DNA of 64,000 nt, taken from the NCBI GenBank assembly GCA_002841495.1, contig PGZV01000001.1, positions 1-64,000 on the forward strand. The letters run 5' to 3'. Made by a program: the position numbers and the translations under genes. Below the pieces are notes generated by a model. It did no database searches. It saw only the letters and a program-made list of their open reading frames with translations, and was not told the origin of the DNA. This DNA comes from Firmicutes bacterium HGW-Firmicutes-2 (GTDB lineage: Bacteria > Bacillota > Clostridia > Lachnospirales > Vallitaleaceae). Position 1 is the stretch's first letter, and each line of letters starts with the position of its first letter. Of the stretch, positions 1 through 64,000 are shown in pieces.

Positions 1-4
1 ATCA

Positions 5-77
<73 letters not shown>

Positions 78-130
78 CTATAACCAAAGTCAACAATGAA
101 TCGTTAACACAGGATGAACCATCCACCTAC

Positions 131-160
131 TTCGATTCCGGCTCGGTTCCTGCTCTGGCA
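131..160 (+). repeat. partial copy of the tRNA-Phe 3' end
   Basis: Bases 131-144 (TTCGATTCCGGCTC) exactly repeat bases 59-72 of the upstream tRNA-Phe T-arm and 3' acceptor strand, and TCTGGCA follows a few bases later (154-160), close to the tRNA's TCTGGGCA. No 5' half of a tRNA is attached, so this is a fragment and not a gene. It could be a recombination or integration scar, or a decayed tRNA copy. Confidence 0.6.
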
Positions 161-179
161 TTTAACTTCATACTTATAA

Positions 180-252
180 GGGTCACTAGCTCAGCTGGTA
201 GAGCACTGGACTTTTAATCCAGTTGTCTCGGGTTCGAACCCCGGGTGACTCA
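180..252 (+). tRNA. tRNA-Lys (TTT)
   Basis: The acceptor stem GGGTCAC (180-186) pairs with GTGACTC (245-251) with one G-T wobble, followed by A252. The anticodon stem CTGGA/TCCAG carries loop CTTTTAA with anticodon TTT at 213-215. The T-arm GGTTCGAACC is intact. No CCA is encoded. Confidence 0.97.
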
Positions 253-339
253 TTCTAGATTATCTATTGTATAGGTAATTTTTTTATGTGACTTAAAGAA
301 ATTAGGTTTACATTTTTCACTCATTGTAAAATATGACAT

Positions 340-392
340 ACTATTAAGAACCTGAGATAAGATTATTAATCTTGTCTCAGGTTCTTAATAGT
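340..392. terminator. long inverted repeat, probable bidirectional terminator
   Basis: A 25-base arm (340-364) and its partner (368-392) pair with one mismatch around a 3-base loop. It lies between the tRNA genes and the convergent chemoreceptor gene. No long T-run follows on the plus strand, so it may act mainly as the end of the chemoreceptor transcript. Confidence 0.55.
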
Positions 393-406
393 TACTATTT
401 AACTCA

Positions 407-1726
407 TTATGATTTAAATATATTGATAGATGCCTGAGTTTTTTCTGCTAATGTGGATAATTCCAGACTTGCTTTTTCGATCTCATCTATTGAATGGTTC
501 TGTTGTTCTAAAATTGCTGAAACTTCTTGTGTACTAGCAGCGGTTTCTTCTGATACTGTTGCTAAATTGGTAATGCGTTGTATGATGATATCTTTCTGAA
601 CGAGCATTTGCTCACTTTGTTCTTTAAGTACAATAAAAGCACTTTGCATTTCTTCAATGGTAGAAGCAATACCTTCGAACTTTTCATTGGTTAAATCGAC
701 ACTTTCTGCCTGTGAATCCACGATTTTACCAACTTCAGACATTTTATTCACAGCCAATTCAGATTTCTTCATAAGCTCTTCAATGATATTGGATATCTTC
801 TGGGTAAAATCGTTAGATTGTTCTGCCAACTTCCGTATTTCATCTGCAACTACAGCGAATCCTTTTCCATGCTCTCCGGCTCTAGCTGCTTCTATCGCCG
901 CATTTAGGGCCAAGAGATTGGTTTGATTGGATATTTGCTGAATCATGGCACTGGCAGACTGAATGCTTTCTGCGCTGGTATTGGTATTAAGTACGATGTC
1001 ATTTACAATACTAGCTACAGCTTTTGTTTCCTGAGTTTTATGAACTAATTTCTTTAAAATAGTTAGACCATCGTCTTTCATATCCTTGATGAGCAAAGTC
1101 ATATCATGTATTTCAGCTATTTTATGCTGTTCATCGTTAATTTGATCACCAAAGGCTAAAGTTGCCTGAACGGCATTTTCATTGTCAGCTGCTTGGCTAG
1201 ACATACCATTAGCAATTTCTTCCATATTCCTACCGATATCTATTGCTGTTTTTGAGACACTTCCATTGAGTTTAACCACACTTTTTGAATGGTTACTGAC
1301 ACGATCCGTAGATGATTTAACATCCTTGACAGTTACATGCACTGAATCTAAGAAGCCGTTTAAGTAAATTGCTAGATCTCCGATTTCATGTTTGAAATGG
1401 GCATCTATTCTAGTCTCAAGATCCAGATTCTGCGTGATATTTTTAATTTTTTCTGAGATAGACTTTAAAGGCTTTAGAACGATAAGGTGTAGCTGCAACA
1501 TAATGATAACAGAAACGACTAAAAGGTTGATTACTGTCGAGATGTAGACAGATATATCACCTGAGAACATTTCAAGACGATTAACAAGTTGATTTAAAAA
1601 CAATGAAATCGTAGGACTAATAAGTAGTGCTAATACAATACTAAATAGAATTTTAAAACGGATACCAATCGTGAAGGGTCTAATACGTCTGTTCGTATAA
1701 CTTTTAATAGCTGTTGCATTTTCCAT
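407..1726 (-). CDS. methyl-accepting chemotaxis protein without a large sensor domain
   Basis: This is a transmembrane chemoreceptor that would control CheA activity. Starting at ATG 1726 gives 439 residues. That start is preceded by AAAGGAGA about 10 bases upstream; longer in-frame starts exist but lack such a site. Two membrane segments are visible (about residues 25-45 and 60-84) with only about 15 residues between them, then a HAMP region, then a coiled-coil signalling domain. The conserved hairpin tip ([20 protein letters not shown], then [15 protein letters not shown]) is well preserved. Because the loop between the membrane helices is so short, no external ligand-binding domain is encoded. 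Sensing may be through the membrane, HAMP or a partner protein. It is monocistronic and converges on the tRNA genes. Confidence 0.92.
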
Positions 1727-1959
1727 AGAAACAATCTCCTTTTTCTTGTGATAGTTTTGTAGTTCATCTGAGATAACTACTAGGCTTTTCCAAGTGACGG
1801 TATTTGGCAATCTGAGAAAATGTGTATAATGATTATATCAATTTACACAATAGAATTCAACGAAAGATTACAAAAATACTGCCTTTAGAGATTTTATTAC
1901 TGACGTGATTTCACTTCTATTATATAATGGTACTATTAGGCATAAACTTGGAGGTTAAG

Positions 1960-2406
1960 ATGAAAAATAAGTATGGAACAATAAGTATGTATGTACTGAT
2001 ATTGGCTTTGGTTGTAGGTATATTTGCGATGACAACTTTTTCAATTATATATGGTGGGTTGTATAGTTTAATTATTTTTCTTGGTGGTTATATGGTTCTC
2101 ATGCGCTATTGTAGAAAATGTCCACATAGTATGAATGATTCTTGTCACCATAAGATTCCTGGGCTACTGGCTAAAAAACTACCTTATAAAAAGACAGGTA
2201 AATACACATTTTATGAATACATATCTACAATCGGATCCATAGTTATTGTGTTTGCATTACCTTTTGTCAGTATGGTTGACAGATATTACTTACTCGTGTC
2301 TTACTTAATTTTGTGGGTCATAGCCATCTTAATGGTTAAAACAAAAGTCTGTAAGTTCTGTTATAATCGTTGGTGTCTATCTTGTCCAAATAAGGTTAAA
2401 ATGTAG
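1960..2406 (+). CDS. small cysteine-rich membrane protein, function unknown
   Basis: About 148 residues. The start at ATG 1960 follows TTGGAGG (1949-1954); the frame opens earlier but without a ribosome site. Four hydrophobic segments are visible, two before and two after a soluble loop. The loop has a C-x2-C motif and further Cys/His residues (CRKCPHSMNDSCHH), and the C-terminus has a second cluster (CKFCYNRWCLSCP). The paired clusters suggest metal binding or redox thiols on one face of the membrane, which is inference. I do not recognise the family. It precedes the Nudix gene by 31 bp and is probably co-transcribed with it. Confidence 0.75.
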   Translation: MKNKYGTISMYVLILALVVGIFAMTTFSIIYGGLYSLIIFLGGYMVLMRYCRKCPHSMNDSCHHKIPGLLAKKLPYKKTGKYTFYEYISTIGSIVIVFALPFVSMVDRYYLLVSYLILWVIAILMVKTKVCKFCYNRWCLSCPNKVKM

Positions 2407-2437
2407 TCTATAATAATTAAATTCGTGAGGTGAAACT

Positions 2438-3106
2438 ATGTTGGATCCAATTCTTAAAAAGTTGAAAAGTAGCCTTAAGCATACTAATATATTGATAGGT
2501 AAAGAAGACAAGTATTTAAACGCTGCGGTGCTAATACCGTTAATAGAGATAAAGGATGAAATCCATGTGCTCTATCAGGTTAGGAGTGAGCATATTCGTC
2601 AAGGTGGTGAGATTGGATTTCCAGGTGGTGGTAAGGAGGTAGTTGATGAGGGTAACTATGAAAGAACGGCAGTTAGAGAAACATCTGAGGAACTGGGTAT
2701 TGAAGAAGATAAGATTGAGGTAATCGGTCATCTAGGTACTTTAGTCACCCACTCGGATGTGACAATTGATGTATTTGTAGGTGTACTAAGGATTAGGGAT
2801 CTTGATGTATTAAAACTCAATGAGGAGGTCGCTTCAGTATTTACGGTTCCACTTGAAACCCTACTTAATATGAAAACAGAAATTCATTTTGTGGATATGG
2901 AAGTTAAACCCTCTTTTATTGTTGAAGAGGGAGAGGAAGTGATATTTCTTACCTCAAAATCACTAGGTTTACCTGACAAATACGACAGACCTTGGTTTAA
3001 GCAAAAACGTAAGATCTATTTTTATCGATATGATCATCATATCATATGGGGCATGACAGGAGAAATAACGAAGGCCTTTTTAGATTTATTAAATGATAAG
3101 GCTTGA
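2438..3106 (+). CDS. Nudix hydrolase, CoA pyrophosphatase type
   Basis: A 222-residue protein with a clear Nudix box: GGGKEV, then a spacer, then RETSEELGI (G-x5-E-x7-RE-x2-EE-x-G). Just before it lies H-x-RQGGEIGFPGG, resembling the UPF0035 signature of CoA-diphosphate-cleaving Nudix enzymes. The expected reaction is hydrolysis of CoA or oxidised CoA to 3',5'-ADP and phosphopantetheine. The ribosome site GAGGTGAAA precedes ATG 2438. The substrate is assigned by family resemblance only. Confidence 0.85.
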   Translation: MLDPILKKLKSSLKHTNILIGKEDKYLNAAVLIPLIEIKDEIHVLYQVRSEHIRQGGEIGFPGGGKEVVDEGNYERTAVRETSEELGIEEDKIEVIGHLGTLVTHSDVTIDVFVGVLRIRDLDVLKLNEEVASVFTVPLETLLNMKTEIHFVDMEVKPSFIVEEGEEVIFLTSKSLGLPDKYDRPWFKQKRKIYFYRYDHHIIWGMTGEITKAFLDLLNDKA

Positions 3107-3142
3107 AAATAAGTGACTTCATTGTATTAATGATACTAAAAC

Positions 3143-3170
3143 AAAAAGATTGCCCTTGGGCAATCTTTTT
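3143..3170 (+). terminator. intrinsic terminator after the Nudix gene
   Basis: The stem AAAGATTGCCC / GGGCAATCTTT with a 2-base loop is followed by a T-run. The symmetrical A and T tracts would also let it end the convergent sulfhydrylase transcript. Confidence 0.9.
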
Positions 3171-3200
3171 ATTTATGGTTACTAAATGAATGATAGTATT

Positions 3201-4493
3201 TTATACTGTAGCTTTAAATGCTTGATCTAGATCATAGATTAAGTCATTAACATCTTCGATTCCGATAGAAAGTCTTATGGTGTCTTTCGTGATACCTGCT
3301 GCAATCTGATCTTCATCACTTAATTGTTGATGGGTTGTCGTACTTGGATGAATAACCAAAGACTTGGCATCAGCTACATTGGCCAAATGGGAAAATAATT
3401 CAAGAGCATTGATGAATTTCTCTGCTGCAACTTCATCGCCTTTAATGCCGAAAGTAAAAATACTTCCGGATCCCTTTGGTAAATACTTTTGAGCAAGTTC
3501 ATGATAAGGATCATCCTTTAATGAGGGATAGTGAACCCAGTTTACCAATTCATGGTTATTTAAATATTCTGCAATTTTTTTAGCATTGGAAACATGACGT
3601 TCTACTCTTAAGGAAAGTGTTTCTAGCCCTTGTAAGAATAGGAATGAGTTAAATGGACTAATAGCGGCACCCGTATCACGTAATAAAGTTACTCTAGCCT
3701 TAATGATGTACGCAAGGTTTCCGAGAGCTTCAGAGTATACAATACCGTGGTAGCTTGGATCAGGCTCTGTAAAGCTTTTAAATCGCCCACTAGCGGCCCA
3801 ATCAAAATTACCGGCATCTACAATGACACCTCCGATAGAAGTACCGTGACCTCCTATAAACTTAGTAGCAGAGTGTACAACAATATCAGCGCCGAATTCT
3901 ATAGGCTTATTAAGATAGGGTGTTGCAAAAGTATTATCTACGATGAGTGGTAAACCGTGTTCATGAGCGAGATTGGCTACAGCTTCTATATCTATGATAT
4001 TCGTCAATGGATTACCAATCGTTTCAATAAAGATGGCTTTTGTATTTTCATTAATTTTCTCAGCAAAATTTTCGACTCGATCCGGATTGACCATATGTGT
4101 CACAATACCAAATCTTGGTAATGTATTTTTTAGTAGGTTATGGGTACCGCCATATAGAGAATTGGCTGCTACGATTTCATCACCAACAGATGCGATGTTT
4201 TGAATGGCATAGGTAATAGCTGCTGATCCGGAAGCAACAGCAAGAGCAGCCACACCACCTTCTAGGGCAGCAATACGCTTTTCAAAAACATCGGTGGTTG
4301 GATTCATAATACGCGTATAAATATTACCGGGTTCACTTAAGTTAAAAAGATTTTTTCCATGTTCAAAATCCCTAAAACTATAAGCACTTGTCTGGTAGAT
4401 GGGAACTGCTCTTGAACCGGTAGCAGGATCAGGTTCCTGACCGGCATGTAATTGTAAAGTATCAAATCCGTAAGTGTGTTTGTTATTGCTCAT
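3201..4493 (-). CDS. metY: O-acetylhomoserine aminocarboxypropyltransferase (sulfhydrylase)
   Basis: A PLP enzyme of the Cys/Met metabolism family, about 430 residues, the usual length. It would make homocysteine directly from O-acetylhomoserine and sulfide in the cytosol. The sequence shows the N-terminal [22 protein letters not shown] and IYTRIMNPT stretches, and the PLP-lysine motif [11 protein letters not shown]. The start is one of two adjacent ATGs (4496 or 4493); 4493 is better spaced from AGGAG at 4501-4505. The upstream SAM riboswitch agrees with a role in methionine synthesis. The gene stands alone. Confidence 0.93.
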
Positions 4494-4556
4494 CATATCA
4501 CTCCTTTGTTCATGGGTTAAATAGTTACGTATTTAGACGATCATAGAATTAGGTAT

Positions 4557-4706
4557 AAAAAAATCTATTCCTGTTAAGAAATAGAAGCGTATCATTCAAC
4601 AATGCGTCTTATTTCTCAGCTTATGCTGTAGGAATTAGCACCATACATGTATTTGCTGGTTGCCGGGTTTCATAGGGCCTATTCCCTCCACCACTCTTAA
4701 TAAGAT
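4557..4706 (-). promoter_or_regulatory. SAM-I (S-box) riboswitch with terminator
   Basis: Read on the minus strand, the aptamer runs from about 4706 to 4607. P1 pairs TCTTATT (4705-4699) with AATAAGA (4613-4607). The core contains the S-box signatures AGAGTGGTGGAGGGA, GGCCCTATGAAACCCGGCAA and the downstream GGTGCTAATTCCTACAGC and GCTGAG segments. A terminator hairpin with a poly-T tract follows at 4588-4557, upstream of the sulfhydrylase start. By family knowledge, high S-adenosylmethionine favours termination. Confidence 0.95.
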
Positions 4707-5025
4707 GTTATAAAATTATATGATTGATTGGTGTGAAATGTTATCAATCAACTAATTTTTCTAATCATAGCATGAGGGGAAACCAGTGTCAATACAACCC
4801 ATTAAAAAACGGGATTAGTCCTAACAAAAGGAATCATAATTGATGACTTGTTAATCATTATTAACAACAGTATTTGTTCGGCATTAAAAAATGACACATG
4901 TCGTGATTTATGATGGTTATGGTCAAGGTTATTGCAAAATAAGCTCGGTATAGTTGATATTTTTTAAATTAATAATCATATATGCAAGATTTTTGTTAAG
5001 AAAAATCATTTTTTTGAAAAAAGTA

Positions 5026-5054
5026 TTGACAGATGTTTCTAAGCGTACTATAAT
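5026..5054 (+). promoter_or_regulatory. sigma-A promoter of the PII-amt operon
   Basis: Perfect consensus hexamers: TTGACA (5026-5031), a 17-base spacer, and TATAAT (5049-5054). Transcription should start near 5061, immediately before the two-hairpin leader. Confidence 0.9.
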
Positions 5055-5067
5055 GGGTCCATATTCA

Positions 5068-5158
5068 TTAATTGACGTTGCGATGATGCACATCAATTAA
5101 TTAAGTGAACAGAGTGGTTCACATACTTCTAATTGAAGTATGTGGGCCTTTTTTATTT
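5068..5158 (+). promoter_or_regulatory. two-hairpin attenuator leader, probable ANTAR target
   Basis: Hairpin 1: TTAATTGA (5068-5075) pairs with TCAATTAA (5093-5100) and has an inner TGC/GCA stem closing hexaloop GATGAT. Hairpin 2: GTGAAC (5105-5110), hexaloop AGAGTG, GTTCAC (5117-5122). The terminator is CACATACTTC (5120-5129) with GAAGTATGTG (5135-5144), then a T-run. Hairpin 2 and the terminator share 5120-5122, so they exclude each other. This is the layout of ANTAR antitermination targets, whose hexaloops carry A at position 1 and G at position 4. Loop 2 fits; loop 1 fits only at position 4. About 150 bases separate the terminator from the PII gene. Confidence 0.65.
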
Positions 5159-5310
5159 CCTAGATTCAAAAATATGATGGCCATCATTTTTTTTATATGA
5201 CACTTACACAACCCATGCAGCTATTCATAACATGATAGAAGAAACAAGTATCTATTCGATGTTTTAAAGCAAGTATTATTACATATTAAGTTTTTAAGAG
5301 GAGGATTACT

Positions 5311-5658
5311 ATGGACAAGATTACAAAAATTGATATTATTACAAGGCCAAGCAAGGTTGAAGCTTTAAAAGTAGCTTTGAATGAAATCGGAATTACTGGT
5401 ATGACATTTTCTCATGTACTGGGTTGCGGCTTACAAAAAGGTAAAACTGAGTACTACAGAGGTACGGAATATGAGATTGACTTATTACCTAAATCAAGAA
5501 TTGAAATCGTGGTATGTGAAGTACCTGTAGAAAAAGTTGTAGAAGTGGCTAAGGAAGTACTTAGAACCGGAGAAATTGGTGACGGGAAAATATTTATTTA
5601 CCCAGTAGAAAACGTGATTAAGGTAAGGACAGGCGAAGAAGGCGTTAAAGCACTATAG
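5311..5658 (+). CDS. glnK: PII nitrogen regulatory protein (GlnK/NrgB type)
   Basis: A 115-residue PII protein, the normal family length, that would sense ATP/ADP and 2-oxoglutarate and gate the ammonium channel. The T-loop is recognisable (YYRGTEYEIDLLPKSRIEIV), with a Tyr at about residue 54 matching the position uridylylated in other PII proteins. The C-terminal DGKIFIYPVENVIKVRTGE is also typical. ATG 5311 follows AGAGGAGG. It lies about 120 bp upstream of amt, the classic GlnK-AmtB pairing. Confidence 0.93.
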   Translation: MDKITKIDIITRPSKVEALKVALNEIGITGMTFSHVLGCGLQKGKTEYYRGTEYEIDLLPKSRIEIVVCEVPVEKVVEVAKEVLRTGEIGDGKIFIYPVENVIKVRTGEEGVKAL

Positions 5659-5776
5659 ATTGTTCATAAGGGTAGGACTTAGCAAGATCATGTAACTAAA
5701 CGGGATTGGGATTGCATTCAAGAATAAATAAAAAGGGAATGCAACATAAAAGATAATGTTGAAGGAGTGAAGAATA

Positions 5777-7030
5777 ATGGAAGAGATGAAATTAGTTTTA
5801 GACACGATATGGGTTTTAATTGCAGCAGCGTTGGTATTTTTTATGCAAGCAGGATTTGCTATGGTTGAAACAGGCTTCACCAGATCCAAAAATGCAGGTA
5901 ACATCATTATGAAAAATCTTATGGACTTTTCTGTAGGTTCAGTTATGTTTTGGTTAGTCGGTTACAGTATTATGTATGGTGTTGATAATTTTGGGTTATT
6001 TGGTTGGTCAGGTTTTGTATTTTATGATGACTATACTTCCTTAATTTTCCAAACAGTTTTTTGTGCTACAGCAGCAACCATTGTATCAGGTGCTATGGCT
6101 GAGCGTACAAAATTCATATCCTACTTGGTATATAGTTTCTTTGTTTCAGTTGTTATTTACCCAGTATCAGGTCATTGGATCTGGGGTGGTGGCTGGTTAT
6201 CCACGTTGTCAATTGGTGGTGCAGAAGGTTTTATAGACTTTGCAGGATCAACAGCAGTACATTCCGTCGGTGGTTGGACAGCACTTGTTGGTGCGGCAAT
6301 ACTTGGCCCTAGAATTGGTAAATATTCAAAATCCGGTAAATCCAATGCGATGCCTGGTCATTCGTTAACACTTGGTGCACTTGGTGTATTTATATTATGG
6401 TTTGGTTGGTTCGGATTCAATCCGGGATCACAGCTTGCAGCGTCTTCAGCTGAAGATGCTATCGCAATCGGACAAATCTTTGTTACAACAAACTTGGCAG
6501 CAGCAGCAGCAGCAATTGTTGCGATGATCGTTACTTGGATTCGTTATAAAAAACCAGATGTATCCATGTCTTTAAACGGAGCCTTAGCTGGTCTTGTAGC
6601 TATCACTGCCGGTTGTGCAGCAGTATCTCCGATGGGTGCATTCTTCATAGGTATCATTGCCGGTATTGTCATCGTGTTTGCCGTAGAGTTTATAGACAAA
6701 GTACTTAAAGTAGATGATCCAGTTGGTGCTGTTAGTGTTCACGGAGTTACTGGTGCGGTTGGTACACTGTTAGTAGGTGTATTTGCTACAGATGGTGGTT
6801 TGTTATATGGTGGAGGCTTTGGTCAATTAGCGATTCAAGCAGTTGGTGTGGTTGCTGTAGCAGCTTGGGTTTTCCCGGTAGCTTTCATAGTTTTTAAGAC
6901 GGTTGACAAGATTATTGGTCTAAGAGTTAGTGCAGTCGAAGAACAAAACGGTCTTGACATTGAAGAACATGGCATTGAAAGCTATGCTGACTTTGAAATC
7001 AAAGGTGTATCACTTCATCATGGTGCATAA
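5777..7030 (+). CDS. amt: ammonium transporter Amt
   Basis: A 417-residue polytopic membrane protein of the Amt/MEP/Rh family. It begins with a membrane helix containing FFMQAGFAMVETGFTRSKNAGN. Both pore histidines are present: STAVHSVGGW (about residue 173) and SVHGVTGAVGT. About eleven hydrophobic helices are expected. ATG 5777 follows AAGGAGTG. It is co-transcribed with the PII gene and would bring in ammonium under nitrogen limitation. Confidence 0.95.
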   Translation: MEEMKLVLDTIWVLIAAALVFFMQAGFAMVETGFTRSKNAGNIIMKNLMDFSVGSVMFWLVGYSIMYGVDNFGLFGWSGFVFYDDYTSLIFQTVFCATAATIVSGAMAERTKFISYLVYSFFVSVVIYPVSGHWIWGGGWLSTLSIGGAEGFIDFAGSTAVHSVGGWTALVGAAILGPRIGKYSKSGKSNAMPGHSLTLGALGVFILWFGWFGFNPGSQLAASSAEDAIAIGQIFVTTNLAAAAAAIVAMIVTWIRYKKPDVSMSLNGALAGLVAITAGCAAVSPMGAFFIGIIAGIVIVFAVEFIDKVLKVDDPVGAVSVHGVTGAVGTLLVGVFATDGGLLYGGGFGQLAIQAVGVVAVAAWVFPVAFIVFKTVDKIIGLRVSAVEEQNGLDIEEHGIESYADFEIKGVSLHHGA

Positions 7031-7108
7031 GGAAATATGAATTATTATAGGTATGAGCTGCAATAGCAGATTATATAGTATTATTCCTCATCCTAAAAAT
7101 CTTTAAGC

Positions 7109-7137
7109 AAAAAACTATGTCATTGACATAGTTTTTT
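7109..7137 (+). terminator. intrinsic terminator after amt
   Basis: The stem AAAACTATGTCA / TGACATAGTTTT is followed by T residues. Confidence 0.85.
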
Positions 7138-7143
7138 GTTGTC

Positions 7144-7172
7144 TTGTATTTTATAGAAAAATTCCGTACAAT
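7144..7172 (+). promoter_or_regulatory. probable promoter of the decarboxylase-tmk pair
   Basis: TTGTAT (7144-7149), a 17-base spacer and TACAAT (7167-7172) lie 37 bases before the decarboxylase start. Confidence 0.45.
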
Positions 7173-7208
7173 AGATATAGTCATTATGAATGAAAAGAGG
7201 GCACATTA

Positions 7209-8609
7209 ATGAAAACAAATCTCTATGGTCATCTCAAAAAATACCATCATAAAGTATATCCGATGCACATGCCAGGCCATAAGGGTGGACGGTATCGATT
7301 TATTGAGGATGCCTATACCATTGATGTCACAGAGGTTCCGGGAACGGATCATCTTTATCAAGCCAGTGGTATATTAAAAGAAAGCATGGATCATATCTCA
7401 AAGATGTATGGGACAAAGAAAACTATTTTTTTGGTCAATGGTAGCACGATGGGCATTTTAAGCGCAATTGGCGGTATTCATGAAGCAGAAGATACGGTGT
7501 TGGTTGCTAGGAATTGTCATCAATCCGTGTATCATGGCATTACATTATTTAAGCTAAAGCCATTGTATATCTATCCTGAAGTCACTCAGTTTGGCTTAGT
7601 TGGTGGAATTGATCCAAGAAAAGTAGAAGAAGCCTTAATTGCTCATCCTAAGATACTATCATTTATTATGACCAGTCCTACTTATGAGGGTTTTATATCG
7701 GATATTGAAGCCATAGCAAAAATATGTCATCGCTATAATGTTATGTTGATTGTGGATGAAGCCCACGGTGCCCATCTAGCTTTTTCAAAAAATCTACCGG
7801 ATTCAGCGGTCAACTTAGGTGCTGATATTGTCATTCATAGTATGCATAAAACTTTACCTACTTTTACGCAATCAGCGCTTATGCATCTAAATCTTGAAAA
7901 AGAAACAGAAAGAAAAGTGCTAAAAATGTTGCAAATGCTACAAACCAGTAGTCCTTCCTATGTTATGATGGCTCAAATGGATCTGTGTGTTAGACAGTTG
8001 ATGCATCAGGAAAAAATGTGGATAAGTCATTTAAATATACTCGAAAAAGTGCATAACAATCTTATTAGAATGAAAAACATCAAAAGTCTAGACAGATATA
8101 GAAACATTAAGGAAGGCATTGTTGCGAAAGATCCATATAAGCATATTCTACTCTTCGACAAGACGAATATATCCGGTCATGATTTTAATCATAGGCTAAG
8201 GGAAGACTATAACATTCAGCTAGAGCTTTCATCTGAGATTCATGCTCTGGGTTTCTTTAGTATAGCAGATAGTAAAGCCGCTATACTGGCTTATACAAAA
8301 GCTATTAGGTCCATAGACAAAAAGCTAAAGCCTCTAAAAAAATCGTTAAAAGCAGCAGCATGTTTTGATAAACATGAAAAGGTACTGGAACCTTATGAGG
8401 CTTTTGCAAAGAAAAGTGTGAGGGTACCTTTAAGTCAAGGGTTAGACAGAATCGCAGCTGGTATGATTACACCCTATCCACCGGGAATTCCTATGGTGGT
8501 ACAGGGAGAAAGGATTACGGAAGGATTGATACAACAGATATGCAAATGGGAAGAAGAAGGCTTAGAAATAATAGGTTATGATGAGAAAAAAGTGGATGTC
8601 ATCCTATAA
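7209..8609 (+). CDS. Orn/Lys/Arg decarboxylase family PLP enzyme (YaaO-like)
   Basis: A 466-residue fold-type I PLP enzyme of the short Orn/Lys/Arg decarboxylase family. It has YPMHMPGHKGG near the N-terminus, IVDEAHGAH, the PLP-lysine motif HSMHKTLPTFTQSA, and the C-terminal IAAGMITPYPPGIP typical of this group. It corresponds in position to Bacillus yaaO, directly before tmk. The amino-acid substrate (arginine, lysine or another) cannot be told from sequence; some members are biosynthetic SpeA-type enzymes. The final codons overlap the longest reading frame of tmk but not its likely start. Confidence 0.88.
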   Translation: MKTNLYGHLKKYHHKVYPMHMPGHKGGRYRFIEDAYTIDVTEVPGTDHLYQASGILKESMDHISKMYGTKKTIFLVNGSTMGILSAIGGIHEAEDTVLVARNCHQSVYHGITLFKLKPLYIYPEVTQFGLVGGIDPRKVEEALIAHPKILSFIMTSPTYEGFISDIEAIAKICHRYNVMLIVDEAHGAHLAFSKNLPDSAVNLGADIVIHSMHKTLPTFTQSALMHLNLEKETERKVLKMLQMLQTSSPSYVMMAQMDLCVRQLMHQEKMWISHLNILEKVHNNLIRMKNIKSLDRYRNIKEGIVAKDPYKHILLFDKTNISGHDFNHRLREDYNIQLELSSEIHALGFFSIADSKAAILAYTKAIRSIDKKLKPLKKSLKAAACFDKHEKVLEPYEAFAKKSVRVPLSQGLDRIAAGMITPYPPGIPMVVQGERITEGLIQQICKWEEEGLEIIGYDEKKVDVIL

Positions 8610-8631
8610 AATTCCAATGAAAGAGGTCATT

Positions 8632-9249
8632 ATGAAAGGTATATTTATTACCATAGAAGGTGGAGACGGTTCCGGAAAATCAACACAGATTGACATGCTG
8701 ATGTCATATTTTAATGAGCATGGCTTTGATGTTTTGTTGACACGAGAGCCGGGGGGTACCCCCATTAGTGAAAAAATCAGAGAGGTGATTTTAGATAGTA
8801 ACAATATGGAAATGGCCAATATGACAGAGGTGTTGTTATATGCTGCCGCAAGAGCTCAGCATGTAGCCGAGTTCATCAAGCCTAATATTGAACAAGGCAA
8901 GGTTGTTATTTGTGATCGTTTTGTGGATTCTTCGGTCGTTTATCAAGGTTATGCACGAGGTGTTGGTATAGATGCGGTTGAAACTATTAACAGCTATGCA
9001 ACTTTAGGCTTATTGCCGGACTTAACGATACTATTGGATTTACCTCCGGACCTTGGACTATCTAGGAAAAAAAATCAACAGGCTTTAGACCGATTAGAAC
9101 TGGCAAGCGATGCTTTTCATATAAAGGTTAACGAAGGTTATCGACTTTTGGCAAAACGTCATCAAAGTAGAATATTGACGGTGGATGCAACAAACTCCAT
9201 TGAGACCATCCATCAGATTGTTTTAGAGGCCATAAAGCCCTTATTATAA
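8632..9249 (+). CDS. tmk: thymidylate kinase
   Basis: About 205 residues, the usual length; it phosphorylates dTMP to dTDP. The P-loop is GGDGSGKST near the N-terminus, followed by the REPGGTPISEKIRE motif and DRFVDSSVVYQGYARG. I chose ATG 8632 because MKGIFITIEGGDG is the normal N-terminus and GAGGTCATT precedes it; the frame opens 54 bp earlier inside the decarboxylase. It follows the decarboxylase by 22 bp and is probably co-transcribed. In Bacillus yaaQ follows tmk directly, whereas here a hexuronate cluster intervenes. Confidence 0.95.
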   Translation: MKGIFITIEGGDGSGKSTQIDMLMSYFNEHGFDVLLTREPGGTPISEKIREVILDSNNMEMANMTEVLLYAAARAQHVAEFIKPNIEQGKVVICDRFVDSSVVYQGYARGVGIDAVETINSYATLGLLPDLTILLDLPPDLGLSRKKNQQALDRLELASDAFHIKVNEGYRLLAKRHQSRILTVDATNSIETIHQIVLEAIKPLL

Positions 9250-9277
9250 CTTTGATGGTGTAAAAGAGAATCATTGG

Positions 9278-10483
9278 TTAAGATGTAGAACGATGGTAGT
9301 TTCTATATTCTGTTGGTGTGATACCTTCACTAGATTTAAAAACGCGAATAAATTGTGTAGCTGTTGGATAGCCAATATTTATTCCTATTGTTAGAAGATC
9401 ATGGGTGGTGGCCGTTAGGAGTTGCTTGGCAATCCCCATACGATAATTGGTTAAATAGGTTTTGAAGTTCAAGCCAACTTCATTTTTAAATAATCTGGAC
9501 AGATAAGCAGTTGAAATATTCAATGCGTCTGCAACATAATTTAAACTAATGGCCTGCATGTACTCCATATGGATGATATGTAAGGCTTTTTTTATGTGTA
9601 AAGAATAGGGTGTATCCATATCTACTTGTGAAATGTTTTGCAATATTTCTAAATAATAAGCATGCACATCATGTAAATCATTAAAAAGGTGTTCGAACAT
9701 GATAATACCTTCGTTTAATAGTTTGATGTCATCTTGATAGACGCTCATTTGGTTGAAAAGATGTCGTATGGTTAAAGCATAGATTTCTTTATATATATAG
9801 ATGGTTTTAGAATTATTTGTGGTATTGGTAATAAGAGACCATTTAATCGTATCAATAAGCTTATAGATGTTGATCCAGTCTCGGTGCTGCAGAAAAGTTT
9901 CAAATTTCTGGATATAACTATACTCGATAAGAGAGTAATCATCATGGATGGAAAAGTCATCAAAAAAAGTACAATGACCTTGTCCAATGATAAAAGTATA
10001 TTCTTGAAGCTTTCTGGACTTTTTATAAGAACTACCAATACTAAAAAAATTAGTAACAAAACTACCAAAACAACCAATAACAGATGCACTATAGGTTTTT
10101 ATCAATGTTTTATGCATTTCATTAAAGCAGGTCTGTAGCTGCTGTTTGAGACTATTTGGAGGCAGAGCATTTGATACGGAAAGAATTAAGGTGCGGTTAA
10201 AGGGTTGGAGATTTAGGAGGCATACAGGTTTGATACCCGAATATGTAAAGGTATTAAGTAGATGTTGATGAAAGGTGTTTTTCCATACGGTTAGAGAATT
10301 TTCCGGCATGCCGCTAATGAGACGTGTGATCCCGTTGGTCAAAGTCAATTGTAAGACAATATAGGTACCGGATTCATGAAGACCAATTTGAGACAATTGT
10401 GTCTCATTTTTTAAATTTTCCGGTAAGATTTCACTTAGAAGATTCATAACATATTGTTGGCGCTGTTGTTCGAAATCATTCAT
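9278..10483 (-). CDS. AraC-family transcriptional regulator, probable hexuronate regulator
   Basis: A 401-residue protein with a C-terminal AraC/XylS DNA-binding domain of about 100 residues. Two helix-turn-helix units are seen: ALNISTAYLSRLFKNEVGLN, and the signature IGYPTATQFIRVFKSSEGITPTEYR. The large N-terminal part (about 290 residues) has no domain I can name. It is divergent from uxaB with 179 bp between them, so regulation of uxaBAC is the natural guess. It converges on tmk with only 28 bp between them. Confidence 0.87.
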   Translation of the reverse strand: MNDFEQQRQQYVMNLLSEILPENLKNETQLSQIGLHESGTYIVLQLTLTNGITRLISGMPENSLTVWKNTFHQHLLNTFTYSGIKPVCLLNLQPFNRTLILSVSNALPPNSLKQQLQTCFNEMHKTLIKTYSASVIGCFGSFVTNFFSIGSSYKKSRKLQEYTFIIGQGHCTFFDDFSIHDDYSLIEYSYIQKFETFLQHRDWINIYKLIDTIKWSLITNTTNNSKTIYIYKEIYALTIRHLFNQMSVYQDDIKLLNEGIIMFEHLFNDLHDVHAYYLEILQNISQVDMDTPYSLHIKKALHIIHMEYMQAISLNYVADALNISTAYLSRLFKNEVGLNFKTYLTNYRMGIAKQLLTATTHDLLTIGINIGYPTATQFIRVFKSSEGITPTEYRNYHRSTS

Positions 10484-10505
10484 AGATTGCCTCTTTCATA
10501 GATCT

Positions 10506-10650
10506 AATGTCAAAAAATGCACAGTTTGTCAAAAGCTACTTATTGAATAACAATGTAATTGGTTATACTATAGTTATATCAGAAGTATTATATTAAAACA
10601 AGTGTAAAGAATTGTGGGATTAACAGGTCAATCATGAATGTCAAAAAATG
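10506..10650. promoter_or_regulatory. AraC-uxaB intergenic region with 14-bp direct repeats
   Basis: AATGTCAAAAAATG occurs twice in direct orientation at 10506-10519 and 10637-10650, and a related TTTGTCAAAA lies at about 10526. Between them are TTGAAT (10543-10548) and TATACT (10564-10569) with a short 15-base spacer, a possible activator-dependent uxaB promoter. The repeats are candidate operators for the AraC protein. The second repeat ends 12 bases before the uxaB start codon. Confidence 0.5.
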
Positions 10651-10662
10651 TGAGGTAGAAGG

Positions 10663-12114
10663 ATGAATGTAGCAGATTGGAAAAAGGCACCTAATCACCC
10701 AGTCAAGGTGATACAATTCGGAGAAGGCAATTTTTTGAGAGGTTTTGTGGATTGGATGATTCACAAAATGAATGAACAGAATCTATTTAGCGGTAGCGTA
10801 GCGGTTGTACAACCATTGGCGAGTGGGTTGCTACCTATACTAGAGTCGCAGAATTATATTTACACCCATTATCTAAAAGGCATAAAGGATCAGGAACCGG
10901 TCATAGAGTACTATAAAAACACGGCGTTATCCGTTGGGATCAATCCTTATGAGGATTTTGAGAGCTATCTTGCTCTGGCCCATATTGAAACAGCCTCTAT
11001 TATCGTTTCAAACACAACTGAAGCCGGCATTGTATTTGATCCCACTGATCAATTGGACAAGGATGCTTTGGTAACCTATCCGGGTAAATTGACAAGACTT
11101 ATGTATGAAAGATACGAAACTTTTAAGGGAGATCCACAAAAAGGGTATATCGTACTGCCTTGTGAGCTTATAGACAATAATGCAGACCGACTAAAAGAAG
11201 CGGTATTGGCCTATATAGATTTATGGAACCTTGGTGAGACTTTTAAGACTTGGGTTGATAAATCCAACCAATTTTGCAATACACTTGTAGACCGGATTGT
11301 ACCAGGCTATCCAAAAGAAACCATAAAGACAATATGGGAAGAACTGGGTTACGAAGATCAGTTGGTGGTGGAAAGTGAACAGTTTAATCTATGGGTTATT
11401 CAAGGTGATGAAAAAGTACAGCAGGCTTTTCCAGCTGATGAAGCAGGATGTCAGGTACTTTTTGTTGAGGATGTCACCCCATATAAAATAAGAAAAGTAC
11501 GTATTCTAAACGGTGCCCATACTACCTTGGTTCCAATAGCTTACTTATATGGTATAGAAACGGTTCTTGAATCTGTAGAAGATCCACAGATCAATCAATT
11601 TCTCATGAAGGCAATTTTTGAAGAAATCATTCCGACACTTACGCTGTCAAAAGAAGCGTTGGAAATATATGCAGGTGAGGTCATCTTGCGTTTTAAAAAC
11701 CCTTTTGTTAAACATTATCTTATGAGTATATCTTTAAACAGTATGTCCAAATATCAGACACGTGTTCTGCCTTCACTACTTGCTTATTTTGATCAAAATA
11801 GTAAGTTGCCTAAGCGACTTGTTGCTGCACTTGCTGCTTATATGGTTTTTTATAGAGGTGAATATGCCGGTAAGAAGATCGATGTAGTCGACAGTGAGGA
11901 TATTCTCAAATTATATGAAGATGCTTGGAAGCAGTATGATGGTAGCAAGGCAAGCTTAGATGGTGTTGTAGAAGCCATACTTGGCTATGAGTCTAATTGG
12001 AAGGGTAACCTGAATCACATACCAGGGTTAAGAGACCAAGTGGTTCATTATGTTACGATTATATTTGATGAGGGTATGGAAAATCTTATTAATGTCATCG
12101 AAGAAGAAGATTAA
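10663..12114 (+). CDS. uxaB: tagaturonate reductase (altronate oxidoreductase)
   Basis: A 483-residue member of the mannitol dehydrogenase family. It would reduce D-tagaturonate to D-altronate with NADH. The N-terminal nucleotide-binding region contains VIQFGEGNFLRGFVDWMI, and the C-terminal domain begins near VRILNGAHTTLVPIAYLYG, typical of UxaB. ATG 10663 follows GAGGTAGAAGG. It is the first gene of uxaB-uxaA-uxaC, with 15 bp before uxaA, giving a consistent isomerase-reductase-dehydratase route. 2-keto-3-deoxygluconate kinase and aldolase are not in the window. Confidence 0.92.
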   Translation: MNVADWKKAPNHPVKVIQFGEGNFLRGFVDWMIHKMNEQNLFSGSVAVVQPLASGLLPILESQNYIYTHYLKGIKDQEPVIEYYKNTALSVGINPYEDFESYLALAHIETASIIVSNTTEAGIVFDPTDQLDKDALVTYPGKLTRLMYERYETFKGDPQKGYIVLPCELIDNNADRLKEAVLAYIDLWNLGETFKTWVDKSNQFCNTLVDRIVPGYPKETIKTIWEELGYEDQLVVESEQFNLWVIQGDEKVQQAFPADEAGCQVLFVEDVTPYKIRKVRILNGAHTTLVPIAYLYGIETVLESVEDPQINQFLMKAIFEEIIPTLTLSKEALEIYAGEVILRFKNPFVKHYLMSISLNSMSKYQTRVLPSLLAYFDQNSKLPKRLVAALAAYMVFYRGEYAGKKIDVVDSEDILKLYEDAWKQYDGSKASLDGVVEAILGYESNWKGNLNHIPGLRDQVVHYVTIIFDEGMENLINVIEEED

Positions 12115-12129
12115 TTAGGAGGCGTTCCC

Positions 12130-13617
12130 ATGAATAAACATTTTGTTATTCACAACCGAGACAATGTATACATTAACCTTGAAGATGATGACAGTAAGAA
12201 TCTAATGAGTGGACACAAGTATGCTTTGAAGGACATAAAAAAAGATGAAGCCATTATTAAGTACGGCATGCCAATAGGCATAGCAACCTGTGACATCTTA
12301 AAAGGTGAACATATACACACCCATAATCTTAAGACTTCTTTAGATGACATCTTGACGTATAACTATCAGCCGGAAGAAAACAGTGATTCTTCAACAGTAG
12401 TATCAAAATCAATCTTAGAGAACAAGACAGTCAAGGTCTATGAAAGAATGGATCATGAAGTCGGTATTAGAAATGAGCTGTGGATTATTCCAACTGTAGG
12501 GTGTGTGAATGGTGTATCCAACCGTATTATTGATGTTTTTAAAAGCCGATGTATGGAAGAAGGCATTGACTTGAATCGTTTGGATAATTTTGACGGTATA
12601 TATGCCTATACCCACAATTATGGTTGTTCTCAAATGGGCGATGATCATATCAATACCCGCAAAACACTACAAAATATAACAAAGCATCCCAATGCCGGTG
12701 GTGTTCTCGTAATTGGACTGGGCTGCGAGAACAACCAGATCAAAGCTTTTGAAGAAACTTTAGGAACCTATGAAAAATCGCGAGTTCGTTTTTTGATTTC
12801 TCAGGAAGCGGAAGATGAAATCGAGGCCGGCTATGAGATGGTGAGAGCCCTCTTTGATGCAATGCTAAAAGACCAGCGCGTTGAAAAACCGTTGTCATCG
12901 ATTCGAGTTGGTCTAGAGTGTGGTGGTTCAGATGGACTTAGTGGTATAACGGCCAATCCATTGATTGGTAGATTTTCAGATTACTTAGTTGAGCAAGGTG
13001 GGACAACGGTGCTGACAGAAGTACCTGAAATGTTCGGAGCTGAGACCATTCTTATGAACCGATGTATCAACAGAGAAGTCTTTGATAAAATGGTGGCGAT
13101 GGTCAATGATTTCAAAAACTATTATAAAAAGCATGATCAAGTGATCTATGATAACCCTTCACCAGGCAATAAAAATGGTGGTATATCTTCTCTTGAGGAC
13201 AAGTCACTTGGATGTACCACGAAGGCAGGAGACAGTCAGGTCGTGGATGTTTTAAAACATACTGAAAGACTGAAAATTCCAGGTCTTAACCTCATCAGTG
13301 CACCTGGAAATGATGCGGTAGCAACCACCACTTTAGGCATGTGTGGGTGTCATATGGTACTCTTTTCAACAGGCAGAGGCACACCTTTTGGCGGTTTTAT
13401 CCCGACGGTGAAGATCTCGACCAACACACCCTTATTTGAGAAAAAGCCGAACTGGATTGATTTTAATGCCGGACAGTTGGTAGATGGATTAAGTATGGAT
13501 GCAATGCTGGAACAATTTACCGAGAAGATCATCGCCACCATTAATGGTGCTAAAACAAGACAGGAACTTAACAATTACCGAGAAATCGCAATTTTTAAAA
13601 CGGGGGTAACATTATGA
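12130..13617 (+). CDS. uxaA: altronate dehydratase
   Basis: A 495-residue protein with the two-part layout of UxaA: an N-terminal SAF-like domain (about residues 1-95) and a large catalytic domain. It would dehydrate D-altronate to 2-keto-3-deoxygluconate, probably iron-dependent. Conserved Cys/His stretches include HNYGCSQMGDDHINT, VIGLGCENNQ, GLECGGSDGLSGITANP and the C-terminal MCGCHMVLFSTGRGTPFGG. TTAGGAGGCG precedes ATG 12130. The 3' end overlaps the uxaC start by 4 bases (ATGA), indicating translational coupling. Confidence 0.93.
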   Translation: MNKHFVIHNRDNVYINLEDDDSKNLMSGHKYALKDIKKDEAIIKYGMPIGIATCDILKGEHIHTHNLKTSLDDILTYNYQPEENSDSSTVVSKSILENKTVKVYERMDHEVGIRNELWIIPTVGCVNGVSNRIIDVFKSRCMEEGIDLNRLDNFDGIYAYTHNYGCSQMGDDHINTRKTLQNITKHPNAGGVLVIGLGCENNQIKAFEETLGTYEKSRVRFLISQEAEDEIEAGYEMVRALFDAMLKDQRVEKPLSSIRVGLECGGSDGLSGITANPLIGRFSDYLVEQGGTTVLTEVPEMFGAETILMNRCINREVFDKMVAMVNDFKNYYKKHDQVIYDNPSPGNKNGGISSLEDKSLGCTTKAGDSQVVDVLKHTERLKIPGLNLISAPGNDAVATTTLGMCGCHMVLFSTGRGTPFGGFIPTVKISTNTPLFEKKPNWIDFNAGQLVDGLSMDAMLEQFTEKIIATINGAKTRQELNNYREIAIFKTGVTL

Positions 13618-15023
13618 AAAAGTTTATGGACGAAAACTTTCTACTAACCAATGATACAGCCATTAATCTCTATCATAATTATGCAAAAGATATGCCGATT
13701 TTTGACTACCACTGCCATTTGTCTGCAAGGGAAATTGCTGAAAACAAATCCTATAAAAACATGACGGAAATCTGGCTTGGTGGTGATCACTATAAATGGC
13801 GCGTTATGCGAAGTAACGGTGTTTTAGAAGCATCTATAACAGGGCATGCACCGGATGAGGATAAATTTATGGCCTTTGCAGAGGCATTACCTTATGCTAT
13901 CGGGAACCCAATGTATCACTGGGCTCACCTTGAACTAAAACGGTATTTTGATATTGAGGAGCAATTAGATAAGTCCACGGCAGAAAAGATATGGGAAAAG
14001 TGTAATGAACGTCTAAAAACAGATGCGTTTACATCAAAAGCTCTTATAACAAGGTCCAATGTGGATGTTATTTGCACCACAGATGATCCTATCGATAATT
14101 TGGCTTATCATAAGATTATTAAAGAAGATGATGCTTTTGATACTAAAGTATTACCTACCTTTAGACCGGATAAAGGTATCCATATTCATTTGGAAACATT
14201 TCTACCTTGGTTAAAGCAACTTGAATCTATTGTTGGTTATGGCATAACGTCTTTAGCCTTATTGTTTAAAGCCTTAGAAGAACGGATTGCCTATTTTCAC
14301 GATCATGGCTGTAGGCTTTCAGATCACGCTCTAGATGAAGTTCAATATGAAGCTTTAAAAAATGTAACTTTAGAAGAAGGGGAGGCTATTTTTAAAAAGG
14401 CGCTTCGAGGAGGCACATTAACCCATGATGAAGTGGTTAGATATAAAAGTTTGGTTATGAATCAGTTAGGCAAACTCTATGCAAAAAAGGATTGGACGAT
14501 GCAACTTCATATTGGTGCACTACGTAATAACAATACAAGAATGCACAAGGAAGTCGGGCCGGATACTGGTTTTGATTCTATTAACGACACAGTATTTGCC
14601 AGAGCGTTATCGGATCTGCTTAATGATTTAGATACGACCGATGAATTACCCAAAACCATTATATATGTTTTAAATCCAAGAGACAATTATGTGATTGCTA
14701 CTATGATTGGTAATTTTCAAGGTGGCGGGATAGCAGGCAAGATTCAGTTTGGTTCCGGTTGGTGGTTCTGTGATCAAAAAGACGGTATGATTGATCAAAT
14801 GAAGGCACTGGCTCAACTTGGTCTCATCAGTCGTTTTGTTGGTATGTTGACAGATTCAAGAAGTTTTCTCTCCTATGTAAGACATGAATACTTTAGACGT
14901 ATATTATGCAATCTTTTTGGTGAGTGGGTTGAAAATGGAGAATATCCTAATAATCAAGAGTTTTTAGGTCATATGATTCAGGATATTTGTTACAACAATG
15001 CTAAGGCATATTTTGGTATATAG
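13614..15023 (+). CDS. uxaC: glucuronate/galacturonate isomerase
   Basis: A 469-residue UxaC of the amidohydrolase superfamily. It would convert D-glucuronate to D-fructuronate or D-galacturonate to D-tagaturonate. The N-terminus has FDYHCHLSAREIAEN, followed by MTEIWLGGDHYKWR. Later motifs are TTDDP, PTFRPD, MQLHIGALRNNN and MLTDSRSFLSYVRHEYFRRILC. Because the neighbours are UxaA and UxaB, galacturonate is the expected physiological entry substrate. It is the last gene of the operon, followed by a terminator. Confidence 0.95.
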   Translation: MKKFMDENFLLTNDTAINLYHNYAKDMPIFDYHCHLSAREIAENKSYKNMTEIWLGGDHYKWRVMRSNGVLEASITGHAPDEDKFMAFAEALPYAIGNPMYHWAHLELKRYFDIEEQLDKSTAEKIWEKCNERLKTDAFTSKALITRSNVDVICTTDDPIDNLAYHKIIKEDDAFDTKVLPTFRPDKGIHIHLETFLPWLKQLESIVGYGITSLALLFKALEERIAYFHDHGCRLSDHALDEVQYEALKNVTLEEGEAIFKKALRGGTLTHDEVVRYKSLVMNQLGKLYAKKDWTMQLHIGALRNNNTRMHKEVGPDTGFDSINDTVFARALSDLLNDLDTTDELPKTIIYVLNPRDNYVIATMIGNFQGGGIAGKIQFGSGWWFCDQKDGMIDQMKALAQLGLISRFVGMLTDSRSFLSYVRHEYFRRILCNLFGEWVENGEYPNNQEFLGHMIQDICYNNAKAYFGI

Positions 15024-15048
15024 TTAAGTTCATACGATCTTACATTAG

Positions 15049-15092
15049 AAAAAGTAGTAACCATGGATGAAAATCTTGGGTTACTACTTTTT
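15049..15092 (+). terminator. intrinsic terminator of the uxa operon
   Basis: AAAAAGTAGTAACC pairs with GGTTACTACTTTTT across a 16-base loop and ends in T residues. Confidence 0.88.
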
Positions 15093-15123
15093 GGTTTGTG
15101 GAAGAGCTACGAAGTCGTAATAC

Positions 15124-15151
15124 TTGTTATAATTTTTCAAGGTGTTATAAT
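15124..15151 (+). promoter_or_regulatory. promoter of the yaaQ-like gene
   Basis: TTGTTA (15124-15129), a 16-base spacer and TATAAT (15146-15151). It supplies a private start for yaaQ now that the uxa terminator separates it from tmk. Confidence 0.65.
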
Positions 15152-15193
15152 ATAGTTAAGTAAGTAATTTAATTGTGCCGATAAAGGATAGAG

Positions 15194-15487
15194 GTGATCA
15201 AGTTGGTGGATGCTTTAACATCAGAAGGATATATGGCAACAAAGTTGGCATCAACTGGTGGATTTCTAAAGACAGGAAACACGACCTTGTTTGTTGGTGT
15301 AGAGGAGCAGGAAGTGGACAAAGTACTTGGTATTATAGAAAATAAGTGTCAAACGAAGAAAGAATTGTCTTTGATGAACCCTCCGATACCCAGTGCAATT
15401 GAAGGATGTATGCCTTATCCGGTAGAAATAACGGTTGGAGGCGCTACTATATTTGTCATTGATATTGAAAAATATTTAAAGATTTAG
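15194..15487 (+). CDS. darA: DarA/PstA (YaaQ)-like c-di-AMP receptor, N-terminally short
   Basis: About 97 residues of the PII-like YaaQ/DarA family, which binds cyclic di-AMP. Family signatures are ATKLASTGGFLKTGNTTLFVGVEE and the C-terminal CMPYPVEITVGGATIFVID. Bacillus DarA is about 109 residues and begins with a beta-strand and QD-rich loop (KLIVAIVQDQDSNR) that is absent here; a TAA at 15182 closes the frame just upstream. The start is uncertain. GTG 15194 is used here, but the strong GAGGTGATC at 15191-15199 would fit TTG 15203 better, making the protein shorter still. The loss coincides with the inserted uxa cluster. Binding ability is therefore doubtful. Confidence 0.82.
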   Translation: MIKLVDALTSEGYMATKLASTGGFLKTGNTTLFVGVEEQEVDKVLGIIENKCQTKKELSLMNPPIPSAIEGCMPYPVEITVGGATIFVIDIEKYLKI

Positions 15488-15490
15488 GTA

Positions 15491-15600
15491 TGGTTAAGGT
15501 GTCAAAAATATATAGTTGAAATTTCACATACAATATATAGTTATGATTGTATCAACGTAATCTATATATTGTATGTGAATTAGTGAAACTTAGTTTTGTT
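15491..15600. repeat. palindromic repeat family A, copy 1
   Basis: It begins GGTTAAGGTGTCAAAA and ends GTGAAACTTAGTTTTGTTG. In the middle, 15523-15540 is perfectly complementary to 15562-15579 (18 bp). The outer and inner segments recur in copy 2 at 29188-29274. No open reading frame is present. It looks like a small non-autonomous element, or a structured RNA in the yaaQ-yaaR spacer. Confidence 0.8.
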
Positions 15601-15637
15601 GTATTAAACGTGTATACAGTTTTAAGGAGTTGCTTAT

Positions 15638-16081
15638 ATGGACATGAAAATCAACCCAATGACAATGACAAATGTATCTGATGTGACTTCGAATAAAGAA
15701 GTTGCTTCCAAGGATGACTTCAAGTTCACTTTACTGAGTAAGATTGAAGAAAGTGAATTACAAAGCAAATTGGATGGTATGATTAAGGATATTACGGCCC
15801 AAGGGGATCGTTTGTCTAAGCATATGGATATAAAAGATATGAAGAAATATAGAGAGATGGTCAAGGATTTCATGAATGAAATCGTAACCCATTCGCATAA
15901 GTTCTCTAGAGAAAATTTTCTTGATAAAAGAGGACGACATAGGGTCTATGGTATTGTCAAACTGGTAGATAAGAATTTAGATGATTTGGCTCAGGAGCTC
16001 CTTAAAGATGAGAAGAATCATCTGAATATACTTGGAAAAATAGATGATATCAAAGGCCTACTTCTTGATATGATGATATAG
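15638..16081 (+). CDS. yaaR: YaaR family protein (DUF327)
   Basis: A 147-residue, highly charged, mostly helical protein with the YaaR pattern: [23 protein letters not shown], then [24 protein letters not shown]. The function of the family is unknown. TAAGGAG precedes ATG 15638. It keeps its Bacillus position after yaaQ and upstream of holB, although two genes now separate it from holB. Confidence 0.88.
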
Positions 16082-16111
16082 TATAATCATCCAATACATG
16101 TGACATTCATC

Positions 16112-16141
16112 AAGGACCTGTCTAATGTGACAGGTTCTTTT
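16112..16141 (+). terminator. intrinsic terminator after yaaR
   Basis: AAGGACCTGTC pairs with GACAGGTTCTT around a 6-base loop, followed by TT. Confidence 0.7.
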
Positions 16142-16177
16142 ACGGTATATATATATGAGTAGGAAGGGTTGAAACAA

Positions 16178-18130
16178 ATGGAACTTGGCAGGACGAATTA
16201 TGAAAAAGCAAGAAAGTTAGGTATAAAAACAGTGAACCAATATAAGTCTAACGGTTGGAATGCCCATGTTCCATCTTTAGACGCTATTCTTTCAAGAGAG
16301 TCGATTGTGTCAGAAGTGAACTTAGGACTTACAGAGATTCCTATTAAAAAAATCAAGGGTACGAGAACGAATGCAAGAAGAAATGCATTTGCTCCTGATT
16401 TTATGCCAATTTTGGGACCTTCAACGGAGTTTGCAGCCAAATGGGTCTATTTATATGAGGCGCATGTTGAAGAAGGTATTCGTGAACCCATAAAAGTTTA
16501 TGAATATTTGAACTGGTATTATGTTGAAGAAGGTAATAAGAGGGTCAGTGTCTTAAGTTATAGTGAGGCGATTTTAATCTCGGCGTATGTAACAAGACTG
16601 ATACCCAGATATGATAAAGAAGATAAAACCATTGTCATTTATTATGAGTTTTTGGAATTTTATAAAAATCATCAGATTAATTATTTGTGGTTCACTGAAG
16701 TGGGCAGTTTTGTCAAAATGCATAAAATCATAGAAAAATACGATTGGCATCAAGAAGAAAAAAAAGGTGATTTAAGATCCATTTATTACCAATTCAAAAC
16801 ACTGTATAAAAAATTAGGTGGCGACCAAATACCTATTACCACAGGTGATGCTTTTTTACAGTATCTGGATGTTTATCCATATAGGGAAGGTATTGTAGAA
16901 GTTTTGGAGGAAAATCTAAAGAGTTTGTGGGCAGAACTTGAAATCATAGGAAGTTCTAATAAGTATGAACGAGAACTGTCACCGTCTGAACTTGAGAAAA
17001 AGCCTTTATTTTTCGGTTTAACCAATTTACCATTTGCCATGAAGGAAGCCAAAATTGCTTTTTTACATGCTAAATCTAAGGATTCTTCAGCTTGGACGTA
17101 TGGACATGAAATAGGACGTCTACATCTTGAGAATGTTATGGGTGACAGTGTTACAACAACCTGCATCAATAACGTTCCGGAGGATGAACAAGCTTATGAT
17201 TATCTAAAGGCAGCTGCAGAAGAAGATTATGATATCATATTTACAACATCACCGACGTTCATACACGAGACTTTAAAAGCATCCTTAGCCTATGAACAAG
17301 TAAAATTCCTTAATTGTTCCGAAAGTTTGTCTTATAGACATTTTCGAACATATTTTGGTCGAATATTCGAACCGAATTTCTTGGTTGGTATGATAGCGGG
17401 TGCGATGAGTAAAACCAATCAATTGGGTTATGTTGTCACATATCCTATACCGGAGGTCATTAGCAGTATCAACGCATATGCATTGGGAGCAAGATTTTTA
17501 AACCCATTTGCAGAGGTTTTTGTTAAATGGGTGGATGACACAACGGCATCCTGTGAAGATGCGTGTTATAAAATTGATGAACAGCTTATGGATATGGGTG
17601 TTGATATCATATGCCATCAAGAGTCCACAGACCTAAAAACAAGCCTTAACCATTCAGGTATTTATTTTGCGGATGAGCTACGTAAAGGTCAAAAACCTAT
17701 TTGCCTTGCAAGTCCGCATTGGCATTGGGGTGTTTTTTATGAGAAAATTGTAAGAAATATCATGAGTGGGAACTACAATAAAATCAGTGGTTTATTGGGG
17801 AACAATGAACGTGCCATCAGTTATTGGTGGGGTATGGATGCCGGCGTAGTCGATATTATGTATTCTGAATCTAAGTTACCGGAACCATTAATAAACAGTG
17901 TTACATTCATGAAGAAAATGATTACAGATGGTGTGTATCACCCATTTACAGGTCCATTATATAATCAAAAGAAAGAGCTGATGGTTGAAACAGGTACCCA
18001 TATCAGCAATGAAGCAATTCTTGATATGAATTGGTTTGTTGATGGTGTTAATGGTAGTATACCCAGTATTAATGCAAAGGAACAAAACCATAAACTATTA
18101 GAGCTTTTTAGTGTGAAAAAGAAGTATTAA
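16178..18130 (+). CDS. cytoplasmic fusion of a ParB-like N-terminus with a BMP/PnrA-type binding domain
   Basis: About 650 residues. The start ATG 16178 is well spaced from AGGAAGGG; a TTG at 16169 is in frame but too close. The N-terminal third has a segment like the ParB/sulfiredoxin fold (IKVYEYLNWYYVEEGNKRVSVL, about residues 107-128). From about residue 290 the protein resembles the BMP family of nucleoside-binding lipoproteins (KIAFLHAKSKDSSAWTYGHE, FEPNFLVGMIAGAMSKT, LGYVVTYPIPEVI). There is no signal peptide or lipobox, so the binding domain should be cytosolic. A purine-nucleoside sensor is plausible but unproven. No ABC transporter genes are nearby. Confidence 0.8.
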   Translation: MELGRTNYEKARKLGIKTVNQYKSNGWNAHVPSLDAILSRESIVSEVNLGLTEIPIKKIKGTRTNARRNAFAPDFMPILGPSTEFAAKWVYLYEAHVEEGIREPIKVYEYLNWYYVEEGNKRVSVLSYSEAILISAYVTRLIPRYDKEDKTIVIYYEFLEFYKNHQINYLWFTEVGSFVKMHKIIEKYDWHQEEKKGDLRSIYYQFKTLYKKLGGDQIPITTGDAFLQYLDVYPYREGIVEVLEENLKSLWAELEIIGSSNKYERELSPSELEKKPLFFGLTNLPFAMKEAKIAFLHAKSKDSSAWTYGHEIGRLHLENVMGDSVTTTCINNVPEDEQAYDYLKAAAEEDYDIIFTTSPTFIHETLKASLAYEQVKFLNCSESLSYRHFRTYFGRIFEPNFLVGMIAGAMSKTNQLGYVVTYPIPEVISSINAYALGARFLNPFAEVFVKWVDDTTASCEDACYKIDEQLMDMGVDIICHQESTDLKTSLNHSGIYFADELRKGQKPICLASPHWHWGVFYEKIVRNIMSGNYNKISGLLGNNERAISYWWGMDAGVVDIMYSESKLPEPLINSVTFMKKMITDGVYHPFTGPLYNQKKELMVETGTHISNEAILDMNWFVDGVNGSIPSINAKEQNHKLLELFSVKKKY

Positions 18131-18153
18131 TGATTATAGACTTTGTGTAAATT

Positions 18154-18193
18154 AAAAAACAATGAGGTCCAAGAAGGCACTCATTGTTTTTTT
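18154..18193. terminator. bidirectional terminator between convergent genes
   Basis: AAACAATGAG pairs with CTCATTGTTT, with A and T tracts on both sides. It overlaps the stop codon of the phosphoesterase. Confidence 0.85.
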
Positions 18194-18867
18194 GAGGAAA
18201 AGATTTTTCTGAACCATAGGCCAGTGTCAAAATCAGGCTTTGGCCCGTTTTTTTTATCATAGGAATAACCGTTTGGTTTAAAATCAAAAATATAATAGTC
18301 ATAGCCATTAATGATGGTGGTTAGATCATATTGATGTATTCTTTTTGCATTCAAATTGTAATTGAGATGTTGGTGGCCATGGAGAAAATATGAAGGTTTA
18401 TAGGTGTCTATGAGTTGATTAAAAACCATAAATCCTTGATGGCAAAGATCATCCCCATCACCGATACCTTTTGCCGGAGCATGTGTAAGAAGGATATCAA
18501 AACCTTGATGTTTATCGATCTTACGTCTGAGTCTGCGAACACGTGCAACCATTTCTTTTTCGGAATATTGCATCGGTCCTTTTTTATATCGCATAGACCC
18601 ACCAAGTCCAAGTATACGTACACCATCTACAACTATCAAATTATCTTCAATATTGATACATCCCATAGGTGGCGTATCCAAATAGTGATGGTCATGATTA
18701 CCATGAATGTAATAGAGTGGTTTTCGTATGACAGTATTGATAAACTCCATATAGCTGGCTTTTAGATCACCGGCAGAAAGGATGACATCTATGTTTTCAA
18801 AGCGTTTTGGGTCAAAAAAATCCCAAATATATCTGGATTCTTGATCAGCAATAAGTAATATTTTCAT
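18181..18867 (-). CDS. calcineurin-like metallophosphoesterase
   Basis: A 228-residue protein with metallophosphatase motifs: LSAGDLKASY, IHGNHDHHY, LLTHAPAKGIGDGDD and FLHGHQHLNY. The first motif, usually D-x-H, reads ADQES here, so one metal-binding His is replaced. It could still bind two metals with altered ligands. The substrate is unknown. It is divergent from holB and sits within the disrupted near-origin block. Confidence 0.87.
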   Translation of the reverse strand: MKILLIADQESRYIWDFFDPKRFENIDVILSAGDLKASYMEFINTVIRKPLYYIHGNHDHHYLDTPPMGCINIEDNLIVVDGVRILGLGGSMRYKKGPMQYSEKEMVARVRRLRRKIDKHQGFDILLTHAPAKGIGDGDDLCHQGFMVFNQLIDTYKPSYFLHGHQHLNYNLNAKRIHQYDLTTIINGYDYYIFDFKPNGYSYDKKNGPKPDFDTGLWFRKIFSSKKQ

Positions 18868-19047
18868 AGGGACTACCTTCCTATTATTTTTAACATGTTT
18901 AAAACCATTATAACAGAGGCAGCTGACCTTAACAACGTGTTGAATAATAAAGGCTTAAGCTAAAAGAATGGTCATAAACTGTGTACATTTGCTTTTAAAA
19001 AAGACATAATAGTGATATGATAAGACTTGTTGTAAGGAGATGGGCTT

Positions 19048-20040
19048 ATGTATAGATTCGATGAGATAAAAGGTTATGAAGAGATCATCCAACATTTTCA
19101 AAACGCCATAAAACTGAATAAGATATCCCATGCCTACATCATAGAAGGTGAAGGTGGAAAAGGTAAAAAAAGGATAGCCAATACCTACGCCAAAGTTATG
19201 CAGTGCCAAGCTCATGGTACTGAGGCTTGTGATGTTTGTAGTTCTTGTCGCGCGTATGATAGTGGCAATCACCCGGATGTGATTCACATTCATGCCAGTA
19301 AGAAAACCGGTATCGGCGTAGATGACATTCGTGATCAAGTCAATAAGGACGTTTACATTAAGCCTTATGTCTACGATTATAAGATATATATTATACATGA
19401 TGCGGAAAAAATGACAGTACAGGCTCAAAACGCCCTACTTAAAACATTAGAGGAACCTCCAATCCATGTAAGATTTATTTTATTAGCCACACATACCCAT
19501 ACTTTTTTGCCAACCATCTTATCAAGATGTGTTGTCATTCGTCTCAGAGCCCTAAGCCAAAAATGTATTGAAGATTACTTGGAAGAAGACCTAGGTGTTC
19601 CGGATTATCAAGCAAAACTATACGCATCTTTTGCCAGAGGAAATATGGGTAGGGCCCTAGCTTTAAGACATTCTGAAAGTTTTCATGAGATGCGCAGTGA
19701 TATGATACAAGTCATGATGGTTATATCTCATAAGGATAAAGTAGAGGCCATGGAGCAAGTTGAGATCTTTGAAAAATATAAAGATGAAAAACAGGATTTC
19801 TTAGATCTTATGCTAACATGGCTTCGAGATTTGATGGTGATTAAGAGCCTTGGAGATCTGGAACCTTTGATTCATATGGACAATAAGAATCTGTTGTTGA
19901 AACAAGTACCCTATTTGTCGTATAATAGGATAAGCAGCTTGATTGATGGTATAGAACAAATCAGAAAATATGATCGATTGCATATTAACTACACTTTACT
20001 CGTAGAAGTGATGTTGATTCAAGCAATGAATTCAAAATAA
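19048..20040 (+). CDS. holB: DNA polymerase III delta' subunit
   Basis: A 330-residue clamp-loader subunit. The N-terminal AAA+ domain has a degenerate P-loop (EGEGGKGKKRIA), a four-cysteine zinc module (CQAHGTEACDVCSSC), NALLKTLEEPP and the SRC motif (ILSRCVVIRL). The P-loop deviates from GKT/S, as expected for delta'. AAGGAG precedes ATG 19048. It keeps its Bacillus position before yaaT. Confidence 0.93.
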   Translation: MYRFDEIKGYEEIIQHFQNAIKLNKISHAYIIEGEGGKGKKRIANTYAKVMQCQAHGTEACDVCSSCRAYDSGNHPDVIHIHASKKTGIGVDDIRDQVNKDVYIKPYVYDYKIYIIHDAEKMTVQAQNALLKTLEEPPIHVRFILLATHTHTFLPTILSRCVVIRLRALSQKCIEDYLEEDLGVPDYQAKLYASFARGNMGRALALRHSESFHEMRSDMIQVMMVISHKDKVEAMEQVEIFEKYKDEKQDFLDLMLTWLRDLMVIKSLGDLEPLIHMDNKNLLLKQVPYLSYNRISSLIDGIEQIRKYDRLHINYTLLVEVMLIQAMNSK

Positions 20041-20077
20041 TTCCATTTCATTGGTGAATGAAATTAAAGGAGAAGTT

Positions 20078-21133
20078 ATGATAAAAGTAGTAGGCGTTAG
20101 ATTTAGAAAGGCTGGTAAGATCTATTATTTCGATCCGGCAGTGTTTGATATAAAGCCTGGGCAATGTGTCATTGTCGAAACGGTTAGAGGCATTGAGTAT
20201 GGTCATGTGGTTCTTGGCAATAGAGAGATAGAAGAAAATGACGTGATACAACCGCTAAAAAAAGTCATTCGGATGGCTACATCTGAAGATGATCAAACGG
20301 AAGTAGAAAACAAAATCAAAGAACGTGAGGCTTATGAAATATGTAATAAGAAAATTCGTAAGCATAACTTGGATATGAAATTGATTGACTGCGAGTACAC
20401 CTTTGACAACAATAAGCTGTTATTTTATTTTACAGCAGATGGTCGAATAGACTTTAGAGAGCTGGTTAAAGACTTAGCAGCTGTTTTTAAAACACGCATT
20501 GAGCTACGACAAATAGGTGTTAGAGATGAGACCAAGATGATCGGTAGTATCGGGATATGTGGTTTAGCTTTATGTTGTCATAGTTTTTTAACAGATTTTC
20601 ATCCTGTATCCATAAAAATGGCAAAGGAACAAAACCTATCTTTGAATCCTACTAAGATATCAGGTGTCTGCGGACGCTTGATGTGTTGTCTTAAATATGA
20701 GGAAGAGACCTATGAGCACTTAAATAAGAATTTGCCAAATTATGGTGATATTGTTAAAGTTAAAGAAACCGGTCTTATGGGTGAAGTGATTAATACAAAC
20801 ATTATTCGTCAGTTGGTTAAGATTGTCATCAGAAGGCCGGATGGTGATCCGGAAATCGTGCAGCTTAAGATTGAGGACCTTTTGATACAAAAACCAAATC
20901 GGAAAAAAGGTCAACCCCAAGTCACAAAAGAAGAAGAAGAAGAACTTAGACGATTAGAAGCACTAGAACGAGAAGAAAAGAAAAAAGAGCAGGAAAATCA
21001 GGAAGATCATAAGCAAAAGCATGAGCAGAAGCATGAGCAGAAGCTTAGGCCCAAGCGTAATAAACCTCAGAACAAAGGAAAACGCGTGAATAATCCTCAG
21101 AAAAAGCCACAAGACGACAAAAAAAAGAGTTAA
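20078..21133 (+). CDS. yaaT: PSP1/YaaT family protein (RicT)
   Basis: About 351 residues. The start ATG 20078 follows AAGGAGAAG. The PSP1 region contains GICGLALCCHSF and SGVCGRLMCCLKYE, clustered cysteines that in Bacillus RicT take part in an iron-sulfur complex with RicA and RicF controlling RNase Y. A C-terminal tail of about 60 residues is almost only Lys, Glu, Gln and Asn, with a KHEQ repeat, and looks disordered. It follows holB by 37 bp in the same operon. Confidence 0.92.
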   Translation: MIKVVGVRFRKAGKIYYFDPAVFDIKPGQCVIVETVRGIEYGHVVLGNREIEENDVIQPLKKVIRMATSEDDQTEVENKIKEREAYEICNKKIRKHNLDMKLIDCEYTFDNNKLLFYFTADGRIDFRELVKDLAAVFKTRIELRQIGVRDETKMIGSIGICGLALCCHSFLTDFHPVSIKMAKEQNLSLNPTKISGVCGRLMCCLKYEEETYEHLNKNLPNYGDIVKVKETGLMGEVINTNIIRQLVKIVIRRPDGDPEIVQLKIEDLLIQKPNRKKGQPQVTKEEEEELRRLEALEREEKKKEQENQEDHKQKHEQKHEQKLRPKRNKPQNKGKRVNNPQKKPQDDKKKS

Positions 21134-21143
21134 AGGAATCAAG

Positions 21144-21881
21144 ATGATAGATAAATTGAAGCCCGAAGAACGTATAGATGATTTACATCGTAAAGGCTAT
21201 AAAATCATACAAAACGAAGCCATGTTTTGCTTTGGGATGGATGCGGTTTTACTGGCAGGTTTTTGTCACATAAAAGCAACCGATGTGGTGTTAGATCTTG
21301 GAACCGGCAATGGGATTATACCCTTGCTTCTTGAAGGTAGGTTTGGACCAAAGCATATAACAGGTCTTGAGATTCAAGAAGCGAATGTGGATATGGCCAA
21401 ACGAAGTATTCGTATGAACCAATTAGAAGATAAGATAGAAATCATCCATGGTGATATAAAGGAAGCGGAAAATCTGCTTCCTTTATCCAACTTTGATGTG
21501 GTAACCTGTAACCCACCTTATATGGATGCAGGAAAAGGTCTGATCAATGAACTTAATGCAAAAACCATAGCAAGGCACGAGGTATTATGTTCCCTTGAGG
21601 ATGTGATTGCCCAAGCAAGTCGATTGACCAAAGTGGGCGGTAGATTCTATTTGGTTCATAGGCCCCATCGTCTCATTGATATTATAAATTTGCTTAGAAC
21701 TTATAAGATGGAACCTAAGAGGTTGAAAATGGTTCATCCTAAAGTTGGAAGTGAAGCCAATATGGTACTAATTGAATCTGTAAGACAGGGTAATCCCTTT
21801 CTAAAGGTTGAAAAGCCTTTAATTGTATACACATCAGAAGGTGCATATACAGATGAGATCTATAGTATTTACGGTTATTAG
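21144..21881 (+). CDS. tRNA1(Val) adenine-N6 methyltransferase (YabB/TrmN6-like)
   Basis: A 245-residue Rossmann methyltransferase. SAM motif I is VLDLGTGNGIIPLLL and the catalytic motif is CNPPYMDAG, typical of N6-adenine methylation. AAAGGAATCAAG precedes ATG 21144, only 10 bp after yaaT, so they are probably coupled. The position matches Bacillus yabB. The tRNA target is inferred from family. Confidence 0.88.
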   Translation: MIDKLKPEERIDDLHRKGYKIIQNEAMFCFGMDAVLLAGFCHIKATDVVLDLGTGNGIIPLLLEGRFGPKHITGLEIQEANVDMAKRSIRMNQLEDKIEIIHGDIKEAENLLPLSNFDVVTCNPPYMDAGKGLINELNAKTIARHEVLCSLEDVIAQASRLTKVGGRFYLVHRPHRLIDIINLLRTYKMEPKRLKMVHPKVGSEANMVLIESVRQGNPFLKVEKPLIVYTSEGAYTDEIYSIYGY

Positions 21882-21902
21882 TCTAGTAGAAAAGAGGGAC
21901 AT

Positions 21903-22742
21903 ATGGGTATATTATATTTGGTTGCAACGCCAATAGGCAACCTTGAAGATATGAGTTATAGAGCAATTAGAACCCTTAAAGAAGTGGATTATATTGCGGC
22001 GGAAGATACACGACATACCATCAAATTGCTGAATCATTATGAGATTCAGAAGTCCATGACCAGCTACCATGAACATAACAAGCACCAAAAAGGTCCGGAT
22101 ATTCTTAAAGACCTTCTGGAGGGCAAAAATATTGCCCTAGTAACCGATGCCGGAACACCGGGTATATCTGACCCCGGAGAGGATTTAGTTATATTATGTC
22201 AAAGAGCGGGCATACAGGTCACGTCAATTCCCGGTCCTGCTGCTTTGATTAACGGACTGATTCTGTCTGGGATGGATACGAGACGTTTTGTTTATGAAGG
22301 TTTTTTACCGGTGGGAAAAAAGGAAAGAGCCGAGCGTTTAAAAGAGTTGACAAATGAGACCAGAACCATGATTTTTTATGAGGCGCCTCATAGATTAAAA
22401 GCCTTTTTGAATGAGGTGGTAACATTTTTTGGTACTGAAAGAGAGATTGTCATAACCAGGGAACTGACCAAGAAATTTGAAGAAGTTCTTAGATGGACAC
22501 TTGAAGATGCTATAAAATACTACAGATCCAATGATCCTAGAGGCGAATACGTTTTGATTATTGGAGGATGTCCTATAGAGCAAATAAAATCAAAAGAAAA
22601 TGTCTTGTTTGAAGCCTTATCATTAGAGGATCATCTTCAACATTATTTAAATCAAGGCATGGACAAAAAAGAGGCGATTAAAGCCATTGCAAAAGATAGA
22701 GACAAACCTAAACGGGATATTTATCATTATTTTATAGATTAG
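21903..22742 (+). CDS. rsmI: 16S rRNA (cytidine1402-2'-O)-methyltransferase
   Basis: A 279-residue RsmI (YabC/YraL). It has GILYLVATPIGNLEDMSYRA at the N-terminus, AAEDTRHT, VTDAGTPGISDPGE, SIPGPAALINGLILSG and FYEAPHR, all characteristic of this SPOUT-like tetrapyrrole-methylase-fold family. AGAGGGACAT leads into ATG 21903, 21 bp after the previous gene. Confidence 0.95.
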   Translation: MGILYLVATPIGNLEDMSYRAIRTLKEVDYIAAEDTRHTIKLLNHYEIQKSMTSYHEHNKHQKGPDILKDLLEGKNIALVTDAGTPGISDPGEDLVILCQRAGIQVTSIPGPAALINGLILSGMDTRRFVYEGFLPVGKKERAERLKELTNETRTMIFYEAPHRLKAFLNEVVTFFGTEREIVITRELTKKFEEVLRWTLEDAIKYYRSNDPRGEYVLIIGGCPIEQIKSKENVLFEALSLEDHLQHYLNQGMDKKEAIKAIAKDRDKPKRDIYHYFID

Positions 22743-22751
22743 GAGAAAGAA

Positions 22752-23777
22752 ATGTTAAAGAAATTAAGCATAGTTTTAAGTCTTATGATCGTACTTACCA
22801 GCTGTGCAGGTACAGATAATCGTACATCGGAGTCCATAACAACTTACGCTCTGGATACGGTTATCACCATTAACCTATATGATGAGGGATCTGAGGCGAT
22901 TTTTACCCGTATGACCAACCGGATAAATGAGATAGAAGCATTAATGTCAAAGCACATTGAAGGCAGCGAAGTGGACCTTATTAATCAGAATGCCGGTATT
23001 AAACCGGTTGTTGTATCGGAAGACACATATAAGGTTATTGAAAGGGCAATATTGTATGCAAAACTCTCAAAAGGGAGCTTTGACCCTACGATTGGGCCAA
23101 TTGTTGATTTATGGGGCATTGGAACAGAAGAAGCAAAGGTTCCAAGTGCTGACGAGATTACCCAGATTCTAAAGTATGTTGATTATGAAGCCATTATACT
23201 AAGTGAAAATGATCGCACTGTTTACTTAAGTCAGTCAGATATGTCCATTGATTTAGGTGCTATTGCCAAAGGTTTTGTTGCTGACGAGTTAGTACTTTTA
23301 TTAAAAAATGAAGGTGTCCGTAAAGCAATTATTAATCTTGGCGGAAATGTATATGCTTATGGTGAAAAGGATAATGGTGATTACTGGAAAATAGCTATTC
23401 AGACGCCTTATGATCAAAGAAATGTTAACTTTGGATATGTAGAAATCAAAGATCAGACGGTGGTTACATCCGGTCCCTATGAACGTTACTTTGAAAAGGA
23501 TGGTAAGACCTATCATCATATTTTTGATGCCAATACAGGATACCCAATAGATGGTGAGACTGTTTCTGTGACCATTGTAACTCAATCCTCGATGGATGCT
23601 GATGCACTCTCAACACTTTTGTTTACAATGAATCAGAAGGAGGGGCTAGAACTGATAGAATCTATTGATGGTGTAGAATGTTTATATATTGACCGAGATT
23701 ATGAGATTAGGATGTCATCTGGATTTGCAGAGATTTTTACATTAACGGATAACTCGTATAAGGTTGTTACAAACTAA
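22752..23777 (+). CDS. apbE: FAD:protein FMN transferase, lipoprotein
   Basis: A 341-residue ApbE/flavin transferase. The signal peptide ends in a lipobox (MIVLTSC, cleavage before Cys at about residue 18), so it is anchored outside the membrane. ApbE motifs are ALDTVITINLYD, SFDPTIGPIVDLWGIG, DLGAIAKGFVADELV, INLGGNVYAYG and HHIFDANTGYPI. It would attach FMN to Rnf/Nqr-type subunits, none of which are in the window. It follows rsmI by 9 bp. Confidence 0.94.
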   Translation: MLKKLSIVLSLMIVLTSCAGTDNRTSESITTYALDTVITINLYDEGSEAIFTRMTNRINEIEALMSKHIEGSEVDLINQNAGIKPVVVSEDTYKVIERAILYAKLSKGSFDPTIGPIVDLWGIGTEEAKVPSADEITQILKYVDYEAIILSENDRTVYLSQSDMSIDLGAIAKGFVADELVLLLKNEGVRKAIINLGGNVYAYGEKDNGDYWKIAIQTPYDQRNVNFGYVEIKDQTVVTSGPYERYFEKDGKTYHHIFDANTGYPIDGETVSVTIVTQSSMDADALSTLLFTMNQKEGLELIESIDGVECLYIDRDYEIRMSSGFAEIFTLTDNSYKVVTN

Positions 23778-23786
23778 AAGATATCG

Positions 23787-23814
23787 TAAAAAAACCCCCA
23801 TTCAAAGGGGGTTT
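23787..23814. terminator. bidirectional terminator
   Basis: AAACCCCC pairs with GGGGGTTT with A and T tracts on either side. It separates the convergent apbE and AbrB-family genes. Confidence 0.88.
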
Positions 23815-23880
23815 ATGATTTTAAGCTAATAATGCTCTTGCTGTTTTCAAAGTAAGTCATTTTGTTTGGGTTCTCATGCT

Positions 23881-24141
23881 TTAAATAATTGTGAAACCTG
23901 CTATTTGTGCCATTCTAAGAATTGAATTCTTAGAAATCTTCTTGCCTTCAAATTCAATCAATTCGTCCATTTCACCTGTGAAAATATCACAAGGTGCGTA
24001 TTTTTTGAGAAGGACAGAATCTTCGATTGTAAAAATCTCAACGGCATCTCTTGAAGCTAGATTCATTTGTGCTCGTAGTTCACAAGGTATCGTTATACGA
24101 CCGAGTGAATCCACGCGTCTTACAAAACCTGTGGAAATCAT
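23881..24141 (-). CDS. abrB: AbrB/SpoVT-type transition-state regulator
   Basis: An 86-residue swapped-hairpin DNA-binding protein. The N-terminal MISTGFVRRVDSLGRITIPCELR is the AbrB signature, and DAVEIFTIEDSVLLKKY follows. GGGGTGATT precedes the start. It is on the opposite strand just beyond the yabC-rsmI end, as in Bacillus. It probably regulates growth-phase genes; targets here are unknown. Confidence 0.92.
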   Translation of the reverse strand: MISTGFVRRVDSLGRITIPCELRAQMNLASRDAVEIFTIEDSVLLKKYAPCDIFTGEMDELIEFEGKKISKNSILRMAQIAGFTII

Positions 24142-24304
24142 AAAATCACCCCTATCATTTTTATCATATTATTTAAACTCTCCATGTAGTATTTTATCAA
24201 AGTTATTAATAAATATCAAGTAAAATTGTAAAAATATTAAAACAATGTCATGACATAAAATAAGACAAATAAGACTGGAAAATGTAGAAGTTTTAAATTA
24301 TCAC

Positions 24305-24333
24305 TTTACAGTATTAAAGGACTATGATATACT
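24305..24333 (+). promoter_or_regulatory. promoter of the trp operon
   Basis: TTTACA (24305-24310), a 17-base spacer and TATACT (24328-24333) put the start point near 24340, just at the T-box. Confidence 0.7.
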
Positions 24334-24339
24334 ACAAAA

Positions 24340-24564
24340 AAGCAAATTCAAATATCAGTGATTGGAAAAAGTATCATATTGTCTACGAAATATGTAGGTG
24401 ACTGGAATTGTCAAGCGAGCCGTCGATTGGTGTGAGGTACGGTACAAGGAAAGTATGAGAATGGTTCCATGAGATGCAGAGTGAAGTTACAGTAGCTTGA
24501 GCCGGGCAGTAGATATTATTTGAGTGGTACGATGGCATTTCGTCTCAAGACGAGGTGTTTTTTT
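24340..24564 (+). promoter_or_regulatory. T-box leader, Trp specifier
   Basis: The early GGAAAAAGTA and the AGCGAGCC...TTGGTGTGAGG...ACAAGGAAAG stem I pattern are typical. The specifier codon candidate is TGG at 24462-24464 in GAGAATGGTTCC. The T-box proper is GAGTGGTACGATGG (24522-24535). The terminator is CATTTCGTC / GACGAGGTG (24536-24557) and T7. Uncharged tRNA-Trp should allow read-through into trpE. Confidence 0.92.
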
Positions 24565-24673
24565 GTTTTTATAGCGGTTATAAAAACAGCTTACCATAAT
24601 GATGATGTTCTTGGGTGGCATAGCGAAACCAATTCGTCCCATAGAAGGGAAGGATTCGGTTTTTTTTAATATT

Positions 24674-24745
24674 CTAGGAAATTATTGCTATAGATTAGAT
24701 AAGAAACTTTCCTGCAGTGAAAATTTGCAGCACGACGAGATGCAG
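24674..24745 (+). repeat. repeat family B, degenerate copy in the trpE leader
   Basis: CTAGGAAA (24674-24681) and CTTTCCTGC (24707-24715) flank an unrelated middle. Downstream, CAGTGAAAATTTGCAGCA resembles CCGTGGCAATTTGCAAGCA after the 31335 copy. It lies in the roughly 220-base segment between the T-box terminator and trpE, which otherwise holds no recognised gene. Confidence 0.5.
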
Positions 24746-24787
24746 GGAGATACAGGTGTAAGTAAAACGAATAGTGGAGGATCGATG

Positions 24788-26179
24788 ATGAACAGCAAAA
24801 AACTGATAACCTATGAACACATTAAGGCTTGTGATACTGAAACACCCATTACTTTATATTCAAAATATGTTAGAAATGAAATGGGTTTTTTACTTGAGAG
24901 CAAGGAGCAGCCCAAAGGTCGTTACTCTTTTATGGCTTGTAATCCGGACAAGGTGATTAAGGCCTATGGTAATAAAGTGGAAATCCTTACAAATGACGAA
25001 GTCATAATCAGTGAAGGACGTGCTCTTGATATAGTTAAAAGGGAAATCGATGATTATGATGTAGACAACAAGACGGATTTACCTTTTGTAGGCGGTGCAG
25101 TCGGGTCGGTTGGGTATGACATGATCAGACAATACGAAGATATTCCCTTGCTCAATCCAGATGAGCTTCAGACACCGGATCTACATCTTATGTTTGTGAC
25201 AGAAATCGTGGCTTATGATCACTTTTTTAATCAATTGCATATTGTGGTGTTGGAAGAAGCAACAGATAGCGGAGCAAAAAAAGCCCAAAAACGTATTGAA
25301 GGTATTGAAGAAAAGCTAAGAAGAGACTTCAAATTGGAAGAAAACAAAATAGAGGAAGAACTGAATTTTAAGAGCAATATCAGTCAAGAAACCTATGAAA
25401 ATGCAGTGATAAAAGCGAAGGAGTACATCTATGAAGGAGATATTTTCCAAGTGGTTTTATCACAAAGATGGAGTGCTACATGCACTACTTCACCTTTTAA
25501 GCTCTACCGAAAACTTAGAAGAATGAACCCTTCCCCCTATATGTTTTATTTTAATTTTCAGACCTATTATATCGTTGGATCATCTCCGGAAATGTTAGTC
25601 GAAATGAAAGGCAATCATATCAAAAACTGCCCTATTGCCGGCACCAGAAAAAGAGGGATAACGCCCATAGAAGATGATGCGTTGGCGAAGGACTTACTTG
25701 TAGATGAAAAAGAAAGAGCAGAGCATAATATGCTGGTAGATCTAGGACGTAATGATATGGGTAAGATTGCTAAGATTGGTTCGGTAGAAGTGACCAGCTA
25801 TATGGAAGTTCAAAAATATTCCCATGTCATGCATCTGGTCTCCTTAGTCGAAGGCGAGAAAGATGAAGATAAGGATATGTTTGAAGTCCTCATGAGTTTT
25901 CTTCCGGCAGGCACCTTATCAGGTGCACCCAAGATACGGGCTATGGAGATCATTGAAGAGCTGGAGGTTACCAAACGTGGTATATACGGTGGTGCCATCG
26001 GGTATTTTGGCTATAACAAAAATATGGATATGTGTATTGCCATTCGAACCATGGTCATCAAAGACAGCAAAGTATATATACAAGCCGGTGCCGGAATTGT
26101 AGCAGATTCGGATCCGACTAAGGAATATGAGGAAACAAGAAATAAAGCTGAAGCTCAGATTAGAGCAATACACGTATAA
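24788..26179 (+). CDS. trpE: anthranilate synthase component I
   Basis: About 463 residues. The start is ATG 24788, 7 bases after GGAGG (24776-24780); ATG 24785 is adjacent, and an open upstream extension to 24599 is leader RNA, not protein. Chorismate-binding motifs are DIFQVVLSQRW, YFNFQTYYIVGSSPEML, IAGTRKRG, HNMLVDLGRNDMGKI and FLPAGTLSGAPK. The N-terminal feedback domain includes LLESKEQPKGRYSF, with an LLES element matching the tryptophan-binding site. It makes anthranilate with TrpG. Confidence 0.96.
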   Translation: MNSKKLITYEHIKACDTETPITLYSKYVRNEMGFLLESKEQPKGRYSFMACNPDKVIKAYGNKVEILTNDEVIISEGRALDIVKREIDDYDVDNKTDLPFVGGAVGSVGYDMIRQYEDIPLLNPDELQTPDLHLMFVTEIVAYDHFFNQLHIVVLEEATDSGAKKAQKRIEGIEEKLRRDFKLEENKIEEELNFKSNISQETYENAVIKAKEYIYEGDIFQVVLSQRWSATCTTSPFKLYRKLRRMNPSPYMFYFNFQTYYIVGSSPEMLVEMKGNHIKNCPIAGTRKRGITPIEDDALAKDLLVDEKERAEHNMLVDLGRNDMGKIAKIGSVEVTSYMEVQKYSHVMHLVSLVEGEKDEDKDMFEVLMSFLPAGTLSGAPKIRAMEIIEELEVTKRGIYGGAIGYFGYNKNMDMCIAIRTMVIKDSKVYIQAGAGIVADSDPTKEYEETRNKAEAQIRAIHV

Positions 26180-26194
26180 GATAAGGAGATATTT

Positions 26195-26773
26195 ATGATT
26201 GTACTTATAGATAATTATGACTCATTTACATACAACCTATATCAGTATGTCGGTGCCTATGAAAAGGATATTCGAGTCATACGCAATGATAAAATAACAG
26301 CAGATGAACTGCTAAAGCTAAAGCCGGATAAAATCATTTTATCTCCCGGTCCTAAAGCACCGGACGATGCAGGTAACTGTTTGGATATCATCAGGAAGTT
26401 ATCCGGTAAGATTCCCATACTTGGCGTATGTTTGGGCCACCAATGTATTGGACAAGCTTTTGGCGGTCGGGTTATACATGCAAAAGAACTATATCATGGT
26501 AAGTGTTCTATCATATCCTTAGTAAAGAATGATCTGTTCAGCGACATGGATTTGAACTTAGAGGTTGCAAGGTACCATTCTTTGGTCGTTGAATATGAAA
26601 CCGTACCGGACTGTCTTGAAATATTGGCAATGACCGATGAAGGAGAAATCATGGCCATGAAGCATAAGACTCACTTTACTTATGGACTTCAGTTTCATCC
26701 TGAATCCATATTGACACCTTATGGTCGAAAAATCATTGAAAACTTTGTAAACATGGTATGCAAGGAGGTATAA
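26195..26773 (+). CDS. trpG: anthranilate synthase component II (glutamine amidotransferase)
   Basis: A 192-residue class I glutamine amidotransferase. It has IDNYDSFTYNLYQY, LSPGPKAPDDAG, the nucleophile motif GVCLGHQCIGQAFGG and the catalytic FHPES (FTYGLQFHPESILTPYG). It supplies ammonia to TrpE. It is a separate protein, not fused to TrpD. Confidence 0.96.
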   Translation: MIVLIDNYDSFTYNLYQYVGAYEKDIRVIRNDKITADELLKLKPDKIILSPGPKAPDDAGNCLDIIRKLSGKIPILGVCLGHQCIGQAFGGRVIHAKELYHGKCSIISLVKNDLFSDMDLNLEVARYHSLVVEYETVPDCLEILAMTDEGEIMAMKHKTHFTYGLQFHPESILTPYGRKIIENFVNMVCKEV

Positions 26774-26775
26774 CG

Positions 26776-27795
26776 ATGGCAAATCAATTATTAGATCAAC
26801 TGATGATAGGACAAGACTTAACAGAAGAACAAATGATGATTTATATGAATGAAATCATGAGTGGTGAAAAATGTGATGCTGAGATTGCCAGTTTCTTAAC
26901 TGCTTTAAAAATTAAAGGTGAAAGTATCCATGAGATTGTAGCAGGTGCTAAAGTTCTAAGAGCAAAAGCATTGCCAATCAATTTGCAAGATTCGGAAACT
27001 CTGGATACTTGCGGCACAGGAGGCGACAGCAGCGGCACTTATAATATATCCACAGCAGTAGCGATTGTTGCATCAGCAGCGGGTGTATCCGTGGTAAAGC
27101 ATGGTAACCGCTCGGTATCCAGCAAGTGTGGATGTGCGGATGTTCTAGAAGCTTGTGGGGTAAAAATAGATCTAAACCCAGAGCAAGTTAAGACTTGCGT
27201 GGATGAATTACAGATTGGTTTTTTGTTTGCACCAACTTTTCATAGCGCTATGCGGCATGTAGGTCCAACCAGAAAAGCACTTGGCTTTAGAACTATTTTT
27301 AATATGTTGGGACCATTAGCCAACCCTGCAAATGCTAAATCTCAAGTTATTGGTGTTTTTGACAAAGCACTTACGGATACTTTTGCCAGAGTGCTCCAAG
27401 CCTTAGGTGTACAAAAAGCCATGGTGGTTCACGGAAAAGATGGCTTAGATGAGATTACAGTAACGGATGAGACATTTGTATCTGAGCTTAGAGACGGTAT
27501 GATTATAAGCTATACCATCAAACCTGAAGACTATGGTATTTCTAGAAGCACATTAGAAGAACTGCAAGGTGGTGACGCTATAGAGAATGCTCAGATTCTT
27601 AAGCAAGTTTTAAGTGGTGAAATTATTGGGCCTAAGCGTGATATTTTAGTATTGAATGCTGGAGCAGCTTTATATATAGCAGATAAAGTGATAGATATAC
27701 ATGAAGGCATTGAGCTTGCTAAGAAGATCATTGACTCAGGACTTGCAATTTCAAAGCTTGAAGCATTTGTAGCAAAAACTCAAGAATTTAGGTGA
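26776..27795 (+). CDS. trpD: anthranilate phosphoribosyltransferase
   Basis: About 339 residues. The start ATG 26776 follows AAGGAGGT, which lies inside the end of trpG. Motifs are DTCGTGGDSSGTYNIST, VKHGNRSVSSKCGCADVLEA and HSAMRHVGPTRKALGFRTIFNMLGPLANP. It transfers phosphoribose from PRPP to anthranilate. Confidence 0.96.
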   Translation: MANQLLDQLMIGQDLTEEQMMIYMNEIMSGEKCDAEIASFLTALKIKGESIHEIVAGAKVLRAKALPINLQDSETLDTCGTGGDSSGTYNISTAVAIVASAAGVSVVKHGNRSVSSKCGCADVLEACGVKIDLNPEQVKTCVDELQIGFLFAPTFHSAMRHVGPTRKALGFRTIFNMLGPLANPANAKSQVIGVFDKALTDTFARVLQALGVQKAMVVHGKDGLDEITVTDETFVSELRDGMIISYTIKPEDYGISRSTLEELQGGDAIENAQILKQVLSGEIIGPKRDILVLNAGAALYIADKVIDIHEGIELAKKIIDSGLAISKLEAFVAKTQEFR

Positions 27796-27806
27796 GAGGT
27801 GAAATC

Positions 27807-28589
27807 ATGTCAAAAAAAGTATTTTTAAAAGACATTGTTAAACAAAAAAAAATAAGACTAAAAGATCAACCTTTAGTAATAGAAGAATTGATACAACAAA
27901 TAGCCATGGCTAAAAAACCACCCTCATTCTATGATGCGATGTCTAAAAATGGCTTATCGATCATCGGAGAAATAAAAAAGGCGTCTCCATCTAAAGGTTT
28001 GATTAAAGAAGATTTTGACCCGGTTGCTCTGGCTAACCAGTATGCACATTCTGTAGATGCCATCTCTGTTTTGACAGAGGAAGATTTTTTTATGGGACAT
28101 GCCAACTACCTTACCAAAGTGGCGAAAACGGTTGATTTACCTATATTGTATAAGGATTTCATTGTTCAAGCCAATCAGGTCTATCATGCAAGAGCCATTG
28201 GTGCAAGTTGTATCCTATTGATAGTAGCTATTCTAACAGATGTACAGCTAAGTGAGTACAGCATGTTGGCTAAAAGCCTTGGCATGGACGTATTGGTGGA
28301 AACCCACACAAAAGATGAAATCCTGCGGGCTCTTAAAGGAGATGTTACCATTATTGGCATTAACAATCGGAATCTAAAGACCTTCAAAACAGATATAGGA
28401 ACCACACTAAAGCTGAGGCGCTATGTACCAAAAGATAGATTGGTTATTAGTGAAAGTGGCATACATAAACCAGAAGATATATCTCTTTTGAAGAAGGTTG
28501 ATATTAATGGCATTTTGGTGGGTGAAAGCTTTATGCGTGGAGATATCGGCCTAATGGCGAAGGCCTTTAAGGAGGCTTACGATGGTTAA
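27807..28589 (+). CDS. trpC: indole-3-glycerol phosphate synthase
   Basis: About 260 residues, a (beta/alpha)8 barrel. Start ATG 27807 follows GAGAGGTGAAA; the upstream GTG is less likely. Motifs are IGEIKKASPSKGLIKEDFDP, ISVLTEEDFFMG, LYKDFIV, INNRNLKTFKTD and VISESGI. Its 3' end overlaps trpF by 8 bp. Confidence 0.95.
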   Translation: MSKKVFLKDIVKQKKIRLKDQPLVIEELIQQIAMAKKPPSFYDAMSKNGLSIIGEIKKASPSKGLIKEDFDPVALANQYAHSVDAISVLTEEDFFMGHANYLTKVAKTVDLPILYKDFIVQANQVYHARAIGASCILLIVAILTDVQLSEYSMLAKSLGMDVLVETHTKDEILRALKGDVTIIGINNRNLKTFKTDIGTTLKLRRYVPKDRLVISESGIHKPEDISLLKKVDINGILVGESFMRGDIGLMAKAFKEAYDG

Positions 28590-29217
28590 GATGATTGAAG
28601 TTAAGATTTGCGGCATCAAAACCCAAGAAGAAGTAGCATTGGTTAATCAGTATCCGGTGGATTATGTAGGATTGATTTTTGCACCCAGTAAAAGACAGAT
28701 TACTTTGGAAAAAGGAAAAGAACTAAGACCGCTCATTAGAAAAGATATTAAAGTTGTAGGTGTTTTTGTAGATGCCACTTATGAAGAAATCCATAAAGTC
28801 ATTATGGCATGTGATTTGGATGTGGTTCAACTTCATGGTAAGGAGACCAATGATGAAATTTTAAAAATGCCCATTGAAGTATGGAAGAGTATTCCGATTG
28901 AAAATAAGAACAGCCTTCTACAGATTAGGCAATACCCGGATTGTGACGGTGTATTGTTGGACACCTATTATAAAGGTGCATCAGGTGGTACAGGTCAGTC
29001 TTTTAATCATCAGTGGGTAACGGAATATGGCCCTATACCTCAGAAACTGATACTTGCAGGCGGATTATCACCGGATAATGTTTTATCTGTTTTAGACAAC
29101 ATCATTCCGGATGTACTAGATTTTAATTCAGGACTAGAAACAAATCTAATGAAAGATCCTTTAAAAGTGGAAAAGCTTTTTAAAAAATTGGTTAAGGTGT
29201 CAAAACTATATAGTTGA
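28582..29217 (+). CDS. trpF: phosphoribosylanthranilate isomerase, C-terminus supplied by a repeat
   Basis: A 211-residue barrel enzyme converting phosphoribosylanthranilate to CdRP. Motifs are VKICGIKTQEEV, YVGLIFAPSKR, VVGVFVDA, VQLHG, GGTGQSFNH and LAGGLSPDNV. GGAGG (28571-28575) sets ATG 28582. The last nine residues (LVKVSKLYS) and the stop codon are encoded by the left end of repeat family A copy 2 (29188-29274), so the native end of the gene seems to have been replaced or extended. The catalytic core is intact. Confidence 0.95.
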   Translation: MVKMIEVKICGIKTQEEVALVNQYPVDYVGLIFAPSKRQITLEKGKELRPLIRKDIKVVGVFVDATYEEIHKVIMACDLDVVQLHGKETNDEILKMPIEVWKSIPIENKNSLLQIRQYPDCDGVLLDTYYKGASGGTGQSFNHQWVTEYGPIPQKLILAGGLSPDNVLSVLDNIIPDVLDFNSGLETNLMKDPLKVEKLFKKLVKVSKLYS

Positions 29218-29274
29218 ACTTTCACATGCAATATATATGAATTTAGTAAAACTTAGTTTTGACCCTTTAACCAA
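29188..29274. repeat. palindromic repeat family A, copy 2, in the trpF-trpB junction
   Basis: The left end TTGGTTAAGGTGTCAAAACT (29188-29207) is near-complementary to the right end AGTTTTGACCCTTTAACCAA (29255-29274). Relative to copy 1 at 15491 the middle lacks one arm of the inner hairpin, but TATATAGTTGAA, TTTCACAT and CAATATATA are shared. It ends 30 bases before trpB and does not interrupt the operon. Confidence 0.8.
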
Positions 29275-29303
29275 ATTAAAGTATTACGAGGAGGAAATGA
29301 AAG

Positions 29304-30512
29304 ATGAATAAGAATTTTGGACAGTTTGGCGGTCAATATGTACCGGAAGCCTTGATGTACCCCTTAAAAGAATTAGAAGCGGCCTTTGAAAAGTACTCAA
29401 AAGATGAAGTTTTTATGGATGAATATCGGTATTATCTTAAAGAGTATGTGGGTAGGGAAACACCTCTATATTTTGCACAGCGTTTAACAGAGACTTTAAA
29501 AGGCGCCAAAATTTATCTAAAAAGAGAAGATCTTAACCATACAGGAGCACATAAGATTAATAATGTTCTGGGTCAGATTCTACTGGCAAAAAGAATGGGC
29601 AAGAAGAAAGTGATAGCTGAAACGGGAGCAGGGCAGCATGGTGTTGCAACAGCAACTGGAGCGGCACTTTTTGGTATGGAATGTACGGTATTCATGGGTG
29701 AAGAAGATGTGCAAAGACAACAATTAAACGTATTTAGGATGGAGCTTTTGGGGGCGAAGGTTGTTACGGTGACATCGGGCACTTCAACACTTAAGGATGC
29801 CACCAATGAGGCTATTAGAGAATGGGTTAAAACAGTGGAAGACACTTTTTATGTTATAGGTTCTGTGGTCGGTCCTCATCCATATCCAACGATGGTTCGT
29901 GATTTTCAAAGGGTGATTGGCGATGAAACCAGAAGGCAAATACTTGAAAAAGAGGGTCGGCTTCCGAATAAGATTATTGCTTGTGTAGGTGGTGGCAGTA
30001 ATGCGATGGGGATCTTTTATCCCTTCGTAGAGGACCTTGAAGTGGAACTGATTGGTATTGAAGCGGCTGGCTTAGGTGTGAAGTCAGGTAAACACGCTGT
30101 GGTACTTAATAAAGCAGCTGGAGGGACACTGGGTGTGCTCCATGGCATGAAAACTATGTTGCTTACAGATGAAAATGGTAATATCATACCGGCGCATTCC
30201 ATATCCGCCGGACTGGATTATCCAGGTGTCGGTCCGGAACATGCTTATCTCCAAGATGTTAAAAGGGCAACCTATGAAATGATTACAGATCAAGAAGCCT
30301 TAGATGGTTTTGAGATATTATCAAAGATTGAAGGCATAATTCCTGCTCTTGAAAGCTCCCACGCCATAGCGTATGCCATGAAAATTGCACCAACGATGAA
30401 GTCCGAAGAACTTATTGTCATCAATCTTTCAGGACGAGGCGATAAGGATACCCATACCGTCATGGACTATTTTAGAGACGGCAAAACCGGTCTTGAAAAA
30501 CTAAATAAATAG
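29304..30512 (+). CDS. trpB: tryptophan synthase beta chain
   Basis: A 402-residue PLP enzyme joining indole and serine. Motifs are [17 protein letters not shown], the PLP-lysine site [40 protein letters not shown] and [14 protein letters not shown]. This is the common TrpB1 type. AGGAGGAAATGAAAG precedes ATG 29304. Confidence 0.97.
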
Positions 30513-30523
30513 GAGGCAACAGT

Positions 30524-31303
30524 ATGAATCGAATAGAAGCGACATTTATAAAGCTAAAAAAAGAAGGTAAAAAAGCCCATATCAGTTTTTTGACAGCGGG
30601 AGATCCCAGTATAGATCAGACTTTTGGATTGGTCCAAGCTTTAATTGAAGGTGGTTCGGATATTGTCGAGATTGGTGTACCTTATTCGGATCCTTTGGCA
30701 GACGGACCGGTTATACAAGCCGCATCTACAAGAGCCTTAGCCGGTGGTGTTACAGTAGAGCAAGTTTTTGAACTTGCAGCAAAGTGTAGAACCGCTACAG
30801 ATATACCATTACTTTTTCTCATGTATGCCAATACACTCATGGTATACGGTGTGGAGAAGTTTATAGCAAGATGTGCTAAGGTGGGTATTGACGGTCTGAT
30901 TATTCCGGATATACCATATGAAGAACGTGAAGTGATATTGCCGTATATGAAAAAATATGGTGTAGAGATGATTCCGTTAGTTGCACCGACTTCAAAAGAT
31001 AGGGTACCTTTAATTACCAGTGAATGTAACGGTTTTGTCTATTGTGTCTCATCACTTGGGGTTACCGGTCGTACTTCGGAGTTTGCAGATGATATTGAGG
31101 ACTATATTCGTGATGTCAAATCTCAGACATCTTTACCGGTAGCTATCGGATTTGGAATAACGGACTATGAAGATGTCAAGCGACTGGAATCAATGGCTGA
31201 TGGTGTCATCGTAGGGTCGGCCATCGTCAAGGAAATAGAACGTTCTGATGGTGACGCGGCAACGCTAAAAGCATTTACTAGCAAACTTTTCTTAGGATTA
31301 TAG
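30524..31303 (+). CDS. trpA: tryptophan synthase alpha chain
   Basis: A 259-residue barrel enzyme cleaving indole-3-glycerol phosphate. The catalytic Glu and Asp lie in DIVEIGVPYSDPLADGPVIQ. FLMYANTLMVYG, GLIIPDIPYEE, VAPTSKDR, YCVSSLGVTGRTSEF and GFGITDYEDV are all standard. It is the last gene of a complete trpEGDCFBA set, so the cell should make tryptophan from chorismate. Confidence 0.97.
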   Translation: MNRIEATFIKLKKEGKKAHISFLTAGDPSIDQTFGLVQALIEGGSDIVEIGVPYSDPLADGPVIQAASTRALAGGVTVEQVFELAAKCRTATDIPLLFLMYANTLMVYGVEKFIARCAKVGIDGLIIPDIPYEEREVILPYMKKYGVEMIPLVAPTSKDRVPLITSECNGFVYCVSSLGVTGRTSEFADDIEDYIRDVKSQTSLPVAIGFGITDYEDVKRLESMADGVIVGSAIVKEIERSDGDAATLKAFTSKLFLGL

Positions 31304-31334
31304 CTCATAACGTGACTTTGTCACTTTTCCTTAC

Positions 31335-31403
31335 TCTAGGAAAGTCATACTTTAGTATTCAGCCTTGAAGCGTGGCAGAATACGTCAAGGACCTTTCCTG
31401 CCG
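31335..31403. repeat. repeat family B, copy after trpA
   Basis: AGGAAAG (31338-31344) pairs with CTTTCCT (31393-31399), and GTATTC-A-GCC pairs with GGC-A-GAATAC inside, leaving a short loop around AAGCGT. The same architecture recurs at 44524-44590 with paired base changes. It occupies part of the 278-bp trpA-CBS spacer; that spacer also has a small GTGACTTTGTCAC hairpin (about 31312-31324). No T-run follows, so it is not a normal terminator. Confidence 0.75.
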
Positions 31404-31581
31404 TGGCAATTTGCAAGCAAAACGCGACAGCATCGCTTTGCCTATCATGAACGATTTGCAAGCAAATAGTTCTTATTAATAGTTTTTAAATAGTTTTTAC
31501 ATATTCCATTCATATTACTATGCTATAATTGTAATAAAGTGTAAATGTATTAGGTTGAGTTTGGAAAGGGTGAGTTAATTA

Positions 31582-32007
31582 ATGAATGTTGCGTTTTTTT
31601 TAACACCAAAGAGTGAAGTTATCACACTTGAAAAAAAGTTCACAGTAGGACAAGCTCTGGAGGTTATGAAACAGCATAAATATACGAGTTTGCCGGTATT
31701 AGATGAAAAGGGACGGTATGTGGATACATTATCAGAAGGTGATATCCTTTGGCATCTAAAAGATCATTGTAACTACAGCATAGAGATTATTGAACAGCAA
31801 AGCTTAAGAAAGATTAAGCGTCACTATAATATCAACGCCATCTCCATTGGGTCTAGTATTGATTCAATTATTGATATGGCATCTACTCAAGCGTATGTAC
31901 CGGTTGTAGATGATCAAAATATTTTTATTGGTATTATCAAAAGAAGTGATATTATTCATTATTGTATGACCCGTATTAATAATAAAGAAGCGACGATGAT
32001 TTCCTAA
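31582..32007 (+). CDS. tandem CBS-domain protein
   Basis: A 141-residue protein made of two CBS repeats (about residues 15-65 and 75-135): FTVGQALEVMKQHKYTSLPVLDEKGRYVDTLSEGDI, and ISIGSSIDSIIDMASTQAYVPVVDDQNIFIGIIKRSDI. Such stand-alone pairs bind adenine nucleotides. In Bacillus and Listeria similar-sized proteins (DarB/CbpB) bind c-di-AMP, but I cannot assign that here. ATG 31582 follows GGAAAGGGTGAG. The gene stands alone before a terminator. Confidence 0.88.
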   Translation: MNVAFFLTPKSEVITLEKKFTVGQALEVMKQHKYTSLPVLDEKGRYVDTLSEGDILWHLKDHCNYSIEIIEQQSLRKIKRHYNINAISIGSSIDSIIDMASTQAYVPVVDDQNIFIGIIKRSDIIHYCMTRINNKEATMIS

Positions 32008-32019
32008 ACTAATTATGAT

Positions 32020-32059
32020 AGAAAAAGCCTCAAAGGTTTAAGCCTTTGAGGCTTTTTCT
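32020..32059. terminator. strong bidirectional terminator
   Basis: AGAAAAAGCCTCAAAGG pairs with CCTTTGAGGCTTTTTCT around a 6-base loop. Confidence 0.92.
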
Positions 32060-32242
32060 ATGTAGAAGGGATCCCCCAAATATATAATGTGACGAAAAAA
32101 TGTTGTCTTTCCATATAAATAAGAGCTGTATAAATTATCCATAGAATAGAACATATAAGTAGATTTAATGTTTAAAAATACATAAAAAGACATAAATTAT
32201 GAAGTGAGTTCATATTATTCAACAAAAAAACAGGATAGTTGA

Positions 32243-32271
32243 TTGTTGTTTTTATTAAATAGCTATATAGT
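32243..32271 (+). promoter_or_regulatory. possible promoter of the TRAP operon
   Basis: TTGTTG (32243-32248), a 17-base spacer and TATAGT (32266-32271) lie about 70 bases before dctP. The rest of the 330-bp gap after the terminator is AT-rich with no other structure that I see. Confidence 0.4.
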
Positions 32272-32340
32272 TTTTATAGTACCTTAAACAATATGAAGTA
32301 AGAAATAACAACAAAAACATTTAAATTGGGAGGAAGTAAA

Positions 32341-33411
32341 ATGAAGAAGTTTTTATCTATTTTAATGGTATTGGTTATGATATTGTCCCTTGCAGGTTGT
32401 GGGGCAAAAGCAACAACCGAGACAGAGACAACAGAGGTTCCTGCAACGGATGAGACAACAACAGAAACACCAGCAGCACCAGTAGAAAAAAAGGTTATTA
32501 CAGTAAGTACGAAATTCGTTGATAACGAGCAAACAGCAATTTCTTTGGTTAAAGTTGTTGATGCAATCAATGAAAGAAGTGGTGGTTCGCTGGAATTACA
32601 ACTCTTTACCAATGGTGTTCTACCAATCGGTAAAGACGGTATGGAGCAAATCGTTCAAGGTTCTGACTGGATCATGGTCGAAGGTATCAACTTTCTTGGT
32701 GACTATGTACCAGATTACAATGCCGTAACGGGACCATTTTTATACAAAAGCTTTGATGAGTTTTTTGCAATGATGGATACACCACTTGTACAAGGATTGA
32801 ATCAAAAAATTGAAGAGGAATATGGTATAAAAGTACTTTCGTTGGATTGGGTATTTGGTTTTAGAAGTATGATGACAAAAAAACCAATTACAAAACCAGA
32901 AGATATGAGAGGTTTGAACATTCGTGTTCCCACCAGCCAGTTATATACGTTTACCATTGAAGCTATGGGCGGAAATCCGGTAGCAATGCCATATCCAGAC
33001 ACTTATGCGGCACTTCAACAAGGTGTTATAGATGGTATTGAAGGTTCAATCATGACCTATTATGGAACACAACAATATGAAAATGTTAAAGAATACTCGA
33101 TTACCAATCATTTGTTAGGTGTTTCGGCAATTTCTATTTCAACGAAGCTATGGGACAAATTAACAGAAGAAGAGCAGACCATTCTTGTAGAAGAATTTGA
33201 AAAAGGTATGGAAGAAAATTTAGCAGAAACAATCAAAGCTGAAGAAGAAATGGCAGAATTACTAAAAGCAGAAGGTGTAACTTTCCATGAAGTGGATTCG
33301 GATGCATTCCTTCAAGCAGCTGCACCAGTGTTCACGAAGTTTGATAACTGGACACCAGGTATTTATGATCAAATTCTAGTTGAACTAGATAAAATCAAAG
33401 CAAATCAATAG
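32341..33411 (+). CDS. dctP: TRAP transporter solute-binding lipoprotein (DctP family)
   Basis: About 356 residues. The start ATG 32341 follows GGGAGGAAG. The N-terminal signal ends in the lipobox LSLAGC, followed by a Thr/Glu-rich linker, so the protein is tethered outside the membrane. The core has the DctP pattern with the ligand-arginine region LNIRVPTSQLYTFTIEAMGGNPVAMPYPDTYAALQQGVIDGIEG. The substrate is an organic acid by family, not identifiable here. The neighbouring uxa genes make a sugar acid possible, but they are 17 kb away. Confidence 0.93.
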   Translation: MKKFLSILMVLVMILSLAGCGAKATTETETTEVPATDETTTETPAAPVEKKVITVSTKFVDNEQTAISLVKVVDAINERSGGSLELQLFTNGVLPIGKDGMEQIVQGSDWIMVEGINFLGDYVPDYNAVTGPFLYKSFDEFFAMMDTPLVQGLNQKIEEEYGIKVLSLDWVFGFRSMMTKKPITKPEDMRGLNIRVPTSQLYTFTIEAMGGNPVAMPYPDTYAALQQGVIDGIEGSIMTYYGTQQYENVKEYSITNHLLGVSAISISTKLWDKLTEEEQTILVEEFEKGMEENLAETIKAEEEMAELLKAEGVTFHEVDSDAFLQAAAPVFTKFDNWTPGIYDQILVELDKIKANQ

Positions 33412-33442
33412 AAATATAGAAGCCTTTAGTCTTTAACTTTAT

Positions 33443-33474
33443 AGCGTTCCTCCTATAGAAATAGGAGGAACGTT
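33443..33474 (+). other. stable intercistronic hairpin dctP-dctQ
   Basis: GCGTTCCTCCTAT pairs with ATAGGAGGAACGT around AGAA. No T-run follows, so it is more likely an mRNA-stabilising or partial-attenuation element that raises dctP over dctQM. It locks an internal AGGAGG into the stem. Confidence 0.7.
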
Positions 33475-33521
33475 ATTAAGGTCTAAAGATGAAAAAAAGA
33501 AAAATGAAATAGGAGGTCACT

Positions 33522-34085
33522 ATGAATAAACATTTAAGACATATTGGTGTACATTTTGAGCTTTATATTGGATCCATATTCTTATCCATAACATCCGTTA
33601 TTGTCATTATGAACGTTTTTACAAGATATTTTCTTAAGTTCACTTTTACATGGGCTGAAGAAATTGCCGTAGGATGCTTTGTCTGGACGATTTTTTTAGG
33701 CCTTGCCAATGCTTATAAAACCAAAGGGTTAATTGGTGTGGAAGTCTTAACAAAGTTGGTGCCAAAAAAAGGGCAGCCAGCAGTTGTATTTATAACATCC
33801 ATAGTTGTAACGGTTTTATCCAGTATGATGTTTTACTATAGCTTGTTATATGTAAAAGGATCTACAAAAATCACAGCAGCCCTTGAAGTGTCATACAAAT
33901 ACATCTACGCCTCACTTATTGTATCTTTTGGTCTCATATCCATCTACTCTATTTATTTTCTAATACAAAGTTTTAGAAAGATGTTTATTAATCATGACAT
34001 CAATATTGATATCGAGGATGACCTAGATGAACATCTATTAGAAGAGCAATTAGAGCAGCTCAAAGATCGTAAGGAGGAATATTAA
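33522..34085 (+). CDS. dctQ: TRAP transporter small membrane subunit
   Basis: A 187-residue protein with four membrane helices and the DctQ signature NVFTRYFLKFTFTWAEEIAVGCFVWTIFLGLA. An acidic C-terminal tail of about 35 residues is longer than usual. ATAGGAGGTCAC precedes ATG 33522. It directly precedes dctM. Confidence 0.93.
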   Translation: MNKHLRHIGVHFELYIGSIFLSITSVIVIMNVFTRYFLKFTFTWAEEIAVGCFVWTIFLGLANAYKTKGLIGVEVLTKLVPKKGQPAVVFITSIVVTVLSSMMFYYSLLYVKGSTKITAALEVSYKYIYASLIVSFGLISIYSIYFLIQSFRKMFINHDINIDIEDDLDEHLLEEQLEQLKDRKEEY

Positions 34086-34086
34086 T

Positions 34087-35373
34087 ATGGAAGCTTTATT
34101 ACCAATAGGTGTACTCTTTATCTTATTTTTTCTTAATATTCCAATAGCTTTTGCTTTGATGGGTGCATCACTTTTTTATTTTGTTTTTATCAATACTTCG
34201 ATGCCTATACAAATGGTGATTCAACAGTTTGTAACCTCAGTTGAATCCTTCCCATACCTAGCTGTACCCTTCTTTATAATGGTAGGATCTGTTATGAACC
34301 ATTCCGGTATCAGTAAGGCCTTAATGGACTTTGCGGATGTACTGGTTGGACATACTAAAGGTGGCTTAGCTCAGGTTAACGTACTACTTAGTGCGCTGAT
34401 GGGTGGTATATCCGGTTCTGCTAACGCTGACGCAGCTATGCAATCAAAGATCCTTGTACCTGAAATGGAACGAAAAGGTTTCTCAAAGCCATTTTCTGCA
34501 GCTATAACAGCAGCATCTTCTGCAATTAGTCCGGTTATTCCTCCGGGAACCAATCTTATATTATATGCATTAATTGCCAATGTTTCAGTAGGTAGCATGT
34601 TCTTAGCTGCTTATATGCCGGGAATTTTAATGGCGATAGCGTTGATGATTACGGTACATATCATATCTGTTAGGAGAAACTATCAACCCAGTCGTGAAAA
34701 AATGTCTTCCCCAATGGCTATTCTTAAACAATTTGTAGTATCTATTTGGGCATTGTTTATTCCTTTTGCGATTATCATGGGTATGCGCTTTGGTATATTT
34801 ACACCTACTGAAGCGGGGGGGATTGCAGTGGTATTTGCTGCAATCGTTGGTTTCTTCGTTTATAAAAAACTAAAATTTGAGCATATTCCGTTGATTTTGA
34901 TGGATACTGTAAAAAGTACCGGTGCGGTTATGGCGATTATAGCCAGTGCTAAAGTGTTTGGCTACTATCTGACTCTAGAGAGAATTCCGCAAATGATAAC
35001 AGAATTCTTAGTTAATATGACAGACAGTCCTTTTGTACTATTGCTTGTTATTAATATTTTATTACTCTTTATCGGAATGTTCATTGAAGGTGGAGCAGCC
35101 CTTGTTATTCTAGCGCCACTACTAGTACCGGCCGTTAAGTTATTTGGTGTAGATCCCATACACTTTGGTATGATCTTTATCGTTAATATTATGATTGGTG
35201 GATTGACACCGCCTTTTGGATCCATGATGTTTACCGTATGTTCTATTGTAAACGTAAAACTAGAAGACTTTATCAAAGAAGTGTGGCCTTTTATCGCAGC
35301 CCTTCTTATCGTTCTTTTACTTATTACATATTCAGAAGGTATTGCATTATTTACACTAAATCTATTTAGTTAA
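34087..35373 (+). CDS. dctM: TRAP transporter large permease
   Basis: A 428-residue DctM with about 12 membrane helices. Motifs are FALMGASLFYF, MVGSVMNHSGISKALMDFADVLVGH, GGISGSANADAAMQSKILVPEM, SSAISPVIPPGTNLILYA and MIGGLTPPFGSMMFTVC. It carries the Na+-coupled transport path. It is one base past the dctQ stop and is followed at once by repeat family C. Confidence 0.95.
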   Translation: MEALLPIGVLFILFFLNIPIAFALMGASLFYFVFINTSMPIQMVIQQFVTSVESFPYLAVPFFIMVGSVMNHSGISKALMDFADVLVGHTKGGLAQVNVLLSALMGGISGSANADAAMQSKILVPEMERKGFSKPFSAAITAASSAISPVIPPGTNLILYALIANVSVGSMFLAAYMPGILMAIALMITVHIISVRRNYQPSREKMSSPMAILKQFVVSIWALFIPFAIIMGMRFGIFTPTEAGGIAVVFAAIVGFFVYKKLKFEHIPLILMDTVKSTGAVMAIIASAKVFGYYLTLERIPQMITEFLVNMTDSPFVLLLVINILLLFIGMFIEGGAALVILAPLLVPAVKLFGVDPIHFGMIFIVNIMIGGLTPPFGSMMFTVCSIVNVKLEDFIKEVWPFIAALLIVLLLITYSEGIALFTLNLFS

Positions 35374-35501
35374 AACTTAATTTTCCCACTAGGATTACTT
35401 AGCGATGGTAATCCACAAGTTAAAGATGAAAAGCACCTTTTCATCTGCGGTGGATTAGGCTGCAAGCCAAGAGCTTAGAAATCCTGTGGGAAAATTAAGT
35501 T
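35374..35501. repeat. repeat family C, copy 1 with nested palindrome
   Basis: The outer arms AACTTAATTTTCCCAC (35374-35389) and GTGGGAAAATTAAGTT (35486-35501) are perfectly complementary. Inside lies CCACTAGGATTACTTAGCGAT (35386-35406) and GGCTGCAAGCCAAGAGCTTA (from 35458). Between them is a 51-base segment that is itself a double palindrome: TAATCCAC/GTGGATTA and AGATGAAAAG/CTTTTCATCT. It starts at the base after the dctM stop codon. Confidence 0.85.
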
Positions 35502-35515
35502 AAGAGTACAGCATT

Positions 35516-35566
35516 CCACTAGGATTACTTAGCGATTCACGGCTGCAAGCCAAGAGCTTAGAAATC
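35516..35566. repeat. repeat family C, copy 2
   Basis: It repeats the left 21 bases and right 26 bases of copy 1 without a mismatch, with only TCAC in place of the 51-base nested segment. GGCT-GCA-AGCC forms the inner hairpin. It ends about 30 bases before the HAD phosphatase start. Confidence 0.85.
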
Positions 35567-35596
35567 ATTCTCACACATAACATAGGAGGCCTGATA

Positions 35597-36388
35597 TTGA
35601 ACACATTAAAAAATAAGACTGTGTATTTACTGGATATGGATGGTACCATCTATCTAGGCGATGAATTAATTGATGGCTCGAAAGAGTTCTTGGAAACCAT
35701 CAAGGGCGAAGGTAAAAGATATATTTTCTTGACCAACAATTCTTCGAAAAATAAAAGTATATATGTGGACAAGCTCATACGCCTAGGCATCCATGTAACA
35801 GAAGAAGAGGTTTTTACATCAGGTGAAGCAACGACTCTGTATCTTAAGAAACATAAAGAAGGTGCAAAAATCTTTTTACTCGGTACAAAATCGCTAGAAG
35901 AAGAGTTTGAAAAAGCCGGATTTACTTTGGTAAAAGAAAGAAACAAAGCCGTGGATTATGTCGTGCTTGGTTTTGATACAACGCTAACCTATGAAAAACT
36001 CTGGATTGCCTGTGAATACATATCAGAAGGTGTAACGTATATCGCCACTCATCCGGACTTTAATTGTCCCCTGCCAAATGCCAAGTTCATGCCAGATGCA
36101 GGTGCTATGGCTGCATTAATTGAAGCATCTACAGGTAAACGACCCATGGTTATGGGGAAGCCCAACAAAGAAGTGGTTGAGAGTATTGCATTAAAATACG
36201 GCTTTAACAAAGAAGATATGATTATGGTAGGTGATCGACTTTACACGGATATTAAAACAGGCATTAATGCGGGGATCGCAACTGTATTGGTTTATTCTGG
36301 AGAGACAAAAAAGGTCGATTATCAAAATAGTGAAACAAGAGCGAATTACGTCTTTGATTCTGTTAAAGACATGATTGGTTTGCTATAA
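35597..36388 (+). CDS. HAD-IIA family phosphatase (NagD/AraL-like)
   Basis: A 263-residue HAD hydrolase. Motif I is YLLDMDGTIYLGDELIDGS with the nucleophile Asp, motif II FLTNNSSKNK, and motif IV MVGDRLYTDIKTGINAGI. The C2-type cap domain marks subclass IIA, acting on sugar or nitrophenyl phosphates. A TTG start at 35597 is 7 bases after AGGAGG (35584-35589). The substrate is unknown. Confidence 0.9.
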   Translation: MNTLKNKTVYLLDMDGTIYLGDELIDGSKEFLETIKGEGKRYIFLTNNSSKNKSIYVDKLIRLGIHVTEEEVFTSGEATTLYLKKHKEGAKIFLLGTKSLEEEFEKAGFTLVKERNKAVDYVVLGFDTTLTYEKLWIACEYISEGVTYIATHPDFNCPLPNAKFMPDAGAMAALIEASTGKRPMVMGKPNKEVVESIALKYGFNKEDMIMVGDRLYTDIKTGINAGIATVLVYSGETKKVDYQNSETRANYVFDSVKDMIGLL

Positions 36389-36429
36389 TTTAGTTTTAGT
36401 TAATTAGGCGTAGATAAGGCAGGAAAAGT

Positions 36430-36477
36430 AATCACCTTGAGTGAAATAGCTATTTTACTCGAGGTGATTATTTTTTA
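36430..36477 (+). terminator. intrinsic terminator after the HAD gene
   Basis: AATCACCT-TGAGTGAAAT pairs with ATTTTACTCG-AGGTGATT around AGCT, followed by a T-run. Confidence 0.9.
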
Positions 36478-36533
36478 TACTGTCTATAGCATTACAACCA
36501 TTTTATATAAAGTGGGATTAAGTTATAAATGAA

Positions 36534-36577
36534 TTGACAGACATGGTAAGATTCGATATACTTTGATTATCAAAGTA
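36534..36577 (+). promoter_or_regulatory. MarR promoter with overlapping 19-bp palindromic operator
   Basis: TTGACA (36534-36539), a 17-base spacer and TATACT (36557-36562). A perfect palindrome, TACTTTGAT-T-ATCAAAGTA, covers 36559-36577, overlapping the -10 box and the start point (about 36569). This is the expected arrangement for autorepression by the MarR protein encoded next. Confidence 0.8.
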
Positions 36578-36583
36578 AAGTTG

Positions 36584-37039
36584 GTGAGCGCATTGAATGA
36601 AGCCTATGATGCACTGAATGATCTATTGGTGAAGTTGTTTAATAATATACTTACATATGAAGAAAAAGCCTTAATAACAGATGAATTTAAGGATATTTCC
36701 TTAAATGATATGCATGTTATTGAAGTGATTGGTTTGAGTCAGAAAAAAAACATGTCTTCAATTGCCAAATCACTGGAGGTAACCGTGGGTACGCTGACCA
36801 TTGCTATTAATAATCTTGTAAAAAAGGGTTATGTTAAAAGAATGCGCTCTGTTAAAGATCGACGTGTGGTGTTAGTGTCTTTAACAGAAAAAGGTATGCA
36901 TGCCTATAAGCATCATGAAGTCTTTCATGATGAGATGATTAAGGCTATCATGAAGCGTCTTGAAGGTGAACAACTGGATGTTTTGGTCAAGGCGCTTAAA
37001 AGCGTGCAAGAATTTTTTAGTACCAACAAACAGATTTAG
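36584..37039 (+). CDS. MarR family transcriptional regulator
   Basis: About 151 residues from GTG 36584. TTG 36593 is an alternative, while TTG 36563 lies upstream of the predicted start point and is unlikely. The winged helix is visible: MSSIAKSLEVTVGTLTIAINNLVKKGYVKRMRSVKDRRVVLVSLTEKG. The N- and C-terminal helices for dimerisation are present. The gene stands alone. Membership of the fatty-acid regulator FabT group is possible but there are no fab genes here. Confidence 0.9.
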   Translation: MSALNEAYDALNDLLVKLFNNILTYEEKALITDEFKDISLNDMHVIEVIGLSQKKNMSSIAKSLEVTVGTLTIAINNLVKKGYVKRMRSVKDRRVVLVSLTEKGMHAYKHHEVFHDEMIKAIMKRLEGEQLDVLVKALKSVQEFFSTNKQI

Positions 37040-37083
37040 ATCTTGTAATGTAGATTCGATGTGGTATATATAATTTTGCATAT

Positions 37084-37121
37084 AAAAAGGGCAATCGGAT
37101 CATATCCGTTCTGCCCCTTTT
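37084..37121. terminator. bidirectional terminator MarR/flotillin
   Basis: AAAAGGGCA pairs with TGCCCCTTTT and CGGAT pairs with ATCCG inside. It separates convergent genes. Confidence 0.82.
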
Positions 37122-37139
37122 ACTTATCTTTATTTATAT

Positions 37140-38555
37140 TTACGCTTCGTCGATTGGTGTTGTAGGTACTTCAGATTCATCCACATCTACTGGAGAATCG
37201 CCTTGTTTGGTTCCAAGGTAGCTTGGAAGATCCATACCGGCCATATCAAACATTTCCTGCATTGGAGGGATGGATTTCATAAGTCCGGAGAGAAAACCGG
37301 CAGTTGATGATTTTTCTCCATTACCTGCGTTAGCACCACTGTCCCAAACTGTAACTTTATCAATCTTGATATTTTTAATGGCTTCCACTTGTGTTTTGAC
37401 AAGATCTTCGATCTTATCAGCAAGGATAAGTTTAATAGCTGAATTTGGATCGCCTGCAGCTTTGACAAGCTTCTCATATCCATTGGCTTGCTTCGTAAGA
37501 ATCTCTTGAATACCACGAGCTTGTGCGTCCATTTTGAAGAAGGTTGCATCTGCTTCACCTTTTGCATGACGACGGGTTTGTTCTGCCATAGCTTCAGCAG
37601 CAATTTCCACGCGGGCTTTGTCGATTTGAGCTTCAACAAGAATATCGGCCTCTTTGGTCGCTTTTTCTCTAGCGGCTCTGGCTTTCTCGGCAGCTTCTTC
37701 AGCTGAGTAAGCTTCTTCAAGGGCTTTTGCATTTTGAACTTTTTCTGAAGCGGTGGCACGTCTTAAAGCTTCGGCCTCACGTTCTCTTCTTAAAGCATCA
37801 GAATTGGCAACTGTAACCTTAGCCTCATTTTCACCTTGAATGGCCAATGAATTGGCTGTGGCTACTTGAACACGCTCATCTTGTTGTGCTTGTGCTTGTC
37901 CGATAGATCCGTCCCTATTTTTTTCGGCAACGGATTTTTTGGCATCATTGATGGCTTTTGCAGCAGCTTCTTTACCAAGTGCTTCGATATAACCGGACTC
38001 ATCTTTTATGTCTGTAACGTTAACGTTAATAAGACGAAGACCGATTTTCTTAAGCTCAGATTCCACATTGTGAGAAACAGCGGTTAAGAACTTATCTCTG
38101 TCCGTATTGATTTCTTCAATATCCATAGTAGCAACAACCAAACGCAACTGACCAAAGATGATATCTTTTGCCAATTCTTCGATTTCTGCCTGCTTAAGAC
38201 CAAGTAGTCTTTCAGCAGCGTTTTGCATAATACCGGATTCTGTGGAAACACCGACGGTGAATCTTGAAGGTACATCAATTCTTATGTTCTGTTTACTAAG
38301 TGCATTTTTAAGGTCAACACTGATGGAGATGGGTGTCAGACTTAAAAATTCATAACTTTGAATGATTGGCCAGATAAAAGCGGCACCACCATGAATACAC
38401 TTGGCACTTTTGTTAGCACCTGAAGCACCTTTACCAACCTTACCGTATACAACCAAGATTCTGTCAGACGGGCACTTTTTGTACCTCGATAGTAATGCCA
38501 TTATGGTCATGAAGACCAGTACGACAAAAATCACTAAACCAATTAATATTTCCAT
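37140..38555 (-). CDS. floT: flotillin-like SPFH membrane scaffold protein
   Basis: About 471 residues. The start ATG 38555 follows AAGGAGAGAG; a longer frame opening lacks a site. An N-terminal membrane segment (MEILIGLVIFVVLVFMTIMA) is followed by the SPFH domain (DRILVVYGKVGKG, CIHGGAAFIWP, VDVPSRF-like region) and a long Ala/Glu-rich coiled coil with EAEALRRATASEK-type repeats. It would organise membrane microdomains. It is downstream of an NfeD-like gene as in Bacillus yuaFG. Confidence 0.93.
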   Translation of the reverse strand: MEILIGLVIFVVLVFMTIMALLSRYKKCPSDRILVVYGKVGKGASGANKSAKCIHGGAAFIWPIIQSYEFLSLTPISISVDLKNALSKQNIRIDVPSRFTVGVSTESGIMQNAAERLLGLKQAEIEELAKDIIFGQLRLVVATMDIEEINTDRDKFLTAVSHNVESELKKIGLRLINVNVTDIKDESGYIEALGKEAAAKAINDAKKSVAEKNRDGSIGQAQAQQDERVQVATANSLAIQGENEAKVTVANSDALRREREAEALRRATASEKVQNAKALEEAYSAEEAAEKARAAREKATKEADILVEAQIDKARVEIAAEAMAEQTRRHAKGEADATFFKMDAQARGIQEILTKQANGYEKLVKAAGDPNSAIKLILADKIEDLVKTQVEAIKNIKIDKVTVWDSGANAGNGEKSSTAGFLSGLMKSIPPMQEMFDMAGMDLPSYLGTKQGDSPVDVDESEVPTTPIDEA

Positions 38556-38599
38556 ATGCTCTCTCCTTTTGATGTTTGACACAATTTTGTGCCTTTATT

Positions 38600-39241
38600 T
38601 TATTTTAAACGCTCAACCACCATGGTTGTCGCATTTAACATATCCACAATAAGAATGGTTTCTCCTGTACTTATAACATCATTTTCTTCCGTGATGGCAT
38701 CGACTTCTACCAAACGTTCTTGAAGCATAAGTTGAATCTTACCTTGTCCCTTTTTATTGCCTGGTATGGGTATATAAACCTGTGCTTCTTTACCAATTGC
38801 AAGCCTGTAATTTAAATTACCACTGGATTGAAGCTTTGAAATACCATAGAATAATAGTGCGATAACAAACATACTGAACAATCCGGCCGCCAAGGCTAAC
38901 AATAACGTGATGGCAAAATGAACAGAAGTACTTGCAAAAGCGGCACCAACCCAGCCAAACATAGTAGCGAAAGCAATTAAACCTCTAAACGTTACAAAAC
39001 GGAAATCAGATATCCCACCAAAAGCTTCAAAATCACCATCAAGATTTGAATCCAAATCCATGTCAAACTCAGATACAGGATCACCACCAAAATCCATATC
39101 ACCATCCAAATCCATATCTGTATCCAGACCGAATCCAATTAGTGTTAGAACGGATTGTATAATAAGTATGACAGTAGAAGGTATTGCGATAAAATAGAAA
39201 AATCTCTGTAATGAACTAAGTTGTTCCCACCAAACTGACAT
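38600..39241 (-). CDS. NfeD-like membrane protein (YuaF type)
   Basis: About 213 residues from ATG 39241, preceded by GGGGGATG. There is one membrane helix near the N-terminus (FFYFIAIPSTVILIIQSVLTLIGFG), a very acidic segment rich in DLD and DGD, then two or three helices and a C-terminal OB-fold-like domain (GKEAQVYIPIPGNKKGQGKIQL). It is the partner of the flotillin, with 44 bp between them. Confidence 0.87.
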   Translation of the reverse strand: MSVWWEQLSSLQRFFYFIAIPSTVILIIQSVLTLIGFGLDTDMDLDGDMDFGGDPVSEFDMDLDSNLDGDFEAFGGISDFRFVTFRGLIAFATMFGWVGAAFASTSVHFAITLLLALAAGLFSMFVIALLFYGISKLQSSGNLNYRLAIGKEAQVYIPIPGNKKGQGKIQLMLQERLVEVDAITEENDVISTGETILIVDMLNATTMVVERLK

Positions 39242-39265
39242 AAGACATCCCCCTTTCAATTTTAA

Positions 39266-39374
39266 GTAAATATTATTTACTATTATTGTATACTTTTGCG
39301 AATATATTGTCAAGCAAAGGTTTTTATTGCCAAATTCTGGGTATGATGGTACACTAATAGTAAATTAGATTTAC
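39266..39374. promoter_or_regulatory. divergent promoters with two matching operators
   Basis: Minus strand: TTGACA (39314-39309), 16 bases, TATACA (39292-39287) drives nfeD-floT. Plus strand: TTGCCA (39327-39332), 17 bases, TACACT (39350-39355) drives the XRE gene. Just downstream of each -10 box is a palindrome of form GTAAAT-n3-ATTTAC: 39266-39280 and 39360-39374. Each covers about +1 to +15 of its transcript, suggesting one repressor for both genes, most simply the XRE protein. Confidence 0.7.
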
Positions 39375-39409
39375 ATATTTGGTTGTACTATTTTGAAGGA
39401 GGTGACAAG

Positions 39410-40324
39410 ATGAAGGATATGACATTAGGACAAAAAATCCGTGAAATCAGACTACAGTTACAAATGACGCAGAAGGAACTTGCCGGTGATTTTATTACAC
39501 GAAATATGCTGAGTCAGATAGAGAATGATCAAGCCACACCCTCCATGAAGACGATGGAGTATTTGGCCAAACAGTTGGGCAAGTCTGTGGGTTATTTTAT
39601 GGATGAGAACCACAAAGACTTAAGTTTGTCCAATATTATTGTAGAGTTAATGGCTTTAAATGAAGACAAGGACTACGCCGCGAGTGTCGAGCTCATAGAA
39701 GAACAGATTGTCCATAACCCTATAGTCATGCGTAGTAAGATGATGATGGATTTATACATGAACAGCTATATGTATTTAGGGAACAAACATATGAGTGATG
39801 GTGTGTATGAAAAAGCTAAATTAGCCTATGAAAAGATCTTAAGATATGAGAATGATTTGCTTATGGTATCGGATATATACCTATATAAAGTATATGCCCA
39901 ATTGGCCGAAGTCTGTGGGTACTTACTGGATATTGATCTTGCCAAAACCTATCATATAAAAAGCAAAGATCTGGTTAACAAGATTCTTGCAAGCAGAGAA
40001 GTACAGACCATGTATTTAAAACTTATAGAAGCGGACTATGATGGTATTATTGAAGATAGTAACAAGGTGGATATTGTTGACTATGATAATTATAGTTTGG
40101 CCAGATATAATCGGGTGTTAGGCTCAGCTTTTTTGAACAAAGGCCATTATGATAAAGCCATATTGTATCTTGAAAAAGCGATTGAGATTTATAGTGATGA
40201 AACTTGCTATACGATCGTCTCTATGATCTATGAAGAAATGAGTAAGTGCTATGTTGAGCTTGGAGACTATAAGAAGGCTTATGATTTCCTCCAAAAAGCC
40301 CAGTCCAAGAAGATTACCCATTGA
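39410..40324 (+). CDS. XRE-family regulator with TPR-like C-terminus
   Basis: About 304 residues. ATG 39410 follows GAAGGAGGTGACA. Residues 5-60 form a helix-turn-helix (LGQKIREIRLQLQMTQKELAG, NMLSQIENDQATPSMKTMEYLAKQLG). The rest is helical tetratricopeptide-like repeats (YNRVLGSAFLNKGHYDKAILYLEKAIEIY; ECYVELGDYKKAYDFL-like). This resembles peptide- or partner-controlled regulators of the PlcR/Rgg type, though no signal peptide gene is seen. It is divergent from nfeD-floT. Confidence 0.88.
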   Translation: MKDMTLGQKIREIRLQLQMTQKELAGDFITRNMLSQIENDQATPSMKTMEYLAKQLGKSVGYFMDENHKDLSLSNIIVELMALNEDKDYAASVELIEEQIVHNPIVMRSKMMMDLYMNSYMYLGNKHMSDGVYEKAKLAYEKILRYENDLLMVSDIYLYKVYAQLAEVCGYLLDIDLAKTYHIKSKDLVNKILASREVQTMYLKLIEADYDGIIEDSNKVDIVDYDNYSLARYNRVLGSAFLNKGHYDKAILYLEKAIEIYSDETCYTIVSMIYEEMSKCYVELGDYKKAYDFLQKAQSKKITH

Positions 40325-40432
40325 CTCTAAGGCTTTGAAACCTTGCTTTTTAAAGCCGTTACGTATATAATGGGGATAGAAAAATGACATGATTTATTCC
40401 GTTGTCATTTAATAAACGTTGGAGGAACATTG

Positions 40433-42397
40433 ATGAGCCAGAAAACTTACTATATCACAACGGCCATAGCATACACGTCTAAAACGCCCCATATAGGCAA
40501 TACTTATGAGGCGGTTCTTACAGACGCCATTGCCAGATTTAAAAGGCTTGAAGGCTATGATGTCTTCTTTTTGACAGGTACCGATGAGCATGGTCAGAAG
40601 ATACAACTGCAAGCACAAGAAGAAGGCATAACACCACAAGCCCATGTGGATAAAATTGCAGGAGAAGTTAGAGATATTTGGGATTTTATGAACACAAGTT
40701 ATGATAAGTTTATAAGAACAACAGATGAAGAACATGAAAAAACTGTTCAAAAAATCTTTAAGAGATTATACGATCAAGGTGATATCTATAAAGGCAGTTA
40801 TGAAGGTTGGTATTGCACACCCTGTGAATCCTTCTTTACAGAGTCACAGCTTGAGGAGAATGTCTGTCCGGATTGTGGTAGACCGGTACAAAAAACCAGC
40901 GAAGAAGCCTACTTTTTAAAGCTTAGTAAATATGAAAAACGATTGATGGATCATATAGAGACCCATCCTGAATTTATACAGCCTGAATCCCGTAAAAATG
41001 AAATGGTCAATAATTTCTTGAAAAGCGGTCTTCAGGACCTTTGTGTTTCAAGAACATCTTTTGATTGGGGCGTTCCTGTTACTTTTGATGAAGGTCATGT
41101 CATTTATGTTTGGATTGATGCACTGAGCAATTACATCACAGGACTGAACTACAATCCGGAAGGTGAAAGTGGGCCATTGTTTAATAAATATTGGCCGGCG
41201 GATGTTCACATTATCGGAAAAGATATACTCAGATTCCATACAATATATTGGCCCATTATGTTGATGGCTCTTAATGTACCATTGCCTAAGCAAGTTTTCG
41301 GACATCCTTGGCTGATGGTAGGACAAGATAAAATGTCCAAATCCTTAGGGAATGTTGTCTATGCAGAAGACCTTGTAAAACATTTTGGTGTGGATGCGGT
41401 TCGTTATTTTGTATTACATGAAATGCCTTTTGCTCAAGATGGTACACTGACTTATGAACTATTAATCGCTAGAACCAACTCAGACCTTGCCAATATTTTA
41501 GGTAATCTGGTCAATAGAACAGTCGCCATGGTAACAAAATACTTTGATGGTGTTATTCAACCGCCTACAAAAGCAGAGACAATCGACCATGAACTCACAG
41601 ATTTGGCGCTTAAGACGCCTGGGAAAGTGGCAGAGAAAATGGATCAGCTTAAAGTGGCTGAGGCCATGGACGCAATTTGGACCTTGCTTAGAAGAAGCAA
41701 CAAATACATTGATGAAACCTGCCCTTGGATTCTGGCAAAAGAAGAAGCACAAAAAGAGCGTCTTGGCACAGTCCTTTATAATCTTCTGGAAAGTATTCGC
41801 ATATCAGCTGTATTATTGTCGGCGTTTATACCTGAGACGGCATCAAAAATACTTGATCAAATCAATGCAACCAAAAAAGATTGGGCATCCATTCAGACTT
41901 TTACGGGAACAGTGGTTGGGGATCATGTAGGGGTGGCGGAAGTTTTATTTGCAAGAATTGACGAAAAGCAAAAACTGATTGAAATCAATCCTGCAATGGC
42001 AGAAGAATTAGAAGATCAGCCTAAAAAGCAAAAACAACAAAAGAAAAAAGAGAAACCACCCGTCATTGTGGAAGAAATCGGCATCGAAGACTTTTCAAAA
42101 GTCGTCATGAAGGTTGGTGAAGTCATTGCATGTGAGAAACATCCGGATGCCAATAAGCTTTTGGTGTCACAGATAAAAATTGGTGAAGAAGTTAGGCAGA
42201 TAGTTTCAGGAATAGCCCATGCATATGAACCGGCAGAAATGGTTGGTAAGAAACTGATTGTCGTAACAAACCTTAAACCTGTAAACTTGAGAGGTGTTTT
42301 ATCAGAAGGTATGATTCTGGCAGCAAGTGATCAAGCAGGACATCTTAAACTTGGTACTGTTGATGGTGATATAGCCTCCGGTAGCGAAGTTAGGTAG
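40433..42397 (+). CDS. metG: methionyl-tRNA synthetase
   Basis: About 654 residues; start ATG 40433 follows GTTGGAGGAAC. Class I motifs are TPHIGNTYEAV (HIGH) and DKMSKSLGN (KMSKS). A zinc module has two C-x2-C pairs (CTPCES and CPDCG). After a Lys-rich linker, the C-terminal tRNA-binding/dimer domain is present (FSKVVMKVGEVIACEKHPDANKLLV). It pairs with tatD as in Bacillus metS-yabD. The short leader has an AAATGACA/TGTCATTT hairpin (40382-40410), but no T-box is seen. Confidence 0.96.
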   Translation: MSQKTYYITTAIAYTSKTPHIGNTYEAVLTDAIARFKRLEGYDVFFLTGTDEHGQKIQLQAQEEGITPQAHVDKIAGEVRDIWDFMNTSYDKFIRTTDEEHEKTVQKIFKRLYDQGDIYKGSYEGWYCTPCESFFTESQLEENVCPDCGRPVQKTSEEAYFLKLSKYEKRLMDHIETHPEFIQPESRKNEMVNNFLKSGLQDLCVSRTSFDWGVPVTFDEGHVIYVWIDALSNYITGLNYNPEGESGPLFNKYWPADVHIIGKDILRFHTIYWPIMLMALNVPLPKQVFGHPWLMVGQDKMSKSLGNVVYAEDLVKHFGVDAVRYFVLHEMPFAQDGTLTYELLIARTNSDLANILGNLVNRTVAMVTKYFDGVIQPPTKAETIDHELTDLALKTPGKVAEKMDQLKVAEAMDAIWTLLRRSNKYIDETCPWILAKEEAQKERLGTVLYNLLESIRISAVLLSAFIPETASKILDQINATKKDWASIQTFTGTVVGDHVGVAEVLFARIDEKQKLIEINPAMAEELEDQPKKQKQQKKKEKPPVIVEEIGIEDFSKVVMKVGEVIACEKHPDANKLLVSQIKIGEEVRQIVSGIAHAYEPAEMVGKKLIVVTNLKPVNLRGVLSEGMILAASDQAGHLKLGTVDGDIASGSEVR

Positions 42398-42413
42398 AAG
42401 AGGAAGTGATTCC

Positions 42414-43199
42414 ATGATATTTGAAAGTCATGCCCATTATGATGATAAGAGCTTTTCGGAAGATCGGGAAGCAATATTAAAGAAGGTAAAAGAAGCAGGC
42501 GTGGGTATCATTATTAACACAGCCGCTAGTATGAAAAGTTCAAGACAATCCCTTGAGCTTGCCAAGTCACATTCGAATATATACACTTCAATAGGTGTGC
42601 ATCCTCATGATGTACAGACAATGAAAGAACATGACCTTGAGCTGCTTTTGGCGATGTCTATTTATGAAAAAGTTGTGGCGATTGGTGAAATAGGATTGGA
42701 TTATCATTATGATACGGTCCCTCATGAGGTACAGAAGTTGTGGTTTAGGCATCAAATCAAGCTAGCAGTAGATCTTGATATGCCCATGATTATTCATAGC
42801 CGTGAAGCTTCTATGGACACTTATGATGTATTGTTTGAAAATGAAGGTCATAAAGTAGGTGGCGTCATCCATTGTTTTAGTGGTAGTGCCCAAACAGCTC
42901 TGCGTTATGTTGATTTGGGTTATTATATAGGTATTGGTGGCGTGATTACTTTTAAGAATGCAAAGAAATTGGTAGAAGTTGTACGTACAGTACCGATTGA
43001 GAACCTACTAATAGAAACGGACGCACCTTATTTAGCCCCTATACCTTTTAGGGGAAAAAGAAACGACTCAAGTATGCTGCCCTACATTATAGAAGAGATT
43101 GCAAAAATAAAAGGTCTTACGACAGAAGAAGTCACTCAAGCGACATGGGACAATGGTGTTAAGCTGTTTAAGCTTCAAGCATTAAGTTCACAAACTTAG
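42414..43199 (+). CDS. tatD: TatD-family metal-dependent hydrolase/DNase
   Basis: A 261-residue barrel hydrolase. Motifs are FESHAHYDD, SIGVHPHDV, AIGEIGLDYHYD, MPMIIHSREA, GVIHCFSGSA and LIETDAPYLAPIPFRGKRND. The first motif is SHAHYD where TatD usually has DTHCH/DSHAH. It follows metG by 16 bp. Confidence 0.93.
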   Translation: MIFESHAHYDDKSFSEDREAILKKVKEAGVGIIINTAASMKSSRQSLELAKSHSNIYTSIGVHPHDVQTMKEHDLELLLAMSIYEKVVAIGEIGLDYHYDTVPHEVQKLWFRHQIKLAVDLDMPMIIHSREASMDTYDVLFENEGHKVGGVIHCFSGSAQTALRYVDLGYYIGIGGVITFKNAKKLVEVVRTVPIENLLIETDAPYLAPIPFRGKRNDSSMLPYIIEEIAKIKGLTTEEVTQATWDNGVKLFKLQALSSQT

Positions 43200-43233
43200 A
43201 AGAAGACAAAAGATTAGATTGTTAAGAACATCT

Positions 43234-43276
43234 AAACGTTACAAGCATTTTAATAAAGATGGTTTGTAACGTTTTA
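43234..43276 (+). terminator. hairpin after tatD
   Basis: AAACGTTACAA (43234-43244) pairs with TTGTAACGTTT (43264-43274) across a long loop. Only a weak T-tract follows. Confidence 0.55.
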
Positions 43277-43391
43277 TGATGTTTTCATTTATGTGTAACA
43301 ATCAAAAGTATAGACAAAAAATAGGGTTAGTGCTATAGTGTTTTTACACAATATGAGAATTAGAATGTTTGTTGATAGAAAAGGTGATAAT

Positions 43392-44279
43392 ATGATTCTT
43401 TATATAAGAGCGTTGGGCTTTACTGAATTCGATACAAAGGATAAAGCGGAGGTTATGGTCGCTGAAACCATTAAGGATCCGACAGAAAAATTTATTTGGG
43501 AGTCGGAATCGGGCATCCTAAATGTAGAATACTACAAAACCTATGGTGATGATTTTGGCCTAATGGTAAGAGGCAGCATAGAAGAAAATGAGGCATTAAA
43601 TGTACATGCCCTGCTTCCCTATGCTCAAGGGCGATTTTTGACCAATACCCATGAAGTGGACGTTATTAAGTTGAATCGACAAGATGTGTACCATGGTTTC
43701 TGTGAAGAAATTAAATCGGGGACACCGATTTCATTTTTTGTTCAAAACCTGGTTGAATATAAAATGGCAGAAAAGCATGAGCATATTTATGTAAACGGTA
43801 TTCGTCTTATCGTATATTGTGCTGAAGGTACAATTATTCTTCCTATAGAAAAAGACGACACCGATTTACTTCTTGAAAAAGAAGAAGAGATGATTCGTGA
43901 AGAGCTCTTAGAACAAGCAAGAAAAGGCGATGAAGAAGCCATGACCATATTAGATGAGGAAGCTACAGAAGCCACTGAGATCTTACAAGAAAGGCTTCAG
44001 AATGAAGATATACTAACCGTACTTGAAGGTTTTTTTGTACCGGTTGGTGATCATGATGACATATATTCATTACTGGGTGATATAGAAGATATTGGTGTCT
44101 TTCATAACAGTGTCACCAATGAGGAAATCTTCAGGTTGAAAATCCGTTGCATGTCTATTTCATTAGATGTCTTTATTAACAGCAAGGATATGATTGGTTA
44201 TCCCACACTTGGCATGCGTTTTAAAGGTTCGGGATGGGTTCATGGTAAGATAGAATTTGATTTTGATAAAAAGCTATAA
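43392..44279 (+). CDS. uncharacterised protein, possibly DUF3881
   Basis: About 295 residues from ATG 43392, preceded by AAAGGTGAT; upstream in-frame ATGs look like leader. It is soluble, without signal peptide or membrane segments. An acidic, helical stretch (LLEKEEEMIREELLEQARKG through EEATEATEILQERL) interrupts two beta-rich regions. It resembles proteins labelled DUF3881 in Clostridia, recalled and not checked. The N-terminal MILYIRALGFTEF is distinctive. The function is unknown. Confidence 0.78.
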   Translation: MILYIRALGFTEFDTKDKAEVMVAETIKDPTEKFIWESESGILNVEYYKTYGDDFGLMVRGSIEENEALNVHALLPYAQGRFLTNTHEVDVIKLNRQDVYHGFCEEIKSGTPISFFVQNLVEYKMAEKHEHIYVNGIRLIVYCAEGTIILPIEKDDTDLLLEKEEEMIREELLEQARKGDEEAMTILDEEATEATEILQERLQNEDILTVLEGFFVPVGDHDDIYSLLGDIEDIGVFHNSVTNEEIFRLKIRCMSISLDVFINSKDMIGYPTLGMRFKGSGWVHGKIEFDFDKKL

Positions 44280-44395
44280 CAAGGATTTTTATTTAGGCTA
44301 CTAAGTTATAGCTGAAACCACTTGTCTTTTACCAATGAATTTAGTATAATCTCATAGTATGTTCCTTATTAGACATAGAATAGAATTATTAATGT

Positions 44396-44469
44396 GTTTC
44401 TGTAGCTCAGCAGGATAGAGCACTCGCCTCCTAAGCGAGGGGCCGTGGGTTCAAATCCCGCCAGGAACA
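44396..44469 (+). tRNA. tRNA-Arg (CCT)
   Basis: The acceptor stem GTTTCTG (44396-44402) pairs with CAGGAAC (44462-44468) with one wobble, and A44469 is the discriminator. The anticodon stem CTCGC/GCGAG holds loop CTCCTAA with CCT at 44430-44432. The T-arm is GGGTTCAAATCCC. No CCA is encoded. Confidence 0.97.
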
Positions 44470-44473
44470 TTAT

Positions 44474-44518
44474 AAAAGCACTTTTTGATCACTTATGGTG
44501 ATATGAAGGTGCTTTTTT
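44474..44518 (+). terminator. terminator after tRNA-Arg
   Basis: AAAAGCAC pairs with GTGCTTTT, with an inner ATCAC/GTGAT stem, followed by T residues. Confidence 0.85.
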
Positions 44519-44523
44519 GTTCT

Positions 44524-44590
44524 CAAGGAAAGTCATTCTATAGTATTTGGCCTAAAAGCGTGGCAAAATACGTCAAAGACCCTTCCTGTC
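44524..44590. repeat. repeat family B, copy after tRNA-Arg
   Basis: AGGAAAGTCATTCTATAGTA and CGTCAAAGACCCTTCCTG closely match the 31335-31403 copy. The inner stem is GTATTT-G-GCC with GGC-A-AAATAC. One pair that is C-G in the other copy is T-A here, a compensatory change. The following 45 bases before the peptidase promoter region hold a GAGCAGAGCTC hairpin and nothing else that I recognise. Confidence 0.75.
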
Positions 44591-44728
44591 GAACCGTTCA
44601 GAAATATGAGCAGAGCTCATAGCGAAGCGAAGCTTCTTTTCTTGCTTTTTTATAAAAAATCAGGGTCGTATTTCAAGGTTTTTTTATGATATACTAAGAA
44701 TTATATTAAGATGAAAGAGAGGTGCAAT

Positions 44729-46423
44729 ATGAATTTTAACGATTATGAATATAAGAGAATAGATCTTGATGAAGTCAAAATAGCGATGGATAAGCAATTT
44801 GCCATCATGGATGAGGCAACATCTATAGATGAACTGGATGTAGCCATTAAAGAAGTTTATAGAATCCGAAATGAAGTGGAGACCATGAGTACGATAGCCA
44901 GTATTCGATTCTCCATTAACATGAAAGATGAGTTCTACAAGGCGGAAAACGATTATCAAAACAGCGCAAGCCCAATTATGGAAGGTATCGTTCACAAGTT
45001 CTATCAAAAGCTGGTCCAGTCACCTATGCAAATGGAAATCAAAGCCCGTTATGGCGAACATCTGATTAATTTGGCAACTTTAGCGGTTAAGACTTTTTCA
45101 GATGATATTATAAAAGACCTACAAGAAGAAAACCGATTAATTACAAGCTATAGCGTGCTTGTAGGTAATGCGAAGATTGATTTTAGAGGCAAAGACTATA
45201 ATCTTTCAACCATGGCACCGTTTATCAGTGATTATGATAGAGCAACTCGAATTGAAGCGCAAAAAGCAGTGACGCGATTTTTTGAAGATCACGAAACTGA
45301 ATTCGATGATATTTATGATAAACTGGTAAAACTAAGGCACAATATAGCGATTAAACTCGGCTATGAGAATTATATCCAGTATGGTTATGATAAACTTCAA
45401 CGTACGGACTACGGACCTTTGGATGTGAAAAAGTTCCGTGATCAGGTTTATGAACATATTACCCCCTTACGGTTAGAGCTTAAGAAGAAACAGGCTAAAC
45501 GTATCGGGTTGGACCACTTCTATTATTATGATGCACCATTGTATTTTAATACAGGCAATCCTAAGCCCGCAGGAGATGAGGCTTATATGGTAGAAGAAGC
45601 AAAGAAAATGTACCATGAATTATCACCCCAGACCCATGATTTTTTTGATTATATGATTGAAAATAACCTTATGGATTTGGCCAGCCGTGACGGAAAGAGA
45701 CCGGGCGGTTATTGCACGTATATGTCCGATTACAAAGCACCCTATATATTTGCTAACTTTAATGGTACTGACCATGATGTCGTGGTGTTGACTCATGAAG
45801 CCGGTCATGCTTTCCAAGTGTTTCAAAGTCGAGGGTATGAAGTTAGTGAGTATCAATTTCCTACATTAGAGGCTTGTGAGATTCACTCCATGAGTATGGA
45901 GTATTTGACTTATCCGTGGATGAAGCATTTTTTTGGAGAAGATCATGAGAAGTTTATCTATGATCATTCAAGTAAACCTATAGAATTTATACCTTATGGT
46001 GTTGCAGTCGATGAGTTTCAACACTGGGTATATGAATATCCACATGCTACGCCGGATCAAAGAAAGCAAAAATGGCTGGAGATTGATCATAAATACAGAC
46101 CGGAGATTGATTATGAAGACAATGACTTTCTTAAACGTGGTGGTTATTGGTTCAGACAGGGTCATATTTTTAGAGTACCATTTTATTACATAGACTATAC
46201 ATTAGCACTTATTTGTGCCGTACAGTTCTATGTGAAATCAACCCAAGATCGTAAAAAGGCATGGGATGATTACTTGAACCTATGTAACCAAGGTGGTAGT
46301 CAGTCATTCTTAAGACTGCTAGAGTCAGCAGATCTGGATAATCCTTTTTATGATGGTACAGTCCAAAAAGTCATCTATAAAGTATGGACACTCTTAAATT
46401 CAATTGATGATACCAAATTATAG
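44729..46423 (+). CDS. M3 family oligoendopeptidase
   Basis: About 564 residues, the typical length for the PepF/M3B group. The zinc motif is VLTHEAGHAFQVFQS, and the downstream glutamate helix is FPTLEACEIHSMSMEYLTYP. The active-site Tyr/His region RQGHIFRVPFYYIDYTLA is present. There is no signal peptide, so it degrades peptides in the cytosol. ATG 44729 follows GAGAGGTGC. Confidence 0.93.
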   Translation: MNFNDYEYKRIDLDEVKIAMDKQFAIMDEATSIDELDVAIKEVYRIRNEVETMSTIASIRFSINMKDEFYKAENDYQNSASPIMEGIVHKFYQKLVQSPMQMEIKARYGEHLINLATLAVKTFSDDIIKDLQEENRLITSYSVLVGNAKIDFRGKDYNLSTMAPFISDYDRATRIEAQKAVTRFFEDHETEFDDIYDKLVKLRHNIAIKLGYENYIQYGYDKLQRTDYGPLDVKKFRDQVYEHITPLRLELKKKQAKRIGLDHFYYYDAPLYFNTGNPKPAGDEAYMVEEAKKMYHELSPQTHDFFDYMIENNLMDLASRDGKRPGGYCTYMSDYKAPYIFANFNGTDHDVVVLTHEAGHAFQVFQSRGYEVSEYQFPTLEACEIHSMSMEYLTYPWMKHFFGEDHEKFIYDHSSKPIEFIPYGVAVDEFQHWVYEYPHATPDQRKQKWLEIDHKYRPEIDYEDNDFLKRGGYWFRQGHIFRVPFYYIDYTLALICAVQFYVKSTQDRKKAWDDYLNLCNQGGSQSFLRLLESADLDNPFYDGTVQKVIYKVWTLLNSIDDTKL

Positions 46424-46512
46424 CTAGGAAAGTAGAAATTTTTTCAAAATGAAGTAAGGAACTGGTATAGTTGCAAATCAGATGACATTTAATAGGAAGA
46501 GAGTCGATAAGT

Positions 46513-46558
46513 AAACCCATTAACCCAGTATAAAAACTTGGCTAATGGGTTTGTTTTT
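46513..46558 (+). terminator. terminator after the oligoendopeptidase
   Basis: AAACCCATTA pairs with TAATGGGTTT, with an inner CCCAG/CTTGG stem, followed by a T-rich tract. Confidence 0.85.
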
Positions 46559-46588
46559 GATAAAGATGCAAAGATGAAGTAAATTCAC

Positions 46589-46668
46589 TTGCAAAACAAG
46601 GTTGGTTGTGCTATTATTTTAGATGAATACAATATTATATGAGACCAGATAGTTAATTAATTAACTAT
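46589..46668 (+). promoter_or_regulatory. promoter and 20-bp palindrome upstream of the DUF4914-like gene
   Basis: TTGCAA (46589-46594), a 17-base spacer and TATTAT (46612-46617) imply a start near 46624, giving a leader of more than 500 bases. A perfect palindrome ATAGTTAATTAATTAACTAT covers 46649-46668 and could be an operator or a hairpin. Confidence 0.5.
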
Positions 46669-46860
46669 AGATTCAAGTCAAAGGTTAGTGTGTTTTTGCC
46701 ATAAGTTTGTCGAATATTGAGTGTTTTTTAGAAAAAGTACACATTAAAAATTTGGTCCGATAAAAGAATGACTGGAATAAAGACTATGAATTCCTCTGAA
46801 ACTTATAAATTATTACTAGAAGCAAATAATATGAAAAATGAATTTTAATTTTATAAAACT

Positions 46861-46957
46861 TGCAAAAACGGAGAATGCAATAATTCTAAGAATCGATATG
46901 ACAGGTAGTAAGGTTGCCACTTAGTCAGACGTACATAGTTTGACAAGGGCTTTTTTT
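46861..46957 (+). promoter_or_regulatory. structured leader with attenuator terminator, possible riboswitch
   Basis: The terminator stem runs from GCC at 46916 to GGC at 46950: GTCAGAC (46924-46930) pairs perfectly with GTTTGAC (46938-46944), extended outward with two bulges, then T7. The segment GGTAGTAAGGTTGCC (46904-46918) and the preceding TTCTAAG resemble the 3' half of the c-di-GMP-I (GEMM) aptamer, but its GACGCAAAGC core is missing or altered. The terminator reuses GCC of that segment, as riboswitch expression platforms do. The ligand is not assigned. From 46958 to the gene no further structure is evident. Confidence 0.5.
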
Positions 46958-47148
46958 CTATAAATGATGTATCAAATTAATGAGCGGTAACATTCAGGAT
47001 GATGTAGATCAGACCTGTTATAGGGTTAAAGGATTAAACTAAGTAGTTTTAACACTTTATCCCAATATATAAACATGTTGTAGAAAACAAAATATATGAT
47101 GCAATGGAAGTGGTATTAGACCACGACACATTATTCAAGGAGGATCAC

Positions 47149-49020
47149 ATGAGTAAAAACGTATTGTCAAAGTTTAGATTTGATGAAAACGCAGCGGACA
47201 TAGTTGCAAACGCAAAGTCGGTTATTGTTCCTGACAGTAGAGCCCATATCTTGGACATGGCAACAGGAAATGGTCAACAGATTTTTAAAGTGAGCTATGA
47301 AGTAGAAGGATTAGGACTTATTGATGAAGCAGAGGTTGTTCGTTGTAAAAATGGTGTATCGGTCAATTATTTGGAATCTTATATGCGAAGAAGAGATCCT
47401 AACTGTATGTATATAGGTGATGACCTACCAACGGATAAATTAACGTACAAAGAGAAGTTCGGTGAAAGTTTTAATGATGTTCGTCAAGAAACATTTGAGT
47501 GGCTAAAGACCCAAGACTTGATTGTACTACCTTTTATCTCAGGAGATGCAAAACATGGTGGCTATGAGTCTATACTCATCGGACCTAAAAATGCAGCATT
47601 TTTTACCGGTGGTCTGGCAGATCTTCAAGGTTTTATACCTGCGGATGAAGTAAGAGACGGTTTTGAACCTAAAGCAGTCATTTATCTTGCGCCTGTATTT
47701 AGACATACGCACTATGACGGTAAACAAGTCGTTGTGCATAACCGTTTAGAAAACCTTCATGAAGTTTATTCTTTCAATTTATATCCTGGACCAAGTGCTA
47801 AAAAAGGCGTTTATGGTATATTGCTCTCTATCGGTGAGAAAGAAGGTTGGATTACTGCTCATGCTTCAACGGTTCGTGTAACCACACCTTATGATAACTC
47901 CGTTGTTATTATGCACGAAGGTGCCAGTGGTGGTGGTAAATCTGAGATGATTGAAGAAGTACATCGCGAGTCGGATGGTAGTGTCTTGTTAGGTGTGGAT
48001 CTAATTACTGAAGACAGTATATATCTAGAACTTGGTGATACATGTGAGTTGCATCCGGTTACAGACGACATGGCATTATGCCACCCATCTTATCAAAATG
48101 GGAGCAAGCTTGTTGTTACGGATGCAGAAGCGGGTTGGTTTTTAAGATTTGATCATATTAAAGAATACGGTACATCTATCGAACATGAAAAATTGACCAT
48201 ACATCCACCTGAGCCGTTGATTTTCCTTAATATGGATGGTGCTCCGGATTCTACAGTACTCATATGGGAACATAAGATGGATGCTCCTGGATCTCCTTGT
48301 CCAAATCCAAGAGTTATTATGCCTAGACATTTTGTTCCTGATGTTATTTCTGACCCAGTTGAGGTTGATATTCGTTCCTTTGGTGTTCGTATGCCCCCTC
48401 TTACAAAAGACAAAATCACTTATGGTATCGTAGGGTTGTTACATATATTACCACCGGCACTTGCTTGGTTATGGCGTCTTGTAGCTCCTAGAGGACATGC
48501 AAACCCAAGTATTGTAGACACGGGCGGTATGAGTAGCGAAGGCGTTGGTTCTTACTGGCCTTTTGCAACAGGAAAAATGGTTACACAGGCCAATCTCTTG
48601 CTAGAGCAGATTCAAAATACACCCAATACGAAGTATGTTTTGATTCCAAATCAACATATTGGTTCTTTTAAAGTCGGCTTTATTGCAGAATGGTTAGACC
48701 GTGAGTACCTGGCAAGAAAAGGTAGTGCCAAATTCCGACCCGAGCAATTGGTGGTATCAAGATGTTCTACCCTTGGCTACTCACCAAAATCACTTAGAAT
48801 AGATGGTCACAATATACCTAAAGGTCTGTTACGCACGAACCATCAGATCAATATCGGGGATGAAGCTTATGACGCGGGTGCAAAACTTCTTACAGACTTC
48901 TTTAAGCGAGAGCTTGTTAAGTATAACACCGAGGAGTTGAATCCACTTGGAAGACAGATTATTGATGCCTATATGCGTGATGCGACAGTTGAAGAACTTG
49001 AAGCACTTATGCCAATGTAA
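47149..49020 (+). CDS. DUF4914-like P-loop protein with PEP-carboxykinase flavour
   Basis: About 623 residues from ATG 47149, preceded by CAAGGAGGA. A Walker A loop EGASGGGKSE lies at about residues 257-266, placed and shaped somewhat like the kinase loop of ATP-dependent PEP carboxykinase, but the rest of the PEPCK signatures are not evident. Other conserved-looking stretches are APVFRHTHYDGKQ, LNMDGAPDS, MPRHFV and DTGGMSSEGVGSYWPFATGKMV. I recall such proteins as DUF4914, a family without a known activity. It is soluble with no signal. A long attenuator leader precedes it and a terminator follows, so it is a regulated single gene. Confidence 0.82.
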   Translation: MSKNVLSKFRFDENAADIVANAKSVIVPDSRAHILDMATGNGQQIFKVSYEVEGLGLIDEAEVVRCKNGVSVNYLESYMRRRDPNCMYIGDDLPTDKLTYKEKFGESFNDVRQETFEWLKTQDLIVLPFISGDAKHGGYESILIGPKNAAFFTGGLADLQGFIPADEVRDGFEPKAVIYLAPVFRHTHYDGKQVVVHNRLENLHEVYSFNLYPGPSAKKGVYGILLSIGEKEGWITAHASTVRVTTPYDNSVVIMHEGASGGGKSEMIEEVHRESDGSVLLGVDLITEDSIYLELGDTCELHPVTDDMALCHPSYQNGSKLVVTDAEAGWFLRFDHIKEYGTSIEHEKLTIHPPEPLIFLNMDGAPDSTVLIWEHKMDAPGSPCPNPRVIMPRHFVPDVISDPVEVDIRSFGVRMPPLTKDKITYGIVGLLHILPPALAWLWRLVAPRGHANPSIVDTGGMSSEGVGSYWPFATGKMVTQANLLLEQIQNTPNTKYVLIPNQHIGSFKVGFIAEWLDREYLARKGSAKFRPEQLVVSRCSTLGYSPKSLRIDGHNIPKGLLRTNHQINIGDEAYDAGAKLLTDFFKRELVKYNTEELNPLGRQIIDAYMRDATVEELEALMPM

Positions 49021-49039
49021 ATGATTGAATGAGTTATAG

Positions 49040-49074
49040 GAAGCTACAGGCCTTAGGGTTTGTAGCTTCTTTTT
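49040..49074 (+). terminator. terminator after the DUF4914-like gene
   Basis: GAAGCTACA pairs with TGTAGCTTC, followed by a T-run. Confidence 0.9.
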
Positions 49075-49094
49075 GCTACTTTAGGAAAGTGCAA

Positions 49095-49122
49095 TTGACA
49101 AAAGAAGGTCATATGCTATATT
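49095..49122 (+). promoter_or_regulatory. promoter of sfsA-galactosidase pair
   Basis: TTGACA (49095-49100), a 16-base spacer and TATATT (49117-49122). Confidence 0.65.
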
Positions 49123-49152
49123 TATTATAGTGCTGTTAGGAAAGGTGAATGC

Positions 49153-49851
49153 ATGAGATACAAAAATATAGTAGAAGGTATATTTGTTAAACGGCTAAAT
49201 CGCTTTATTGCTCAAGTACTTATTGATGGAAAGTTGGAAGAAGTACATGTTAAAAATACAGGAAGATGTATGGAGTTGTTCATAGAAGGTGTTAAAGTAT
49301 ACCTTGAAAAAAGTGATAACCCTAACCGAAAAACCAGGTATTCTTTGATTAGTATCTATAAGGGTGATGTTTTGGTGAATATTGATTCGCAAGTGCCCAA
49401 TCAAGTGATTTATGAAGCTCTGATAGCCGGAAAAATTGAGGAAATCGGACAAGTGACCTATGCCAGTCGAGAAGTCACTTATGGTACATGTAGATTTGAT
49501 ATTTATTATGAAAAAGGCATGGAAAAAGGTTTCATCGAAGTAAAAGGGGTGACATTGGAAGAGGCAGGTCTGGCACTTTTTCCGGATGCACCCACCTTAA
49601 GAGGCACCAAACATATTCATACGTTGGTAAAAGCCAAGGACGAAGGCTATAAAAATTATGTGTGTTTTTTAATTCAAATGGATCATATTCATCGCTTTAG
49701 GCCTCATCACGAGCGGGATAGGGTTTTTGCGGATAGTTTATATCAGAGCATCCAGTTGGGACTTGGCCTGTTAGTCTATAACAGTAAGTTGAGTATAGAT
49801 ACCATAGAACTGGGGGATTCCGGATTATTACTGAATCAATCATACAACTAA
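49153..49851 (+). CDS. sfsA: SfsA family protein
   Basis: A 232-residue SfsA homolog. It has RFIAQVLIDGKLEEVHVKNTGRCMEL at the N-terminus, and a nuclease-like core with RFDIYYEKG, GFIEVKGVTLEEAGLALFPDAPTLRG and VCFLIQMDHIHRFRPHHERD. E. coli SfsA was named for sugar fermentation stimulation; the fold suggests nucleic acid binding or cleavage. It overlaps the ribosome site of the next gene by proximity (16 bp to its ATG), so the two are coupled. Confidence 0.93.
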   Translation: MRYKNIVEGIFVKRLNRFIAQVLIDGKLEEVHVKNTGRCMELFIEGVKVYLEKSDNPNRKTRYSLISIYKGDVLVNIDSQVPNQVIYEALIAGKIEEIGQVTYASREVTYGTCRFDIYYEKGMEKGFIEVKGVTLEEAGLALFPDAPTLRGTKHIHTLVKAKDEGYKNYVCFLIQMDHIHRFRPHHERDRVFADSLYQSIQLGLGLLVYNSKLSIDTIELGDSGLLLNQSYN

Positions 49852-49866
49852 TTGGAGGGTAAAGGC

Positions 49867-52059
49867 ATGGGTATAACATTTAATCAAGATAGAAAACAAT
49901 TTCATCTAAGCACTAAGAATACGAGTTATATGATGGAAGTCGTCATAGATCGCCACCTGGTTCACGGCTATTGGGGTAAAAGGATTCATACACCGGATTT
50001 AGAATGCTTTGTTGACTTGTATGAGGTGTGTAGCTTTTCGCCGAACCCGGAAAAAAGCCGCAAGGACATTTCTTTTGATACCATGCCAAGAGAATATCCG
50101 GATTATGGGCGTTCAGATTATCAAAGTCCTGCCTTTGAAGTCAGAGGGGAGGATGGTAGTCACTTAAGTGTACCGGTCTACAAATCTCATGGAATTTATA
50201 AAGGTAAGCAATTAATTGATGGCTTGCCATCCTTATATGTATGGGAAGGCGACGCAGTTGAAACACTAGAGATCACTTTAATGGATGATTTGACAGGGTT
50301 GAGAATCATCTTGCATTATTCGGTGTATGAGGATTATGATGTTATAACCCGGCGCGTCACTTTTATAAATGATGGTAAGAGTGTGCTGCAGCTTCTTAAA
50401 GCTTTAAGTTGTAGTGTTGATTTCTATCAGGATCAAAGCTTTGAATTGATGAATCTTTATGGTGGATGGGCAAAAGAACGACATGTATCTAGAATCCCTA
50501 TTGGCCATAGTACTCATATAATTGACAGTAAGAGGGGGGCGAGTTCTCATGAACAGAATCCTTTTATTGCACTTCTAAGACCGGATACAACAGAGTTTGT
50601 AGGTGAGGTGTACGCTATGAATCTCATTTATAGCGGTTCTTTTATGGGTGAGGTTTCCGTCAGCAGTTATGGTGGTACAAGAATGCAGATGGGTATGAAC
50701 ACCATTGATTTTGAATGGATTTTAGCTCCGGGTGCATCCTTTGAGACACCAGAAGTAGTGATGGTTTATTCTCATGAAGGTCTAAACGGTATGTCAAAAA
50801 TATTCCATAACATATATAAAAACAGGCTCTGTAGAGGTCAATGGCAACATAAGGTACGTCCGATACTTATAAATAATTGGGAAGCCACTTATTTTGACTT
50901 TGATGAACAAAAAATAAAGACACTCATTGATGAGAGTGCCAATCTAGGCATCGAATTGATAGTGCTGGATGATGGGTGGTTTGGCAAAAGAGATTCAGAC
51001 AGGTCTGGATTAGGTGATTGGTTTGTTAACCGTGAAAAGCTACCAAGTGGCTTGAAAGCATTAGCAGATTATGCAAATGAAAAAGGTATGGATTTTGGTC
51101 TTTGGTTTGAGCCTGAGATGGTGTCGCCGGATAGTACACTTTATAGGCGGCATCCGGATTGGTGTCTCCACGTTCCGAGTAGAGACCGTTCTGAAGCTAG
51201 AAACCAACTCATTTTAGATATGGGTCGAGAGGATGTAAGAAATTACTTGTTCTTAGCCATATCCAAAGTCCTTGAAAGTGCGCCTATTCGGTATGTAAAG
51301 TGGGATATGAACCGTAATATGACAGAAGTTGGCTCAGCTGTTTTGGAAAAAAACCAGCAAAAAGAGACCAGCCATCGCTATATGTTGGGTTTGTATGATC
51401 TATTGGATAAAATAACAAAAGCCTTTCCTGAGGTACTTTTTGAAAGTTGCTCCGGAGGTGGAGGACGTTTTGATCCCGGTATGCTTTATTATATGCCTCA
51501 AACTTGGACGAGTGATGATACAGATAGTTTTGAACGCCTAAAGATTCAATGGGGAACATCCATGTTGTATCCGCCTATTACTATGGGCGCGCATGTGTCA
51601 GAAGTACCGAATCATCAGGTTATGCGCATGACACCTTTGCATACGAGAGCATATGTGGCTATGGCAGCTAATCTGGGATTTGAACTGGATTTGACAAAAT
51701 TAAGTGGTGAAGATAAAAGAGCAGTGAAGCATCACATTGAGAGATATAAGTTAATTCGAGAAACGGTACAGTTAGGTGATTTTTATAGACTTATGAGCCC
51801 ATATGAAAATAATGGCACCGCTTGGATGTTCCTATCTAAGGAGAAAAATCAGGTTGTCTTATTTTATTATAGACATTTGGCTAAACCGAATGATATAGAA
51901 CCTAAGATTAAGCTTTCCTATCTTGAACCTGAAAAACTATATCAATTGGAAGATGGGCGACAGCTCTATGGCGACACATTGATGCACTTTGGTCTTAGGT
52001 TACCATCTATGGCAGGCGATTTTGATAGTGTGATGGTGATATTAGATAAGGTGGTTTGA
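49867..52059 (+). CDS. alpha-galactosidase, GH36
   Basis: About 730 residues, the standard length. The start ATG 49867 follows TTGGAGGG; the upstream TTG in frame is part of that site. Catalytic motifs are VLDDGWFGKRDSD, FGLWFEPEMVSPDSTLYRRHPDW, the nucleophile VKWDMNR, and the acid/base TWTSDDTDSFERL following ESCSGGGGRFDPGM. It has no signal peptide, so it hydrolyses imported raffinose-type or galactomannan-derived oligosaccharides in the cytosol. Confidence 0.96.
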   Translation: MGITFNQDRKQFHLSTKNTSYMMEVVIDRHLVHGYWGKRIHTPDLECFVDLYEVCSFSPNPEKSRKDISFDTMPREYPDYGRSDYQSPAFEVRGEDGSHLSVPVYKSHGIYKGKQLIDGLPSLYVWEGDAVETLEITLMDDLTGLRIILHYSVYEDYDVITRRVTFINDGKSVLQLLKALSCSVDFYQDQSFELMNLYGGWAKERHVSRIPIGHSTHIIDSKRGASSHEQNPFIALLRPDTTEFVGEVYAMNLIYSGSFMGEVSVSSYGGTRMQMGMNTIDFEWILAPGASFETPEVVMVYSHEGLNGMSKIFHNIYKNRLCRGQWQHKVRPILINNWEATYFDFDEQKIKTLIDESANLGIELIVLDDGWFGKRDSDRSGLGDWFVNREKLPSGLKALADYANEKGMDFGLWFEPEMVSPDSTLYRRHPDWCLHVPSRDRSEARNQLILDMGREDVRNYLFLAISKVLESAPIRYVKWDMNRNMTEVGSAVLEKNQQKETSHRYMLGLYDLLDKITKAFPEVLFESCSGGGGRFDPGMLYYMPQTWTSDDTDSFERLKIQWGTSMLYPPITMGAHVSEVPNHQVMRMTPLHTRAYVAMAANLGFELDLTKLSGEDKRAVKHHIERYKLIRETVQLGDFYRLMSPYENNGTAWMFLSKEKNQVVLFYYRHLAKPNDIEPKIKLSYLEPEKLYQLEDGRQLYGDTLMHFGLRLPSMAGDFDSVMVILDKVV

Positions 52060-52220
52060 GAATTGAGTTCTTATTAAAATAATTTTAGAATTATTTCATA
52101 CTTTTTTTATGATTTGCTCATATTGTGCACACAATTAGTTGGTATAGTAAGAGTACCCCTTATTCATATCTTTTTGATATGAACGCCTTCATATTTTACT
52201 CCCTCATACAATATAGTAGA

Positions 52221-52254
52221 AAATAAGATCTGTTCATTTGAACAGATCTTATTT
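52221..52254. terminator. perfect hairpin downstream of the galactosidase
   Basis: AAATAAGATCTGTTC pairs perfectly with GAACAGATCTTATTT around ATTT. The A and T tracts allow both directions. The surrounding 52060-52470 is AT-rich with an imperfect ATATC/GATAT hairpin (about 52170-52180) and no gene. Confidence 0.85.
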
Positions 52255-52473
52255 GTGTATTCTAATCTAACGGGTGACGACTTAGAAATCTATTTTTCAT
52301 CAGTTTTTTGAGAATTATTTTGTGAAAAAATATTGTAGGCGGCATTATTTATGTAGAACTAGCAGTTAAGTTGTGAATATTTCAATAATACACAGAAAAG
52401 ATATAATGAATTCATAATTTAGACATATTTATTTGCTATGATGAAACAGTAATAACTATCCCCCCTTTTATTA

Positions 52474-52532
52474 TATAATATGCTTAGTCCTACCCAGCGT
52501 GAAGTAATATTCTACCTGCGGTAGGGTATTTT
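52474..52532 (+). promoter_or_regulatory. short attenuator-like leader before trmB
   Basis: A TATAAT box (52474-52479) is followed within about 10 bases by CCTACC (52489-52494), which pairs with GGTAGG (52520-52525) ahead of a T-run. A competing hairpin, CTACC-TGC-GGTAG, uses the same 3' strand. The two exclusive structures suggest conditional termination. No good -35 box is seen. Confidence 0.45.
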
Positions 52533-52592
52533 TTGCATTTTTTTATTTTCAGTGATAAAATGCTAAAGGAAGAAAGAATAAGGAGTGACAAA

Positions 52593-53240
52593 ATGAGACT
52601 TCGAAATGTTAAAAGAGCGTTTAATCGTATTAATGATTATGAGAAACTAATTGCAGATCCAATAGAGTATAAAGGCCAATGGCATAACTATTTTAATAAT
52701 ACCAATCCCATACACATCGAGATTGGCATGGGTAGAGGACGTTTTTTAATTGAAAAGGCAAAAAAGAATCCGACAATCAATTATATCGGGTTTGAAAAAT
52801 TCACGGTTGTATTGGTGAAAAGCTTGGAGAAAATCAAAGATGAAGATCAGATGGATAATCTCTGTGTGGTTCGGTATGATGCCCAAGATATATTAGAACT
52901 TTTTGATGAAAACGAAGTTGCTAGGGTGTATTTGAATTTTTCTGATCCATGGCCAAAGGAACGGCATTATAAAAGAAGATTAACCTATAGAGATTTTTTG
53001 AACAAATATAAGTTGATTCTAAAGCCAGAAGGATTACTATGTTTTAAGACAGACAACGAAGCACTTTTTGATTTTTCTTTGGAAGAGATGGATACTCTTG
53101 GAATGCGAATTATGAAAGAAACCAGAAACCTTCATGCCAGTCCATGGGTACAAGACAACATCATGACAGAATATGAAGAGAAATTCACTCAAGAAGGTAT
53201 GACCATCAATATGGTAGAAGCGTGTTTTGGTACAAAATAA
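52593..53240 (+). CDS. trmB: tRNA (guanine46-N7)-methyltransferase
   Basis: About 215 residues. ATG 52593 follows AAGGAGTGAC; the frame is open for 60 bp more. The SAM site is IHIEIGMGRGRFLIEKA, followed by the family motif LNFSDPWPKERHYKRRLTYRDFL and FKTDNEALFDFS. It methylates G46 of many tRNAs. Confidence 0.95.
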   Translation: MRLRNVKRAFNRINDYEKLIADPIEYKGQWHNYFNNTNPIHIEIGMGRGRFLIEKAKKNPTINYIGFEKFTVVLVKSLEKIKDEDQMDNLCVVRYDAQDILELFDENEVARVYLNFSDPWPKERHYKRRLTYRDFLNKYKLILKPEGLLCFKTDNEALFDFSLEEMDTLGMRIMKETRNLHASPWVQDNIMTEYEEKFTQEGMTINMVEACFGTK

Positions 53241-53249
53241 CAGCCATAC

Positions 53250-54293
53250 TTAGCTTAAAAACTCTATAATAAGAGAAAAAACGATAAAGATGGCAATTGT
53301 AATAAGTAGTGGCGGTGTAAAGACGGACTGTTTTTCTTGTATTGCGAAAGGCTCTATAGCATCCGTTTGCTCCAGTGCATCCTTCATATCATCTTCAAAA
53401 TCATGATGAGCCATCGACTCAAGGTTGAGCCTCATAAAGACTTCAGTTGGAAGCTTAAAGCTTCCTTTAAATACCTTATTGTTTCTTTTTAGCAATGTGC
53501 GAATAAGTAGGTAAGCAATAGGTAAGAAGAACAATGCATAAAGGGAAAGACCAATGAGCATAAGGGCTAACTGGGCATTTGAAGGATCGTTGCTAGCGGC
53601 CAGCTCACCCATTAAGAGTTCATTGTCGGAGAAAGCTTTTATAATCATATTTGAGACGTACAGCATGGTTGTACTGCTTGCATTGATTGTAAAGTGTATG
53701 ATTATAGCACTGTAAACGGACTCAGTAATTAAAACAACATAGCACATGAGAGCACCCATCACAATGGCGTATAGAAACTGATTGATGTTTAAGTGGATAA
53801 ATCCGAAAAATAAACCACTGATCATACACGTTACAAGAACTGTTTCTTTTCTGTAATTGCTTATAATCAATGAACGGGTTAAAAGTTCTTCAAAAACAGC
53901 AGGAAAAACAGAAGTCAATATAATAACGAATAAATATGGATAGTCCAAAACAGCAAGCAAGGTATCTTGAATCTGATTTCGGACAAAAAACTGTGAAAAA
54001 ACATTAATAACACTCAGGGAAGGCATGATACTCCAGGCTATACCTATACAAATCAAGGCATCGAGTAATCGAATTCTACGTAAATGTAAGGTAGGTTTTA
54101 TAGGCGACTTAGTAACAAGCATGTAGGTAGCCACAGATAAGGCTACAAAACCAAGCTGAGATATTAGAATACTAGAAATGAAATTAACTTCCAATTGTAG
54201 CGTGTTTATAATCGTTGCAAGTGTAAGGTTACCCAAAATAAAATAGGTTATGGTCATCATTTGAAATAAGTTGCCACGTTTGACGGAAAACAT
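53250..54293 (-). CDS. CPBP family intramembrane metalloprotease
   Basis: A 347-residue polytopic protein with about eight hydrophobic segments. The CPBP/Rce1-like motifs are FPAVFEELLTRSLI (EExxxR at about residues 135-140), FGFIHLNINQFLYA, and IIHFTINAS. The predicted active site lies within the membrane. The substrate is unknown; bacterial members are often linked to immunity or protein maturation, with no such neighbour here. It converges on trmB with 9 bp between. Confidence 0.88.
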   Translation of the reverse strand: MFSVKRGNLFQMMTITYFILGNLTLATIINTLQLEVNFISSILISQLGFVALSVATYMLVTKSPIKPTLHLRRIRLLDALICIGIAWSIMPSLSVINVFSQFFVRNQIQDTLLAVLDYPYLFVIILTSVFPAVFEELLTRSLIISNYRKETVLVTCMISGLFFGFIHLNINQFLYAIVMGALMCYVVLITESVYSAIIIHFTINASSTTMLYVSNMIIKAFSDNELLMGELAASNDPSNAQLALMLIGLSLYALFFLPIAYLLIRTLLKRNNKVFKGSFKLPTEVFMRLNLESMAHHDFEDDMKDALEQTDAIEPFAIQEKQSVFTPPLLITIAIFIVFSLIIEFLS

Positions 54294-54399
54294 AAGTTAC
54301 CTCCGGATGTCTTATAGATTATGCATCTATCATAACATAACTCCAAATCAGATGGTACAAAAAAGATAGTAGCTTATGACAATAATGAGGAAACCGAAC

Positions 54400-54428
54400 T
54401 TTACAGAAGGTCGATCCTGAATTATAAT
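54400..54428 (+). promoter_or_regulatory. promoter of the SLH/transglutaminase gene
   Basis: TTTACA (54400-54405), a 17-base spacer and TATAAT (54423-54428). Confidence 0.75.
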
Positions 54429-54468
54429 AGAATCATTATAACAAGCCAGTTGGAGGGTATTAGAGATT

Positions 54469-56055
54469 ATGAAAAGACTACTAGGTTTAATAGCTGTTCT
54501 TGCACTATGCCTTAGTTTGAATGCTAACGCGGCTAATGGTGGAGAAGTCTCTACTCCACAAGCAGAGTATCTAAGTGCAATTGGGTTACTACAAGGTACC
54601 GGACAAGACTATGGTCTAAATCAATCTTTGACCCGTCAAGAAGCGGCGATCATGATTGTTAGGTTAAGTGGTGACGAAGATTTGGTCAGGTCTACGGAAT
54701 TTGACCATCCTTTTGAGGATGTATCACCATGGGCGGCGTCATATGTGGGTTATTTATACAACCGTGGACTGACACTGGGTATATCATCTACAGAATTTGG
54801 TGCACTTGATTTCGTAACGCATGAACAATACGTGACGCTTTTACTAAGAGCATTGGCTTATGATGATTCGGCAGGTGACTTCACATGGTCAAATAGTCTC
54901 AATAAAGCCAAAGAAATTGGGATGCTTTCTTTAGCAACACCGATGACGACTTTTACAAGAAAAGAGATGGTTAGTCTAACCTACAATACTTTATTTTGTA
55001 AAGTAAAAGGGAAAAACACGACGCTACTGAATCAACTTCAAACTAAAAATGCTGTTCCAAATACAATCGATAAAGCTGATAAAATCATAAACCTTGAGTT
55101 TTTTAATATACAAAACATGCCGGTATCCTATAAGGTTTTAGTACAGAATGTTGAAAAAATGATTTATGATATGGAAGAGACACGAACATTTGATATGTCA
55201 TTAATAAGTCGAGTGGATGTAAGTAATCTAATAGAAGATGCAAAGGTCGCGATGAATCAGGTTCCCATGTATTCATCCGTACTTAGCAGCTACAAGATTA
55301 CACAACGAAGTAACAGTTTGGTTGTTTCTTTTGTGTATACAATTACAAAATCAGAACTTGAAATAGCAAAGCTTAAAGCAAAAGAAGTGGTGGGCCAGAT
55401 TATTACATCTGAGATGCGTGATTTTGATAAAGAACTGGCGATTCATGATTACATCGTTCATCATGTGGACTATGATCAATCAAAGGTACTGGATGATGCA
55501 GTATTCACCATTTATGGGGCACTAATAAACGGTAAAGCAGTATGTCATGGTTATGCAGAAGCCTTTCAATATATGGCTTATTTAGCAGGGCTTAATTCTA
55601 AGATTGTGTTTGGTACGGCTAAAGTGGATGGTGTGAGTATAGGCCATGCTTGGAATCTGATAGAACTTGATGGTAAATATTATCACGTTGATACGACTTG
55701 GAATGACCCGGTTTCTTCATCTGGCACACAAAGTATCAGTTATGAGTACTTCAATGTAACCGATCAAGATTTGATGGCAACCCATACTTGGAATATATCT
55801 GAATATGAAAAGGGTACAGGTACCCATTATAATTATTACACATATCATAACCTTGAAGTCATAGGTACAGAGGGGCTAAGATCGTACCTACAAAATGAGT
55901 TTAATAAAGGCAGTAAAACCATTACCATAAAAGTAAAAGGTGTCCAGATGACAATGGAAAAACTCAAGAAGGTTTTAGCAAGATGTTATGGATACGGTAG
56001 TGTGAGCTATAACGTTAATCCATCGACGAATGTTGTTCATATCACTGTCCACTAG
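54469..56055 (+). CDS. secreted SLH-domain protein with transglutaminase-like domain
   Basis: A 528-residue exported protein. The signal peptide (about residues 1-22) ends near NANAANG. Residues about 30-175 are S-layer homology repeats (PQAEYLSAIGLLQGTG, SLTRQEAAIMIVRLSG, PFEDVSPWAASYVGYLYNRGLTLG). From about residue 310 is a transglutaminase-like cysteine domain with the triad in GKAVCHGYAEAF, SIGHAWNLIEL and YYHVDTTWND. It would sit in the cell wall and act as a protease or cross-linker. TTGGAGGG precedes ATG 54469. Confidence 0.9.
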   Translation: MKRLLGLIAVLALCLSLNANAANGGEVSTPQAEYLSAIGLLQGTGQDYGLNQSLTRQEAAIMIVRLSGDEDLVRSTEFDHPFEDVSPWAASYVGYLYNRGLTLGISSTEFGALDFVTHEQYVTLLLRALAYDDSAGDFTWSNSLNKAKEIGMLSLATPMTTFTRKEMVSLTYNTLFCKVKGKNTTLLNQLQTKNAVPNTIDKADKIINLEFFNIQNMPVSYKVLVQNVEKMIYDMEETRTFDMSLISRVDVSNLIEDAKVAMNQVPMYSSVLSSYKITQRSNSLVVSFVYTITKSELEIAKLKAKEVVGQIITSEMRDFDKELAIHDYIVHHVDYDQSKVLDDAVFTIYGALINGKAVCHGYAEAFQYMAYLAGLNSKIVFGTAKVDGVSIGHAWNLIELDGKYYHVDTTWNDPVSSSGTQSISYEYFNVTDQDLMATHTWNISEYEKGTGTHYNYYTYHNLEVIGTEGLRSYLQNEFNKGSKTITIKVKGVQMTMEKLKKVLARCYGYGSVSYNVNPSTNVVHITVH

Positions 56056-56220
56056 TGATAGGATTATTATTGGACATTTCATGCAAACTAAGGTAAAGTA
56101 GTAAGAGAGAGATGTACAAAACGACAAAATAAATCTTAAGCATTGACTATATCCTAAAAACATAATATAATGATATTCAATAGCCTAAGTGGTTACAAGA
56201 AAAGAAATGGAGGCATTATT

Positions 56221-56538
56221 ATGGCAATGACATTTACAGATGCAAATTTTGAAGCAGAAGTCCTCAAATCAGAGGTGCCAGTATTGGTTGATTTTTATGC
56301 GGATTGGTGTGGACCATGTAAAATGATGGCACCATCTATAGAGCAGCTTGCAACTGAGTATGAAGGCAAGGTAAAAATAGGAAAACTTGATGTAGATACC
56401 AATGGTGTCACGGCACAACACTATAGGGTCATGAGCATACCGACACTATTGATATTCAAAGGTGGCGAAGTTGTGGACACCATAGTTGGTGCGGTACCTA
56501 AGAATCAAGTTGAAGCAAAGATTAACGCAGCTATGTAA
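56221..56538 (+). CDS. trxA: thioredoxin
   Basis: A 105-residue thioredoxin with active site [13 protein letters not shown] and the conserved cis-proline in [13 protein letters not shown]. The start ATG 56221 follows AATGGAGGC; the longer frame opening is not needed. No reductase gene is adjacent. Confidence 0.95.
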
Positions 56539-56545
56539 AACCATC

Positions 56546-56577
56546 GAAGACGATCTTTTAAAGGGTCGTCTTTTTTT
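56546..56577 (+). terminator. terminator after thioredoxin
   Basis: AAGACGA pairs with TCGTCTT around a short loop, followed by a T-run. Confidence 0.9.
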
Positions 56578-56632
56578 ATTACTTAGAATGTCCTACTACA
56601 TATGATAGATGGCCTAACTTATTTCTCCTTGA

Positions 56633-56661
56633 TTGACCTTTCTCTAGACAGGTGTTATAAT
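56633..56661 (+). promoter_or_regulatory. promoter of the glycosyltransferase-like gene
   Basis: TTGACC (56633-56638), a 17-base spacer and TATAAT (56656-56661). Confidence 0.8.
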
Positions 56662-56726
56662 CCCATGTAGAGTGGTATCATATTGGTAAACACATACGTA
56701 GATAATGTAGATTTCGGAGGTAAAGA

Positions 56727-57782
56727 ATGAAGACGATTGCATATTATGTAACAGATAGTGGTTTTGGACATATAACCAGATCAGCAGCTATAATTTCACA
56801 TATAATTGAAAACAGTGACTATAACGTTATATTGGCTTCAAATAAGATTCAAAACGATCATGCTAAAATTGAACTTAGAAAATATGAAAAAAGGGTTTCT
56901 TTTATAAATGTTGAGACAGATGCTAATTCCAAATTCATTGAAAATTCTCATCAAGTTGATTTAGAAGGCACAGCAGAAAATATTCGTATTTATACGAGTA
57001 AGTTTGATGATCTAATTGAATACCAGTATAATCTGTTAAAAGGCATGGAGATTGTCATGGTTATTACGGATATAAGCATTTTAGGTATTATGGTGGCTAA
57101 AAAATTGAGGGTAAAAGTGGTTGGGATTTCTAATTATACATGGTACAATCGGTTTAAAAATTTTGGCATCGAGGATGACTTAATAGATATCTATCGTAAA
57201 TGGTATAATCAATTGGATATGCTTTATAGATTTGAATTTTCTGATGATATGAGTGGTATAGAATGTCCTCAAGAGAATGTAGGTCTGGTTTGTAGAGAAG
57301 TGAGTCAAATGAGCAGTGGTGACTTCAAAAAACGTTATTGGCCGGCGGTATATCTTTCGGTAGGACAAGTAGAAAAGAAAAAAGAGAAATTTGAGATTAA
57401 TTTTCCCTCAGGCACAATTTTTGCAACAGGTACAATAGAAGTCGAAGGTAATGTTCATGTGGTTAAATTACCGTCTAGACTATCTCATACGCAAGATTAT
57501 ATTGCGGCTAGCTCTTTTGCTTTAATAAAAGGCGGATGGTCATCTGTAGCAGAGTGTCTTATTCTAAATGTACCATTTGGCATACTGGATGAAGACGATA
57601 CAGAAGATAGAGAACTTGTAGAAAAGCTTTTTACAAACAACTACGCTTTTCGAACAACGGAAGAAGAGTTACGTAATTTTCACATCAAGGATATGAACAT
57701 CAAAGCTGTATCGGTTAATAGACCACATTATATCAACGATGCACCAAACATAGCAAAAAAAATGCTTGGATTCTTAAATTAA
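56727..57782 (+). CDS. GT-B fold glycosyltransferase-like protein
   Basis: A 351-residue protein. The N-terminal IAYYVTDSGFGHITRSAAIISHI is the glycine-rich GHxxRS motif of MGT/MurG-type GT-B enzymes. The C-terminal half has SFALIKGGWSSVAECLILNVPFGIL, matching the donor-binding GG-x2-S/T-x2-E region. There is no membrane helix or signal. Some related sequences form the N-terminal part of sugar-kinase fusions. Acceptor and donor are unknown. It is a single gene between its own promoter and a strong terminator. Confidence 0.82.
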   Translation: MKTIAYYVTDSGFGHITRSAAIISHIIENSDYNVILASNKIQNDHAKIELRKYEKRVSFINVETDANSKFIENSHQVDLEGTAENIRIYTSKFDDLIEYQYNLLKGMEIVMVITDISILGIMVAKKLRVKVVGISNYTWYNRFKNFGIEDDLIDIYRKWYNQLDMLYRFEFSDDMSGIECPQENVGLVCREVSQMSSGDFKKRYWPAVYLSVGQVEKKKEKFEINFPSGTIFATGTIEVEGNVHVVKLPSRLSHTQDYIAASSFALIKGGWSSVAECLILNVPFGILDEDDTEDRELVEKLFTNNYAFRTTEEELRNFHIKDMNIKAVSVNRPHYINDAPNIAKKMLGFLN

Positions 57783-57794
57783 AACGATCTATAT

Positions 57795-57841
57795 AAAAAC
57801 AACCCTCATTATATCTTATTGATATAATGAGGGTTGTTTTT
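57795..57841. terminator. 21-bp perfect bidirectional terminator
   Basis: AAAAACAACCCTCATTATAT is the first part of a 21-base arm that pairs perfectly around TTATT. It separates two convergent genes. Confidence 0.93.
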
Positions 57842-57862
57842 ATGAACATCTATAAAGTTATA

Positions 57863-59077
57863 CTACAGTTTATAAGGATTTACATCAGCATCATTTAAGG
57901 ATTCAATAAGAGCAATCTTTCTGTTATAGTGTCGATCAATAATATGGTCGATGATATTTTTGATGACAGCGAAAAACGGAACACCGATGAACATACCAAC
58001 AAAACCAAACATACCTCCAAAAAGAATTATGGAAAAAATAACCCAAAAAGGTTCAAGACCTGTGGAATCTCCTAGGATCTTAGGTCCTAAGATGTTACCG
58101 TCGAATTGTTGTAGTGCTAATATAATAATGGCAAACATTATTACTTTTTCAGGAGAACCGATAAGAAGGAATAAGACCCCAACGAATCCACCGATAAAAG
58201 GACCAAAATAGGGGATCATGTTGGTTATACCAACAATAACACTAATTAATATAGGATATGGGATTTTCGCAATGAGTAGTATGAAGAAGCATAAGAGACC
58301 AATAATCAAGCTGTCCAGCAATTTACCGATGAAAAAGCTTGAAAAGATACGGTGGCTTTCTTTGAAAGTACTAAATATAGCCTCATTCTTATGAGGGGGT
58401 AGGATGGCAGTAATAAAACGACCCGCACTTTTTAAGTAAGCTTCTTTGTTATAAATCAAGTAGACAGCAATAATGAATCCAAATAGAATGTTCATAACAA
58501 TAGAAGCAAAGCTCTTTGTAAAATTCAAAATTTCCGGTATGAATTGATTAAAAATCTCTCTGATTTGCTCCAGAGTTTGTGGGGTATTTTCAGAAACAAA
58601 AGCACTTAGGATTTTGAAATCAATATAATAGTTGTCAGTGCCAAATGAGAAGGATGCCGTTTGTGACCACTTAATAACTGAATCGATATATCCTGGAAGT
58701 TTGTCAGATATGTCCGTAATACTTCTAAGGACTTGAGGCATAACGATTGCAAACAAAAACATAATACTGCCGATAACAATAAAATAGGAAAGTATAATAG
58801 ACAAGATACGTTTGATCTTTAATGATTGAATAGGATGGCCTTTGAATTTAATCCTACGGATCAAATGATTCTCTAAGAAATTGACCATAGGACTGATAAA
58901 GAAAGCAATCAAAAGAGCAAATATGAAAGGTGACATTAGGCTTAGAATTCTACGAACAAAAGCCATTGAGTCGTCCCATGAAAAAACGACTTTATATACA
59001 ATTATACAGGCAAAAAAGACTAAAACGGTATAGATGGCAATGGTTGTATATTTGTGATTATGATTAATCTTCAACAA
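57863..59077 (-). CDS. AI-2E family membrane transporter
   Basis: A 404-residue membrane protein with about eight helices. The family pattern is visible: LLIAFFISPMVNFLENHLIRR, PQVLRSITDISDKLPGYIDSV, GITNMIPYFGPFIGGFVGVLF, and QQFDGNILGPKILGDSTGLEPFWVIFSIILFGGMFGFVGMFIGVP. Members export AI-2-like molecules or Na+/H+; function here is unassigned. The start is one of two TTG codons (59077 or 59074) after AAGGAGG. Confidence 0.92.
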   Translation of the reverse strand: MLKINHNHKYTTIAIYTVLVFFACIIVYKVVFSWDDSMAFVRRILSLMSPFIFALLIAFFISPMVNFLENHLIRRIKFKGHPIQSLKIKRILSIILSYFIVIGSIMFLFAIVMPQVLRSITDISDKLPGYIDSVIKWSQTASFSFGTDNYYIDFKILSAFVSENTPQTLEQIREIFNQFIPEILNFTKSFASIVMNILFGFIIAVYLIYNKEAYLKSAGRFITAILPPHKNEAIFSTFKESHRIFSSFFIGKLLDSLIIGLLCFFILLIAKIPYPILISVIVGITNMIPYFGPFIGGFVGVLFLLIGSPEKVIMFAIIILALQQFDGNILGPKILGDSTGLEPFWVIFSIILFGGMFGFVGMFIGVPFFAVIKNIIDHIIDRHYNRKIALIESLNDADVNPYKL

Positions 59078-59303
59078 GGAGCCTCCTTATGTAATGGTTC
59101 TATATTATACTTATGATAACAAATATTTGCAGTTATGAACATAGGCTTTCATAATTTAATGAAAAAGTAATATGCGAAAATAGAGAATATTTATATTGTC
59201 TATACAATATAGTTGCATACGATAAATATATAACTAAATTTAGTAATAAATATCTATTGTTTTTCAAAAAAAACCATTATACAATAAAGTTGAGGTGATG
59301 GCC

Positions 59304-59624
59304 ATGGAAAATAGCTTTAGCATAATTGGTGGTATCTTATATATAGACAAATGGCTTTATCGTGAAGCCCAAGAACTTGATAATAACATTAGTAAGCTTA
59401 TGGGTAGCCAGAATTTAAATATGTTTAAGCCAAGACCTACAGTAACAACAGGCACCCATAGTGTGACCATAGATTACCGTAACATAGACAGTATATCTGT
59501 TCCAAAAGACCCAATGCTTTTTGTAGAAGAGTTGAGACATACTTATAAAACTAAGGTGCGTGGACATATACTTATTCAAAAGCAAGATCAGATGTTACAA
59601 GATATTATCATTAATAACTATTAA
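59304..59624 (+). CDS. small protein of unknown function
   Basis: About 106 residues from ATG 59304, 8 bases after GAGG (59292-59295); GTG 59295 and ATG 59298 are alternatives. It is soluble, with basic and hydrophobic residues mixed and no motif I recognise. A coding role is supported by a good ribosome site and the hairpin just after the stop. Confidence 0.65.
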   Translation: MENSFSIIGGILYIDKWLYREAQELDNNISKLMGSQNLNMFKPRPTVTTGTHSVTIDYRNIDSISVPKDPMLFVEELRHTYKTKVRGHILIQKQDQMLQDIIINNY

Positions 59625-59631
59625 AAAGACC

Positions 59632-59678
59632 AGTAAAAGCTATTCAACCAGGATGTACATGGTAGAATAGCTTTTACT
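59632..59678. terminator. inverted repeat after the small gene
   Basis: AGTAAAAGCTATTC pairs perfectly with GAATAGCTTTTACT, with an inner ACCA/TGGT stem. It probably terminates the small gene and the converging nuclease gene. Confidence 0.7.
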
Positions 59679-59715
59679 ATGTACAAGCTAATCAATTATA
59701 GAATTGGGTATAACT

Positions 59716-59835
59716 TGTGCATAAGTTATAATATCTCAAAATCACAGAACGTATGTTCCACAAGGTTTAAGAGAATTTCTTTGACTTTAGGTTTCTAAAA
59801 AATCTAAAGTTATCCACAAAGGATAGTGTGAATAA
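59716..59835. promoter_or_regulatory. DnaA-box-like cluster 1
   Basis: Three sites match TTATNCACA exactly: reverse-strand TTATGCACA at 59716-59724 (within a near-perfect 22-bp palindrome), forward TTATCCACA at 59810-59818, and reverse TTATTCACA at 59827-59835, which touches the stop codon of the nuclease gene. The region lies between two convergent genes, so it is not an ordinary promoter. Confidence 0.55.
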
Positions 59836-60897
59836 TTAAAGACGTATCTGGATCATTGCATTGTCAATTTTCTCTTTTAGAAGACTGGTGGTATCATTAC
59901 CCATATCTTTATCAAGTAACATTCTATAGATATCAAATTCTGTTATATGTAACAATAGTTTGCCATTATCATAGAAGGCCCCTTGACTTTTAGAATCAGG
60001 GTAATTTTCTTCGTCTTGCTTAGTAACAATAAGACCAATGGCTCTTAAAGCCTGTCCTAAAACATTCACATCATCTGAGGATACATTTTTATAGCCGTAA
60101 ACTTCCTTATAATCTTTACACTCAAAAAAAATGTACCTTGTATTGAAATCGAGGGCTAATTGCTTCCAGAAATCATGCTTGGAATTGATACGACACACCA
60201 TTTCGAATCGGTTGTGGCCGGAATCCATTTTTAGGTTTTTGTACCAACCGCTTAAATCTTTCCCGAACAGATGCTTCATGATATCAAAAACATTATTCTC
60301 AAACTTGGTCCAACTATTAGAGCGGTTGGTTTTTTTAATAAGGTTCTGATAAAGATCATGACCGATTGAGGGTTTATAGTAAAAAGGCTTAAGGGTCGTT
60401 TCAGTAAAGGCATGTATAGAGGTCATACGCTTATAGGGAATAGGGGCTGCTGTTTTTCTTGCTTCAATCGGTGGGTTGATGCCTTCAAAGAAATCCAAAA
60501 ACTCTGAAGCTAATGGATTGAGCTCTTTGGACATATGAATAAGATCACTTTGATCCCATAAAGTTATACCGAATCTGTTTTTCAATAACTGAACCCAGTC
60601 ATCCGGTACAAATGTAGAAACGATGAGTATTAAGTGATGACCATGTATATCAGCGTTAACCCTTTTGAGATGAAAAACGGCTTGCTCAATGGTGTCAAGG
60701 GCAACTCTTTTAGACCGATACAACTTAATCTCTATCACAGCACGATGGCCGGAATTACAGTTTATAAGCATATCAATGCCAAGCTCTGATTTTGTTTGCA
60801 TATCAATATCCATACCGGACGCTATGAAAAGGTTGTGGCATAGATTTTTAAAGGTCTCTTTTAAGTCGCTGGTTGCAAGTGCTTTATAAAGCTCCAT
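59836..60897 (-). CDS. protein with two PD-(D/E)XK nuclease-like domains
   Basis: A 353-residue protein. The N-terminal domain has an Mrr-like nuclease pattern: ELGIDMLI (D42), AVIEIKLYRSKR (E56, K58) and IEQAVFHL (Q72). A second region begins near FENNVFDIMKHLFG and has DSGHNRFEMV (E232 where Asp is usual) and YIFFECKDYKE (E259, K261), followed by LGQAL. It therefore seems to carry two restriction-endonuclease folds in one chain. No methyltransferase or specificity gene is adjacent. It may be a stand-alone defence or repair nuclease. DnaA-box-like sites lie on both sides of the gene. Confidence 0.78.
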   Translation of the reverse strand: MELYKALATSDLKETFKNLCHNLFIASGMDIDMQTKSELGIDMLINCNSGHRAVIEIKLYRSKRVALDTIEQAVFHLKRVNADIHGHHLILIVSTFVPDDWVQLLKNRFGITLWDQSDLIHMSKELNPLASEFLDFFEGINPPIEARKTAAPIPYKRMTSIHAFTETTLKPFYYKPSIGHDLYQNLIKKTNRSNSWTKFENNVFDIMKHLFGKDLSGWYKNLKMDSGHNRFEMVCRINSKHDFWKQLALDFNTRYIFFECKDYKEVYGYKNVSSDDVNVLGQALRAIGLIVTKQDEENYPDSKSQGAFYDNGKLLLHITEFDIYRMLLDKDMGNDTTSLLKEKIDNAMIQIRL

Positions 60898-61037
60898 GTG
60901 GTAAGTTCACGTCCCCATATCTGTATTTTGGTGAAATAATTATCACACTCTCCACCTCTGAGTATATCATAAGCCTGAAACTTTCACTATAAAAATAATG
61001 CGAAAAAAAATATCATTTAGGACGGTTGAAAGGTTGT

Positions 61038-61066
61038 TTGACTAGATTACCATATTCGAGTAAAAT
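61038..61066 (+). promoter_or_regulatory. promoter of the thymidine kinase gene
   Basis: TTGACT (61038-61043), a 17-base spacer and TAAAAT (61061-61066). The predicted 5' leader of about 120 bases contains DnaA-box-like cluster 2. Confidence 0.6.
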
Positions 61067-61116
61067 ATATTGGAGAAAGCCTCTAGTTAACGCAAAAAAC
61101 AGGCATAAAGTACTAG

Positions 61117-61160
61117 TTACCCACAGATAATAACACTTATCAACAGAATTGTGTGGATAG
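61117..61160. promoter_or_regulatory. DnaA-box-like cluster 2
   Basis: Three sites with one mismatch each from TTATCCACA: TTACCCACA (61117-61125), TTATCAACA (61137-61145), and reverse CTATCCACA (61152-61160). It lies in the divergent space between the nuclease and tdk. Confidence 0.5.
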
Positions 61161-61191
61161 TTCACACATTATTAATTAAAAAGACATAATT

Positions 61192-61830
61192 ATGGCTCAA
61201 TATAATTTTGATTTTATAAATTTTGAGAATGAAAGAGAGAGCGCGAAAATGGCAAAATTATTTTTCAAATATGGAACTGTTTTTTCAGCAAAATCATTAA
61301 ACCTGATAGCAACAGCACATAATTATGAGACACAGGGTAAAAAAGTATTGTTAATGATACCATTCATAGATACAAGATCCAATGGAAATATATCTACTAG
61401 AGCCGGCCTCGAGTTGAAAGCTGAAATGATTGATACGGATACCAATGTTGTTGATGTATTTATCAAGCATTTAGACAAAAAAGAAAAAATTGACTGTGTT
61501 CTTGTAGATGAGGCACAGATGTTATCATCCAAACATATTGATCAGTTGCGTGAAATAGTTGTACGTTTTAATACGCCGGTTATATGCTATGGGTTGAGAG
61601 TTAGCTATACCTTAGAGCTTTTTGAGGCATCCAAAAGGCTATTTGAGCTTTCAGATAAATTAGAGGAAATCAAAACCATATGTTGGTACTGTGCGAGTAA
61701 AGCAACACATAACCTTAAGTTGGTTGAAGGCAAGCCGGAATATAAAGGTAACCCAATAGATATTGGTGGATTAGAAAAATATTTGCCGGTTTGCTACAAT
61801 TGCTATGTAAACCCTCCAATTGAAAGTTAG
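61192..61830 (+). CDS. tdk: thymidine kinase-like protein with altered P-loop
   Basis: A 212-residue type II thymidine kinase relative. It has VLVDEAQML, a Leu/Val-rich core, and a four-cysteine zinc lasso (CWYCASK and CYNCY). The phosphate loop reads KYGTVFSAKSLNL; Ala-33 stands where the usual motif has Gly before Lys. The N-terminus also carries about 20 extra residues. It may still bind ATP, but activity is uncertain. The ATG 61192 lacks a strong ribosome site. It precedes phoH. Confidence 0.8.
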   Translation: MAQYNFDFINFENERESAKMAKLFFKYGTVFSAKSLNLIATAHNYETQGKKVLLMIPFIDTRSNGNISTRAGLELKAEMIDTDTNVVDVFIKHLDKKEKIDCVLVDEAQMLSSKHIDQLREIVVRFNTPVICYGLRVSYTLELFEASKRLFELSDKLEEIKTICWYCASKATHNLKLVEGKPEYKGNPIDIGGLEKYLPVCYNCYVNPPIES

Positions 61831-62000
61831 GGAAAGTTAAAAGTTAATATCATGGTTAATTTTACAATATTTAAATAGAATATGGATGAATTGTGTGATA
61901 AAATTATAATATGGTTATAGATACGTTTTAACATTCGTAACTATATATTTTATCCATATTCATAATATGACTTGTAATACGATTCTAGGAGGCGGATGTT

Positions 62001-63368
62001 ATGGTAAAAAACTATGTTATTGACACCAATGTTATGATACACGACCCTATGTTCATGTATAAGTTTTCAGACAACAATGTCATCATCCCAATTTTGTGCA
62101 TAGAAGAACTAGATAATCTGAAAAAAAGAGATGGTTTGGTCGGATTTCATGCCAGACATGTCGCTAAAGAATTGCAAATATTAATGAGTAAAGGCAATAT
62201 ATCAGAAGGCATCAAACTGGAAAATGGCGGTATCGTTAAAGTGGAGCAGAATTATTTAGATACAGATGTGCTCCCTAATGGTGTCGATCTTAGTAAGAAT
62301 GATTCGAAAATAATTGCGGTGGTAAAAAATCTTCAAAACGCCAATCAAGATATCAAAACAATTCTAGTTACAAAAGATGTTTATATGCATATCAAGGCCA
62401 GTTCTTTAGGTATTGAAGTGCAAGACTTCGAAAATGATAAGATTGACAATGACAAGATCTATACAGGGTATGTAGATGTAGAATGGCCATCAGAGATGAT
62501 TGATGCAATCTATGCTGGTGGTTTTGTGCCGGAAGATTCTGTTAAAGAACTGTATTATCCGAATCAATTTCTGCATATTAAAAGCAGTAACCGTTCAGGC
62601 CATGAGGTACTTGCTAGATTTGACGGACAAAAGATTGTCCCTCTAAAATATGTCAACGAAACGGCTTGGGGCTTGACCCCAATTAATAGAGAACAGAAGA
62701 TGGCCTTTGAACTGCTGATGAATCCGGACATTCATTTTGTTACAATTACAGGTGGAGCAGGATCTGGTAAGACCATATTATCTACAGCAGCAGCACTTCA
62801 GAACGTAATTGAGTCAAACCGATATAGAAAAATAGTTTTCGTAAGACCGGTTGTACCAGCAGGTGAAGACATTGGTTACTTGCCAGGTACAGAGGTTGAA
62901 AAGCTTAAACCATGGATGGGTAGCTTTTATGATGCAATCGAGAACCTAACAGACTTAAAAGATTTGAATAAGGAGAGCCAAAAAGAACAACGATTTAACA
63001 GTCAGAAGCCAACGTTTACGGTGGATGATTTTATTGATCAGTATAGGCAAAGAGGCATTATTGAGACAAAAACCTTCACCTATATGCGAGGCAGAACTTT
63101 TACCAACTCTTTCATTATTGTTGACGAGGCACAAGAAATGACACCGCACTTAGCAAAGTTGATGCTTACAAGAGCAGGTCATAATTCTAAGTTCATATTT
63201 TTGGGAGACCCAAGTGATAATCAGATTGACAATCATTATGTGGATGCCAGATCCAATGGTTTGATTTATACTGTAGAGAAGATGAAGGCTTTTGGAATAA
63301 CGGGGCATGTGACACTAAAACGGGTTGAACGTAGTCCGCTGGCAGAAGTAGCAGAACGAAACATGTAA
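62001..63368 (+). CDS. PIN domain-PhoH ATPase (YlaK type)
   Basis: A 455-residue two-domain protein. The N-terminal PIN nuclease domain starts YVIDTNVMIHDPMFMYKF with CIEELDNLKKRDG and SKNDSKIIAV. The C-terminal PhoH ATPase has VTITGGAGSGKTI (Walker A), VFVRPVVPAGEDIGYLPG, IIVDEAQEMTPHLAKLMLTRAG (Walker B) and IFLGDPSDNQID. It is predicted to be an RNA helicase-nuclease. AGGAGGCGG precedes ATG 62001. Confidence 0.95.
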   Translation: MVKNYVIDTNVMIHDPMFMYKFSDNNVIIPILCIEELDNLKKRDGLVGFHARHVAKELQILMSKGNISEGIKLENGGIVKVEQNYLDTDVLPNGVDLSKNDSKIIAVVKNLQNANQDIKTILVTKDVYMHIKASSLGIEVQDFENDKIDNDKIYTGYVDVEWPSEMIDAIYAGGFVPEDSVKELYYPNQFLHIKSSNRSGHEVLARFDGQKIVPLKYVNETAWGLTPINREQKMAFELLMNPDIHFVTITGGAGSGKTILSTAAALQNVIESNRYRKIVFVRPVVPAGEDIGYLPGTEVEKLKPWMGSFYDAIENLTDLKDLNKESQKEQRFNSQKPTFTVDDFIDQYRQRGIIETKTFTYMRGRTFTNSFIIVDEAQEMTPHLAKLMLTRAGHNSKFIFLGDPSDNQIDNHYVDARSNGLIYTVEKMKAFGITGHVTLKRVERSPLAEVAERNM

Positions 63369-63410
63369 TTTTTCTATAAATATAATAAGTATGAGAGCTT
63401 AGATATAAGG

Positions 63411-63438
63411 AATGAAGCTGCCATTTGGTAGCTTCATT
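63411..63438 (+). terminator. terminator after PhoH
   Basis: AATGAAGCTGCC pairs with GGTAGCTTCATT around ATTT with one wobble, followed by TT. Confidence 0.88.
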
Positions 63439-63547
63439 TTATATAACCTGAATATTACATTCAATCATATAGTAACTTCTGCAAAATATGTTATAATGAT
63501 AAGACAGGGCGTATAAAGTAAATTAATGAAATAAAGGAGGATTATTA

Positions 63548-64000
63548 ATGGAGATTATCGGCATTATTGGAGCTATGGAAGAAGAAGTACTGACGTTGAA
63601 AGAAAAAATGGAATTAAAGGAAGTGCGTTCCATAGCATCTCTTGAATTCTATGTTGGTTCAATGAGCGGTGCATCAGTTGTAGTCGTTAAAGGCGGTATA
63701 GGAAAAGTAAATTCTGCGGTTTGCACGCAGATCCTAATAGATTGTTTTCATGTGGATGCCATTATTAATACAGGCGTAGCAGGGGCTCTTAGTGATACGT
63801 TAAATATTGGTGATGTGGTTATATCAAGTGATACGATTCAACATGATATGGATGCAACCGGATTTGGGTATGCCCTTGGTGAGGTTCCAAGAATGGGGTG
63901 TATCGCGTATAAGGCAGACCCGCATTTGATTAAGATTGCAAAAAACGCGACGGATGTTCTAAGCTCTGCAACCAGTGTATATGTTGAACGGATTGTAAGT
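63548..64000 (+). CDS. mtnN: 5'-methylthioadenosine/S-adenosylhomocysteine nucleosidase (partial)
   Basis: The first 151 residues are present; the gene runs off the window end. The N-terminus IIGIIGAMEEEVLTLKEKM is diagnostic, and VVVVKGGIGKVNSAVCTQILID, INTGVAGALSDTLNIGDVVIS and QHDMDATGFGYALGEVPRM follow. It cleaves MTA and SAH, fitting with the SAM-linked methionine pathway. AAAGGAGG precedes ATG 63548. Confidence 0.96.
   Translation, partial: MEIIGIIGAMEEEVLTLKEKMELKEVRSIASLEFYVGSMSGASVVVVKGGIGKVNSAVCTQILIDCFHVDAIINTGVAGALSDTLNIGDVVISSDTIQHDMDATGFGYALGEVPRMGCIAYKADPHLIKIAKNATDVLSSATSVYVERIVS

Follow-up and report, generated by a model that had tools for sequence, protein, structure and literature searches.

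The window, the 64 kb stretch of DNA analysed here, contains a gene for a large protein behind a leader of unusual length. Two questions arise from this arrangement: which reaction the protein catalyses, and how its expression is controlled. The original prediction placed the protein, tentatively, in phosphoenolpyruvate (PEP)/oxaloacetate metabolism and described its leader as regulatory.

Gene, predicted fold and active site

The 623 aa product has a single Pfam match, PF16260 (DUF4914; 1037 bits), and carries the P-loop HEGASGGGKSEM at residues 258–265, which agrees with its earlier description as a large uncharacterized protein with a kinase-type loop. NCBIfam gives the protein no name, and no function for the family is found in the openly accessible literature searched. 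The ATG start codon at 47149 is preceded by AAGGAGG. In the window the gene is flanked by an M3 peptidase gene on one side and sfsA on the other, and it forms a single transcription unit with its own promoter and its own terminator (Table 1). The transcript probably starts near 46624, giving a leader of ~520 nt, so that a single gene behind a leader of more than 500 bases is indeed present. In all, 80 DUF4914 genes were collected; the family occurs in Clostridia and also in records named Spirochaetales, Thermotogae, Bacteroidales and others. A decayed copy, with more than 12 stop codons and in three pieces, lies at G118:C1:1076688-1078554.

Table 1. Features of the DUF4914 locus, in window coordinates
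Feature	Position	Strand	Evidence or remark
GGAAGA and GTAAACC terminator hairpin, between M3 peptidase gene and DUF4914 promoter	46492..46555	+	Weak R1 match
Promoter TTGCAA, 17, TATTAT, extended −10	46589..46617	+	95–97% identity in genus
Perfect 20-bp palindrome ATAGTTAATTAATTAACTAT, hairpin or operator	46649..46668	.	Window palindrome count and genus conservation
Long-range helix, 5′ strand GTTTTTGC	46692..46699	+	Consensus fold; pairs with 46862–46869
Small ORF in leader, MNFNFIKLAKTENAIILRIDMTGSKVAT	46838..46924		Ends inside terminator stem
Long-range helix, 3′ strand GCAAAAAC	46862..46869	+	Consensus fold; inside stretch earlier read as c-di-GMP-I aptamer
Intrinsic terminator in leader	46916..46957	+	Stem 46916–46950, then seven T at 46951–46957
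Imperfect palindrome, about 45 nt, inserted in this species' leader only	47023..47066	.	Absent from three relatives
DUF4914 gene, 623 aa, predicted PEPCK-fold protein	47149..49020	+	PF16260 1037 bits, structure, alignments
Terminator 3′ of DUF4914 stop	about 49040..49074	+	GAAGCTAC..GTAGCTTC TTTTT, read from sequence

AlphaFold2, given 59 homologues, predicts the structure with confidence throughout (pLDDT 91.9, pTM 0.90). The model was compared with known structures by Foldseek and VIA-align, and all 50 of the entries listed in the structure search are structures of PEP carboxykinase (PEPCK), which catalyses the gain or loss of CO2 at PEP. The best match is the PPi-PEPCK of Propionibacterium freudenreichii (8e1u; Z 31.5, 573 residues aligned, 3.3 Å, VIA-align; see also 6k31), which has about 1110 residues against 623 in DUF4914. 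The ATP-PEPCKs (PF01293; Thermus thermophilus 2pc9, E. coli 1ayl) are also alike in fold over the full length, with 2pc9 at Z 31.0, and the GTP-PEPCKs (PF00821 and PF17297) match at Z about 26. The similarity of the model to PEPCKs thus extends to the N-terminal PEPCK domain.

At the sequence level the relationship is distant. Identity to PEPCKs is 12–18% (14–17% for ATP-PEPCK, 12–16% for GTP-PEPCK), the PF01293 and PF00821 models do not match DUF4914, and a family profile finds nothing at E≤1 among PDB sequences, PPi-PEPCK included. Alignment by hhalign with single PEPCKs reaches E about 0.002. With ATP-PEPCK it pairs the KK, H and P-loop motifs (LYPGPSAKKG with LYMGEIKKA, HAST with HCSAN, and GASGGGKSEM with GLSGTGKTTL), and with GTP-PEPCK it pairs VTDDMA with VGDDIAW and CPNPR with HPNSR. 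Active-site residues were mapped from single-template alignments and from the residue roles of the E. coli and rat enzymes. The mapped positions are R81/R82, Y212, K218/K219, H238, the P-loop (258–265), D306/D307 and R388, which we take to be the substrate-binding arginines, the lysine, histidine and aspartate metal ligands, and the P-loop. R81, Y212, K218, K219, H238, S260, K264, S265, D306, D307 and R388 do not vary among the 59 sequences; the family thus has the catalytic set of a substrate arginine, a tyrosine, the KK pair, a histidine, S/K/T(S) in the P-loop, the DD pair and a second arginine.

On the fold match and the aligned invariant motifs, DUF4914 is placed in the PEPCK superfamily, apart from PF01293 and PF00821, and as judged from the modelled fold and active site this membership is almost certain. 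DUF4914 is an undescribed family with a predicted PEPCK fold, distinct as a class from ATP- and GTP-PEPCK. By its predicted reaction it is probably a new class of PEPCK. The comparison with PEPCK structures suggested in the original prediction, with its full-length match at Z 31 and catalytic residues invariant in 59 homologues, therefore lends good support to the guess of a role in PEP/oxaloacetate metabolism.

The leader in the genus of the window

The leader was compared between the window species and three relatives of the same genus (G001–G003). From the promoter to 46966 it is 80–97% identical across the four species with at most three gap positions: 95–97% in the promoter, 80–91% from there to 46859, and 90–93% at 46860–46966 (0–3 gap positions). 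The corresponding figures are 62–67% at third codon positions of DUF4914 and 61–75% over the DNA that separates the M3 peptidase gene from its terminator. The excess over third codon positions indicates that selection acts on an RNA of ~335 nt together with its promoter and terminator.

Several elements are conserved within this RNA. The 20-bp palindrome, correctly recognized in the original prediction, is perfect and has no equal in length elsewhere in the window, a shuffled copy of which would yield 0.1 on average; two of the three relatives have it unchanged, and the third differs in a single base at one end. A TTGCAA/TGCAAA operator near DUF4914 promoters was also considered and was rejected, TGCAAG being only mildly enriched. 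The long-range helix of GTTTTTGC with GCAAAAAC is conserved with one G–U variant, four such close sequences being too few for covariation to prove this or other structure in the leader. The strong terminator, likewise predicted, is found between the promoter and the start codon; its hairpin (46916–46950) has a folding energy of −15.8 kcal/mol, and its stem is invariant in the genus except for one wobble. A search for an antiterminator gave one compensatory pair among the four near-identical sequences. The leader as a whole folds only slightly better than shuffled sequences (z −1.6) and the segment 46840–46970 somewhat more so (z −2.3); folding energy alone is weak evidence for the leader. Parts of the insertion found in this species match weakly elsewhere in the genome, and it is possibly a small mobile repeat.

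The window's leader was not found at DUF4914 genes of other genera, elsewhere in 41 genomes, or on the plasmids searched, and covariance models give no Rfam 15 family at gathering score in 46400–47200. The sole Rfam riboswitch of the window is a SAM-I riboswitch at 4606–4706 on the minus strand (81.9 bits).

These data point to a real, genus-specific, attenuator-type leader, a reading that is probably correct. Transcription would run from the strong promoter through the ~335 nt of conserved RNA to the terminator at 46916–46957. As this intrinsic terminator lies within the leader, expression of DUF4914 would depend on read-through. A regulatory, terminator-bearing leader, as originally proposed, is thus supported by conservation and by the terminator, attenuation being the likely mode of control.

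Three other readings of the leader have to be weighed against attenuation. The proposal that part of it folds like a c-di-GMP-I aptamer does not hold: across 801 nt of the leader region nothing scores with RF01051 at E≤10, whereas nine genuine c-di-GMP-I riboswitches elsewhere in the genome score 55.7–82.8 bits. The organism uses such riboswitches, and the string GGTAGTAAGGTTGCC resembles the 3′ part of the aptamer; however, this string varies between the four species, and GCAAAAAC pairs with the upstream GTTTTTGC. That DUF4914 is controlled by a c-di-GMP-I riboswitch, or by a degenerate form of one, is scarcely credible. Control of the terminator by translation of a leader peptide would fit the small ORF at 46838–46924, whose end falls within the terminator stem and whose frame is open in three of the four species. 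This too is very improbable, given that two deletions break the frame in L017, that the ORF has no good ribosome site and that substitutions mostly change amino acids. Finally, 46624–46957 might be a free-standing small RNA, with DUF4914 expressed by read-through or from a second promoter. A strong promoter, a conserved body and a strong terminator would suit such an RNA, as would a promoter-like site (TTGACA-17-AATGAT at 46940) that overlaps the terminator. Yet conservation also extends from the terminator down to the start codon (82–88% identity in the genus with the insertion set aside), and no similar RNA was found away from DUF4914 in the 41 genomes, so that we regard a small RNA as rather unlikely.

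A GGAAGAC RNA element at other DUF4914 genes

A k-mer scan of the regions upstream of DUF4914 genes revealed a different element, for which a covariance model, R1, was built and extended to R2. It consists of GGAAGAC, a P1/P2 hairpin, GTAANCC and a terminator, in that order, and searches with R1 and R2 place it upstream of 28 of the 80 genes. The original prediction would have been refuted by other DUF4914 leaders that share no structure, and on this point the answer is divided: the window's leader was not found outside its genus, but a different, strongly covarying element is common to these 28 genes elsewhere. In 36 distinct element sequences, standard pairs make up 96.9% of pair cells and 16 of 19 pairs change on both sides, including all seven of P1/P2, values which no shuffle reaches. 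Because the sequences were aligned by fitting them to the model, the count is biased in its favour, but pairing falls to 43–48% when the strands are shifted by one column. No family in Rfam 15 matches the element, and the openly accessible literature searched contains nothing on a bicarbonate riboswitch, DUF4914, DUF3360 or the GGAAGAC motif. R1 matches in family f18 (32–41 bits, many per genome and on both strands) look like a palindromic repeat unrelated to the element and were excluded.

When 398 genomes were searched for the element without reference to DUF4914, 21 sites were found. DUF4914 lies downstream of nine, directly in two cases and after a 141 aa ORF in seven. Four sites precede an archaeal-type PEP carboxylase, one with a broken frame and then a beta-carbonic anhydrase. 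Five further sites, one each, precede an AIRC-domain (LarB-like) gene with PEP carboxylase, a canonical GTP-PEPCK (genome G258), PurK, CO dehydrogenase epsilon with pyruvate:ferredoxin oxidoreductase, and an AIRC-domain gene with biotin carboxylase; the other three have other genes downstream. The 141 aa ORF, which has no Pfam match, occurs between the element and DUF4914 in one genus (L226:1031-1453, L227–L236), and L033/L034 may contain its counterpart.

The recurring neighbours of the 80 DUF4914 genes are MpsC (PF10057) upstream, PurE, PurK and a DUF3360 membrane protein. In relatives, the element lies between MpsC and DUF4914, PurE, PurK, DUF3360 or PEP carboxylase; in G002, which belongs to the window's own genus, it precedes PEP carboxylase. 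The slot behind MpsC and the element is mostly occupied by DUF4914, and otherwise by PEP carboxylase, canonical GTP-PEPCK (as in G258) or PurK. The presence of canonical PEPCK and PEP carboxylase in the slot of DUF4914 gives independent support for a PEP-carboxylating role. MpsABC is a bicarbonate transport locus of Staphylococcus, and about one in four DUF4914 loci has an MpsC homologue upstream of the gene; in contrast, the window's genome has no MpsC. The value of MpsC as proof of bicarbonate transport is weakened because in S. aureus it is dispensable for MpsAB function (PMC6689103). DUF3360, which models as a UraA/SLC26/SLC4-type transporter (pLDDT 81.5), is a candidate bicarbonate transporter. 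The loci where it adjoins DUF4914 or follows the RNA element are L036, L037, L042, L045, L050, L057, L061, L076, L078 and L202.

In L175 and L176 MpsC is reduced to remnants while the element and the downstream DUF4914 gene are intact, which shows that the element is more than the 3′ end of MpsC. In one locus a further copy (L208:991-1070) precedes MpsC itself, so that MpsC may also be under regulation.

Copies of the element upstream of CO2/bicarbonate genes of unrelated families, DUF4914 among them, include L061:3658-3737, L206:1878-1960, L199:1862-1946, L224, L231 and L239 (alignment A9). The association of the element with genes for CO2/HCO3− is well supported, and these substrates, rather than PEP, appear to be the theme that its genes share. 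In clades other than the genus of the window, DUF4914 would then be part of a CO2/bicarbonate regulon marked by the GGAAGAC element. The element may act as a riboswitch, or a protein, for instance MpsC, may bind to it. It is possible, and is put forward tentatively, that the element is a new riboswitch or RNA-binding-protein target for CO2/bicarbonate or a proxy, that DUF4914 is the PEPCK of the regulon, and that the genus of the window has swapped in its own leader for the same or a related signal. Such an element would tie together CO2/bicarbonate-consuming genes of unrelated families, and it makes RNA sensing of CO2/HCO3− in bacteria directly testable.

The window's genome contains no proper GGAAGAC element in the R1 and R2 searches. 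R2 gives no match in the window at E≤0.1, and the best R1 match there, at 46492–46555, is weak (16.1 bits, E 0.11). It comprises GGAAGA, without the P1/P2 hairpin, followed by GTAAACC and a terminator (−17.5 kcal/mol); the GGAAGA stretch, TAATAGGAAGAGAGTC, is invariant in all four genus members. This may be a relic of the CO2-regulon element that now only terminates the upstream gene, in which case the genus-specific promoter and leader would have taken over control.

PEPCK distribution and the probable reaction of DUF4914

By profile search, the window's genome encodes neither ATP-PEPCK (PF01293) nor GTP-PEPCK (PF00821), and it has no archaeal-type PEP carboxylase. Canonical PEPCK is present in seven of 59 relatives, one of which also has DUF4914 (p 0.04, a statistic that ignores phylogeny). 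Among 398 genomes of the phylum, ATP-PEPCK occurs in eight of the 40 with DUF4914 versus 156 of the 358 others (p 0.004, phylogeny again ignored), so that the two tend to avoid one another. DUF4914 and canonical PEPCK are encoded together in some genomes, such as G009; this co-occurrence, like that in eight of 40, indicates that DUF4914 need not be a mere substitute.

Some proteins with the PEPCK fold, such as HPr kinase, phosphorylate other substrates. DUF4914 might likewise combine the fold with a different reaction, for instance as a kinase or decarboxylase of some other oxo-acid, or as a regulatory kinase like HPr kinase. The low identity to all PEPCKs, the presence of DUF4914 beside canonical PEPCK in some genomes and its occurrence in two copies in G019, G046 and G397 would be in keeping with this. 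However, the match spans the full length, N-terminal PEPCK domain included; R81, K218/K219, H238, D307 and R388, the ligands of substrate and metal, are invariant; and canonical GTP-PEPCK and PEP carboxylase replace DUF4914 behind the same RNA element. A different reaction is therefore unlikely.

As a PEPCK, DUF4914 would interconvert PEP plus CO2 and oxaloacetate, with the phosphoryl donor bound at the P-loop, and would serve anaerobes in which the ATP- and GTP-dependent enzymes are often missing. The exchange of PEP and oxaloacetate is a central node of anaerobic metabolism; if the assignment is correct, DUF4914 supplies the missing PEPCK in many of its carriers and adds a new class. An enzyme of the PEPCK class, controlled by an attenuator leader in the genus of the window and belonging to a CO2/bicarbonate regulon elsewhere, is the joint explanation that we favour and hold to be fairly probable.

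A second PEPCK-like protein, of about 555–580 aa and with a weak PEPCK_ATP match (57–73 bits), is widespread in relatives (G005, G007, G008, G011, G013, G015 and 11 more genomes). It may represent yet another divergent PEPCK-like family.
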